Positions 1 through 64,000 of a stretch of DNA of 64,000 nt are shown here, piece after piece (positions within the stretch are counted from its first letter, which is position 1; each line of letters begins with the position of its first letter). Below the pieces are notes generated by a model, which saw nothing but the letters and a program-made list of their open reading frames with translations, did not search any database and had not been told where the DNA came from. The position numbers and the translations under genes are program-made. Source of the stretch: Apostichopus japonicus (taxonomy: Eukaryota; Echinodermata; Holothuroidea; Aspidochirotida; Stichopodidae); contig NC_092561.1 in assembly GCF_037975245.1 (NCBI RefSeq), forward strand, positions 13,079,001 through 13,143,000, given 5' to 3'.

Positions 1-3000
1 GTCGGCTAGCATTATCATCCTTGTGGCATCTAAGTTTTAGGTGGCTGAGAAATCTTTGTACATAAGCGGTTACCCTGATCAACTTTCTCCAGCTTGAAAA
101 TCTTTTGCAATCAATGACATCTGACTTTGATGTCACCGTGGCAATCTGAAAAATTTTGCGTTTTTCATCAACTCCTGTTTGAGTTTGAACTTCTTGGTGT
201 GGCCATTCTGTCTGTGGTTGGCATAAGAATGGAGGTCCTGTTATCCATCTATCAGATAACTTCTCTACAGGAACACCTCGAGAGATATCATCTGCCGGAT
301 TTATGTCTCCCGGCACATGCTTCCATTGTGTAGGATCTGATCTACTTTGTATCTCTCCGATTCGAGCAGAAACAAAAGGTTTGAATGTCCTTGCCTCGCT
401 GTGAATCCATCCTAGGACAATCATACTGTCGGTCATGTAGACAGTTTCACTGATCTCTAAGGTGGTTTCTTCCTTGAAAGTTGAACTCAGTCGAGCTGCC
501 ATAACTGCTGCTTGCAGCTCAAGTCTTGGAACAGTGAGTTTCTTTAACGGAGCCACTCTTGATTTGGCTGTTATGAAACGTGTCTCATACTTGTCGTTGT
601 CCACTTCCCATCGAATGTAAACGCATACACCGAAGGCCATTTCAGATGCATCACAAAATATACATATCATAGGCTGTCCCATTACATTTGGTGGTGTAAG
701 ACATCTTGGAAAAGATGTGTGATTCAAAGCTTCCATTTCCTTGAACAACTTAACCCATTCCTTTTGTTCAGCAGGTGGGACTTCTTCATCCCAATCTAGG
801 CCCAACCGCCACAAAGTTTGCATACCTATTTTTGCTCGCACCAGAAATGCAGCGGCAAAGCCAATGGGATCAAAAATTCTTGCAATCTGACTCAGAATTT
901 GTCTCTTGGTAAGTTTGATCTCTCCTTCTTCAGAACCATTTAAAGCATGAATTGGTTTTACTTTGTAGGAAAACTCATCTTTCTCTTGATTCCAGGCAAT
1001 ACCTAGAATCTTTTCCTCTGTTAAGGTTTCCAAATGGCTCAAATCTTTAGGACTCTGGGAAACTTCTGATGCCTCCAGAGGCATATTAGATGACCAGCCT
1101 TTAACTTTAAATCCACCTTCTGATAATACTGTATCTATATCTTTGGTTAATTTCTGTGCCTCTTCCACGTCCTGAACAAATGTGCACATGTCATCCATGT
1201 AGGTATCTCGATCTATCACTTCAGCTGCTCGTGGAAAATTCTCCCTACATTCTTCGGCTGTTCTTTTCAAAGCAATCTGTGCCATCGCAGGTGCTGGTTT
1301 GTCTCCAAATGTGAGGACAGTTTTGACATGCACCTCAGGATCTTGATCTCCCTTCATGTCCCTCCACAAATATCTGTGGACATGTTGATCGACTTCTGGT
1401 ATCAAGACACGATGGTACATCTTGGAGATGTCCCCACATACCGCAACTGGATGTTCCCTGAAGCGAAGCAGAACTCCGAATAAGTCGTTCAGTAGGTCTG
1501 GTCCCTTTGCCCAATAGCTGTTTAAACAGTGCCCTTGAAATGACGCCGAGGCATTGAAAACAATTCGCACTGGAGTACTTTTCTTTTCTGGTCTGACAAT
1601 GGCATGATGATATATGTAGTGGATTGGGCCATCATAATTTTGGGTCTCATCCTTTGCCAACTTCTTTGCAAAGCCCATTTCTAACATTTCTTCCATCTGT
1701 TGTTGATAGGCTGCAGCATACACTGGACTTTTGGCAAGCTTCTTTTCGGTAGCGTATAACAACTTTTCGGCATGACATCGGTTATCGGGAAGCAAACTTG
1801 GATTTTTTATCCATGGGTAGGGCACCAACCACTGTTTGCCTACCTTTTCACATGAGTTCCATATGGCTTGGTACTCCTCTCTTTCTACTTTGGACATCTT
1901 TCCTGGCTTACACTGGCAGTCTGCTTGAATGCCCATGGACTCTGTGCTCCAAAACTCAGACAGATCGATTGGAGCAGCCATTTTTACATGCAAAACTCGA
2001 TTTACTCCTTGCTGACGAGAGCTCCCTCTTCCGAAAACTAACCAACCCAAGGGCGACTTTCTGGCTACATAGTTGTAGCCACTTCCCACTTGTCTGGTGT
2101 CTCCTGTATGCATTTTTGGGTGGTCTATTTCGATTAGCAGATCAACAGAACCTGCGTTCGGTCTATGAAGCTTAGAAACTTCTAGTCTAAGGGCCTTGGC
2201 TATTTCAGTCAACGATACCTCTTTAATATCACTGATGTACGGTAACCCAACAGCTTGAACTATATGAGTGCGGTTACTATCCAGTGATGCTATTGGAAAC
2301 TTGTAAATCTTGGTTTGCAGTTCCTCTATCTCTCCACCCACCTTAGTTATCTCAATGGTGGTGTTCTTTCCCTGCAGTTTGAGTTCAACTGCAAAGGCTT
2401 CTCTTATCAGAGTGACTTCTGCCCCTGTGTCCAACAGCACATTTCCTACCCGTTTTTCATTCTGGCGTCCAAAAAACTCTGCTTTGATGACTGGTAGTAA
2501 TGCATCTTTGCTGCTGACCAGTGCCACACCTACACTGTTTGTTTCTGGTTCACTGTGCAGTAATGGGTGGTGGTAGTACTGACACGGTTGCCCTTTATAC
2601 TTTTCTGTGCACAGTCGTCGCCTTCTACAGTTTGACATCCTATGGTTACGTCCTGCCTGTTTCAAGCAGCTGTAGCACGCATGGTTTTCCTTTACCAACT
2701 TGAACCTTTCTGAAGGCTGTTTTGAAAGCAGGTCTTTGCACTGGTCCGTCCAATGGTCCTGACACTTACATACCCAACACTTATATGTACCCTGGATTTC
2801 TGATTGGGACAACTGGTTTACTGATATTTTATACTTGGTGTCACTTCTCACTGGTGCAGATGATCTCATTCGTGCCTTTAATTCTGTCTCCATCCATGTC
2901 AGAAGAGACTCGAGTGAAGCTGGTGTCTCACCCTCTGTCCGGAACCACATTCTTCGGTCCTCGGGGCTCATCTTCCGTTCTATCATAGCCAGCATATGGC

Positions 3001-3781
3001 TGTTATTCATATCGCTGGTCCTTCCAACCTCATTTAAGGTGTTGAAACTTCGTTGTACGAGGTTGACAAATTCACAAAACCTCTCATCTTCTCCAAGTTT
3101 CAAGGGCCGAAACTTAGAAAGATCATCAATAATGGCATCTGCCACCATACGAGGGTCACCATACAGGAGATCTAATTGGTCCCATGCTGCTTTGTAGTTA
3201 TGTCCAATGCCTTTAATATACTGTAGAGGCTTACCTGTGAGACATGACCGTAGAATCATCAAAGCATCTCTATCACCATATCGATCATGCACGATGTGTT
3301 TAAAGTCGGCCTTGAATATGTTGTATTCTCTTATGTCACCATGGAACTTGGGCATTTTGGGCTTTTCCATCTGAAATGTGGTGGATACCGAGGGCGCTAT
3401 TGGTGGATATGACTCTCCTGGTGTTACGCCTGGGTTGTCTGGTCTATCAATCTGTGTTTCCACAATTCTTTCTGGGCTTGGAGGAGGTCTGTCAACTTGT
3501 GAATCTTTCTGTAGGATCTGTAATTTGAGGAAAGTATTCTGACATTCTTCCATCCATTTCTCTTCATTCTGGAATTCTTCCTCATTTTCGACTTTTTCTG
3601 CATACTCTTCATGTTTCGTCTGGAGCACCTTATATGCACTTCGCACTTCGCAAAATGCTTCATCTATTTCGGATCTGGATCGGTTTCCTTCTATTAGATA
3701 GGTCAAGGCATTACCCAGTCTTGTGAACTTGGCTTTTGCCCCCCTTCGTTGGTTCTTCAAATGTTTAGTATCTTCTGACAT
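1..3781 (-). CDS. BEL/Pao retrotransposon Gag-Pol polyprotein, 5' part (runs off left edge)
   Basis: Seen: one open frame of 1260 codons from the ATG at 3781 to base 1 with no stop. Order along the protein: Gag-like DUF1759 region around residues 140-300; zinc knuckle C-x2-C-x4-H-x4-C at about 331-344, then a second Cys/His cluster; aspartic protease motif VLLDTGAEVTLI near 450; reverse transcriptase with YMDD at 861-864; Pao RNase H-like region with FCDASEMAFG near 1045 and a later HVPGDINPADDISRG segment; then the FSSWRKLIRVTAYV segment that precedes integrase in this family. Known: BEL/Pao elements encode Gag, protease, RT, RNase H and integrase in one frame and copy themselves through an RNA intermediate. 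Integrase and the 3' LTR lie outside the window. The ATG is the first in frame after an AATAAA-bearing leader. An intact frame suggests a young copy. Nearby plus-strand ORFs are shadows. Confidence 0.95.
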   Translation of the reverse strand, partial: MSEDTKHLKNQRRGAKAKFTRLGNALTYLIEGNRSRSEIDEAFCEVRSAYKVLQTKHEEYAEKVENEEEFQNEEKWMEECQNTFLKLQILQKDSQVDRPPPSPERIVETQIDRPDNPGVTPGESYPPIAPSVSTTFQMEKPKMPKFHGDIREYNIFKADFKHIVHDRYGDRDALMILRSCLTGKPLQYIKGIGHNYKAAWDQLDLLYGDPRMVADAIIDDLSKFRPLKLGEDERFCEFVNLVQRSFNTLNEVGRTSDMNNSHMLAMIERKMSPEDRRMWFRTEGETPASLESLLTWMETELKARMRSSAPVRSDTKYKISVNQLSQSEIQGTYKCWVCKCQDHWTDQCKDLLSKQPSERFKLVKENHACYSCLKQAGRNHRMSNCRRRRLCTEKYKGQPCQYYHHPLLHSEPETNSVGVALVSSKDALLPVIKAEFFGRQNEKRVGNVLLDTGAEVTLIREAFAVELKLQGKNTTIEITKVGGEIEELQTKIYKFPIASLDSNRTHIVQAVGLPYISDIKEVSLTEIAKALRLEVSKLHRPNAGSVDLLIEIDHPKMHTGDTRQVGSGYNYVARKSPLGWLVFGRGSSRQQGVNRVLHVKMAAPIDLSEFWSTESMGIQADCQCKPGKMSKVEREEYQAIWNSCEKVGKQWLVPYPWIKNPSLLPDNRCHAEKLLYATEKKLAKSPVYAAAYQQQMEEMLEMGFAKKLAKDETQNYDGPIHYIYHHAIVRPEKKSTPVRIVFNASASFQGHCLNSYWAKGPDLLNDLFGVLLRFREHPVAVCGDISKMYHRVLIPEVDQHVHRYLWRDMKGDQDPEVHVKTVLTFGDKPAPAMAQIALKRTAEECRENFPRAAEVIDRDTYMDDMCTFVQDVEEAQKLTKDIDTVLSEGGFKVKGWSSNMPLEASEVSQSPKDLSHLETLTEEKILGIAWNQEKDEFSYKVKPIHALNGSEEGEIKLTKRQILSQIARIFDPIGFAAAFLVRAKIGMQTLWRLGLDWDEEVPPAEQKEWVKLFKEMEALNHTSFPRCLTPPNVMGQPMICIFCDASEMAFGVCVYIRWEVDNDKYETRFITAKSRVAPLKKLTVPRLELQAAVMAARLSSTFKEETTLEISETVYMTDSMIVLGWIHSEARTFKPFVSARIGEIQSRSDPTQWKHVPGDINPADDISRGVPVEKLSDRWITGPPFLCQPQTEWPHQEVQTQTGVDEKRKIFQIATVTSKSDVIDCKRFSSWRKLIRVTAYVQRFLSHLKLRCHKDDNASR

Positions 3782-5632
3782 GACTGTTCTTGAATCTCCG
3801 AGTCCCTGGACAGCTTAAGAAATTGAATTTTATGGAGCACGGAGCAAAGAAACAGTCTAACTGGTAAATTCCGCTTTTTGTATAATTATGTTTATTCAAT
3901 CTGTATTCAAAGAAAATAAAGAAAAATAATCAAGAAAATCATTTAAGAAGAGCGCCATCACTTTGAAAACTTGCCCAGCCGTAAATGTACCATCGCGCTT
4001 ATACCACTACTTATACACTAAGCCTAGCTTCACACAATCCAGTTAACTCTAAATCCATAAAAAATGACTTATCTAACCTTCACAGGGCTCGCCAAACCAT
4101 AGAATAATGATTAAAAACAATACACAAACATACACGCACGACCCCCGGTCGGAACAGTAAAAGTAAACACCTGCCCACCCCCATAAATACGGCAAAGTTG
4201 TCGAGTATGCTCAAAATAAATCAGTAAGTAGTCTATACACCGCTTACGGTTAGGCCCGCAAAACATAAACCTTCAACTAAAGACATTGTAGAACTTAAGA
4301 AATTATACATGAACATTAGATAAGAATACCTACTTCTTTGGCGGAATCACCGGTATCTCTCACAAAACTTGAACACTTCTATTCAACGTAAAAACATGTA
4401 AAATGATCATAAACTGGTTAGCAGAATATGATATCGAACAGGTTAGCTTTACGGTATGACTATACTTTTCATTTCCGGGAAAACACAACAGAGCGCTCCC
4501 TTGGAACGCCGATTGATACAACGAAACAAAGATCAATAAAATAACTTCAACAATACGGGGTAATTGCTGAATTAGCTAGAGGTTCCACAAAATGCCTTAC
4601 CGCGATGGTAAAGTAACGTCCATTAATATACGACTAATATGCCGAAAAACCTAACTTAGGATCATGAAGTGAACCGTGGATGAAACGCTAATATCGACAA
4701 ACGAAGTAATACTTTACAAAAACCGTTTTTTGGATAGACAAAGTACCCTCTTCTGTGTTGAGGAAACACGGAACAGTGGAACAGTATCTAAGCATATTAA
4801 ATGTAACAGCCACGCCCCCAATTTGCATATTGGGTTATATATTGACCTTCCAGCTGAAGTCGCAACCGAGAAATGCCTTTGGTAACTAGAAAATAGGGAA
4901 ACAAAATAAAACTGCAAAATGCATCTGTTCACGATTGCCATGTGATATATAAACTTCATAGCGGAAATGACCTCATGCATGTCAGTGAGTAAGCATAGCA
5001 TAGGAAGAAAATCAGCTGACCATATTATAGCTATTAATACGCTTTTTATCAGAACTATGCAATTTAACTCCACCATATAGCATATGAAGCACACTTATGT
5101 AGTTGAGTAAAACTTATTCTGATTCCGAGCCGAGTCCGAGACTGCTTGGTCCGAGTATGGAACTCTCAAATCCGAACAGAGTTCTTTAGAGTATATGAGC
5201 AACTCATACCAAGTCTGAGTCCAGTCAGTATATAGAGACAAAGCAATGCAGAGCTTACATGGTTTCTGTGTACTGGTCTGAGAAATTTACAGAGCGTATT
5301 GGTTACTACAACAAACTGCTAAAACAAACCGTCACCCCTTCAGGACCTAAATTTCCCCTACCTGAAAATGTCATCACTATGACGTCACTCAGTGTTTAAG
5401 GACGTGTTTAAGACGTATTTTGTCTTCCCTGTAAAGCTGATGTATGTAGACATATTACCAAGTCCGTGCATCTTACAGTGACGAGTCAATGCAGATGTGC
5501 CAGGAATTGTTTTCTGCGATATTTGTCAAGATAGATCATTCTAACTAATATATATATTTTGGTTTGCCTTATCATAATTTACTGACATATAATTTCAAAA
5601 TCTCATGAAAAAAATATTTCTCTTCGTTTCAG
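3782..5632. other. BEL leader / presumed 5' LTR, then unresolved flank
   Basis: This stretch lies upstream of the BEL polyprotein on the minus strand and should contain its leader and 5' LTR. A minus-strand AATAAA (3891-3896) could be the R/U5 polyadenylation signal, putting the inner LTR end near 3840-3860. No clear tRNA primer-binding site (TGG start) was found. The outer LTR edge cannot be fixed because the partner LTR is off-window. No convincing exon is visible between about 5100 and 5632, although 5' exons of the death-domain gene may lie here or beyond the retrotransposon. Confidence 0.45.
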
Positions 5633-7542
5633 GCCTGTGATGATAAAGGTAATATTACGGGAGAAGAGGTAAGAGAGACATAGCCTCATGTTCCTGTTAA
5701 TTAGTAACGGTAATTTAGTAACAGGCAAGGATTTGCTCAATTTGGTGGAACAAACAAATACGACAAAAGAGTATTATAGACTTTGTTTCTCATCAGGGAA
5801 GAAAGATGAATAATTGACGTAAATTCCATATGTACACAAAACCGCCTATCAGTGAAATCCCGAAACTTAATCTTCCAGATGGTCTAATTGTATTCGATCT
5901 GTGTCAACCAATGTGATGTTTCTAGTTACATCTAGTTACACAATAATTAAGTATTTGTACCAACCTTTCAAGCTGTATTACACCCTATGTTAATACCTTT
6001 CTATAAATGACCTACATTTAACATGTCTAGTTAATAACGTTTGTCCTGTATTGATTGATTAAACAAATATTCTGGTGGCTAAACTTGCTTAACAAGCTTG
6101 CTGGAGAATTCCTTCATCTTCAAGACAAAGCCACATCTTCATAGCAATTTTTGATGACGAGGATATGATTTGTACAAATGTGATGATATTTTGTGGTTTC
6201 ATCTGGAAACATCAGAGAGAATGATGCTATGATGATAATTGAGCTGTAAATGAGTTTGTTTTGCCTTATATTTATATTTATTTAAATAATTAATGCACAG
6301 AGCTGCCCTCTGGAAAAAATTATAATTACAGAGAGCACTGTCTGTCTTTGTAAGCTAGACTTCGGTTGCAGATCGTTACACTCTTGCAGGTTAAAGAGAA
6401 ATAAGTACCAACATTATCAAAGTTTTCTGGTTCTTAATTCCAGTTCCATTTCTTTCTCACAGAATCCTTCTTTGCCATCCCATCAAACAATTAGAGGAGA
6501 AGCCAAAGGGAAGCCAACAGGAGCTGAGGCAATGCCAAAAGATAGCGAACTAGTATCATATGACACTTTGCTGGTAAGTATTAGTGAATTAGAACTTCCA
6601 CGTATGACCCATAACTTTGAACCAATCTCTCTCTAAATCTGTTGACTGACTGACACAGACTGGTTGCCAAGTTGAAACAATTGTGACTGATAACTTGCTT
6701 TTTGTGATTCGAGATTCTTCGAAAGGAAAAGGAAAACCTAAAATACTGCGCTTAACCTGGCTCAAGTGAGCATCAGTAGTTTTAAGATTCTACAGCATTG
6801 CTGCTCTACTTGATAGAACGCTTGCATAACCATGATATCTCAGGAACCATAGGTTAGATTACATTGCACAACTTAGATTTCGAAGTCTCAAACCTTGTTC
6901 TGGGTTTCCACACGTTTCTCAGTAAAGAGATGTGGTAATATGCGACAAAGGGTGTAAGCTGGCAAATGTGTCTCAAGTCGTGTCAAAAACACACTTCTCA
7001 CTAAACCGCTACTGTTACCAGCAAAGATCAAAGGTTTTCATACTTGAAGTTTGAACCTGTGACAGAGAACCTTATAATGGTATTCTTTTTCAAAGAGCCG
7101 TCATGCATAATTTAATGAATGGGTGGGGCAGAATGAAAAACAAAATACACTGGCCTTTTTCCAGTCAACGATTACTTTTCATTCACTAAACTAGCGTTCT
7201 ATTTATCGACCACTTTTTGGTCCACTCACGATCATATATGGATTATCTCAATTTCAATTCAACCATGAAACGTTTTGATGTTGTGGTTATTTGAAGCGAT
7301 TGAAAAGACGATTGGGCAACGATTGGAAGATTGTGGGAAGAATTCTGTTTCGCGATGATGGGAGAGCACATCTTGAAAACATAGAGGCGGATAACAAAGG
7401 CAGTGGACAAGAGGAAATGGCTTACAAGATGCTGCAAAAGTGGAAACGTGAACTTGGGAATGATGCAATAAACAAAACACTGAGAGATGCTTTAACAGAC
7501 GCTGGGCGAAAGGATCTGTCCGATAACCTTCTTAGGAGGTAA
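5633..7542 (+). CDS. Death-domain protein, last three exons (5633-5668, 6463-6573, 7297-7542)
   Basis: Seen: exon 5633-5668 (acceptor TTTCAG, donor GTAAGA), exon 6463-6573 (acceptor CTCACAG, donor GTAAGT) and terminal exon 7297-7542 ending in TAA. All junctions are phase 0. Joining them gives a short low-complexity linker, then SYDTLL running directly into RLKRRLGNDWKIVGRIL and on through HLENIEADN, MLQKWKRELGND and LRDALTDAGRKDLSDNLL. This is a complete six-helix death-domain pattern: the R-x-LG-x-DW core, the IEAD turn, the K-W segment and the AGR-DL end. The domain crosses the 6573/7297 junction exactly, which supports the splice model although the 7297 acceptor tract is weak. Known: death domains mediate homotypic assembly in TNF-receptor, Toll/IL-1 and apoptosis signalling. 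The partner domains are unknown because upstream exons are not found. A BEL element sits immediately upstream, so the gene could also be truncated. Confidence 0.8.
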
Positions 7543-8204
7543 CAATGTGGAACAACTTAATGTAAGTAAAAGACAACAAAACATGAGATCATTAAGGGAG
7601 ATTGTGTATTTCTTGCATTATATTTACACTTTACAGATGTACATTCCAAAGCCAAATACAACATGAAAGGGATATTATTTTGTAAGAATAACAATTAACA
7701 TTTATTGAACTCCGACAGTTCCCGCTTGTTTCTTTTCTTGTTAAAAAAAAAAAATAGTATAAATAAAAAGTGGGCAATGATATTCGGGAAAGCATATGTG
7801 AATTTAAAACCTTATTTTGTCTGTTTGTACACTCATAAAGAGGATTTAAAAGAGGTTAATAATGGGTATGTCACTCATTAACTGTTTCAAAACGGGCACC
7901 TATTTCTTTTGTTTCACATAGTTGTCATGGCAACCAAGCAGAAATTGATTTAACTTATCAGTATAAATCACCGTAAATTTAAGAGTGAACACCTAGTGAG
8001 ACTAATATGATACTGAAAGATATATTTGCTTACACTATCGCTGTATTTGGAACCAGAAAACAGAATATTCCCTATCATAAATTGAGAAAGCATCATAGGC
8101 ATCCAAACGGGGAGGTCGTGTGTCACACCGCGCACCAAGGGCAAATCAACATTCGGTCTCAAATTCAGCGTGGTCGTATATACTAACTAAAAGACACCTG
8201 ATTC
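7543..8204 (+). other. 3' flank / probable 3' UTR of the death-domain gene
   Basis: No gene is visible. AATAAA inside the A-rich stretch near 7760 is a plausible polyadenylation signal for the preceding gene. The short ORFs here show no recognisable similarity. Confidence 0.4.
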
Positions 8205-8465
8205 ACAGATAGATTACAGTAAATATTGAAAATCTAAAAGTTTAGTACCACAGTCAAAATAGGATTGTACTGATAAATATGATAAATCGGCAGCATTTGC
8301 TATTAGGATTACAGTAATAATTGATGGAATGTGTAATCCGAAAGAATGCATCAAACTGGATTTGTTGGGGTTACACTGTAATCCTAATAGCACATGCTAC
8401 TGATTTATAGCACGATCCAGTTTTTATTTTCGTACAAACTTTAAGATTTACAGTAGTAACTGTGT
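8205..8465. repeat. Imperfect inverted repeat (MITE-like foldback)
   Basis: The arm around 8285-8320 (TGCTATTAGGATTACAGT) is repeated in inverted orientation around 8371-8410. About 35 bp match with few mismatches, and a more degenerate extension of both arms reaches roughly 8205 and 8465 (TTACAGTAAATATTG against TTACTGTAAATCTTAA in the complement). The spacer is about 50 bp. No target-site duplication was identified, so the class is unknown. Confidence 0.6.
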
Positions 8466-10151
8466 TCTATGTGTGTATCGGGTGATATGTTTAAGATTAT
8501 AACACAGAAACGAAGAAAGAAAACGTAATCGGTCTGTCTGTTACTCCCTTACGTCTAAATTTCTTCAAATGTGGATAATATTAGGCTAAATAAATGGCAG
8601 CTTTAAAGACATCTTCCCTCCTTCTCCCTCACCAGGGCCTAGCACTACAATGCTCTGGAAATTGAGTTCGTCTCGTGGATAGATTTCTGTGTTTTAAAGG
8701 GAAAATATCTTCAAATTCTGCAGGTGAAGTCCAGCGGATCCCCACCAGCTTTCTTGGAATATATTCTAGAGAACTATAATGTATTTATAACATGTGTTTT
8801 GTGTTTGGTGCTTCAAACTCACTAAGAGAACAAGGCATATTACCAAATGAATAAAAAAACTCCATGAGGCTTCTCCTCGTATGTTTAGTTTTTTGTGGTC
8901 GAACTCGCTATAAGAGAACAAAACATATCTAAAAATGCTGCTTGGGCTTTGAGAAACGTTGTTTACGATCTTCCTGACAGTTTTTTCCCCCTGAAAACTC
9001 GGCATCTTCCGGGGACTTCGCATCACACCCTTTGATAACATTAAACCTGACTTCCTTTTAATTTCTTCTTGACTTTTGAATATAGTTCTGTCATCCACAA
9101 TGTCGCACGGTTGTAGGTTAGATCACTCTATGATAAATAAAGAAACGAATAGACCTTAAATACTACAAGGTTAGTCCGATGTTATGTTGTGTTAAAAGTC
9201 ACACACAAAATTGGAATTTAACTTTTAATAATTTCAGCTGTCCAGGCAGGATTGACTGTAAAAGGAAAGGAAAGGTGTAACCATTTTCTCTATACACAGA
9301 ATAAGCTAACTGTAGATGTCTATACTTAAATCTCCCATAAATCTCTACTCCTGTATTCTTTGATAATACAAAAGCTTTAGAATCATTCTCTGGGGTTGGG
9401 GAGCGTTTGGGAATGGTTATAACGAGGAGCTAAGCCTCGCAGAATTTGCTAAAATACAATTTACCAATAGATATTTTTTGTATAGTGTTGCTGCAGACTA
9501 CACACGTTTAACATTTTTCACCTTCGTCACCTTGCCCACCCTCCAATGACAACGTTGTGGCCCCCGGGAAGAGCTCATCGGGGTGGAGGCGTCCCCTCTC
9601 ATTTGAAACCTTTTCTTTTATTTGATCAACAGTTCTTAGTTACAAACTTGTGTCATACTTGCAACTTTTGAAGTTATTTATGTTCAATTTTTCTTTCACT
9701 TTCTTTCTACAAACATCGACAATCTGTTTGTTTTTATTCCAGTGTTTTTTTTTTCTCGCAACGCCGATTTTGCTTTGCGGGCAAGAAAAGACATTTACTC
9801 GAAATAGTCAACTTTTAACAAGTTGCTTGGTTAAATGTTTTGAATAAAAGTCTATGCTGGAAATTTAGAAATGAAACGTAACAGGTTGCTTGAATTACTT
9901 GCTGTTCTTTGTTTTGAATGTGTCACAATGTAATGGTACTATATCCTTCACAGCCGTTAAAGGAATAACAACGTACCTGCAAACACATAATGCCAACGTT
10001 CGCACAGGAGAAGCATGGGCGTCCACGGTGGGAGGGGGGGGGGGGGTTATCGGTAAACTTTTAATTCTCTGGACTGTTCAAAGGTTATTGAGTAGTTACC
10101 CAAAATGTGCTTGCCCGCACCCCCCCCCCCCCCCATAATCTCTCTCTGTCT
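8466..10151. other. No recognisable gene; G- and C-tracts near the end
   Basis: Only short ORFs without recognisable similarity. A long G run near 10027-10046 and a C run near 10119-10134 face each other about 75 bp apart and could form a hairpin. An acceptor-like TTTCAG near 9239 is not followed by a supported exon. Confidence 0.5.
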
Positions 10152-10715
10152 GCGAAGCGTTACGTGTATAACATGCTAGTCAATCCGATTGTTAACTCTT
10201 TACATCAGCTTTCACTATCTTAAAGCAATACGCAAATCCATATCTTTTATGCATGTCTCACAGAATTTCGAGAAGAAGCAATATCTGGACGTTTTGAAGA
10301 AAGTCTCCTTTGCGTCGGTTTTGTGCTTAGCCTTCCGTAACTCTATCTCCTTGCATCTCCAACACGTGTGGGGTTCTGTCAACGGACACTGGGAGAGTGC
10401 ATGCACTAGTCTCCAAGCACAATTAGGGGAGTTCAATCTGATTGTCTATGGCAAGGCCATGGGCGCAGAAACCAAAGTCGGGTCCATGGTGAATATTACG
10501 TCATCGAGCCTCCTATTGACATCTCCATTTTTGTTGTGCTTACGTTATGTATACTATGCTAGACAATCCGAAGGTTAACTCTATACACCAGATTTCACTA
10601 TCTGAAAACAATACACAAATTCATACCTTTTACACATGTCTCACAAAGTTTCGAGAATAATATTACGTCATTAAGTCTCTTTTTTACATCTTCATTTTGT
10701 TTTGCTTACGTATTT
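10152..10715. repeat. Diverged tandem duplication (~390-bp period)
   Basis: Text near 10152-10276 (ATGCTAGTCAATCCGATTGTTAACTC, CTATCTTAAAGCAATACGC, GCATGTCTCACAGAATTTCGAG in separate blocks) recurs at 10545-10655, and the AATATTACGTCAT...TTGCTTACGT segment near 10493-10545 recurs near 10660-10712. The second copy is truncated or lacks the middle part. No coding function is apparent. Confidence 0.6.
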
Positions 10716-10993
10716 TATGAAAATGAGTATACAAAATTATTTTATATGATTTACCTCCTATAGAGCCCCTTATCGTTTATTTTAGGCAGTATAATGGAGT
10801 AATAGCGGTATTTTTTTCTCGCACACATCTGCAGCTAAAAGACAAGATAAATAATTGTGAAAAGGTACGAAGTCGCTCTAATCGAGTAGCTGTTCAAAGT
10901 AGCAGTGAGGTACTGTATAGGCTTAGGACTCGCGCACACTTAGCTACTGTATAGCATATGCCTAGTGTATACTAGTAGAGCCCTGATGTAACA

Positions 10994-13900
10994 CACTGAA
11001 AACTTAAATTGGTTCACCGACTAACAAAACGTTAGTCCATCTGGTGCCTCTCCCGACTAACATAGCCTTAGTCAGTTGCTATACCGACTAATTTATTCCT
11101 TAGTCAGTTGGATTTCTTAGTCGGTCATCTTAGTCCGTCAGCTTAGTCGATCAACAATTTTTTAGTCGGTAAATGTTTATTAGTCAGTTACATTAGTTGG
11201 TGACATTAGTCGGTCTTTACCGACTAATTTATATGAGCCACCGACTAGTTTATAGCAGGTTTTACATTAGTCAGGATGGTGCCTCTCCCGACTAACCTTT
11301 CTTAGTCGGTATCGACTGACTAGTTGCACTGACTAGATTCACTGAAAGAATTAAACCCGACTAGTTTCACTGACTAGTATCACTGAAAGAAAAGAGAGCA
11401 GAAGAAACACAAATAATGTGTACGTTGGCAGTATTTATTTCTGATAAAACTTCTGATGTCTACAAAAGGCTGACTTTCGACAGATAGAGAAGAAATCACT
11501 GTAAATAAAATCTGAAAATCTGATTTTTTTTCCAACAAAGTTAAGACAAGTTAATGGATCAAACATGAATCGCAAAAGTATAGCACTGCACAATAATGCA
11601 AAGTTGAGTCTTGGGCAAGGGTTCCTCATGACTTTCGTTTTAAAGTGGTACCCCAAATCGACACCAGTTAAGTCTTCACGAACAAAGAGTGTTTCTCTTA
11701 ACTACAAATGGCCTCCCACTTGTCTTCAGGAAGCCAAAATCTGCACCATTATTGACCTGTGAACAGAAAATATGATATACGTGTAATCACAGATACAGAT
11801 ATAGCACATGATAACTCACATTATCATAAACATACATTTACATTAAAATTTTATAACATATTGGGAGGTATACATTTAAATCTAGGTCCCTCAAATTATA
11901 AGCCAGGAATAGCAGCTTTACCAAATTATTATTAGCTTTGCACAGCATAACACCAAGTTATTTCTCAAAGCTTAATAATTATGTTAATCATGTTAATAAT
12001 GATCCCAATAGACCGGGATCCCAGAGGGTTTGGTTAGCTGGGAAGGTAACCAATTGCCTTGTACATCACAATGTTCACAGTGCATTCATGTATATGAAAC
12101 CAGACGACTGGCAAACCGACTGTGGTGGGTGTGGCTGGGAGAGCAATTTTAAAGTCACCTGATAGCTAACCTAGATCAGTTTTCATGGTAACACATCAAA
12201 GTAAGTACAATATGTCAGGTATGGCCCCAAGAGCAACAAATGGCCATTGCCAGTAATTATTGGTGGTGGGGTACCCCTGCCAGTGATCTATAACTGACCC
12301 CTCACGGCTGACCTAGGTCAGCTCATGAGGTAACCACTTGAAACCTACTGGAAAATGTTGGTTAGGGCTTCAGATACAACTGATGGGCATTGCCAGTAAT
12401 TTTTATTGGTGGGGTACCCCTGCCAGTAGACCCCCAAAATGCCCATCCCCCATTGACCTAGATGAGCTCATGATGTAACCAGTTGAAAACTACTGGAAAA
12501 TGGTATCACTTCATATGTAAGGGATGGGAATTTCCAGTAATTTATATTGGGGGGGGATACCCCTGCCAGTAGACCCCCAAAATGCCCATTCCCTCATTGA
12601 CTTAGGTCAGCTCATGAGATAACCAGTTGAAAAATTACTGGAAAATGATAGGTATCACTTCATATGTAAGGGATGGGCATTTCCAGTCATTTACATTGGT
12701 GGGGTAACCCTGTCAGTAGACCCCCAAAATGCCCATCCCCCATTGACCTAGATTAGCTCATGAGGTAACCAGTTGAAAACTACTGTAAAATGATTGGCAG
12801 GACTCTATATATATGTAAGGGATGGGCATTTCCAGTAATTTATATCAGTGGGGTACCCCTGCCAGTAGACCCCCAAAAAGCCCCCCCCCTCATTGATCTA
12901 GGTCAGCTCATGATTTAACCAGTTGAAAACTACTGGAAATTATTGACAGGATTCTATATGTAAGGGATGGGCAGACTCTGGCCCACCAATATAAAATACT
13001 GGAAATGCCCATCCTTACATATGAAGTGATACCTATCATTCTCCTGTAGGTTTCAACTGGTCAAATCATGAGCTCACCTAGGTCAATGAGGGGATGGGCA
13101 TATTGGGGGTCTACTAGCAGGGGTACCCCACCAATAAAAATTACTGGCAATGCCCATCCCTTGTATCTGAAGTCCTAACCAACATTTTCCAGTAGGTTTC
13201 AAGTGGTTACCTCATGAGCTGACCTAGGTCAGCCGTGAGGGGTCAATTATAGATCACTGGCAGGGGTACCCCACCACCAATAATTACTGGCAATGGCCAT
13301 TTGTTGCTCTTGGGGCCATACCTGACACATTGTTCTTACTTTGATGTGGTTACCATGAAAGCTGCTCTAGGTTAGCTATCAGGTGACTTTAAAATTGCTC
13401 TCCCAGCCACATCCACCACAGTCGGTTTGCCAGTCATCAGGTTTCATATACAGGAATGCATTGTGAACATTGTGATATACCAGGCAATTGGTTACCTTCC
13501 CAGCTAACCAAACCCTCTTGGACTCCCGCTCTACAGATCAGTGAAAATTTGACCAAACTTATGAAGCTTGCACGTAAATGATATACTAGACTGGTTTTTT
13601 TTTTAAAACAGGTTATGAAAAGTATCTTAAATATCATTAAACAGTTGGGTACAATAGTTAAACTCACTCTTCCATCTTTTTTCTCTATGGTACTTGTTCC
13701 TTTGCTTTTTGGACTCTTGGATAAACTCTTTTGTTCTGCGAAGGGTACCAATATATCATCTTAAAACATGTCTTTAAGCCATATATAACACAGTTCTCCT
13801 CTTCTGTTGTTGCCTCCACACTGGTGTCGTACATCACAGGAAAGCTCACCCTTGACTTAGATATTTGGCTTTTCAATTCCTGCTGGAAGTAAGAAACAGC

Positions 13901-15769
13901 AAAGTATTCATCATTTGAAAAAAAAATAAATAAAGTTGTCACCACAAAGTTATGTGAGATTTGCTTCCACTATAGTCTCAAAAAACACTCCCAAAGTTTG
14001 AAGCAGACTGTATAAAGCTGAAAATTTGAACGAGAGTGTCATCACCATTGCAACCAGAATCAAATGCCCAGAATACAGAGATAATAAAACATGGGCTAAA
14101 TCTTTGTTTGTTTTTATGATCTTTAAAAATATAAAATTTTAGAAACAGAAATGCACTGAGCCAACTTATTTATAGGCCTAATCGTTTTTAGTTGTTATTT
14201 TGCTTGCTCACATAACAAGCCTGTTTAGACCTAGGCTAGAGGAGAATCAGTACTTTGTTACCCTAAGTTTGTCTTCGGTCGTTTTGATATAGTCTTACTA
14301 GTAGTACTAAAGTATATAATGGACCGGCGAAGACTAGAGAATACCCAGAGTTTTAGCAACTGCGTTAAACTGTATCATTTGATCTATTATTTACGCCAAT
14401 GAGTTTCATTCAATCTAGGATCAAAAAGAGAAAACTAATTAATCTTAACCTTTAAACTTTGCTACTAAACAGATATGCTTGAATTACAAATAAATGTCAA
14501 AAAAACATCATAATCAAAGAATCGATGCATATACATATACATAAACAGAATAATTTGAATTCGCGCAAGTGAACCCTGCACTACATTGGACAGAAAAAAA
14601 AACGTGCAATTAGACCAAACTAAACATACTCAATTTTCCGTTACTTCTACATAAAATATCAATGCAAATACAACAACTTACTCTTTGGCAGTATACTAAA
14701 AGCACATGTTATAATAACTTCAGACTATCAAGCTTTCCTGAGAAAAAAACGGTTAATACTTCTTACAGTAAGCAAGTCGACCGTGAAGGAATGTCGCAAT
14801 TGTTTCCTGGGCGTGACCGGAAATTAAATACTAAAAAATGATAAATGAAAAGGTTAAATAGAACTGAAGCGTGCATCCTGACTGCTCGCAACATATAATA
14901 CCGTTGACTAGCCAACATAATTTGTTCAGCCTACTGTGACTGTACGTTTGAAGGTCTAGCCTTGCTTATTCAATATCACAAAGCCTACCCATTTAGATTC
15001 ACATGGGAAATTACAGGAAATCTTTACCAAATGAGTGTAGACTTCAAATAAACTATTGAGCCTTATAGTTCCAGCATTTGTTTGGGAATAAATAAGAAGA
15101 TTATGTGCCACTGTTCAATCTAGCCCAATACACACATAACACATTGTTAATTGGTGTTTAGAATGCACACTTTAGTGTTGAGAATGCACTGCAGTACCCA
15201 GTAGAAGCCTATAGGCTACTCACTGTCATTGCACTTGTGTATTGCGAAACGCCAACGTGACAACGGTAGCGTTACACTAACCATAATACAGTACTAGTGC
15301 CAGTGGCCTAACAATTAACTTTAATTTTACCTTCAAATTAAAGGAATAACAGGTAGGCCGATGATGCAGTTAATACCTCCATTCTTCTAAAGACCTTCTT
15401 GGGTGATTTACGGTTGAAAGTTGCTTAGAGTGATCGTATGAAACTATGCCAAGCCCAGCAAGCTGCCGTTGCCTCTCGGTTTCCAAATTGAAGTGAATCG
15501 AATTGGGTTAAAATACATTAGTCTGTCGACACCGACTAAGCTACGATTATGGCGTAAATCGGGTGTCCGTATCGTTCTTAGTCCATGGGTTAAAATACCT
15601 TAGTCCGTCGCCACCGACTAAGCTGCGATTATATTTTCCTTAGTCAGTGTAAACTAACTAAGAAGCAGCGATGAAACGAAGATTTTTGCTAGTCCGTGTG
15701 CATTGACTAACGTTACAGACTAATTTAACGTTAGTCCGTGGCAATATTGACTAGTTTATTTTTTCAGTG
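10994..15769. mobile_element. ~4.8 kb DNA element with CACTGAAAA termini and subterminal TTAGTC repeats
   Basis: Seen: the left end starts CACTGAAAA and the right end finishes TTTTTTCAGTG. CA flanks both ends and could be a 2-bp target-site duplication. Within 350 bp of the left end and 250 bp of the right end, short motifs such as TTAGTCGGT, CTAGTCAGT and their complement ACCGACTAA occur dozens of times. Known: CACTG/CACTA termini with many short subterminal motifs are typical of EnSpm/CACTA transposons. The interior shows no transposase that I recognise, only short minus-strand exon-like pieces near 13680-13900, so this looks non-autonomous or decayed. The superfamily assignment is inference. 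Confidence 0.6.
12014..13530. repeat. Large palindrome with ~146-bp tandem units in its left arm
   Basis: The left arm (12014 to about 12560) reads GAGGGTTTGGTTAGCTGGGA, then GGCAAACCGACTGTGGTGG, then GACCTAGGTCAGCTCATGAG. The same text appears on the opposite strand at about 13000-13530, with an estimated identity above 90 percent. Between and within the arms a ~146-bp unit carrying GGGTACCCCTGCCAGTAGAC and TGACCTAG-TCAGCTCATGA repeats about five times (12240-12970). The palindrome lies wholly inside the CACTG-ended element. Confidence 0.85.
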
Positions 15770-16784
15770 CAGAAGCCAAGCTATCTTCGTAGGTATTTTT
15801 GGCACCCAAGCCGAAAAGGTGTGAGCTTATATTTATTCTTAACGTGTAGCATATTATGCTAAATTTATATGCCAGGGTGTTATAACACACTAACACGTGT
15901 TATGTTTTGGGAGCATGCGAGAGCTAGATATGTTAAAGATACAATACAGTAAATAGTAGTGGTATTATATATTTTTTATTTTTTTTATATTTTATTATAT
16001 AATATAAAATATTTTTATATTTTTTTATATTTTTATATTTTTTTTATAACACAAGCCGCAATAAAATGTGCCTCTAGCATAACACGTGTTATCATGTTAT
16101 AGCACAGATGCATATAAATGCGCAATATATTCAAGTCGAAAACGCTATTATAAGCAACTGCACAATTCGGTTCGGGTGTTTTTGCAGATGTTTTAGTTTC
16201 AATTATTTGAGACACTATACAGTAGGCCTAGCTGCTTTTCTTTATGATTCTTCGACGTTTCACTTTGTTCAACACTTACTTTTGGTGAAACAAATTTCCA
16301 TACTGTGTATTTTGTCGAGTTTGCTCAATGGTAAAGATTTGTTAGTAACGGGACTTATCATTTTACTTATTCTGTAGATTTCCAAGTCAAACGATTACTG
16401 ACCGTTTACTTTCAACGTGTCCTTTTGAAATTGTTAATGCCTTGATCAAATATGACAGACTGACTAACATTCGTAGCTAGCGCAATATCAAATTGTTCCT
16501 ATATATTCGCCAAAATCGATTGTGTGTCCTGGGATCTGTGATAGCAGAGTATATTGCAACATTCGATCAGAATTTAATGGGCGTTCACTTGTCAAGTTGT
16601 GTCAGGAAAACTTGGTCGGTGGAACCGGTAGTTGATTTTGTCGTATGTAACTTTACATTTACCAATATTGAATGGATTTGCTGATCAGGACAGTCTTTTG
16701 TTTTTCTATGAATGATAAATGGTTAAAACCTAATGGCTTTGCGAACGCATCAGACTGACCAAGCAAGATATAAAACTGATGTAT
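15770..16784. repeat. AT-rich tract flanked by inverted AACACGTGTT segments
   Basis: Low-complexity TTTTATAT sequence at about 15960-16047 is flanked by a ~50-bp imperfect inverted repeat centred on AACACGTGTTAT (about 15865-15915 and 16075-16125). Such a layout suits a small MITE or a cruciform-prone site. The rest of the stretch to 16784 holds only short ORFs without recognisable similarity. Confidence 0.5.
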
Positions 16785-17148
16785 CAAATATTGTAGATCT
16801 GTGTGAAGGAAAAATCTGAGGTTCAATCCAAAGAAATTTAAGGAAATATTTTTTGAGAAAATAAATATTAAACATGAAGCTCTTGTATCATCTAAGTTAA
16901 CTAAAATCTTAATTAAATTTGCGGAAATAGAAGGCACTCATCATACAGTATATCTAGGTGTTTGTATTGATGACAAACTAAGTTTCACTGGTCATATAAG
17001 CAGAATACCTAAACGGGTGTACTTCATAGTCTCAACTCTATCGTATATAGTTCCATATTTTCATGTTGATGTAAGGAAAAGAGTTTTTACTGCCAATATC
17101 TTACCACACCTAACAAGGGCGGCGGAGCACTTTTAATCTGGGGGGGGG

Positions 17149-18055
17149 CAGGGGCGTAGCGAAGGGGTTTCTGTTGGGGGGTGTGAAGAATTTGATTTGC
17201 CGACGGATCTGGAAGTGGTGACTGAAATGGAGGAGGGGTCTAAGGGGAGGGGTGTCCCCCTCCCCTTTGGCAACTTTTTAGTTTTGAAACGTCCTTAGAT
17301 GCAATCTGGTGCATATTTTAAGTCAAATTTGATTTGCCGACGGATCTGGAAGTGGTGACTGAAATGGGGGAGGGGTGTAAGGGGAGGGGGTGTCCCCCTC
17401 CCCTTTGGCAATTTTTTAGTTTTGAAACGTCCTTAGATGCAATCTGGTGCATATTTTAAGTCAAATTTGATTTGCCGACGGATCTGGAAGTGGTGACTGA
17501 AATGGGGGAGGGGTCTAAGGGGAGGGGGTGTCCCCTTCCCCTTTTGGAAAATTTTTAGTTTTGAAACGTCCTTAGATGCAATCTGGTGTGTATTTTAAGT
17601 CAAATTTGATTTGCCGACGGATCTGGAAGTGGTGACTGAAATGGGGGAGGGGTGTAAGGGGAGGGGGTGTCCCCCTCCCCTTTTGGAAAATTTTTAGTTT
17701 TGAAACGTCCTTAGATGCAATCTGGTGCATATTTTAAGTCAAATTTGATTTGCCGACGGATCTGGAAGTGGTGACTGAAATGGGGGAGGGGTCTAAGGGT
17801 ACGGGGTCTACCCCTCCCCTTTGGAAAATTTTTAGTTTTGAAACGTCCTTAGATGCAATCTGGTGCATATTTTAAGTCAAATTTGGCACGGAAGAAGCTC
17901 CCGTTCTCCTTTTCTCTATTCAGCTTTCCTTCTTTCTTCCCCTTCCGCTCTCTTCACCTTTTCTCCTTTTGCCGACAGACCCAAAATTTGCCGACAGCGA
18001 CCAAATTATTGGGGGGTGTGATACCCCCCACACCCCCCCGCTCGCTACGCCCCTG
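17149..18055. mobile_element. Nested hAT element (CAGGGGCGTAGC ends) inside a G run
   Basis: Left end CAGGGGCGTAGCGAAGGGG and right end, read on the other strand, CAGGGGCGTAGCGAGCGGGG share 14 bp. The flanks are poly-G (eight G on the left, six G then CA on the right), so the 8-bp duplication can be read only in part. CAGGGGCGTAGC is a common hAT terminus in animals. No coding capacity; most of its body is a tandem array. Confidence 0.8.
17190..17885. repeat. Tandem array, five units of ~138 bp
   Basis: Each unit begins GATTTGCCGACGGATCTGG and contains GTGACTGAAATGG, a GGGGAGGGGGTGTCCCC hairpin and TTTTGAAACGTCCTTAGATG. Units start near 17190, 17330, 17468, 17607 and 17747 and differ at only a few positions. 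The array forms the body of the nested hAT element. Confidence 0.93.
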
Positions 18056-19140
18056 GGGGGGCACCGACATCAAAGGGCACTTTTCAGAAATTCGATTGAA
18101 CTGATGTAGCCTTATATTTAGTACCCTTTATAACTCTTATTGTATTATCTTATTTGCATATACACATCACTCCATCAACGCCCCCCCCCCCCCCCAAGGA
18201 AAATATGCATACTAGCACTGCAATATCCAATGTGCAAATTGGGAAACAAGGAACAAGCTTTCTTTTGAGACAAAATGAGGTGAAATCATGCTAGTTGCTA
18301 ATGTAGGAATCTTCCGATTAAGAGTTTATTTCTTGTTAATATCTTAACAATTTTTTTCCATTCGAAATAGCTTTGAGTTTGACCCACAGAAATTCATTAA
18401 AAGTCAAGGGCGTAGCCAGGATTTGCAAAGTTGTATGCACGACTATCTGCGCGGAGCGCCACCATCAGTTGGCGCGGAGCGTACAAGGAAACTTTGGGTT
18501 TTACAAACCCCTCAGATGGCCGGAAACGGCCCTTCTCGAGTGTTCATTCTGGTTCCCTGGCCTCTTGCTAACTTGAGACACCTCAATTTGTATGTAGAAA
18601 AAGGGCACATGTTTAATCTGAGGAAAAGTGGGGGCACGTGCCCCCTGTGCCCCCACCCCCCCGGTTCCACCGCCCTTGACACCTAATATATGCTGATTCT
18701 GCTTGGTATCACGTTTTACTAATGAAAGATAAGAAGAGAATTATAACTTTTTAAAGTATTGTTCTAGAATTGCTAATATGCCTATAGATTTAACTTTCTT
18801 ATGAGTACTGTTAACAATGCTGCTTAAAAATGAGTTCATTAGAAGTGTAAATTGCATACAGAGAAATAACAGACATTCTTTGCATACCGAACTTTACTCT
18901 CTATTTCGAGAAACTACTAGGTATAACTTGAGAAACAAAGCAATCACACCAAAATTCAGAATTAATGTGTATAGAATAGCTTTATTTATCGTGCTGCTAT
19001 TTATTTACAAAATGGTAATCTGGGTAATTTATTGTAGACAGTTGTACTTGTACGTTTTGCATATATATATTTTATTTGTGTTTTTGTTTTGTACACTAAC
19101 TTTACTATTATTTTCTTATTACGTACTTACTTTTGATGCT

Positions 19141-19789
19141 CTGTTCATAAATATTTATATTTAAACTGGGAATAAATAAGTGGAAAATAAATGAAAAATA
19201 ACTGAAATGAAATGGCGAGGATTGACTTACTATTCTTTTGTTCGGTCAGAATTTGACCGATTTTGACAGAGAAGTCGTCTAACTTAATCATTGTCTTAAA
19301 CTGACAATTGTCATTCAAATGAATAATTACTTTGTGACCTTGCATGAACTCGGTCTATGCTATGTTGACACTTATGTTTTTTGTTGTTGTTTGCATGCGT
19401 ATATTCAACTTTTGTATATAAAAACAGGATGGCTGACGGGATTGTCGATGGTGATATTGTTATCAGTAATTTTGTTTCCATTCCTCTTCGAGTTTATGTT
19501 TAACCTTGTAGTTGATAATCGCTAGGGTTTCTCTTTTTCTTTATTAGGATAAATGTTTCTACCCAGTCTTATAAAATAAGAATTTGGGTGTAGAGGCCAT
19601 GTCTTATAAACGGGGATGTTTCCTGTGCATGGAAGAGAGAATTGTTTAGTCTCAGCAAGGGTTAGAATTTGAATTGACTTGAAGTTAGAGTTGCAGTTCA
19701 GCACTAATTGTTGTTGGTCCTCGGAGGACGTGGGATGGAGTATAATATACTTTTTACGGAAATTCACCAAGGAAAGAACCTGGGCACGA
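19141..19789. other. No recognisable gene
   Basis: Short ORFs without recognisable similarity between the decayed retrotransposon end and the U2-like sequence. Confidence 0.5.
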
Positions 19790-19941
19790 AAACCAAACTA
19801 CCGAACGACTGATCCGCTCTCAACCCCAGTCCCCTTGGATCGGGACTGTGACTGTGTGATCATCGTCAGGTGTGCTTCACCATTCCCCTCGAAAGGGAAC
19901 AGATACTACACATGATCTTAGCCAAAAGGCCGAGAAGCGAT
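19790..19941 (-). ncRNA. U2 snRNA-like sequence with a divergent 3' part (probable pseudogene or chimera)
   Basis: Reading the minus strand from 19941, the first ~47 nt match the U2 5' end: ATCGCTTCTCGGCCTTTTGG (stem-loop I) and then, after AAGATCATGT, the branch-point pairing segment GTAGTATCTGTTC. After that the U2 stem IIa and Sm-site sequence is not recognisable. Instead there is a TTCCC-TTTCGA-GGGGAA hairpin, then a CAGTCCC/GGGGACTG hairpin and other sequence. Known: U2 pairs with the intron branch site in the spliceosome. A template-switched retro-pseudogene is the simplest reading. A variant snRNA is less likely because no clear Sm site is visible. The 3' limit is arbitrary. Confidence 0.6.
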
Positions 19942-20689
19942 ATTATAATATTACAGTCGTTCGCCATGTAGCCGTAAACCATTACATTATTGCATCATAG
20001 TTATCAGTTATCCATATAAAAAACATTTAACTGGACATCATAACATCATAGTTAGCAGTTATCCACATCTCTTTAACCAGATTCGTTTGTCTGGTGTCTT
20101 CATTCTCCGTTCCTTGTTTACATTGGGACCTCAACAATACTGTCAGTACGTGCTCATTGAAGCATTGTTAGAAAATACAGTATAGAGTATGTGTTATTAT
20201 AGTCATAGAAAAATTACCCAAACTGGCTGGATAGTCCTTATAACTACTTGATTATGCATTATGTAGATTAGCCATTTATTAAGTTACCTTTATTGATTTG
20301 CTGCGAACTGATTGGGTCTGTTTTATCATGTGACCTAGTCTTGTAGTGTGATTGGCTGGAAGTAGTTACTTTCTTTACTCTTGTTGATATTACAATGGCG
20401 TATAGGGTCTCTGTGCTCTGCACGTAAAAGTCATCTTTAATTTCATACCAATTATTATCTAACCACTGACCGAATAAACACATAACATACAAATGTTCAG
20501 GCTTCTGGAGTGATTATCTTCTTTGTGATTTTCATCTTTGATCGATTCATGGGCCGCTACAAGCCTTCTTAAATGTCTTACCGAGAAGGGACCGACACAA
20601 CACAAGCCATCGACTATACCGTATGATGAGAAGGACAGAAAACTTATGTTCAAGGCTCCATTGTTGAGCGGGTATCTCCTACTATGTAC
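19942..20689. other. No recognisable gene
   Basis: Contains short local repeats (ACATCATAGTTATCAGTTATCCA and ACATCATAGTTAGCAGTTATCCA in separate positions near 19990-20070) and short ORFs only. Nothing that I can assign. Confidence 0.5.
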
Positions 20690-21199
20690 TTAGGCAAATG
20701 ATATTGACGCCAAGTTAACCTTAACTAAACATATATCTCAAATGATGTCGAAGGTGTTTTTTATTGTATCAACGTTGGCATACATTACTCCTTATTTTCA
20801 TTCTAATGTATAAGAGATAAGGTTTTCAACTCGTCAATTCTGCCAGTCATTGTGTATGCAGTTCCTGTCTGGTATCACCTTTTACTTGAAAAGGAAAAGA
20901 AAAGAATCAGAAGTTTCTTGAAATACTGCTTAAATATATTTAATCTCGACTATGAAAGCCTGGTTGGTAAAATAAACACCGCTGCTAAAATTGAATTCAT
21001 AATACTAGCTAAGAAAATACATAGTTTTAAAGATCACCCACTTCACTCCAAGTTGATCTCTCTGTGCAATAGAACCAACAAGTACAATCTACGTAATCCT
21101 ACTATCTTGCCAACTTTTAGACTTATGCTTTTTAAGAACTCATTTATCTACAGAGCAGCCATTTATATTCAAAATGTGTTCTTAGAATCTCTGTTATAA
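20690..21199 (+). pseudogene. Non-LTR retrotransposon RT C-terminus, copy 2
   Basis: About 20700-20815 encodes HISQMMSKVFFIVSTLAYIT followed by PYFHSNV, then a stop and a small frame change, then 20852-21199 encodes YAVPVWYHLLLEKEKKRIRS ... NIFNLDYESLVGKINTAAKI ... TNKYNLRNPTILPTFRLMLF to a stop. The order and wording match copy 1 (16785-19140) and the minus-strand copy at 33840-34412, so all three belong to one family. 5'-truncated and broken, therefore not active. Confidence 0.8.
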
Positions 21200-21645
21200 T
21201 CCTTTTAATCTTTAAACTTCTAATCCTCCATCTTATTTCTTTTTTTGCAAAGGAGTAACACGGCTTCTATGTCGTAGTGTAGCGCCCCCAACGGGGTTTA
21301 ACTAGCCGAGCGGCTGTGGGTTCGATAGGGCCGCTATCGGCCACCCTAGGTCAGGATAAATGAGGGGCAACTACAAGTTAAGACAACCTGAACCAATGCT
21401 GCAAAACAATGCTGCTCGCCTTGTTGCGAAAACTCCCAAGCGAGCCCATAAAACACCTGTACTTCGTGAACTTCACTGGTTACCTGTACGTGCAAGAATA
21501 GATTTTGAAATTTTGTATCTCACCTTTATCTCACTCAACGGGGAAGCACCATTGTACTTCAGGCGCGTATCCAGGGGGGGCGTTGGGGCGCGCGCCCCCG
21601 GGTAAGAAAAAGAGGAGAGAAAAAAAAGAGAAGAAAAAAGGAAAA

Positions 21646-21752
21646 AGAGGAGGAGGAGGAGGAGGAGGAGGAGGAGGAGGAGGAGGAGGAGGAGGAGGAG
21701 GAGGAGGAGGAGGAGGAGGAGGAGGAGGAGGAGGAGGAGGAGGAGGAGGAGA
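21646..21752. repeat. (GGA)n microsatellite, ~35 copies
   Basis: Uninterrupted GGA/GAG trinucleotides inside the 3.3 kb element. It produces long poly-Gly, poly-Ser and poly-Leu frames on both strands that are not genes. Confidence 0.98.
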
Positions 21753-22145
21753 GGAAGGAAGGGAAAAGAAAAAGAAGAAAGAGAGAAAAAGGAGAAAAGG
21801 AGGGAGTAAAAGAAAAACGCCAAGCCACCGGGAAGAGAAAGAGGAACAGTGACATCATTACAGAGCTGATCCCTTTTATATACACAGTGTAGCCAGTGAC
21901 GGATCAATAATTTGGTAAGGGTGTGACTCACCCTACCCCTTACACCGACATCTCCATTTTTTGACGTTCCCATTTTCCTCTCTCACTCATGATCTATATA
22001 TATACTGTAACGTCACTTCCCTGTCTGGTGGGGCAGTCTTTAATGATGGGGTTGGCGGAAGAGAGTCTCGACAAAAAGATGACAATGAAGAGGATGATAA
22101 AGTTCCCGTGGCACAGTGGTACCGTTTATTCAAACCTCCGACTTA

Positions 22146-22550
22146 AGGCCCGGTCACACTACAGCGATATTTTATCGGAATAAGGTCCGATTTTTCCGAT
22201 TTTAGGCCGAAGAGTGAGGTTTGTGGTAGTGAATGTAATGAATGCAGTGGAATATTCGAATACCTACTTCAAATCTGAGGGGTTCTAGAACTGACTACAT
22301 TCTGAAGTGACGTCACATCGAAAAACGATAAAAATCGGAAGAGAAATCGGATAGCTATCCGATAAAAGGAAACGGAGTCAATATCAAAAGTAAGGAGAGG
22401 GCTATTCCACATCGGAATGACTCAACAGATAGCAAATCAGGTCCTTTATCACTGTGGCTAGAAGACCCGAACGGAAAACAGGCTGTTTCGATTCCTCCGG
22501 GAAAATCGGATAGTATTCCGATAAAAAATCGGTATAGTGTGACCGGGCCT
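22146..22550. mobile_element. 405-bp MITE, Harbinger-like (TTA target duplication)
   Basis: The termini AGGCCCGGTCACACTA and TAGTGTGACCGGGCCT are perfect 16-bp inverted repeats, extended imperfectly by CGATATTTTATCGG / CCGATAAAAAATCGG. TTA lies on both sides (22143-22145 and 22551-22553), matching the TWA target preference of PIF/Harbinger elements. No coding capacity. It sits in the 3.3 kb element and interrupts a tRNA-like GTGGCACAGTGGTACCG segment just to the left. Confidence 0.75.
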
Positions 22551-22619
22551 TTACACTTAGGTTCATTAAATATCCTTACATTAGAACTTAGCCTTACAAT
22601 ACGCAAAACGTAACTGTTA

Positions 22620-22790
22620 GCGCAGTTCCTAAACGCGGCGTCTAAACGCAGCGTAGAACACGGCACTAAACGCAACACCCAACGCAGCGTCCAACGCGGC
22701 GTCACACGCAGCGCATAACGCAACGTATAACGCGGCGCTAAACGCAACGCCCAACGCAACGTCCATCGCGGCGCCACACGCAGCGTCTAA
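22620..22790. repeat. CpG-rich ~11-bp minisatellite (AACGCRRCGYC)
   Basis: About 15 degenerate copies of AACGCAGCGTC / AACGCAACGCC / AACGCGGCGTC stand next to each other in otherwise AT-rich surroundings. Because neighbouring units are alike in every frame, the minus strand is open here (a WTLRWALRLAPRY-type 11-residue repeat), but there is no sign that it is a real gene. Confidence 0.85.
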
Positions 22791-25290
22791 ATATGTAAAC
22801 AGATTAAAAGCTATAGGGTTAACTAAACGGTGTTTGCAATACCGTTAACAGATGCAAATATACTAAGAACCAATCGATTGACTAAATGGCAGTAACGTAT
22901 CTTTCTGATATCTGACCTAGGCTATTCACTTATGTTCCTACTTACGGACTAACTGAAAAATATACAATCACGGCAGAATACTGATCTCTACTAAAGTGCA
23001 CACATTGTCACGTAGTTCAGAGCGCTACTGAATAACGTAAAATGATAACAATCGGTTAATAACGTTACTCCTAAATAATTGGGCGTAATCTATCCCTCAG
23101 TGAAATATCGCAGTTTGCTAACAATTTATACAACTCACAAATGTACTCAATAATATTCTGAGCGCTTACAATATCTAAGAACAGTTATACACGGTGCCGT
23201 GGTATTAGAAACCTACCAACTTGGATAATAGTAAATGATATGATAACGTACCGTACGTAGACGTCTTGCGAGATTTTGGCAAAGAGTCCCTCGCTGCACG
23301 TACCAACAGCTCCTTTTATACTAGCCTGAACAATGGCTTAAGTTTACGCGCGTGAGAAAGTTACTACTTCAAAGAGCACCGCCTTAGTGTTGCAGTCACC
23401 AGACTTCCGGAGACCGAGAGGCCAGGTGCACGATTACTTACGTCATAGTAAACAACTTAACGGGGATTTCCCGACATAGAATCATAACATTACGTAAACA
23501 GTTTATACAGCTTAAAGAATAGCCCTCAAAGCTTAAGTACTATGCAAGTTCGGTTACAGTACTATATATGGTCTATCATAACGCGTGTGTGTGTATACGC
23601 CTTAACCAATTGTGGAATTGTGCTATGAAACCAACTGTGGCTGGTCTCGAACTCGACCGTGTCGTCGGGGAACATGACGCATTTTGGGATGGGGGCGACC
23701 GCCCGCCCCCCCCCCCATTCAGCATATTTTTTTTTAATGATATCGCTATTAATTTCAAAATAGAAGGTGCTTGGAAGCAACTTACAAGGCCTGGGAAGTG
23801 TCATTTCCAGCGATCTGGGAGACATTTTCGGCCAAAATTTGCTTGTACGCTTCGCGCCAACAAATGGTCCTGGTAGTGCCATTTCCAGCGATCTGGGAGG
23901 CATTTTCGGCCAGAATTTTCTTGTACGCTTCGCGCCAATTCATGGTGGCGCTACGCTTGGATAATTTGCCTACAGGCTTCGCCCCTCCCTTGGCAAATTC
24001 CTCGCTACGCGCCTGTTCGAATTTGTAAAGCAAACAGCAGATATCACATCATATCAGTGAGCATGAAATTGGCGTTCCAGGATGAAAAGCCTCAAAACTG
24101 TCCGACTTGCCTGAATAAAATAACCAAGAATTTTCGCGCGCTACGCGCGCGTTCAACATGTTAATGTCAATATCATATAAGCAAGCATCGCTTATTACAT
24201 CGCATGCCATCGTGTGCCGTACGGTCCGTTAAAATTGCGCAGTATACCGCGGGATGCTAACGTAAACAACGAAATGTCTAATGTAGATGTATAAAAAGCA
24301 TGGAGGTCCAATTATGTCAAAACTCTCTTTTACATTAGTAATGGCGAATTAGGGGCTGCACCCCCCGCCGCGCCTCCTAAGCCTATGTGTGTAGTGTTCG
24401 GTTTCGGAAATATCTGCTATTTTTTCATTTCCTTCAACCAAGTTTTATAATAGCCATTATAAGAGGTTTTAATATTTCTACACCAATAAATTAACTGTGT
24501 CTGAATTTTCGAAAATTTATGAACAAATAATGGGCGTAAAACCTTGAAAAGTGGGGCTGACGGGTATTGTGGGCCGCGACGTAGAATCACCAACAAAAGC
24601 AATGACCCACAGGAGATGCGATCAGGTCGAGCATGATGTGTGCCGGGTTGACAATCTTCAAAAAGGTTATGGATGAAAAAAAAAAACTATTAGGAAATAC
24701 TTGGTTCTCAGGCAAAAAGTGTACATCTGCTTGGTCATTTCAAGCCCGAGAAGTGCCGTTTCCGGTGATCTGGGTGGTATCAAAACAAGAAATTTTCTTG
24801 TACGCTGCGCGCCAACTGATGGTGGCGCTCCGCTTAGATAGTAATTCGCGCCCCCCGGGTTAGAAAATCCTGGATACGCGCCTGTACTTAGCAGAATTAG
24901 TCCATCGTTACATTCCACCAAGATCGCTGAGGTCCCAAAATAAATATTAGCTTGCGGAGCCATCATTTCATTCAACTAACTTTAGTTTAGTTTAGTAGAA
25001 AAAAGGGATCAGGAGGGACACTTAAGTCCCCATCAAGGACCCTCTAAAGAGAGGGAGAAACTTTGGCGGGCGAGCTTCTCCGTGATGGCCCCACGACTGT
25101 GGAACAATCTCATAGCCAACCAAGAGGCACATATTTCTCCATCCAGTAAGACGGATCTCAAAAAACAGTTAAAAACTATCCTTTGTGAGAAATATCACAG
25201 ATAGACCCTTCATGGGAGCGCATTTGAACATTGCCTTGTGCTCTGGATACCTGCGCTATATAAATAACAGTTATTATTATTATTATTTAT

Positions 25291-25985
25291 TTCGATCACT
25301 GCGATCGTCTGTGTGAGGTATTAGTGAACATCTAAGTTTGTTTGGTGGCGTGTAATTAAAGGTATAACGGGCAGGAAGATAGATATTGCAACATTTCTAA
25401 AGCTGTTGTGGATAAAACGTCGTATCTTAAAATTTCAAGTACTTTTTAAATCTGGGATATTTTGTCTGACGAAACATTGGGATCGGGGACTGTCCCCGAA
25501 ATCGGTGACGTCTGGTCACCTTATTTTAATGCCCATGCGCAGCTGGCTAGGTTCTTGAGCAGGTAGCAAATTTTGTTCCAATCTGCCTTGTCTGACTTGG
25601 TTAAAGAAATACACGATCACAGAACAATGTAGAGAGCTAAATGGTCGAATTTAGAATGTTAAAGAACATTTGTTACGTCAATTCCATCCTTTTCAATTTC
25701 TATGGTCAATTCACACTCTTTTTTTTTTTCGAGGGCAATCAAACATAATTGATGGCGCTATGCTTCAATGTTGAACGTCTAGGCAAACATGCATACGGCT
25801 CAGCATACCGGTACGCTAGCCTTTATACACTTGTGTTAGTGAATTTCAACAGCCTGTTGTACACTTTGACAACTTTGCCACTGACTACTTGCGTGATTAC
25901 TTTCGTCAGTACGTGCCTAGCCTAAGCACTAAACTAAGGTAGAAAAGGACGAACAAGCTGCACGGTTGAATAATGATTCAAAGAT
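25291..25985 (+). promoter_or_regulatory. Upstream region / presumed promoter and 5' UTR of MON1
   Basis: No coding sequence is recognised between the retrotransposon tail and the MON1 start codon. No TATA box is evident close to the start, as is common for housekeeping genes. The transcription start and any 5' UTR intron cannot be located from sequence alone. Confidence 0.4.
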
Positions 25986-28900
25986 ATGGCAACGTCTGTT
26001 CCAAGTCACCAGAATCCGGATGTACAAGCGTATTCTCCTGGAGAAAGGTAATTACTCAGTCAATTGTATACTGCGGTAACCCTAGTTAGACCTATGATTA
26101 ATTTCCGGTGGACAGTGGCACCTAGTACTAGGCTAGGCTACGGTATATCACTACTCTACCACTACTACTAGCTAGTACTAGGAAACCCTAACTTAGTTGT
26201 AGCAAAACTTAGGCCTAGGCTGTTTTTGTGCAGATCAGACACGAGACTTGCCTTACCTTAAGATAGGCTACAGTAGCGCTCCCTATGCCTGGAAACTGGA
26301 AGGTGTATACTGTGTAGGCTCTAGGCTAGGCATGCCTAGGGCCTAAGCCTACTGTAGGCCTATAGTACTTTCAGTCAAACAATCATCACAAATAGGCCTT
26401 ACTTAGGCTACATAGCCCACTGCATGCCTTGTAAGGTCTGGCAACAATAAAAGAAAGAAAACATGGTGCTGATAAGGCTAAGCTATATAACGAGATATAC
26501 ATATAGCTCCAGGAGCTCTCAATGTACGGTATGCAAGGGCTAACATCTACACAGCACAGGCTGTAGGCTATAGTAAAGGAAAAGGCTAGAAGCTAACAAA
26601 GTAACTGCATAATATACTATAGTAGGCTATGTTATTGGAAATATTTAGAGACCAGATTAAGTACTACAATAAAATCCAAGTGGGTCTCCTTTATTTCTCA
26701 GCCAGTGGGAATGTAATGTAAGACTAAGAGCATAGCCAATTGTTTTGACTGATTAGTAATAGTAGCTTTGGTCGTTATTAGTCTTTAGTATATATCTGGC
26801 AACCCAAACTTAAGTTGTCCTTGGCAAAACTGTATTGAAATCCATGTAAGCGAAAGTTTACATATTTACAGTGCCCCCTTTTGGGTATAGCCCTGCTGCA
26901 AATTGCTTTACAGAATTACTTTATTTTAATGATTTCATATTGAATTTTTATGATAATACATCATATCCATTGCAGATCTTTCTTGAGGCAATGTTAGTAC
27001 AAAGCTGGGTCATGCCTACGTCATATACTGTACCGTAATATATATGATGATGGTGACTGAGTCAATGAAGGCCAGCACTTGGGAAATTTTAAGAAAACTT
27101 TGGTAGAAAGGCCACACAACAGGTGCAAATGCAGTTCAGGCCATGAAAGCCCTTGGACTCTCCCTGCAGAAACCGAAGAATATAGCCAAATTATCATACA
27201 CTTGTTCCGTCTACAGCAATTGATATTTAAATCTATTACCATCTATGAAATTTTGATCACTATTGAATTAAGTAAGAAGTTCCATGATTTCTCATGTGCA
27301 GCAACAATCCTGGGCTAGTGACCACAGATTCTTTTAAAGATCTCGAAGAAGACTACAGTTATGAGGCTGATGATGTACGACCAAGACATCCCAGCGGTGT
27401 AATTGCAGAGATTGTTGAAAGCACACATACAACCACTTCAGACAGTAAAGAAAGTAATCTGGAGAAAAGTAACTCTAGTGGAAATAAAGAGGTACCGTTG
27501 TCCATCATTAGTGTTCTTGTAAATTTAAAGAAACACTTTTATTTATCTCGTACATGACCCCACACCCCCCATCTCCACCTCCCCCAAAGCATGGGATTTA
27601 CAACTGAGAGAAAACATCAGTAAACTGCAGCCCTTAAAATATTTTAGTGATTCTGTGAACGTAATCGATTTATCACAGACTTGTCAATGTAATCTTGGCG
27701 CCTTGCATACTGTATGTACTTTAACACAAAGTACATCATTTATTTCAGGTCATTTATTTTAGGTCTCAGTGCTACTTGTTCTGTATCTTGTTTACATAAC
27801 ACACGGAATGCCTCACAAGTTTTGAGTTAGAATGGTTGTAAGTAGGTTGATTAGACCTTGTCTACCTGTGCTTAGAGGCAGAAGGTGTCATTATCCTAGT
27901 GAAGATATTTGCAAGCTCATTCACAGCTCTGTCGGTTTGTCCATTGAAGTAGTCATTAATGACATTCATACTGTACATAAAGTTGCACTTGTTTTGGTGA
28001 TGTGTTAAAAACCTGGTCTGAAATGTTTAGAGGCCTACAGAATGGTTTTTAATTTATGATCAGAATCAGTGCAATGAAAGAGGAAATATCGTAATCCAAA
28101 TACAGTACTCGTTACAATCTCTGATTATTCACTACGATTGTTTGGTGTTCATCTTGTTTCCTTCCAGGATGTAAGCACTGATGTGAACCATGTTGAGGAT
28201 GGCAAGGAACATTTATCAAATGATGCAGATGTGTTTACCGAGGGACAAGAGGCAGAAGAGCAAAGGGTACGAAGTGGAAGCGTCCTGCAGAAGGTGGAGA
28301 CAACCACTGACGTTAGGATAGAAGAAGGTAGTGTTGTGTGACCAGTGGTTTAAACATCAACCAGGGTATACTTAGAATTAGTTTTGTGTTTCAGTTTAAT
28401 AAACTTGTTAATAAAATTGGTAAGTTTGCAATTCAAAATCCAGTGGGGAGTGATGCAAATGGTGACAAAGTCTGAAATGGTGAGCGGCTGCAGAAATAGA
28501 GTTATTATATCTCGGAAAACTAAAGGGATATTGAATAGATTGAGGTACTTAGTGGGAGTTATGTGAGCTCTTTGTATGTATTTTAGATCCTCCTGCAAGC
28601 AGGAACTCGCGAAGAAGCCATCATTGGCTTATCAAAGCCGCAAGCTGACCAAAGTCAGTCTCTTAGATTCATATATTAACGGCCATGATTATAAATTGTC
28701 AACAACTCTGTAACAGAATGACATACATTAATCTTGGAGTGACTTGAACTCGGGATCTTGATTGAAAGGCACAGACATTAACCACTGAGCTAACATGATC
28801 GATACAAGCTATATTTTCACTTGTGGGAATCCCTGCTGGGTTGTCCAGGAAGAAGCTTCCAAATAGGGAAGAATTAATAACTATAGGATAATTTAATATG

Positions 28901-31900
28901 GAATTGAAGTAGGATTTATACTCCCACTATCTAAGGAAACAGCAGTTCACACACTTCTGGAAGATATCAGATATCTTGTATAAATTTATCAATAATAAAA
29001 GAATATTGATGCATTTGATGTATCTCAAAGGGTTTTTTTTGTTTGGAAAACAATTAACCTGACTAAACTGAATTCTTTCATTTTCATTTGCATTTGCATT
29101 TGTTTTGTTTTTCTTTCATTGTTATACAGATGTCCACAGTATGAAATGGAAGAAACACAAGAAACACATCTTTATTCTCAGTGAAGCAGGCAAACCTATA
29201 TACTCCAGGTAAGCAAACTAACAGCAATGTTACACTCCAGGTAAGCATAATAACAGCAGTGTTGCACTCCTGGTACTGTAAGCATAATAACAGCAGTGTT
29301 TAACTCCAGGTAAGCAAACTAACAGCAATGTTACACTCCAGGTAAGCATAATAACAGCAGTGTTGCACTCCTGGTACTGTAAGCATAATAACAGCAGTGT
29401 TGCACTCCTGGTACTGTAAGCATAATAACAGCAGTGTTTAGCTCCAGGTAAGCATGCTAACAGTAGTGTTACACTCCAGGTAAGCATACTTACAACAGTG
29501 TTACACTACGGGTAAGCATACTAACAGTAGTGTTATACTCCAGGTAAGCATACTTACAACAGTGTTACAGTACGGGTAAGCATACTAACAGTAGTGTTAT
29601 ACTCCAGGTAAGCATACTAACAACAGTGTTACACTCCGGGTAAGCATACTAACAGTAGTGTTATACTCCAGGTAAGCATACTTACAGTAGTGTTACACTC
29701 CGGGTAAGCATACTAACAGTAGTGTTATACTCCAGGTAAGCATACTTACAGTAGTGTAACACTCCAGGTAAGCATACTAATAGTAGTGTCACACTGAAGG
29801 TAAGCATAATAACAGCAGTGTTACACTGAAGGGTTGCTTCAGTCTCTATCCTCAGTTAGGCATACATAACTGTGTACCCAGGTACCCATACTATACAACT
29901 ATTCATCCAGAAATGATTATACAAAAAATATTTAAAACTATATTCGCTGTGGTATACTACCATTTGAGCTATTTTCCATTGATCCATGTCCCAAAATTAT
30001 GTCATGCCACCAAACAGAATCAGAGTTTTATATGTCAGGTTTGAAGACTTGCTGTGGTTAAAACAAACCACAGTCTACAGCATATATGTTTTAGTGAGGC
30101 AGGCTGTTAGATTGGTTTTGCTTACTGGGAGCTGTTACTTACAATGGTTCAGTTGTTTTGTTGTTGTTAATGCAGATAATATGATGTTTTTCTGTGCATA
30201 CATATATATGGCAATGAAGATAAACTAGTGACACTAATGGGTGTAATCCAGGCAGGCAGGCTGTTAGTTTGGCTTTGCTTACTGGGAGCTGTTACTTACA
30301 ATGGTTCAGTTGTTTTGTTGTTGTTAATGCAGATAATATGATGTTTTTCTGTGCATACATATATATGGCAATGAAGATAAACTAGTGACACTAATGGGTG
30401 TAATCCAGGCAGGCAGGCTGTTAGATTAGCTTAACTAACTGGAGCTGTTACTTACAATTGTTCAGTTGTATTGTTGTTAATGCAGCTAATATGATGTTTT
30501 TCTGTGCATACATAGATATGGCAATGAAGGTAAACTAGTGACACTAATGGGTGTAATCCAGGCAGGCAGGCTGTTAGATTGGCTTTACTAACTGGGGCTG
30601 TTTCTTACAATTGTTCAGCTGTTTTGTTGTTAATGCAGCTAATATGATGTTTTTCTGTGCATACATAGATATGGCAATGAAGGTAAACTAGTGACACTAA
30701 TGGGTGTAATCCAGGCAGGCAGGCTGTTAGATTAGCTTTATGAACTGTGAACTGTTTCTTACAATTGTTCAGTTGTTTTGTTGTTGTTAATGCAGCTAAT
30801 ATTATGTTTTTCTGTGCATACATAGATATGGCAATGAAGGTAAACTAGTGACACTAATGGGTGTAATCCAGGCAGGCAGGCTGTTAGATTAGCCTTACTA
30901 ACTGTGAGCTGTTACTTACAATTGTTCAGTTTTTTTGTTGTTAATGCAGCTAATAATATGATGTTTTCTGTGCATACATAGATATGGCAATGAAGATAAA
31001 CTAGTGACACTAATGGGTGTAATCCAGGCAGGCAGGCTGTTAGATTAGCCTTACTAACTGTGAGCTGTTACTTACAATTGTTCAGTTGTTTTGTTGTTGT
31101 TAATGCAGCTAATAATATGATGTTTTCTGTGCATACATAGATATGGCAATGAAGATAAACTAGTGACACTAATGGGTGTAATCCAGGCCTTAATTTCTTT
31201 CGTGCTAGATGATAAAGATTGCCTTCGGTGAGTTATATTATTTTGTTGCTTCTTTCAGGGATTATTAATTTTTGGGGGCGATTGTCACTTTGTTTGTACT
31301 TTTGATCCACACCAAACGGAATTTTATTACATAAATCAGCAAATGTAAGATGTATAAGCAATATTTGTATTACACAATGGTCACTTAGTTTTTTATGATA
31401 CAGACTTTTGGTTGGCATATTTACAGTTAGTTTGTGTCTGAAATACACTACAGTGCTCCAAGGTTTGATATCCTTAAAGGCTGCATTACAGTTGCTTTAA
31501 TTGTGCCTTATTACGAATATGATATTGCCAACAAAAACTTCATGTTAATTAGTCCGTTCATATCTATTAACGATTTGAACATTTTGAAATGGATATTGTC
31601 TAGCCATCACTTTGTCCTGACTCACCCAGAGGAGGATTGGCCAAACTGTCTAGAGGCTCGCTGGTCGGAGATGCCAATGTCCTCTCTGTTTGAAGGATGC
31701 TAGTTTCATCGAGAGGCCAAATGTGATGTCCTCATTTTGAAGCTGCAATTTTAATATCTGGAACTTTAGTGAATAAAAAGTGCATGGGCTCTGAGACAAA
31801 AATTCTTGAAGATCTAAAGGGAATTAAATGATTTAAAGTCTGAACTTTGATGAGTAGCATTGAACACAAGTATTTTTTATTTGTTTCTAGGTCAGTGGTA

Positions 31901-32145
31901 GCTGGTGGTCATCTCATTGTATTCCTTCTACGGCCGCCACTAATTCTTGTGGCAGCCGCCTCTACAGGTGAATCACAACAGCAGGTCAGTGTAGATCCAG
32001 TATTGATAAGGCAAAGAATGTTTGTTTTGATTACTCACAGAATTCAAAGAGCTAGGAGTTAATGCAATGGTTATAATGATGATGATGCTGATGCTGATGA
32101 TGCTGATTATGATGATGATGATGATGATGATGATGCTGATGATGC

Positions 32146-32239
<94 letters not shown>

Positions 32240-35200
32240 GGTGGTGGTGGTGGTGGTGGTGTTCGTGGTGGTGATGGTGATGAAGATGGTGTGTAGTGTG
32301 TATGTTATGATCAGTCAGCATGCGTAGCTTGCATGATTTTGCAAACATGAACATAGTGTGTAAAAGCTCTTAAGTTAAATAATTCTTAGCTGTTTTGGCT
32401 ATTGAGGGGGTCATTTGGGGTCAATGGATGGCAAATTTTGAAAATCGGTTAAACAAGCTAAATTTAGCAGGGATGAATCTCATACTTGGCAGGTACTGTA
32501 GATGTATCTTCTAGAATTTGAGCCATCTAGTTCTTCTAGTGGAGGTTAACAGACATATGAGGTCAGCAATGATATAAATTTTGCAAACTGATGTTGTACA
32601 GTACATTGAATAAGTCCAGCTTTGTTAGATCTCATACCTAGAAAATATGGGCCTCTCTATGAGTTCTTCCATGTTGGTGTTTGTCGTGAAGGTCAAAGGT
32701 CATTTCAGGTCAGAGAAAAGCAGAGAGATTTTTTTGCTAGAATGGTTCACAGGACTTGTATTGCTGAGAGTACTAGTTCAAACCCTATTCTAGTCCACCA
32801 TTACTTTACTCAATATTTTATAATTTCCCAGTTCACTACTTGTACATCATGGAAGCTGCAGTTCAGCTTTGCATTGTGGTTCCCTCAAATACTGTAGCTT
32901 GTCTATTCGATCTGACTAAAGGCTTTGACCTTTGTACCTGCACAGAATAGTTTGGTCAACTGTTGAATATTCTAAGCACTGGATGAGAGTGATAGAATAT
33001 TATATGGAAATTATCAGGTAGAATGAAAGAAGTAAAAGTTAAGTTGTGAAGTAGTTTTATATTAGACAAGACGTTGATCTTTGTAGGCTTCCTCGCACCA
33101 CAAAGCATCTGTTGTTACAATAATCCAGCACACAACCACTATATTTTATGCTGGGATACTTATAGCACCAGACATGTGATCAGTGTAAACACCATCAGTA
33201 GCATTAAGTAATAACTATTCTATAAATAGCATATTAGTGGATGTAAGCTTGTTTTCACTCTTTCTTGTTGCAGCTTTTATTACAATTACGGTATATGCAC
33301 AACCAGATTCTGAGTGTCCTAACACACACGCAACTCACAAAGATCTTTGAACAGAGGAGGAATTACGACCTACGGAGGTTACTCTCAGGTGAATATCCAC
33401 AGAAGACATTTAATGAAATGCTTCTGGTAGTATTTTATGATCAAATCCAATATTCCTGTCAGTTCCAAAAAAGTTGTTTGGAAAGTCAAAATTGTTGTTT
33501 AAATGTTTTCTTGCCACTAGACTTTCTTTATCACTCACTACCTGAGTACCATATCAGACTACTGATGTAAAGTTAGTTCAGCAATCATATGACTGCCACT
33601 AGTCTTGCCACTAGTCTTGCCACTAGCCATTGTCTTTATCACTTCAGGTTCAGTTTCAGGCTCAGCCTGACTTTCATTACCCCTCACTTAGCTGAGTACC
33701 ATCTCAGACTACTGATGTTAAGTTAGTTCAGCAATCATATGACTGCCACCTTCTTGCCACTAGTCTTGCCACTAGTCTTGCCACTTGCCACTGTCTTTAT
33801 CACTTCAGTTTCAGTTTCTTTTATTCCAGTATAAATATCATAAAATACCATTTTTAAAAAGCGGAGTATAAAAAGTTGTTACATAAATTACAACAAATAT
33901 AAATGCAGTGAAAGGCAATAAAAAAAAAAAAGAGAAGGAAAAGAAAAAAAGGAAGGCTTTTTATTGTTAGTAACACAATCATCAGTTTTCAAAATGTTAG
34001 TCAACTGGGAATAATAAGAAAATATAAATAAAGATCCATTATATCAAATCAAATCATTTAAAATACCATTTTGAATAAATATTGATGCTCTGTATACAAA
34101 CGACTTTTTGAAAATTTGAACCCTATATTTAGGTTTTATTGCACAATTTTGTAAATTATAGGTTAGTTTGTTGACAAAGAGATTTCAGTTCTTTATTAAG
34201 AGGGTGTTAACTGTCCCTATGAATACTCCTGGTGAGTCTGATAAATTCACTTTTAGCTGCACTGTTAACATTATCTGTAATACAATCCAACTTAAAAATC
34301 TTAGCATGTAATACTTTATGAAAGCTCTCAATCTTTGTTTATCACGAGTTATAAGAAATGGTACCAAACAGGGACAGCGTATTACTTTAAAGGGGCAGAA
34401 TCCATGTATCAAATATTTACATATTTATTATTATTAAATATTTTTATATTTACATTTAATAATTAGTTCTGTCAGGACACATTTTGTACAACACAAATTA
34501 ACGAAAATGGACTTTTTATATCTCATTTATTAATAAACTTGGCAATTCCCCTTGGAGGTGATGTGTATTCATTTCAAGCCAAACTTGAACACACAAAACT
34601 GGTCATTGATTTGAACAATTCCAGGCCCAGAGTTACAATTTTCAGTTAAATTGGATTTCATTTTCATGTTAGTCATTTGCCAATTTCTCTTCAGGCACTG
34701 AAAAATTTCTAAATAGTCTAGCAGATTTAATGGATACAGACCCTTGCTTTTTGCTGTCAGCAGTCCGAGGGCTCCCTCTGGATGTTTCAGTTAGAGATGT
34801 CATAGGTCAAAGCATGCAGAGTGCAAAGATCAAGGTAGGTGAAGGGAGAACAGAGATATTTTTGCACAATACAGGCATGAGCTTTTTCCGCGAATTCGCG
34901 GAATATCCGTGAGTTCTTTTCTACCTCGGGGACAAAAACTATTATACTATACCGCAATTCTTGCAAAGTTACGTGATTTTTTTACCCCAGGCTCATCCTT
35001 GATAATAACAGGAGTTATGATGTCATTTATTGTACTTAGTTTATTGCTGCAGTATGCAACAGGTTTTAATATAACTTGATACATTTGAGAAAACAGCTTT
35101 CAATGTGTACCTCCTTCCATTTCATTGATAGTGTTTCTACTAGCAAACAAGAGCTATGACTCTGTCCTCATGTGTTTCTTCCAACCCCCCTCCCCCCTCT

Positions 35201-38200
35201 TCCCCACACCCTGAAATGTTTGAATATGTGTTGATGGTAACCTTATCAATAGTAACATAGTTTAAGTCTCTGGCATAGTAATTTAGTTACTGTTTGAATA
35301 TTAAAGGTTATATTTATCAGGGATGTGCCCATCCTGGGCGGCACTGGGAGGCTCAGCCCAGCACTAAAAATTACCTCCCAGCACTGTCTTAAAAATCTTG
35401 AATCCCACCCAGCACTATTTTCATCTAAAATCCGGACATTCCTTACAATATATTCAACATAAATTGGGCCTAGCCTATGCCAAAATCATACAGACTAATA
35501 ATGCATCAGTTACGCATCCGAGAAACATTACTTACGGCTCTCAATCGGTCCCTCGTAAATCTCTTTGAAACAAACTAATAACTTTTACCAGGTACGTAAT
35601 ATATTTCACTTAAAAAATAATTAAAAAATGTAAATTGTTAACAAACCTAGTGTATGTGCTTATAAAGCCTCACAAGTGCCAGCATTTGGCATCTGAGCAC
35701 CTTCAAATATCGAAAAATTTCTCAAAGGGGAGGGGACACCCCCTACCCCTTAGACCCCTCCCCCAGGATGGTGATTAGTATACCTGGCACTCAGGAAATC
35801 CTGGGTACATCCCTGATTTATGTGATGTTATGTTAATGTGATTTTGTGTGTATAAGTTTTACATACTTAGTGATTATGGTGTGTTCTCTCTTCAGGCATT
35901 TTGTTGTTTATGTCAAATCGATAGGAGGACAAATACATTCTAGAAATGAAAATCACAAGATTATACTAACTGAAGAGATCATTGCACTGTACTTATTCAT
36001 TGTCAATTGAAACAATTTTATGCTGATTTCTAACATTAGGTTGCACTATATATGCAGTTTGGAAAAGCATATATTTTCAAAACATAAGTTAAATACCGTA
36101 AATTTGTTCCTTTTTCTTCTCCTTTTTCAGGATTTAGTGTTTGCAATTCTTATAGCTGATGGTCAATTAGTGACGCTAGTACACATGAAGAAATACATCC
36201 TCCATCCAGCAGGTAAAATAGTCTGTTTATTATCCTCTTCTTTTTCCATTGTGCTGGTAAAAAATCTCTCTAATTTCTCTTCTCTTTCCCGGTGCGCGGG
36301 TAAAACAGTCTTATTATTATTCATATCTCTTTCCCATCTGAGGGTTAAACAGTCTCTGCACATAACTTAAATGCACCGATAAAGAAAGATAAAGAAACTG
36401 TCAAATTGATGTTATCATATTATCATCTTGGTTTGCCTAAATGGAGGTTTAATTAAGTTTGAAGGACATCTGTGAATGCTGTTTTAGTGTTGATTTGTTT
36501 ATAAACATTTAGAAAACAACTGAAATAAAATGTATTGGTATATCAAGTATGGTTTTAACTGTGACCCCCCATCAGTAAAGTCCCTCAATAATTCTCCTTG
36601 AAGGCAAGGCTCATATTGACACCAGCAGTAAAAAAAATGGTTCAGGCATAAATAAAATTTAACAGATAAGACCAAAACATGATCTAAATTGGTACAGACA
36701 GTTACATACAATTCCCTACTTTACCCGTTATTTCTGATATATTGATATATAAAGTGAATGGGTCTCATTTTGTATCTAAGTACTAAGTCATTGTGGTGAT
36801 ATCACATAATGGTGGATCTAATGTTGAAGTAGAATTTGCATAGAAATTAAGAAGGAGACAAAACAGTTATTGTGGATGTATGACATCACAGCTGGTTGCC
36901 TTTCACTTTGGCCAAATGCATCTATAGTTTCAAATGTTACATCATAAAAGGCATGTACCATAGGAACTTTACATGCAAAGATTGAATTGATTAAATATAC
37001 TTGGTTATTAGATCCACATTTGTAAGTACAAGAACCATATCATTTCTGTGATGTTCAAAGGTCATCTGAGTTCAGCAAAAGTCTCAAGTCTTAAAACCTT
37101 GAAACACATACAACATCCATAGTACAGCATGAATGAACTTGATAGTTGATAAACATGTAGGTCCACATTAATGAAAGAACATATGACATTTAGTGAGTAG
37201 TGGTCAACACTTATATACCTTGTGTGCTCTACTACGGTTAAATGTTCTCATTTATAATATGGCCACAAATTCACTAACTCAACTGATTCTCTGGTAGTGG
37301 TTTAACAGGTTTAATATGCCACTAATTTGTGCTATATTAGTTATGATCATAGGTGTAGCAGGCGGGGGGGGGGGGGGCTGGGGGTGGGGTTGGGGCTGCA
37401 GCCCCAATCCAAATAATTTTTGTGAAAATTCGGGCAATATGCTGAGAATTTTTCGGGCACCTACTGAAAGAAAACTAAATTGCAATGTGCTTTCCAATGG
37501 TTAAACTGATATTATTATTATCTTGATTATTGTAACGACTTGACCAAACATGATAACCAATATGGAGGGGTAATAACACGGCAAATGATTGTATGTAATT
37601 GGCATGCTATGTAATAACCGATGAATGACTATATGATATGTACGATAATATGTTGGTTATATTTTTCGGGCAAGTCGTTACAGCCCCCCCCCCCCCCCCA
37701 AATCAAATTGGGCTCCTACGTTTATGGTTATGACCGTAAACCATATTCTTAGATTAAGACTAGTAGATATGTTTTTCATTTCTTGTGACTGATCTTTTTC
37801 TTTTTGCTTTTCCTAGATTTACATCTGGTGATAAATCTACTGAAGGCATCGTCAGCTTTTGAGACGTCTGATTCGTGGGTTCCTATATGTCTTCCTAACT
37901 TTGACAGCAGTGGTTACCTCTACTCTCATATATCATACCTAGACCACAGTCCTGCCTGCCTCTTACTTCTTACCGTGGACCAGATGGCATTTAAAGAAAT
38001 GGAAAACTGTAAACAGAAAATAGTAGAGGTAAATTTCAAAGATTATTAAGTGAGCCCTGTATTATTTTCCATCGAAAAAGATGCCATGGGCAATTCTTGC
38101 AGTACTTATTCAACCAAAACACAATCTCAAAGGCATGTTGTGCCCCATTTGAAACCAAAGCTATTGAAGAGAAAAGCAGGAAAACAAAATGAAACAAAGA

Positions 38201-41200
38201 ACTACTTGAAAAAGACCAAAGAAGTTGTTGTTAACCATTTGTATTATTAACCATATGTATGATGCATATCTGTGTATTTAGAAGCTGCTGTGAACCATTT
38301 GTATTATAATTAACAATACGTATGATGCATATTTGTGTATTGAGAAGCTGTTAACAGTTTGTATTATTAACCATATGTATGATGCATATTTGTGTCTTTA
38401 GAAGCTGTTGTTAACCATTATATTATTAACCATATGTATGATGCATATTTGTGTATTAAGATGCTGTTGTTAACCATTTGTATTGTCTTTCATTAAGTCC
38501 ACCAGAATCTTGCATTGACTTACAATATAAGCTTAGAAAGGAAGAATTGTGGAAAGGAAAAAATTCATCATTTATCGTTTATTTTCATCACACAATATCT
38601 AAAATATGGCAGCGGACGACTGCATTGTTTTTCTTGAATTCATGGATGGTAATGTTCAATGTAAACATGCTTCTGGCAGTGTAACCCTAAAATGTGGAAG
38701 TGAAATGAAACAAATACTTCTATTTCATTGCATCAACTTGACCAGGGTACCTAACTTTACTTGTTCTTAGTTGAGTAAACCCAATGGCTAAACGGCTCAA
38801 TTCATCTCCAACTATTGGGTTGATTTGTGGAACACTTGTTTATTTCAAGCTGCTTATTCCTTGTCATGTTTGCTTGCATGTCTGTCCCTTGTGATGCAAC
38901 AAGAGTTTGTCCATCCTCCTCCAGCATCATACCTCTGAGACAAGCTGCTTATGCCTTGTCATGTTTGCTTGCATGTCTGTCCCTTGTGATGCAACAAGAG
39001 TTTGTCCATCCTCCTCCAGCACCATACCTCTGTGACAAGCTGCTTATTTCTTGTCATGTTTGCTTCATGTCTGTCACTTGTGATACAACAAGAGTTAATC
39101 CATCTTCCAGCATGATACCTCTGTGACAAACTGCTTATTCCTTGTCATGTTTGCTTTAACGTCTATCCCTTGTGATACAACAAGAGTTTCTCCATCCTGC
39201 TCCAGCATGATACCTCTGTGACAAGCTGAGGGTAGTAAAGACATTGTTGTGCAGCATCACTGAAGCATAGTTGTGACAATGTCCCAATGAAAGGTAGTTG
39301 TAATATACATATGTAATAAGAATTAATTTGTCAAGCCCAGTAAACTGAGTGTTTTCAGCTGTGAGTATGCCATGTCATTGTATTTCATTTTACTCCAGAA
39401 ATTAAGGAAGTACAATTGCCTTGCTGCCATCAAGCGCGCTATTAAAACTGGAAGTTATACCTGCCAAGAGGTTGGAGTAGGAGAACTTAGACACTTTCTT
39501 TACAAAAACAAGAGTACCGCCCAATTCACATCACCGTCATGGGGAGCCCCCTACTCTGAACCCGAGGAACAAGAAAGGTAGTTTTAATCAGATTGTTTTC
39601 TTTTTATTGAGCACAGGTATCAAAACAGTTCATAGCTTTAGACAGTTCATTCCATTTCTCTAGTTATTGTTTTTATAAAGTTTGTTAATTTTCAAGGTTC
39701 TGAACAAAATTGTTCAGAACTTTGGTAAATGGGTTGTGCAGGGTGATAAATTATCTACTTCAAAAAACCTATGTGTTTATGTTCTGTGTTCAGTCAATTA
39801 TTACAGTTTTCTTTGATCAGACTTGGAAGCTCTGGGTTATAAATTACATAATTTCTGTATTAAAAATTGTATGACATGAGAATTCTAAAGTGCTTCTAGT
39901 TTCTAGTTGGCATCTTTTTATACTCTGTTTGGTAACTCGGAATTTTTTAATATTTTTTATTCCTGTAGTTGCTGTACACAGCACTGTTTCTGATTTAATG
40001 TTATTATTCCTACAGTAGCTGTACACAGTGCTGTTACTGATTCAATGTTATTATTCCTAAAGTAGCTGTTATTCACCATTGTTACAGATTCAATGTTATT
40101 ATTCCTATAATAGCTGTTCACACCACTGTAACTGATGCAGTGCTAAGATTTCCTATAGTAGCTGTTACACACCACTGTTACTGATTCAATGTTATTATTC
40201 CTAAAGTAGCTGTACTTACCACTGTTAATGATTCAATGTTATTATTCCTAAAGTAGCTGTTATTCACCATTGTTACAGATTCAATGTTATTATTCCTATA
40301 ATAGCTGTTCACACCACTGTTACAGATTCAATGTTATTATTCCTATAGTAGCTGTTGCACACCACTGTAACTGATGCAGTGTTAAGATTTCCTATATAGT
40401 AGCTGTTACACACCACTGTTACTGATTCAATGTTATTATTCCTAAAGTAGCTGTACTTACCACTGTTAATGATTCAATGTTATTATTCCTAAAGTAGCTG
40501 TACTTACCACTGTTAATGATTCAATGTTATTATTCCTAAAGTAGCTGTACTTACCACTGTTAATGATTCAATGTTATTATTCCTACAGTAGCTGAACTCT
40601 GTTGGTTGCTTAAACTTTTCATATTTTGTTCCTGCAGGTTATATTCTTTGTATAGGTTTGTACACCAGAAAGTTCATAACCAAGCAAGGCCGCTCAAAAT
40701 TCTATTCTATGTTGGAGCTCATGAAAGTGTACTTGGATGGGTAAGTTCGTTAGTCTATATAAACATACACACTGCAGGTTTGATATTTCCCAAAACAGTA
40801 AAGTAATGAGCACATGCAGATGTACAGGCCACAGGAAGAAAATATGTCCCTTATGTACCAAGTGAGTGTTTTGCTTTAAAGGAATGCAATTCCAAATTAC
40901 ATATCTTCTTTATTACAAATTACATATCTTTGTTATTACTAATTACATATCTTCATATTACATATCTTCAAATTAGATATCTACTTCAGTCTTCAGCATT
41001 AATACATTAATTCTTAATTATCAATTTACTATACATATGCTTGCTTGATATGGAAGCTTAGTTTATGGAACTCAGATGGTGAGGAATCCATACGTTGGTT
41101 CCCTGGTGCAGATTAATAGCTGATATTGTCTGCAGATTAATAGCTGATATTTTCTGCAGATTAATAGCTGATATTGTCTGCAGATTAATAGCTGATATTG

Positions 41201-44166
41201 CCTGCAGATTAAGAGCTGATATTGTCTGCAGATTAACAGCTGATATTGCCTGCAGATTAAGAGCTGATATTATCTGCAGATTAATAGCAGATATTGCCTG
41301 CAGATTAATAGCTGATATTGTCTGCAGATTAATAGCTGATATTGTATGCAGACTAATAGCTGATATTGTCTGCAGATTAACAGTTGATTTTGCCTGCAGA
41401 TTAATAGCTGATATTGTCTGCAGATTAACAGTTGATATTGCCTGCAGATTAACAGCAGATATTGCCTGCAGATTAATAGCAGATATTGTCTGCAGATTAA
41501 TAGCTGATATTGTATGCAGATTAATAGCTGATATTGCCTGCAGATTAACAGTCGATATTGTCTGCAGATTAATAGCAGATATTGTCTGCAGATTAACAGC
41601 TGATATTGTCTGCAGTTTATTAGGTGATATTGTCTGCAGATTAATAGCAGATATTGTAAGCAGATTTATAGCTGATATTGCCTGCAGATTAACAGTTGAT
41701 ATTGTCTGCAGCTTTATCGCAGATATTGCCTGCAGATTGATAGCTGATATTGTCTGCAGATTAATAGCTGATATTTTCTGCAGATTAATAGCTGATATTG
41801 TCTGCAGATTAATAGCTGATATTGTCTGCAGATTAATAGCTGATATTGTCTGCAGATTAATAGCTGATATTGTCTGCAGATTAATAGCTGATATTGCCTG
41901 CAGATTAATAGCTGATATTGTCTGCAGATTAACAGCTGATATTGTCTGCAGATCAATAGTTGATATTGCCTGCAGATTAATAGCTGATATTGCCTGCAGA
42001 TTAATAGCTGATATTGTCTGCAGATTAATAGCTGATATTGTCTGCAGATTAATAGCTGATATTGTATGCAGATCAATAGTTGATATTGTCAAGTATTCTC
42101 CTCGTACCTCCATCCCAGGTTCCTGACTTTCGATGGAAATTGATAGAAAAATATTATGTAGGTCACAGGCTTGACTTGTGACCTACTCGTGAAGTTTTAT
42201 TAAGTATACCCCTGCATCTTACTAATTTCTCAATTACCAATAGTAGGGTTTAGACTCCCTATTGTCTAGCAATGCATTGCAGCCATTAAAAAAACAACAA
42301 AAACAAAGGTTATTTTGAAAGGGATCATAACAAAATTTCATTTGAAACTAAACCAAATGTACTGCAGATTCTTCAATATCCAATGCACAAGCAGTTATCT
42401 TTGGATATCAAAAGGTGTATAATCTGACTCCCCTTAGATGTTTTCACCATATGAAGGTCAACGTTTGAGCAAAGTAATGTATTTGAGCTCATCCTCCAAC
42501 TTATGATCATACATACACTTACATATTAGTATTCATCAAAACTGGGAAATTTCAAATTTTAATAGTTTGATATTTGAAATGAAACTTCACAAGTCAAGCT
42601 TGTGATCTAAATCAGATTTTTCTATCAATTTTCTTCATAAATTGACTTAAACCAACTCATGTACACCTGCTCTAAGTCAGGAACCAGATTGATGTATGGC
42701 AGATACACTAAGTGCCCAATACAGTCATCATTACAATTGTTGACTTACGTTATGAAAGTGCTAAGAAGTGATCTGAAAGCGTGAAAATAATATAAATTTA
42801 TTCTTGTTCTATCACTTGTAGGTCACAACTGGTTTTGAGATGTATGCAGTATTCAGCCCTCTTACTACAAAGCAAGTTGCTATTCTAGCCATCAATAAAA
42901 TCCTCAAATGGATCAAGGTAAGTGTTATGTTAAGTTTCTGACCTTGCCCTAGTCATTGAATGAATGAGGCAATGTTATAAAACACAAGCTTTAAGCCCTC
43001 TCCATCATGCTGGTGTGATAATGCAATCTGTCTGTTATAGCCTCATCATGCATTCAATCTAAACAATCTAAAAGTTATTGTTTGGTAAACAACATTACAG
43101 TCATGAGAATCTATTATACAATCACTACAGCAAACCTAGCACCAATACTGACAGTAAATGTCTGTGTGGCTATCTCCCTCTCTCTGAAATAACATTGGTT
43201 GGATGTATGCTTGGGCAGGCAGGCAGGTGTCAGGGGTTCTGTTCATATTTGTACATTACGTTGTATGCTGGACTATGTGTTTTGTACAATCACTACAGTA
43301 TGCCTAGCACCGTTACTGACAGTATATGTCTATCTGGCTCTGTCCCTCTCTCTGAAATAACATTTCCGCAGCAGTGCAAGCCTTTGGAGGGACACATTTA
43401 ACAAGTACCCTCAAGTCATTAGCTCTTTGCTGTATCAAGTATAGCTATTATAAAGTGTTCACTGTGTAGGGGTTCATAGCTCTATTCATTAGTAAAGCCA
43501 ATGCATTTGCTCAGGGAAATATGCCAGCTTAATAATATGCACTGATCGTGTGTTGATGAACAAGGAAGTTTTTGCACTAAAGTACATCATTATTATTGTG
43601 TGATTATTAACTACACAATAGTATCGACAAAAGAGTGTAGGGTTAGGGATCGGTATGTTTGGAATGCATGGTGAGGCCTTAAAACAATAAGTACCCTTCC
43701 TAATGCTTACCCATCATTATTGTGATAAATAGAATTCTAAGGCAATTAGAATACATATGAGTTAAAAGTGTTATTTCAAAGTAGTTATAAAGAGAGATGT
43801 TCCTGACAAGGAGCTTGTATGTTTGTGCTAAAGATTGAATAATTTCTACAATTTTCAAGAAAGTGTGCAGATTTGCAAAAGGTTCATACATTACTATTTA
43901 TAATATATATATATATATATATTAAATATTAACCATTGTTTATTTTTTTCTGTTTTACAACATTTAAAGATACTTCAACATCGATGGACACTGTTATTTG
44001 AATTATCAAAATAAAACCATCAAGAGCAGGCATCTTAGGCACTATCATATGATATGAAATAACTCATGTGATGCAAAGTATTTGGTAAAATTGAATTATT
44101 TCCTCAATTTTCATCCGCTAGAGAGAGGAAGACAGACTCTTCATTCTGAATCCACCAGAATATTGA
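25986..44166 (+). CDS. MON1: MON1 vacuolar/endosomal fusion protein, complete, 14 coding exons, 547 aa
   Basis: Exons: 25986-26047, 27302-27491, 28168-28327, 29130-29208, 31141-31227, 31891-31984, 33274-33388, 34695-34834, 36131-36212, 37817-38028, 39399-39577, 40638-40740, 42822-42917, 44122-44166. Every junction is GT-AG, all phases agree, and they sum to 1644 nt (547 codons plus TGA), the usual MON1A/B length. The N-terminus (residues 1-137) is acidic and disordered. The conserved body starts with [20 protein letters not shown] (about 149-168) and continues through VVAGGHLIVFLLRPPLILVA, QILSVLTHTQLTKIFEQR, VFAILIADGQLVTLV, YVGAHESVLGW and a C-terminus ending LNPPEY. Known: MON1 has three longin domains and with CCZ1 forms the GEF that loads Rab7 on late endosomes, driving the Rab5-to-Rab7 switch. 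Odd: several introns hold tandem arrays, and intron 4 has both splice sites inside arrays. Confidence 0.97.
28585..28805 (-). mobile_element. tRNA-derived SINE in MON1 intron 3
   Basis: On the minus strand, TTAGCTCAGTGGTTAATG resembles a tRNA D-arm / box A (about 28777-28795) and GAGTTCAAGTC resembles box B (about 28741-28752), spaced as in tRNAs. A non-tRNA body follows down to about 28585 (GCGGCTTTGATAAGCC, then GCGAGTTCCTGCTTGCAGG). A genuine tRNA is unlikely because acceptor-stem pairing is not apparent. The limits are approximate. Confidence 0.55.
29201..29838 (+). repeat. ~34-bp tandem array made from the exon 4 / intron 4 donor site
   Basis: The unit reads ACTCCAGGTAAGCATACTAA then CAGTAGTGTT. 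The first copy is the authentic splice donor (exon ends CTCCAG at 29208, intron begins GTAAGC). GTAAGC occurs 19 times in the array, and 11 copies keep the full CTCCAG|GTAAGC. Others read CTCCGG, CTACGG, GTACGG, CTGAAG or the variant CTCCTGGTACTGTAAGC. Confidence 0.96.
30097..31187 (+). repeat. ~155-bp tandem array made from the intron 4 / exon 5 acceptor site
   Basis: Seven copies of a unit that contains intron sequence (GTTACTTACAATTGTTCAG, TTAATGCAGCTAATATGATG), then GTGCATACATAG and 46 nt of exon 5 (ATATGGCAATGAAG through GGTGTAATCCAG). Exon-like starts lie at about 30207, 30363, 30516, 30669, 30826 and 30982; the authentic one is 31141. The first two copies have lost the AG (CATATATATGG); four upstream copies keep TAG. 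Copies 3-5 read GAAGGTAAAC, creating a GT right after a 14-nt exon-like piece. Only the last copy runs on into GCCTTAATTTC and the rest of the exon. Confidence 0.96.
32067..32290. repeat. (ATG)n / (GTG)n microsatellite in MON1 intron 6
   Basis: A long GAT/ATG trinucleotide run changes to GTG at about 32224. It gives poly-Met/Val and poly-His frames that are not genes. Confidence 0.98.
33508..33837. repeat. ~160-bp duplication with CTAGTCTTGCCA mini-repeats (intron 7)
   Basis: GAGTACCATATCAGACTACT...TTCAGCAATCATATGACTGCC near 33543-33597 recurs near 33694-33748. Each is followed by runs of CTAGTCTTGCCA. Confidence 0.85.
33840..34412 (-). pseudogene. Non-LTR retrotransposon RT C-terminus, copy 3 (minus, intron 7)
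   Basis: The minus strand encodes VPFLITRDKQRLRAFIKYYM, then in another frame IFKLD...NSAAKSEFIRL, followed by decayed sequence. The order matches the copies at 16785 and 20690. Frames are broken. The left (3') limit is set by the A/T-rich tail near 33840-33960. Confidence 0.65.
35318..35815. mobile_element. 498-bp hAT-like element in MON1 intron 8, TSD ATTTAT
   Basis: The left end CAGGGATGTGCCCATCCTGG and right end CCAGGATT...GGGTACATCCCTG are inverted, and ATTTAT flanks both sides (35312-35317, 35816-35821). The 6-bp duplication is shorter than the hAT norm of 8. The interior contains the GGGGAGGGGACACCCCCTACC-type hairpin also seen in the 138-bp array units near 17.2-17.8 kb. Confidence 0.8.
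37348..37726. mobile_element. 379-bp hAT MITE in MON1 intron 9, TSD GTTATGAT/GTTATGAC
   Basis: The ends CATAGGTGTAGCAGG and, read in complement, CATAAACGTAGGAGCCC are inverted; the 8-bp flanks differ by one base. Long G and C runs stand next to the two ends. A second inverted pair, TGTAACGACTTG (37531-37542) and CAAGTCGTTACA (37671-37682), delimits a 152-bp nested palindromic piece. Confidence 0.8.
38224..38486. repeat. ~60-bp tandem array in MON1 intron 10
   Basis: The unit contains TTGTATTATTAACCATATGT then ATGATGCATATTTGTGTAT and AGAAGCTGTTGTTAACCA; four full copies plus a partial one. Confidence 0.92.
38845..39240. repeat. ~93-bp tandem array in MON1 intron 10
   Basis: About four copies of a unit with AAGCTGCTTATTCCTTGTCA, ATGTCTGTCCCTTGTGAT and CAACAAGAGTTTGTCCATCC, ending in a partial fifth copy. 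Confidence 0.92.
39955..40597. repeat. ~48-bp tandem array in MON1 intron 11
   Basis: About 14 copies of a unit with TTCAATGTTATTATTCCTA and AAGTAGCTGTACTTACCACT. A multi-unit block (with the TGATGCAGTG...AAGATTTCCTATA variant) appears twice, so the array also grew by larger duplications. It ends about 40 bp before the exon 12 acceptor. Confidence 0.94.
41108..42090. repeat. 24-bp tandem array, ~41 copies, in MON1 intron 12
   Basis: The unit is GATTAATAGCTGATATTGTC then TGCA. Variants include GCCTGCA, AACAG for AATAG, and GCAGAT. As 24 is a multiple of 3, every frame stays open when the unit lacks a stop, giving 343-351 residue ORFs (CRLIADIV repeats on plus, INLQTISA repeats on minus) that are not credible genes. 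Each unit also contains TTGTCTGCAG, which looks like a splice acceptor. Confidence 0.98.
43118..43365. repeat. Duplicated ~80-bp segment (170 bp apart) in MON1 intron 13
   Basis: CAATCACTACAGCAAACCTA...GACAGTAAATGTCTGTGTGG at 43119-43195 recurs with changes at 43289-43365, and both copies end CCCTCTCTCTGAAATAACAT. Confidence 0.85.
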
Positions 44167-44696
44167 GAGGATGGCAAGGGACCAAAGGATACTTTCAATG
44201 TCAATACCAGCAAGAAGAGGAAAGCAGTATTGGTTGCAGTACAATGCCAGGGCTTTTGAAAATACTGCCCTGGTTAATACCATAAAATACCAGGCATTTA
44301 AAAACCCTGCTCTGGTGAGCAAATCTACTGGTAGTGTTGATGGTTCTGTGTGAATCCAACCAGGGCAGTGAACAGCTTTAGTCTGATTGTGCGCGGTTCT
44401 AATACCCTCAATTGTCAAGTTTTCAAACTTAACATACTACTTACTTATTCAACTAGTGTCAGTTCATTGCAACAAAGTTGAGGGAGGAAAATTTGTGAAA
44501 ATCGTAGTCAAGTTTTAATTTGACATCTGGACATCATGCACTGTATGTGACATGATTCAGTTTGTTGATGTTGCTTGTGATGGTAGATGGCATTAAAGTG
44601 TTCATGTTGTGTACACTAGATGTCGACTATATGTTGATGATAGGATTCGTTTTTCCTTGGTGAAAAGCACAAAATATCACTAACAGATATCCTTGA
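44167..44696 (+). other. 3' flank / probable 3' UTR of MON1
   Basis: No further coding sequence. No canonical AATAAA stands close to the stop codon. AATAAA near 45427 lies inside the next mobile element, so the polyadenylation site is uncertain. Confidence 0.4.
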
Positions 44697-46529
44697 ATGT
44701 TAAACACCAACTATGGAGACAATTTTTTTGTTTGGATTTTCCATTAATTTGGTAGTTTACATACCCATAATCAACATGTGTAAAAAAAATCTTCGAAAAC
44801 CTACTATAATCATATCAAAAAACGGCCACGAAACTCGACATTTTGGGTAGTCACGTGATATGAACCTCTGGAATGTCTGAAAACAAAGATTGACCCAAAG
44901 TAGCCTCTGGTCACCGTGTGATGTCATCTTTGGTATACCGCGAAATCAAACGCTGAAATAGGTACTGTGTATACTCAGATAGCGAACAATTGTACTGTAT
45001 TTTACTTCCAAATTTTAATTTTTAAATAGCTGTTAGCTGAAAACAAGAACACAGGAAGGTAAACAACTAGTTTTAAGACAATTTTAAGCAGAAAATTTAG
45101 TAAAATGGGCTATTTTATTTTCAAAATTTCCACTCAAATGGAGGCATCGTTTACATACAGTGCAATATACTGTAGAACATGCAAGCAGCTTGCCGATTCC
45201 GGAATACAATTTAATCTCAAGAAACCGCAAACTGAACAGAAGAATAGACGTGAAAGATGCCTCATGCATGATATGTCACTAAACATAACTCAACATAATC
45301 GAACAACTACAAAAAGACGCAGGCCAGAATCGACCAGGGTAGCATAAACATGACTAAGCTTCAGCTGAACTTAGTACTTACTCGTTTTAAGATCCAACAG
45401 TACAAACACAGAAAAATTATCCTGTCAATAAACCAAATTTAGCAGTAAATTTCCAAATCCATGTTTCTCGTTCAATCCTGGGTGAAATACTACCGTGACT
45501 CTGTGTAATTTCATATAGTTAGGTCTAGTTGAAACAGGCCTTGACCACCAACATCCCACAATCACAAGACGGTCACTTACAAAATAAAACGTCCGATCGC
45601 TATATAGTACCATTTTTATTACACTCCTTGGACCATACAGATGCTGGAACAAACATAACGGACAATATAACACATGTATCACAAACTCACGATACTGGAA
45701 TACAACAAATGAAATAGATAAATGCGATGAAATCCTAACATGACTATTAACACATGCTGTGAGCCAACCCCAGCGGAAGTTTTAACTCACTACATGTACT
45801 AACAATGCTACCCTAGGCACGGTCTATACACGGTCTACAAACTGTCATCTCAAACAGTAAATAGTGAACTGTCAATTGCGTGATATAATGTTACATGTAA
45901 GCATGTCCAGGGCGTGTTTATGAGGAGGCTTGAAAGGGTCAATTTCACATTAGCTATGTCCGCCACAGCTGTCGAAAGTAAGTTTTGCAGAATGAGACAT
46001 TTGCAGGATACACAGAGGCAGGGTCATGCATATGGACTCATGAGCATGAGATATCTTTGTGTGCTAAAAAATCTTTCCGCGTGGATCTCACAAAATTGAT
46101 GCAAAGTCTATGGTGTTTTCCGGCGGTTCTTCTACTCGGAAAGCTAAAGAAGCTGATGCTTTCGTTGGCTGAGGTATAAATGCAACCTCCAACAACACAG
46201 AATTGTGTCATTTCTGGGAAAAATGTGTAATATCGTTGATGTTTTTGGCAGCTCAAGTATACAACTTTACACACTAAAAGTATTGTTGTGAGTGCGGTAT
46301 ACCAAAGATGACATCACATGGTCACCTGATGTCTTAGGAATGTTTCAGGAATGTCTGGGAAAGGTTTCCTAAAAAAGCTGACTTTTCTTCCCATTGTTCA
46401 CGTATTTAACGTCCGAAATTGGTAACGTTAATTACAGCAATGTAATTTGAGTGAGTTAAGGATTACATACATGCAAAATGGTGGGATTTTATGTTCATCG
46501 AAAAGTCTACATAGTTGACCTTTAAACAT
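44697..46529 (-). mobile_element. Inverted-repeat element with a broken THAP domain (P-element-like?)
   Basis: Near-identical 33-bp inverted segments ending in GTGATGTCATCTTTGGTATA at 44909-44941 and 46294-46326 bracket the core. Weaker outer matching (AACTATGGAGAC against AACTATGTAGAC) puts the ends near 44697 and 46529. On the minus strand, 46274-46038 encodes MTQFCVVGGCIYTSANE...FFSFPSRRT...LCINFVRSTRKDFLAHKDI and stops before the final Cys-x2-His. The C-x4-C start and F-x-FP spacing suit a THAP zinc finger. Known: P-element transposases carry an N-terminal THAP domain. Assignment to P elements is inference; no catalytic domain is recognised and no target duplication was confirmed. Confidence 0.6.
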
Positions 46530-48602
46530 GGATGAGTAAGTCTTTATAGGATAGTGTCATCATGCTGGGTAAGAGTATCATTATCAGTGGATTGGTGTTG
46601 TAATGGTTATGATGTGGCCTTAGCTTTTCTGAAATTATTGAATTTCACTTAGGGAAGTTACCTTATATAAATCCTCCTCATTATGATTCACAGCTTATAT
46701 CTACATGCCCACAGTTGGCTTAGGATACAAAGATCAATTTTAATGTCATATACTTGTCACAATCACTACCTTGATGATTCTACAAATAAGCCACATTGTT
46801 ATCTTATGAAAAAGTGGTTGATTAGGTAAAAATTTTTCGTCCTGTCTGATGATGTGGGATGCAAAGAAATTGTCAAATAGTCACTAATATCACAAAAATT
46901 AACCAAGAATTGCTGGTGGTTATAGACCATATAAATTAGAAATTTACTTGGCAGTCTTTTTTAAATTTGTAGCATGTACAATTCTGCCAACAGTTAGTAC
47001 TCCACTTCAAGAAACTGCTGATCACAGGCAAAACAGATGGTATGCAATCAGTACCCTGTAAAACCCATCGGACATAAATGGACAGTCAAATATTAACACT
47101 GTAGAAAGGTTGAGAATCAGGCACAAGTTTGCAGCTAATTTCAAAACTGTGGGCAAACAAACCTATAACAAAGTTTGAATTGGAATTTCACTTGCCATTG
47201 ATAGAAATTCCTCTAACCTCAGAAGAACATAAAGTGAAGGTCTGTATCCTTTCAGAACACAATAACTTCATAAGTAAAGCTTGAATAAAGTTCAGACTTG
47301 ATATGTGTGTACATACTTTGTGAGTACAACAACACTATAGCTTCGTGTTCTAGGGATCTGTGTGAGGTCCACATAGGTCAGAGTGTGAAAATGTTGTAAT
47401 CTATGTTACTCTAAAAGTAAACCTTTTTGCACTAATATAATTCATACGTGGTATGTGGATTGACCTTACTGATCTATTGCAGCTTACAGTAAATGATCTC
47501 AAATAATATTTGGTAAGGAATCGACAAGCATGTTGGCTTTCTGGTTTAAGCCGGTAACAATAGTCAGCACCACTTTAGATTTGTGTTAACAGGACACAAT
47601 AGTCAACATGGAAGGGGGTCTTTGGGAACTTTAAAATCTAGTTAATACCTGAATACCGGGACACAGTGGTAGTATACTAAAGTTACCTAAATGATATATG
47701 CGATGGATTAATTCAATATGTAACTAATTCATGGATCTCATCAATGATCTTCAGTAATAAGACAGGTATTCTGCTACATTCTAACTGTAGATACACAGAT
47801 AATGTACACCATACAGTTGAGTATTTTTGCTATCTGCTGTTTTTGTTAACGAAACGAGTTTTTTTTTTCAACTCTCCACTAAATGCTTGTTAATTGTGAG
47901 TGTTTTGCTCATTAAAAAAGCAAGCAAATTGTGACCATGACTCCTCCATTATGTGGTAAACTTGGATGTGGTTTAGTGAACAACAAGTTTCTTGGGTACC
48001 CTCCCCCAAGTGTCTGGCATATCCTTCAGGTTTCCTGTTATAATTAACTACCATCGTGATTCCTTTCTGCATGTAATTGCAAATATTAGTGCAATTCACA
48101 CTCAAACTATTATAATATTAAAATATTGCATTTTGTAAATAAAAATTTATAACTTACTAAGAAGTGTTAGAGTACCATGTTGTTTTTTGCTGTTGTTTAT
48201 TTCAAAGAGTACATTTTGTTATTCAGTGTTGTTTTCTACTTTAAAGGAAATACAATATTTATAAACTCTGAATTATGTGACCAGGTTTTCTTACTTTTCC
48301 TGCTGTCTGACGACCACTAGTATCTAGGCATATTCATACACAATTTATTTGAAGGAAGTTAAATCAAGATAAAAAGAGGTTATTGAAATATGCCAGAATG
48401 ACAAAGGCTAGGGATAAAGTTAGGGGTTCACATTTGTTGAATGTTGTTTTTTAGTTTCACCATCATCGCTGGGTGATTTCTGTGACATTGGCGAATACAT
48501 AACAAATAACACAAAAACTTACAAATAAGCATTCATTTGTAACAAACAGACCTACGCGATTGGTTGTGGTCAGGGAGGGGATGGTATGTGGTGCTGAAAA
48601 GA
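46530..48602. other. No recognisable gene
   Basis: AT-rich sequence with only short ORFs lacking recognisable similarity. No clear repeat boundaries. Confidence 0.55.
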
Positions 48603-48781
48603 GAATGGTGCAAGCTCCTCACATGCAGACCACCCACCAGTTTTTTGACAATGGTGTCAGCTCCACGCATGCAGGCCACCCACAAGTTTTGACAATGGTG
48701 CTAGCCCCTAACATGCAGACCACCCACCAGTTTTGACAATGGTGCTAGCCCAACGCATGCAGACCACTCACAAGTTTTGAT
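48603..48781. repeat. ~44-bp tandem repeat, 4 copies
   Basis: Units start near 48604, 48648, 48691 and 48736 and read AATGGTGCTAGCCC then CATGCAGACCACCCACCAGT and TTTGAC. Confidence 0.93.
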
Positions 48782-51700
48782 AATACTTATATGTTCACAC
48801 ACCATTAGCCATGGTCGAAAGCTAGGAAGACATTGAATAAAATCCGCTATTCTTGCAAGAATCATTCATCGCCAAATATTTTATACAAATTGTTTTGAAA
48901 GTACGACAGTAACCGGCAATCTAGGGTCATGGTTAACTCTTTACTTTGCTCTGATGCGGTTGCGAAACCTCGTTCTGTAGAAAAATCGCATAAATATACC
49001 AGTTGATTTATTAAGGAAATGTATACTTGAGTTGGTTGGCGATTATTTTAGTCTATACTCTTTATATGCATCGTTTCCCACTTGTTGATGCACTTCGATA
49101 AGCTTTAAATTGACATACCAGCAAATTTCATTAGTTCTTCGAGAGTACACCCACATGCTCTACACAGCTTCATAAAAAAGTGCACCTAAGTTGATTTGGA
49201 TCATTTTAACTTTTATGTTACATTGATAAGAAACTTCTCAAGTTTTGCTCTTCAAAATTCTTTAAATGCAACATGGAAATATTTTGTTAGAATTACTCGT
49301 AACAATAACCGTCAATAATTTTACAAATAATTTTATGATATCTTTGTTCAATTGGATATGAAGGGGTAGGAATGGGTGGAACTGGGTTGCTGGTGGAATG
49401 GTTCTATAGTTATATTATATAGGATAAAACCCGATTCCAAACAAGGAACGTTCCCTACCCCACCTCACCCCCACCTCTACTTGCCACTAACTAATCTCAT
49501 ATAGGGTTAATCACCAAACACTGGAGTGCTCCTACAGATATGCTAGAAAAACGAATATGGTGAAATATGCTATTGATAAATTTTTACACCTTAGTTGGGG
49601 GTTACTTGTCTCATTTCTTAGCATATCAGTTTTATAAAAGATGATTACTACATTAAAATATTGAAACATCCATGGAAGTTATTCGTCAACATCAACTTGT
49701 GAATTAGTTTGCTCTGTTAGATACACTCTTATAAAATACATTGAACATAATGCGACCTACAACTGACAGCACTGGCTTTGTACTTGTACTGTTAACCGTT
49801 ATGTTCTGTCAAATCCCTGTTTTGCAGAGTTTCACCAGTGTTTCTATTGAACTACATTTACATATTTAATTCTTCACATCAGCAATACAAAGTAACATAA
49901 CAAACAATGAATACAGTACAACACATAATGTTACAAAGAAGAAGACTAAGTGGGCTACACATGAGAACAATCCCTGAAGGACAATATTAAAAGTGAAAAA
50001 AAGAAAAGGATGAACAAAGAAAGCAAAAAGTTCACGGAAAGTGAGGTACGGTATAAAACCACAGCAATAAACAAGACACCCCTTTTACAGAGCACCTCCA
50101 AGTAGGAAATCAACATCATACGCAGGAAGAAGTTTCTGCGTGAAGCCTTATAAATGTTCAAGCAGTTATGGATCGTTCGGAACTGATAGTAATCTTAGAT
50201 GCTTTTCTATATTTCCTTAAAAGGAATAGTTCCTTGAAAGCATAGTTCCTTCAAAGGATTGCCAGTGGTTTTTCTGATTTCGATTAAGAGAAAGGAAGAT
50301 GAAATGAAATACTTTTTGTGCAGACAAAAGATTAACTTGAGCCCTGGTCTCGAAAACACTCTTTCTTTAAACTCTATTGAGTATATGTTTCTTTTAAATG
50401 ATAAAAAAGCGGATACATTGCATAGACATGAGCAAACATTGACGCTGTAGCCTACTTCAGTGGATCTGAAAAGGTGAAATGTTCAATTTACCACCTACAT
50501 CTTGGTTCAGACCTATTGCACATTATTTTGACGTCATAAAGTGACTAGAACACGAAACCTGAGGTTGTTTCCAGGGATCTGGAATAACATAATGCATATT
50601 AGAGGATGTGTGAAAATAGTTATCATTCGACATATATTTCCATATCACATAACCCGTTGTTCATTATACAGCTCCCCCCCCCCCCAAACAACGTGTTATT
50701 TCTAGAGTGTAACACTGTTTATCATAAGAAGAAAACATCACCTTGCCTTGGATAGGCCTACAGTGGCCGAAAGAGGACAGTTTTGTCACTATACCTACAT
50801 CATTGACGTCAATCGTAGTACGGGAGGAGTTCGAGAGACACATCGTTATGTTCACACATACACAGAACCGTACACACACATGCAACTTAAATTGCCTTTA
50901 GACCCCATCTCAAAATTTGGAAGGCCACCACATGCTATTGTGCCCTTTCCCCCATTAAGCCAGACCAAACTGTATATTAAGATCTTTCTATTATATTTAA
51001 AATTTCTCATCTCCCTACATGTAATATATAAGGAGAAAAATAATGGGACAAATTTTAAATAGTACTTATGTAGTTGTTAAGGTTAGAGGTCTAAGGTCAA
51101 TATAGATCCATCCAATCATAGAAGAGATGAGATTTGCCTCTCCATAGATTGGCATGTAAGGTTTTTCCATCCAGCCCTGATCCCTTTGTTTTATTTGCTA
51201 TCTTACTAGTGTAACGTTTTTGAGTAAATAAAGTATTTTTTGTGTGGAAATGTTGATGCTAATTTGTTCATATTTTCTGTTATCCAGTTACCAGATGTAC
51301 TGTACGGATTAAAAAAATTCAAACAAATCAATCTGTTTGTTTTAAGAATTTGGCATAGGAGGATTTACAGTAATGAATATGCAACAATGTCTACCGACCA
51401 AGCAGAGAAATGATTGACATTAGCTCGAAGAAACAGAAAAAAAAAGAGTGTTAACAAGGGTATTAAAGTCATAATCCACACGGATTAAGGAGGATGCAGA
51501 TATAGATGCAATTAAAGAATTATTCCAAAAATCAAGATAAATTTGGCAGCAGAAGAAGTAGCCTACTACCAATTTGAAATGTGTAAGCATAATTGGTAGT
51601 TGGGTAAGTACTATTAGGTCTGGAGGTCTAACTACAATAGTTTACGATAAAAAGTATATCGATATGGAGATTAACGATGTCCATTAACTCACACACTCAC

Positions 51701-53171
51701 ATAAATGCTTGTAAGAGGAAGATTTCAATACCCACGTGACACTGTGACTTTGGTAGACTTAAAAGTAGGCATACTGTCTTGATAATATACAGAACTGCGT
51801 ATTAAAGTTATGGTCCATTTTGCACTTTTGCATCTGATGAAGTTGAATACCAGCGGTCTCTATAAATAACACCAGGAATACCAGTAAATTACGGAACACA
51901 AATTTTATTCGGATTGCTTGGAGAGTATTTTAGTCTATAGTATGTTTCGCATCGTTTCCTACTGTTTATTAGAGAGTATAACGTCCTATTTATTATATGA
52001 AGTTCCAAAAATACGTATTTGAAATGGTTCTTAGCAACAAGATATTTTAATTTTTTTTGCGACATATCGTTTTATAAGAACCTTTACAGCTTATAGATTT
52101 GTTGAGCTTGAAAATGGCAAGATCACAAATGCATAAAGTAATATTCTGAACGATTACAAAGACAATGAAGTAACTATTCAGTGACACTATGTTGGGTAAC
52201 AAAATGAAAAATAATGTAGACCTTATAGTCTCAATTATATGCTGTGATTATTGAAAATCAACTGAATGTATCGATGAGTTGCTTTTATAAGACCTTAATA
52301 TTTATTATACAGAGTCAGGAATGTCTTAGAACTATAATACGTATATGTTCATAGTTGTAATGTAGCATTGTTGCGTGTGACGTACGAAATCCTATTTAAC
52401 AGTACAATCCGTGTTGTGGTTACACAAACATAAAATATCATATTTGGTGGAATAATTTAGTTTTCTTTATCACAGTTCTTTAGTGCTATTAAGTGTTTTC
52501 AGTAACACATGTGTTATTATCAGTTTCAGTTGGTTAGTTGTGCAAATAAAGGTTATGTTACCTTCACGTTCATCTTGGTAAAGGCACAAACTTGGATTGA
52601 TATTTGAATCACTTCATGAGACACGGCTCAATTTTTTGACCTTTAAAAACTCCTGTATACATTTTAGAAGACTTGGACCTAGTCAACGTTAATGTAATTC
52701 AGTTTGAGAAAACAAAATAATTACCGCACTAATCGCAAGGTAGCCATCATTTAATAATATAAAAACATCGTTGATGTTCTTTTACCAGCCTGGGGAGCAA
52801 ACACATATTAGTTTTGCGTGGATTGGCAAAGGGAAGGCTTAGATGTTACTTCGTTCTGGGAGAGGTGTCTAAGGGAAGCGGTATGCCTTTTTCCTCCGAG
52901 AAAATTGGTAAAATGCGTAGATGCAACGTGGTAATATATTTGAATCTTTTGAAGCAATATTATATTTCAACTGTTTAGGTTCTATACATACTTTACGTGG
53001 TTGCTCTCTTGCTGGTAGCCCAAACGTACGTAATAAAGTGGGCCTATTTTGAAATTGGTAGACCAGAAAGTTACAGTATTTGCTCATAAAGTTAATGCTT
53101 ACTGAAATCTGAGCGTCACTTGAAGAGAGAACTTCCCAACAGAGAACTGTTCAGAACTGATCTCGAACGAA
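48782..53171. other. No gene recognised; one dispersed repeat pair
   Basis: The segment near 49035-49085 (GGTTGGCGATTATTTTAGTC, GCATCGTTTCC) resembles 51910-51965 (GCTTGGAGAGTATTTTAGTC, GCATCGTTTCC), so an unclassified dispersed repeat is present twice. A C tract lies at about 50672-50685. The short ORFs show no recognisable similarity. About 100 bp before 53172 would be the 5' UTR of the small-peptide gene. Confidence 0.5.
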
Positions 53172-54795
53172 ATGGCTGGTAAGATGTTTCACACTGGTTT
53201 TTAGTATTTTTGTCGTAAAGGGATTGGTAGTGTTTGAGTAAACTATGTACAATTAATGTACGAAAAAGATTACAATTATGAATGTTTAAAGATCTGATAT
53301 CGGTAAATATCAGGCCTATGTACCATTTCTTCGATCTCATATCACCTAGTAGTACTTCTAAAGTACCCTCGTCGAATTTCCTGACGATTTCTTGACCACG
53401 TTGGATGGACCTATTTTTACATCTGGAGTTAACCTCTGTTTAGTCTAACCGGCCGACACAACATGAACGGATATTTTGTATGTAAAAAGTGCCATATTTA
53501 GACTTTTCTGTTTGCCAGTTCGGCGGTAGACCACACTGGTCGTGTCGAGTTGAGAATACGGGTGTATTAAAAAACACTAGCATAACTCAATTATTTAGAT
53601 TTTCAGTTATAAACATGCTAGATCTATGTCAGGTAGCGTAGAAAGCTTCCAAACGTGAAGGGCTTAACGAAGAATTTGTTTTATCCTTCTAGAAACTTTC
53701 GATGTTTCATCTCAAAGTTTCGACGATTCAGTATCTTGCAGTTTGAATATCTTTAATTAATTTAAACGTTTGAAGAATAATCTTTAAGTTCGACTTTTCA
53801 TCTTAATTTTTGTGACGTTTATAAACGAATCTTATGTCTCAAAGTCGACGTCTTATCTTGACATCTCAACAAACTTTAGGTTTTGTTCGTATCCAAATTT
53901 CAACATTTTACTAACCAAAGTTAATCTCAAAAGTGTTCTTTTACAATCAAATTTGTAGCGAATCAATGTTAACACTTTTGACGTGTTTCCCATATGCGTA
54001 GAATTCATCCAAGAATTCTTATCTCTCAGCTAAAAAATGTAACATATTACATACGATTTAAATGTGACGTTTAATGTCGAAATGCCAACGATTTATATCA
54101 AAAGTTTGGCCTGTTACCTCTTAATTTCATGCCTTTGTTCTTCAAATGTTGATGATTTATCTCAAAATATTTTATAAGAGTACAAAATGGATTCCTGAGT
54201 TGTTCATTTGTTCAAAGTGAGTTGTCAGTAACGATGACGATTAAGTCACTAAATTGATTTCTGTCTTGCAAAAATACCGGTACATTCCCTCCTCTCTCCC
54301 CTAGTCGTTTAACCTTAGGGACGACCTTGTATAAACAGTTCGGTGTTACTCGAGTGTTACGGGGTCTTTTTAGACCCCAAATAATGAATGACGTATCATA
54401 TTTATGACGCTCTTCAAAGTGTAATTTACAGTTATTATAGCGTCCTTACTGTACATACGTACTCAGCCTTGTACACTGAACATACGAACTCTGGACTGTC
54501 ATTAATTTATTATATTTTTTAAGCAGACTCAAAAGCGTGACGTTCGTGGACATTCAGAGAGAATTATAATAACGAAATTAGGCTTAGACTGTGTGTTCTT
54601 GTGACTAGACGTTCTTAATTATAGTTATTTTGCGTCTTTCCAGGATTCCGCTGCATAACCTCGTGGCTACTGATGGTTTTTATCTTGGCTAGCATGTTAA
54701 CAACAGTGTCGGGCTACGGGTATGATGCCCCAGCCGAAAATAGACAAGAACTTAGAGAAGTGTTGCATGGGCTCTACGAAAAACGTAAAGAATGA
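53172..54795 (+). CDS. Two-exon gene for a 52-aa secreted peptide of unknown function
   Basis: Seen: exon 1 53172-53178 (ATGGCTG, donor GTAAGA) and exon 2 54644-54795 (acceptor TTTCCAG) join in phase 1 and end in TGA. The product starts MAGFRCITSWLLMVFILASM and has a hydrophobic core typical of a signal peptide, probably cleaved after LTTVSG (residue 26). It leaves YGYDAPAENRQEL then REVLHGLYEKRKE. Residues L39, V42, L43, L46 and Y47 follow i, i+3, i+4, i+7, i+8 spacing, as in an amphipathic helix. KRK at 49-51 could be a dibasic processing site. No cysteine remains in the mature part. I do not recognise the family. A 7-nt first coding exon is short, and a GTAAAG within the last codons could be an alternative donor, so more exons are possible. 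An ATTAAA lies near 54912. Hormone-like or antimicrobial roles are only guesses. Confidence 0.6.
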
Positions 54796-54974
54796 TAGAT
54801 TCAGAAAAAGTGTATCCGGTATGTCAAAATGAGGTTCATATTTGGTTTTATGTAATCACTAAATGGTCAATATTGAATATATATATGACCAATAGATACA
54901 CTATTTTATTATTAAACATATCAATATAACTTACAGTTATACAAAGCTATTAAATTACACATTCACGAAAAGTG

Positions 54975-55111
54975 GAATCACTGTGGTCGAGTGGTACGCA
55001 TTTTGGTCTGTGACAAATAGGTAAGGTGTTTAATTCCTACTTTCACCTGAATAGTCCCAACCGGAAGAAACCGGTGGTAAAATGGAAATCTTTTGGTGTT
55101 TTTGTCTTTAT

Positions 55112-55160
<49 letters not shown>
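54975..55160. repeat. tRNA-like (SINE?) segment followed by a (TA)n tract
   Basis: TGGTCGAGTGG at 54983-54993 resembles a tRNA box A and GTGTTTAATTCC near 55028 a decayed box B. A (TA)n microsatellite follows at 55114-55159. The SINE assignment is tentative; the microsatellite is certain. Confidence 0.5.
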
Positions 55161-55259
55161 GAATAAAAATAAATAAAAGACCCTGTGAAACAACTATGCC
55201 GTATTTAGAGAACGGCTGGATCTCGAGTGAGGAACAAACCAAAACAACTAACTTAAGTA

Positions 55260-56110
55260 ATTGATTGGAAGTAAAACAGCCCATGTTTGGTTTTGCAGAG
55301 CTTTCGAGCAAAACTAGCTCCTTTTCAGTGCATGATCACCGAAAGTGACAAGAAGTAGCAGGAATTTTTGATATGGTCTTAATATGTTGAGTAGTTCTCA
55401 TTCTTAGTTAGTTTTTTTCGACTCTCCAACGTATTGTGTGTGTAAATTGCAAATTTTGCAGTAGATGAGGTAAATTACATTTTTAGAGTGTCTTTTATTT
55501 TCTGCCGGATTCGGAACGTCCATGTACTTTAGTTGCTCTGAAAGGCCCCAGTAGAATCGATAAGTAAGCAAGTCTTGCAAGTTTGTGTACAGGGCGATGA
55601 TCCTGCATTTTCGGCTCTGTTTGTTCCTGATTAATGATACCCGAAATAAAATGTCCCGTAGGTTTCTAGGTCTTGTAAATCAAATAACAGGTGGATCTGA
55701 GAAAACTGATATCAGACGTTCTGTGCTTTGAAGTTATGTGAAAATTCTTCTGAATGATATTGGCCGGTGTTGGAAGAAGAGGGTGGAAACCAGTAACCAG
55801 AACTGGTTTGAGGGGGGGGGGGGGGGGTTGTACGTCAATGTTTGAGTGCGGGTTTGCTTTTCGCCATTTGATGGCATTTTCAATAGAACCCCGAAACTAC
55901 TGTCTGTTGAGAAGATGTTGTGACAGTTCTTTGGTGCGAGAATCAAAATCGACCTCAGAAGAGCAAATGCGTCAAAAAGCGCAACGATTGACTACTATGT
56001 ATTCTGAGTGAGATACAAAAATTGAATTAAGTGGGTGATAGGGAGTAAAATGACCAATGATTGGTTTTGCAGAGCTATTGAACAAAACTAGCTCTGAGAA
56101 TGACTAAACA
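55260..56110 (-). pseudogene. Penelope-like element remnant
   Basis: Related sequences near 55288-55325 and 56055-56095 (GGTTTTGCAGAGCT...AACAAAACTAGCTC) sit as direct repeats about 770 bp apart. On the minus strand the better one reads CTGAAAAGGAGCTAGTTTTG then CTCGAAAGCTCTGCA, the layout of the hammerhead-like motif known from pseudo-LTRs of Penelope-like elements. Between them the minus strand contains CTQTCKTCLLI followed by TGAFQSN, resembling the Cys-rich segment before the GIY-YIG nuclease of these elements, in broken frames. The RT is missing, so this copy is deleted internally. Confidence 0.5.
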
Positions 56111-56950
56111 TAGATTTGCGATCAAAACAGTTAAGTTCAACCAACCTGTTGCAAATAACTCCCAATGACTCACAATCTCCCAAATCATTCGATTGAAAAA
56201 TAACGTGTATTTGCCATCGACCAAAACGATTCTTGGACAGACTAATCTAGAAAAGGAAAGACAATTTCCAGGAACTAAATCTAAATATCACGGCACCATT
56301 TGATTTAAACACCAGAAACGATCGACAGTCCCAAATAAGTCAAAACAATTCTTTTGAAATTACGGGATCAGAAACGGACTAAAATAATCCGACACGGATG
56401 TGAAATTAATCCTATTTTTTCCAAACCTTCTGCTAATCAAGCAGAAATCAGTAAGTCGCGTTTGCTTCATATTTATGTCGACAATCTTCTATATAAAAAA
56501 GTTTTCATTTATGATACTCCTGCTACTTCCCAGAAAGAAATTGGAAGCCTCCCAGCATGCAGAATTGCCTATAAACCTACCTCAAGAAACAGACAGCAAC
56601 ACAAAAACCCAACATCCAATTAGAAGATGAAAGGATTCAACAACTAAGGGGCAAGTTCCTCGACAAGTGTACAGCACCAACGCATGATCTTCATCAGCTT
56701 ATAATAAATCAACTTAGGAGTTCGGTCTTTATAATGGAATCACCCCACTCACTTGCATCGATGCAAAAATTTGGGGCCACCACCAACAGAGGAACTTAAT
56801 TTGTGTTTACAACTCTATCCATGTCCAGATCCCACCATGAGAAGCTAGCAGCATAACAACCTACATCTCTTCTGTAACGTCCGTTCATCGACACCACCGA
56901 CAATGAAGCCTCTCCTCCGTGACGTCTAGCATCGTCAGTCCAGTCTTTAA
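56111..56950. other. Unassigned, probably decayed retroelement sequence
   Basis: An 89-codon plus-strand frame at 56354-56623 ends in KPTSRNRQQHKNPTSN and shows no recognised domain. It leads into the non-LTR remnant and may be part of it. Confidence 0.35.
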
Positions 56951-57310
56951 AGCCAGCCACCACTCATCGTTTCCCTTAAATAAATGAAGTCGCCATCAAT
57001 ATTTACAAAACGATAATTATATCAATCAAGGATTATGCAGCACCGGTCATCTCACACATCACAGAAAACCAACTAGAAAAATTAGACGCAATACAAAGGA
57101 GAGCTTGCCGCATCGTCTACCACCTCGACTTCTAGACTCCTACAGAAGACACCATCGGTTTAGCTCAACTACCTACTGTACAATAAGCCAACGACTGAAC
57201 TCCCCCTCAGGGACAACTTCTTAGACAAATGTCAACGAGAAGGCCACCATCTACATCAATTCATCCAGAACCAACCCCAACATCCAAAACTGCTGCCGAA
57301 CACCCCATTT
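56951..57310 (+). pseudogene. Non-LTR retrotransposon RT C-terminal remnant
   Basis: The plus strand near 57005-57180 encodes IIISIKDYAAPVISHITENQ then LEKLDAIQRRACRIVYHLDF, followed by a stop and frame changes, then LLRQMSTRRPPSTSI-type decayed text. The Y-A-P-V...L-x-x-I-Q-R-R-A pattern is a hallmark of the region just after the RT in non-LTR retrotransposons. It belongs to a different family from the copies at 16.8, 20.7 and 34 kb. Confidence 0.7.
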
Positions 57311-59419
57311 CATAACATACATTATGAAACAGACATATTTTCACACAGCCACCACCATCTCCACACCGCCAGCCTCCGAAGCCACCACAGGGACAGATCG
57401 CGCCGTCACCAACATAGATGACTTCCAACATCAACATCCACTAACTTGGACCTCCAGGACAACGAAATTAATTGAAACCACTAATTCGGGCACCGTACTC
57501 AAATACAGTCCTCTCTCAGCCCTCCGCCTTGTCACGTCCTTACCCAACTTACATAAAAAAAATCAAAAACTCAAAATTAACGGTCTAGTCTCTATTTTCC
57601 CGGCTAGGTTTCGGCCTAGGTTACTGAAGCGCCCTCGGGCGGAAAAAGTTACGAGACATATTAATACCTTAGTTAACTTGGAGGTCAGACGATAAAAAAT
57701 TAAATGGTACATTTTTGTTGAATTGTTTAACAATTCGCAAAGCAACGTGAGTTATTTAACGTAAATATTGTTTTGTATTTTCTTCGTTCTTAAATTGTAA
57801 TCCACGAATACTCCGCACAACACGCCAACACAAACATTTGAACAAAGTAACTACACATGTCGGTATCGTTATGATTACTGATTAACTTTTGTAATAGTCG
57901 TTAATCTCTATACGGACAGGCATTCCTTAATAATAACTTAGACAAATGAAAACACCTGCCAGCATATGTAGCAAAAATCTAAATAAGACTTTATTATATT
58001 AAATATTGCGCTGTATCTTATAATCATTCAAACTTTTGTACGGATAAACGTTTCATTGACCTACCAACTCTTTGCTAAGAGGTGAAAAAGTATCTCATAG
58101 ATACATACAACAACTTTACTTACTCCTACTTGTGCTATAACGTACTATTTTTTCCCCACATAATTCGAGTTAGTATCAACAAATTAATTAGTTTTTAATT
58201 TTAAATAAGGATTATTTTTACTATCAAAAAGTCAAAGTAGCATATGTTATAGGCACGACAGACATAACATTTATGTGACAATTTGGTGAAAAAATGTCTA
58301 AAATGATTGTATCGCTGTAATGCATCCATGCAAGGTAAAGAGTGCCTAATAATTATACACTTAATCTCTTGACTAAATCATCAAAGTTCTTTTGCTCCAT
58401 AGATTCACGAAAGTCTTCACTCTACGTAATAGGTACAAGCTCATTTTTTCGATAGCTGGCATATTGGTCATTCATTGCGTCTTAAATACAATACGTATCA
58501 TAATCACGTAAATACTTAGCTAGGAGAGATCTGTTTTGATCAGTGAACTAGAACCACTCACTCTAACTACCAATAAATTGCTTAATCTGTTCCCGGGGTA
58601 CAATTACGTAATCTATAACTTGCTCGGTTTTTACACCACCTATATTATTTTGGAAAAGTTACAGATTAAATTGAAAATACTTTTCCAGTTTGATAACCTT
58701 TATGAAGGAAATTCTGCTCTTATTTCTATTTACGACAGGCTTTCTGTGATGGAGAAGTGTTGGAATACTGACGTATTGGAATTGTGGAGTATTTTATATC
58801 AAGAGGTAGAAAGGAATCACAGAAAACCTCAGAATATTTATATTTTTCCTCCCACGTTCAGTTTCTTTCAAGTAATTTATCAAAGACAGTGAAAACCTTG
58901 AAAAAAACAACTGCTCATGTCGGCTACTGCAGAAAGAATCCTATTTGTCATTGTCAATTGCAACAGAAGTACAAGCACTTAAAATGTTAATTTACATACT
59001 GCGTACGAGTGTTGACATTGCCTTCAAGGCAAGAAATCAACTTTGTAGGTTGGATTTTAATTAATTACTTTATTTTATTTTTTATATCAACCGCAAAGTA
59101 AACACATTTGATAATTTTGTGTAACAAAGGTAATATGCGGACCTTAATACCATTTAACGCTTGGTTTATATATTTCATTTTGGTAAAGTAGGGTCTGTGT
59201 AGGCGTTGACTAACAAATTATAATTAGAAACAGGTGAGGAATGTTTGTCATTGTATTACTAATCAAACAACTCCCGATGAACACACGAAATAAAGTTGCA
59301 ATCAATCAAGTAATATATCTTAGTAACAAATATTACGAATATAAGAATGTGATAAAAAAGAATTGAGACATTATTCAACGAGACGTTTACAGACAAGAAT
59401 TACAAGTTTACTCGAAGAA
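57311..59419. other. No assigned gene; one unexplained 118-codon frame
   Basis: A plus-strand frame at 58536-58892 contains FQFDNLYEGNSALISIYDRL then MEKCWNTDVLELW and FPPTFSFFQVIY. Its composition looks protein-like, but no family is recognised, and it has no ATG at the start and no clear splice sites. A second frame at 57324-57695 follows the non-LTR remnant and is probably its decayed tail. Otherwise AT-rich sequence with nothing recognisable. Confidence 0.35.
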
Positions 59420-62400
59420 ATGATGACTTTCACCATCCGCATGGTGGTTGTGGCTACAGGGATCTTTGGGAACATTGCTCTCGGGCTGGACGATAAGGTA
59501 AATCAAACGTTAAGAAGTTAAGAATGAAAGCTAAGGAAGTTGGATGGTTCATATAAATTGCTGATCTACCTTTTCAATCATGCAACTTGATTAATCGTGA
59601 ATATTTGGAGACCCATACCGAAAAATATATAATATATAGTTTAACATATTTAAATTGATTAAAGTTTAGATTCATTGATATTTGTATATCTACTATCTCT
59701 AAAATAACAATAATAAACCAATTTTAATTGTTGTGATATATCACCTGCACCAAATGTCGACGTCAGACTTCTTGGAAAACTTTTTCGATATAACTTGTCA
59801 CATGTTCACTCAGACTGCATTGTAGGTCAGTCGGTACTAAGTTTCTTGATCATATTTACTTCTTGAATTTTCCTGAAATCAGAAGACCGGAGACAATATA
59901 CAACATCTACCCCTCCCAAAAATTAGATTTGCTTATTACAGAAACAGCAATGGTTAATATATGACAGTTGTCAGCATAAGTACGTATACATTTTATATTA
60001 TATTTTATTGTCAGTAAAAATCAAGATTACTGTGTTGACAGACAATGTCATGTCTCTCAATGTACGTCGGAAAAAAAGAAGTGAAGATAATATGTGGATC
60101 GTAACTTGTAGTGAAGTTGGTGACGGTGGCTAGAGCCCCCATGAGTTGTGTTGGTGTTGTTGTTGTTATAACCGCTCATCTTATATTAAGGCTAAATATT
60201 GCTAAATAATATATGGAAATAAGATAATACAGAAGGTTCGGTTTCAATTTAAGGAACCATCCGAAATTGTAAATACGTTTCTTCATAGATACCGTAAACT
60301 TACTCCGACTTGCATTATTATATAAGGTAGAAGAAAGATCAATTATGTCTAAATCAGAATTTATTCTGAATAAATAATTAGATTAATGAATTAATTAGAT
60401 TAATTCAGCAAGACGGCATTTGATGTCTCCATGTAATCTCTGGGTACAGGGTTGTGGTCGAGCAGCACAAAGGGCGGTGGCATAGAAGGAATGTAGCCTA
60501 CCATATGGGATGTCTTGGGTTCGTTCCTTGACCGACCAAAGTAAATGGCGTTTACCTCCAGGAAACATCTACGGTTTTGCCATCTGCAATGGATTGTAAA
60601 TATTCAAAATAATCTAAAACTGTAAATCGAAAAGCCACCCGACGTCAGGTTACAAGCCATTGCGACAGAGTATCGTAAAATAACTGCCTTGAGACTGAAA
60701 GAGGACAAGATTTACAACCGGGATTGATGGGACTGGGGCTAAGGCCCTCAATATTAGGTTCAAATTTGGAAGGGAGATGGAAGAAAAGGGAAAGACGTGT
60801 ATAGTAACTGACCATTCGAAACCCCTAAGATTCTTCATTTGACTTACATTGTTTTTGTCTAACATTAATCCTTTTCTTCTATGTGATAATATTATGGTGT
60901 ACAAGTAAGTTGGCCTGACGTTTCGATCCTAGAAGGATCTTCTTCAGAGGCTAAATGACTCGTAACAGTAACTTAAGGGACAATAACACGCACAGATTAC
61001 AGACAGGTTAATGAGCATGGTAAACACAAAGGGATAAATGTAAGGGGATCAGTAGACAAGGGATGGAAAGAAGAAAGAATGAAACCAGCAGGGGAAGGGA
61101 GAGGTAGGAGGTAAACAGTAGAAGGACAAAACAAAGAGAGGATTACGGGAAGGGGGTAGGGAATAAACTAGAGAAGGACAAAGACAGAAAGGTGAGGAGA
61201 AAAAAGGGATGGAAGAGAGCTATGAGAAGAGGAGTGACAAGGGGGGGGGGTGAGAAGAAAATATATTATTGTTGTTATTATTGTTAGTGTCTTTACCTTT
61301 TTAGGAAATTATCACTCCAAATGCACCCTACCAATGCCCTCTCACCTCTCAACCAGTGATGTATCGCGACTGTAGCGAAATACAGGCTGAATGTCATTCA
61401 CAAGCCAGTGGGGTATATCAAATTCAACCAGAGGGATATGGTGCATTTAAGGTGTATTGCGATTTCGACACTGACGAAGGAGGATGGACGGTAACAACGT
61501 TTTTGTTCATTAATTTATTTATTCTACTCGCTTGTTTGGAATGTGATACATGTTTATATATTCCGCCTAACACAGTAGAACGCATAGGGCACGGTTGTTG
61601 TCAGTCTACAGGGGTTTGCGCAAATATCAACCATGATGGATGTCTTATGTTCTACTAAGGTAGATGTCTAGGGAACCTTTGATGAAGCGCGCAAGTGTCA
61701 TTTACTTCCTATTACCCTGCCTGACAGCTCTCATATATAGCCTTCGCATAAAAAGTTTCTATTAGGTCTTACAGCCTTGGAACGTTAATTCAAATTTCTG
61801 AACGTACCCATTTTACTTCACTCAGCTCTACAAGGAATGAAATGGTCCTGACACTTGACGCATACGTCTGGTCAACGAACCTCGTGATACATGAAATTGT
61901 ATCATGTATACGTATCTTTAGATTTGATGATCACGTCTTTTACATTCCTACCCTACAGGTGTTTCAACGACGCTTGGACGGATCAGTCAATTTTGATAAA
62001 CTGTGGACTGATTACAAAAATGGCTTCGGCTTTCTAAACACAGAATTCTGGCTTGGTAATGAAAAACTTGCCTACCTCACCGCTCAGAAGAACTACGAGT
62101 TACGAATAGATTTCCGAAACAAACACGGAGACCCCTACTACGCATCATATGATCACTTTCGTGTTGGTGACTCGGGCAATTACTATAATCTTTTGTTGGG
62201 GGTATACTCCGGAAATAGTGGTAGGTGTAATCTCAACCGATAGTCTCGGAGAGTTATTAATCGGTTTAAATGATAACTAAAGCAAGATTTTAGACTTTTT
62301 ATGTCAGAGCCCTAGAAGGAAAGAGAGGAATAAAGAGTGCTAGTAATGTTTCTATAACTACTCCGGTTTTCGAGATATTCAGATTTAAAATATATTTCTG

Positions 62401-64000
62401 GAAGGCTCCTTTCAGGCTAAACTGAAGGTGATTCTGGCATCTCATCAGCAGGTGAAAATATGAATGTTAATTTATCTTTTATCAATTTTAATATTTGGAC
62501 CAAAACTTGTTCTTTTAAATTCATATTAACAACAGAGTATCATTGCAAGATGTCCAACCCCCCTTTTTATTGTGAAGGTTGCAATGCATTGTAAGAATGT
62601 TATCTGGAGCCATGAAAGTCTCGTGTTTGTCTATTGACATTGTGTAACGTATGACGGAGGTAATTATATGTCTGTTAAACTAAATTTTCCATCTATTTTA
62701 ATTGTTTAGGTCATTTTGCTAGAATTGAAAGCGGTGTAGCAAAATACTCAGTACTGATAGGAGTATGCGTTAGCGATTAACGACATATCGAATGTTGTGC
62801 CACAAGTCATCTTTTAACCCAACACAGGCACAAATCAATTCAAAGTTAGTCAAATAAGCTCTGTCGTTTTCAAGTTTATGCTTACTTTTCGTAGACCTAA
62901 ATAACAATTTACAGTTCCAGGTAACATTACAATTGTTAATGGAACCTCAATGCTGATGACAAGTTCAACGAAACATGCGGTTACGGGATGTACCAAACAC
63001 TTAAGTCTTAGATTAAAAATGTATAATGCTAGAAGTCCTGTTATGTAAAACGAGCATAATTGGTCCATTTCCCATCTTAATACTATTTTGCGTTACTTCG
63101 ATTGAAAGCAGAGCGCTTTTTAAGAATATTTTGAAGAATTCAACAAGTGGGGAAAAGGATCGGGGGTGGGGGGGGGGGGACCTGCACCAACGTGACAATA
63201 TTATACAATATTAGGGACAGATGGATCGGAACCCCATTGGGGAGGATCGAGGGTCACCCTCCCGGCTCTTCCTCCAATGGAATTGTAGACGTCAAATGGT
63301 ACGTTCAAAGAACTATAATGACTATCAATTAGTTTTCTTTAATAAGGTTAAGACGCTAGCTTGTGATAGTAAAATAACTTCTGATTTTGTTTGTATTAGA
63401 AAAAAAAGGGCGGGCGGCTGTTCGACTTTCAACTGCCTGGATCCCTGCCTGAAGATACTATGCAAAGATCTTGCGGATGTCAAATGTTCACCCCACCCCT
63501 CCGCCTCTTTGGGTTAGAAACATAATTTAGGTCTTAAGTTTGCACATAAAACGAAAAAAATATAGTCCTCTCGAAATTTCGACAATAAATGAAAAGGAAG
63601 TGACACGACCAAACCAAAATAGTAAAAATATTAAGGTAGGCTTGTAATATTTCCTCAATCATCTCTAACGAAATCAGCTTTTTACAAATTCTCTTTCCTT
63701 TAGGTATCAGGTTCAGAATTTTCATTCTACTGATATTCGTAATTAAATATCATGCATACACCCATAAATACGTACATTGTCATCACATGCGATGTATAGA
63801 AGTGTACAGTATTGCAGAAGTCGAATATCACATCTTTTTATTTCTTAATTCAAGGGAACGATGCTCTCGACTATCACAGGAACATGTCATTCTCAACGAG
63901 CGACGCAGATCACGATGAGCATGATAATTCGAACTGCGCCAGTGTAAATGGAGGGGGCTGGTGGTTCAAAACTTGCGATACTTCTAATTTGAATGGTCGC
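59420..64000 (+). CDS. Secreted fibrinogen-related (FReD) protein, first four exons, continues past right edge
   Basis: Exons 59420-59497 (ATG, signal peptide MMTFTIRMVVVATGIFGNIA), 61305-61490, 61959-62220 and 63855->64000; all GT-AG, phases 0, 0 and 1 agree. The 224 residues in view give a signal peptide, a short linker, then a fibrinogen C-terminal domain: C37, YRDCSEIQAEC, GVYQIQPEGYGAFKVYCDFD, TDEGGWTVFQRRLDGSVNFD, GFGFLNTEFWLGNEKLAYLT, and the Ca-binding/cis-peptide region STSDADHDEHDNSNCA followed by GGGWWFKTCDTSNLNG. Known: such proteins in invertebrates act as secreted lectins (ficolin, tachylectin or FREP type) that bind acetylated sugars in immunity. No collagen or coiled-coil segment separates signal peptide and domain, so it resembles short fibrinogen-like proteins. 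The last part of the domain is outside the window. An alternative start is the next ATG at 59423. Confidence 0.92.
60449..60570 (+). mobile_element. tRNA-like SINE head in FReD intron 1
   Basis: TGGTCGAGCAG (60454-60464) resembles tRNA box A and GGGTTCGTTCC (60517-60527) box B, spaced as in Leu/Ser-type tRNAs. Acceptor-stem pairing is not apparent, so a SINE or tRNA pseudogene is more likely than a working tRNA. Confidence 0.45.
60905..61255 (-). mobile_element. Penelope-like pseudo-LTR fragment with hammerhead-like motif (FReD intron 1)
   Basis: On the minus strand near 60953-60915: GCCT, then CTGAAGA, A, a GATCC-TTCTA-GGATC hairpin, then GAAAC-GTC and AGGC. This matches a hammerhead ribozyme layout with a four-pair stem I, a five-pair stem II and a nearly absent stem III, as described for Penelope-like elements. 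One extra A before stem II departs from the consensus. Purine-rich GGGAAGGG/AAGGACAAAG sequence follows on the plus strand to about 61255. Confidence 0.55.

Follow-up and report, generated by a model that had tools for sequence, protein, structure and literature searches.

In the MON1 gene of Apostichopus japonicus, one intron has each of its ends within a tandem array of the splice junction found there, made of donor units on one side and of acceptor units on the other, and as repeats both arrays are far beyond chance. Judged from the sequence and from protein homology, the authentic sites are shown to be the outermost copies, i.e. the first donor and the last acceptor, with every decoy in between. 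Very probably the arrays are two independent neutral minisatellites sitting on the donor and acceptor junctions of a single intron, whose decoys are tolerated. Structures of this sort have been described in amphioxus under the name of mirages, which are minisatellite-like tandem copies of exon–intron boundaries, in the globin genes BflGb6 and BflGb9 and in Adh3 (PMC3087553).

The MON1 intron and its two arrays

The gene lies on the + strand of the window (the whole 64,000-nt stretch of DNA that was analysed, with a GC content of 37.7%, to which all plain coordinates refer), where the 12 exons that could be placed (27302 to 42917, the terminal exons of the gene excepted) form a single open frame of 512 codons. 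Protein homology makes it a conserved trafficking gene: a 125-residue part of the joined-exon protein matches solved MON1 structures (best E 6.3e-41), and the joined protein contains the Pfam domain Fuz_longin_1, the first longin domain of FUZ, MON1 and HPS1. The arrayed intron runs from 29209 to 31140 (1932 nt), and by arithmetic from their spans the two tandem arrays account for about 86% of it. The features involved are the following (a slash marks a junction):

29130..29208, + strand: MON1 exon before the intron (exon 4 of the preliminary description), ending in ATATACTCCAG; within the MON1 structure matches and Pfam Fuz_longin_1
29202..29827, + strand: donor array with GTAAGC in each of its 19 units, which measure 32 bp except for three of 37 bp; the first GTAAGC, at 29209, is the authentic donor
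29828..30096, + strand: intron middle without repeats between the donor and acceptor arrays, 269 bp, outside the TRF rows
30102..30258, + strand: acceptor unit 1, AG lost (ACATAT/ATATGG)
30259..30415, + strand: acceptor unit 2, AG lost, 98.7% identity with unit 1
30416..30568, + strand: acceptor unit 3, AG kept ahead of 30516, GAAGGT giving a GT at 30530
30569..30721, + strand: acceptor unit 4, AG kept ahead of 30669, GT at 30683
30722..30878, + strand: acceptor unit 5, AG kept ahead of 30826, GT at 30840
30879..31034, + strand: acceptor unit 6, AG kept ahead of 30982, without GAAGGT
31035..31188, + strand: acceptor unit 7, which holds the authentic acceptor (its AG at 31139-31140) and continues into the full 87-nt exon
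31141..31227, + strand: MON1 exon after the intron (exon 5 of the preliminary description), 87 nt, followed by GTGAGT

In the donor array, 19 consecutive GTAAGC words occur at 29209-29800 with a spacing of 32 or 37 bp, followed by a seam without GTAAGC after the nineteenth, and each unit contains about 7-10 nt of exon sequence. Four seam types are found among the 19 units, CAG/GTAAGC in 11, CGG in 4, ACT in 3 and AAG in 1. Donor strength was expressed as the energy of the duplex with the 5' end of U1. On this scale 15 of the 19 array donors stand at -11.0 or -10.3 kcal/mol, while the 12 donors of the MON1 gene range from -5.7 to -12.5 kcal/mol and only 4 of them reach -10.3; hence, most decoy donors of the array are not weak.

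TRF reports the acceptor array at 30097-31188 with a period of 157, 7.0 copies and 94% matches. It consists of seven units of 153-157 bp (starting at 30102, 30259, 30416, 30569, 30722, 30879 and 31035), every one of which joins the 3' part of the intron to the 46 nt with which the following exon begins, the exon start ATATGGCAATGAAG lying at 30206, 30363, 30516, 30669, 30826, 30982 and 31141. An AG stands ahead of ATATGGCAATGAAG in copies 3-7 and an AT in copies 1-2, and the four decoy acceptors equal the real one over the last 12 intron bases. The 46-nt exon block is the same in all seven copies except that in copies 3-5 an A has been replaced by G, which creates GAAGGT; past the block, copies 1-6 read GCAGGC and the exon reads on in copy 7 alone. 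Unit pairs are 91-99% identical, with 98.7% for units 1-2 and 6-7 and 91-96% for the remaining pairs, and since copies 1 and 2 are this similar the AG was probably lost in a single event and later duplicated, rather than lost twice.

Much of the preliminary description is borne out by these data. Its conserved trafficking gene is MON1, as indicated by the structure matches and the Pfam domain, and the two intron ends that it called amplified are those flanked here by the donor and the acceptor array. TRF and the alignment agree with its account of seven units of about 155 bp carrying the acceptor and 46 nt of exon, with only the last continuing into the full exon; its counts of four upstream decoys that keep AG and two outermost ones that have lost it are correct, and the base change by which GAAGGT creates a GT after 14 nt is present in copies 3-5.

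The window abounds in minisatellites: those with a period of at least 15 form 15 arrays (overlaps collapsed), and the MON1 donor array is the only one whose consensus pairs with U1 at -10 kcal/mol or lower. Other repeats in or near the gene include a 24-bp unit present 41 times at 41107-42090, in a later MON1 intron, whose consensus holds the acceptor-like TTGTCTGCAG and which thus adds more acceptor-like decoys to the gene, none of them spanning an exon; a 47-bp array at 39957-40594 that stops 43 bases short of the MON1 exon at 40638; and a long ATG/TGG trinucleotide microsatellite at 32076-32279, inside the MON1 intron 31985-33273. Two adjoining minisatellites at 12309-13300, in which a unit measures about 146-149 bp, have consensuses that look mutually reverse-complementary. 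Elsewhere in the window, a minus-strand Rfam match to U2 snRNA at 19854-19941 (52.7 bits, 88 bases against a model of 192 positions) is probably a shortened pseudogene, and open frames at 61305-62243 presumably resemble exons of fibrinogen-related domains.

Junction arrays in other genes and the probable origin of the repeats

The genome (671,581,487 bases in 35 contigs) was searched for both arrays. With a search that skips very common words, the acceptor unit had no match in the 671.6 Mb beyond its own array and the donor array none beyond its own locus, so a dispersed repeat or mobile element is unsupported, both arrays being found at the MON1 locus only. Neither a paralogue nor a second haplotype of the locus was found at the DNA level in the genome-wide search.

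Arrays of the same build were looked for through their donor words. Three successive CAGGTAAG words gave 318 matches with gaps of 12-42 nt and 449 with gaps of 43-73 nt, against 164 and 214 for the reversed-pattern control, counts in which one array yields many matches. A more stringent pattern, CAGGTAAGT at gaps of 11-41 nt, gave, in its complete list, 29 matches in five loci against 39 in the control, i.e. no excess. Flanks were inspected at 12 array loci besides MON1, namely 7 distinct ones among the CAGGTAAG matches listed and the 5 of the complete CAGGTAAGT list. Real exon donors underlie the arrays at 5 of the 13 inspected loci, MON1 and four further genes:

HECTD3 donor array: 46 aligned units of 49 bp (one of 50 bp); match of the exons, once joined over the array, to PDB 9r85 with E 4.5e-32
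DNAH10 donor array: 66 aligned units of 46-47 bp; match of the exons, once joined, to axonemal dynein heavy chain 10 with E 1.1e-96
KRI1 donor array: 54-bp units; Pfam Kri1_C across the junction, E 5e-32; the array read at both ends
PTB-domain gene donor array: three 69-bp units; Pfam PID across the junction, E 1.3e-10

The DNAH10 alignment passes straight through the array junction (...RIYLTLTQ/ALSMYLGG...), and the PTB-domain gene is one that we take to resemble JIP1, its PDB match being weak. As in MON1, the authentic donor of each of the other four genes is the outermost copy of its array. At the eight other loci (L040, L041, L042, L046 to L050) no exon end was demonstrated from the flanks, which is no proof of absence, and the reading of the flanks showed none of the five complete-list CAGGTAAGT loci to be an exon end. 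Two of the eight, L040 (C2:1232000-1238000) and L042 (C2:8225500-8230500), are CAGGTAAG-rich, 7 Mb apart and alike in units and flanks, a similarity which suggests that they stem from the duplication of a single segment. L047 (C9:2047000-2047950) is a 45-bp CAGGTAAGT array whose matches reach C9:2049917 and which is preceded by an 89-codon open frame not recognised as an exon.

As to how such arrays arise, the two junctions of the MON1 intron would each have received a seed, one at the donor and one at the acceptor, either seed with a little exon and a little intron, and tandem duplication, slippage and unequal exchange would then have enlarged them as two independent minisatellites, in what we infer to be neutral growth. 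Because each seed held exon and intron sequence, the copies carry working-looking splice sites. Consistent with neutral growth, neighbouring units are the most alike and arrays of the same build occur on the donors of four other genes.

A duplication steered to splice junctions by some process linked to transcription or splicing seems quite improbable. The roughly twofold excess of triple CAGGTAAG over the reversed control speaks in its favour, but single arrays are counted many times among those matches, real donors are rich in that word, so an excess is expected without any targeting, and CAGGTAAGT, with no excess, gave five loci of which none was shown to be an exon end. The other point in its favour is that both ends of one intron were struck. 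The stretch bounded by the outer two of the twelve MON1 exons holds eight tandem arrays with a period of at least 15, and when the eight unit lengths were placed randomly in that stretch, with its 11 introns, both ends of one intron were hit with p 0.0047; against it, two or more junction hits among the eight arrays arose with p 0.094. Neither value is strong, since MON1 was picked after the fact for having the arrays.

HiFi reads are longer than the MON1 arrays. Mis-assembly that inflated one or a few repeats is extremely improbable: one amphioxus mirage is described as mis-assembled in a draft (PMC3087553), but here the substitutions and indels that set the copies apart are nested, arrays of such kind stand at several independent loci, and the Apostichopus japonicus assembly is reported to derive from PacBio HiFi reads (PMC10344927).

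Decoy sites, reading frame and probable tolerance

The 19 array donors were combined with the 5 AG acceptors and each product was translated through the known downstream exons. Of these 95 pairs a single one keeps an open frame, the first donor with the last acceptor; the other 94 run into a premature stop.

The preliminary description had also pointed to the 14 nt between the acceptor and the new GT in copies 3-5 as a potential microexon. Its statement that inclusion breaks the frame holds: a single microexon leaves the frame open in none of the combinations (19 donors with 3 sites), and two or three copies also reach a stop, one combination per copy number being sufficient as the three 14-mers are identical. 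An in-frame triple microexon (42 nt) is thereby ruled out by a stop codon. Actual use of the microexon finds no such support, its donor being modest at -6.8 kcal/mol; since 2 of the 12 real MON1 donors, and just these, score weaker than that, its use is possible, as far as can be predicted only as a frame-breaking event. The 46-nt inclusion that was likewise envisaged does not survive, because the block is followed by GC and not by GT, which rules out a 46-nt exon as such.

The mRNA probably joins the first donor to the last acceptor, as the sole pair that keeps the reading frame, and the inner decoys would be either ignored or spliced out. Tolerance may be achieved by two routes. Exon recognition may prefer the outermost sites; or a splice between inner sites may spare the outer ones, so that a second splice could still yield the correct mRNA, since all decoys lie inside the outermost pair and a mistaken splice among them would not remove the authentic sites. 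If splicing is normal, these arrays are natural experiments in which one donor is chosen out of 19 in MON1, about 46 in HECTD3 and about 66 in DNAH10, and the disregard of the spliceosome for dozens of strong, near-identical decoys becomes a question of splice-site choice.

The decoys could alternatively have been selected, either to tune the MON1 level by unproductive splicing (NMD) or to hold U1 on the pre-mRNA. The premature stops of 94 of the 95 pairs would suit such a function, as would the intact GTAAGC in 19 of 19 consecutive donor units, where half of the columns are variable, and the almost invariant exon part of the acceptor units. Conservation was examined column by column. In the acceptor array 1 of 46 exon columns is variable against 21 of 102 intron columns (Fisher p 0.002); 20 of 159 circular 46-column windows are as quiet as the exon block, however, and the near-invariance of the block is weak evidence because variable columns cluster. 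For the donor array, GTAAG has 0 of 5 columns variable against 16 of 32 overall (18 aligned MON1 units), with 4 of 32 windows as conserved, its own window counted. The corresponding figures are 27 of 49 windows in HECTD3 and 3 of 47 in DNAH10, and the combined test over the three arrays gives p 0.02, a biased value, as it was a search for the donor word itself that had brought up two of the three. Selection on the decoys, positive in the first Fisher test, thus finds no support in the contiguous-window tests; conservation could mean constraint, weakly so once clustering is considered, and we do not claim selection. Besides the lack of significance against contiguous windows, AG is gone from 2 of the 6 upstream acceptors, and similar arrays are present in unrelated genes and at eight other CAGGTAAG loci without a demonstrated exon, as undirected growth predicts. 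We consequently hold a selected function to be highly improbable and return to neutral growth with tolerated decoys as the preferred reading.

Comparison with known systems

Recursive (ratchet) splice sites are zero-length exons with YAG/GTRAGT. The 11 of 19 MON1 donor units that read CAG/GTAAGC resemble them in being potential acceptor and donor at once; they differ in that no long polypyrimidine tract is apparent before the AGs of the array.

The Rogers model, in which introns are gained when AGGT is duplicated in tandem in the genome (with a potato RdRp case; PMC4974935), shares with MON1 the tandem copies of an AG/GT seam that give paired splice sites. It differs in that the MON1 units already hold intron sequence within a pre-existing intron. 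A MON1 intron newly gained from purely exonic duplication does not fit the data, the units being intronic and the 269-bp middle unrepeated. Internal tandem repeats are also described as altering the structure of human genes, there in paralogues within segmental duplications (PMC2812944).

Multi-step or nested splicing and re-splicing are described for dystrophin and TSG101 (PMC4829307, PMC8234774, PMC10957711). In MON1, an inner splice made first and the outer pair joined later would give the same mRNA. Taken further, this idea would mean that any mis-splicing between inner copies can be recovered by a further round as long as the authentic sites are the outermost pair, so that the arrays would undergo self-correcting multi-step splicing. 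If true, dozens of strong decoys would be harmless and mirages would provide a stock from which new introns and exons could safely arise. We consider such a rule unlikely; it is weakened by the exon junction complex, which is named as a repressor of re-splicing (PMC8234774, PMC10957711).

The closest known counterpart is the mirages of amphioxus, also described in PGBD5 and troponin C (PMC3902484). They share, in the accounts given of them, units that span a boundary on the 3' or 5' side, AG or GT kept in many units, and homogenised neighbours, and their unit lengths are 150-160 bp in BflGb6 and 10-72 bp in Adh3 (PMC3087553; PMC3902484). The MON1 arrays likewise join exon and intron across a real junction (46 nt and about 7-10 nt of exon, with MON1 homology), their units of 32/37 bp and 153-157 bp fall within 10-160 bp, and the 98.7% identity of units 1-2 and 6-7 against 91-96% for the others is the pattern of concerted evolution. 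From what is reported of it, the BflGb6 mirage is closest in build to the MON1 acceptor array.

There are also differences: the MON1 intron carries an array at either end, the host is an echinoderm and the reported hosts are cephalochordates, and donor arrays of this genome reach about 46 (HECTD3) and 66 (DNAH10) units. In the open-licence literature we found neither further reports in echinoderms, sea cucumber or sea urchin, nor a description of arrays on both ends of one intron. A special role of the MON1 arrays is not borne out, given that similar arrays occur on the donors of other genes and that amphioxus mirages are apparently spliced regularly, as RT-PCR suggests (PMC3087553). The MON1 arrays belong to the known mirage kind, an unusual-looking structure and not a new system. 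They would extend an amphioxus curiosity to an echinoderm genome, where several unrelated conserved genes carry junction arrays and allow a count of them.
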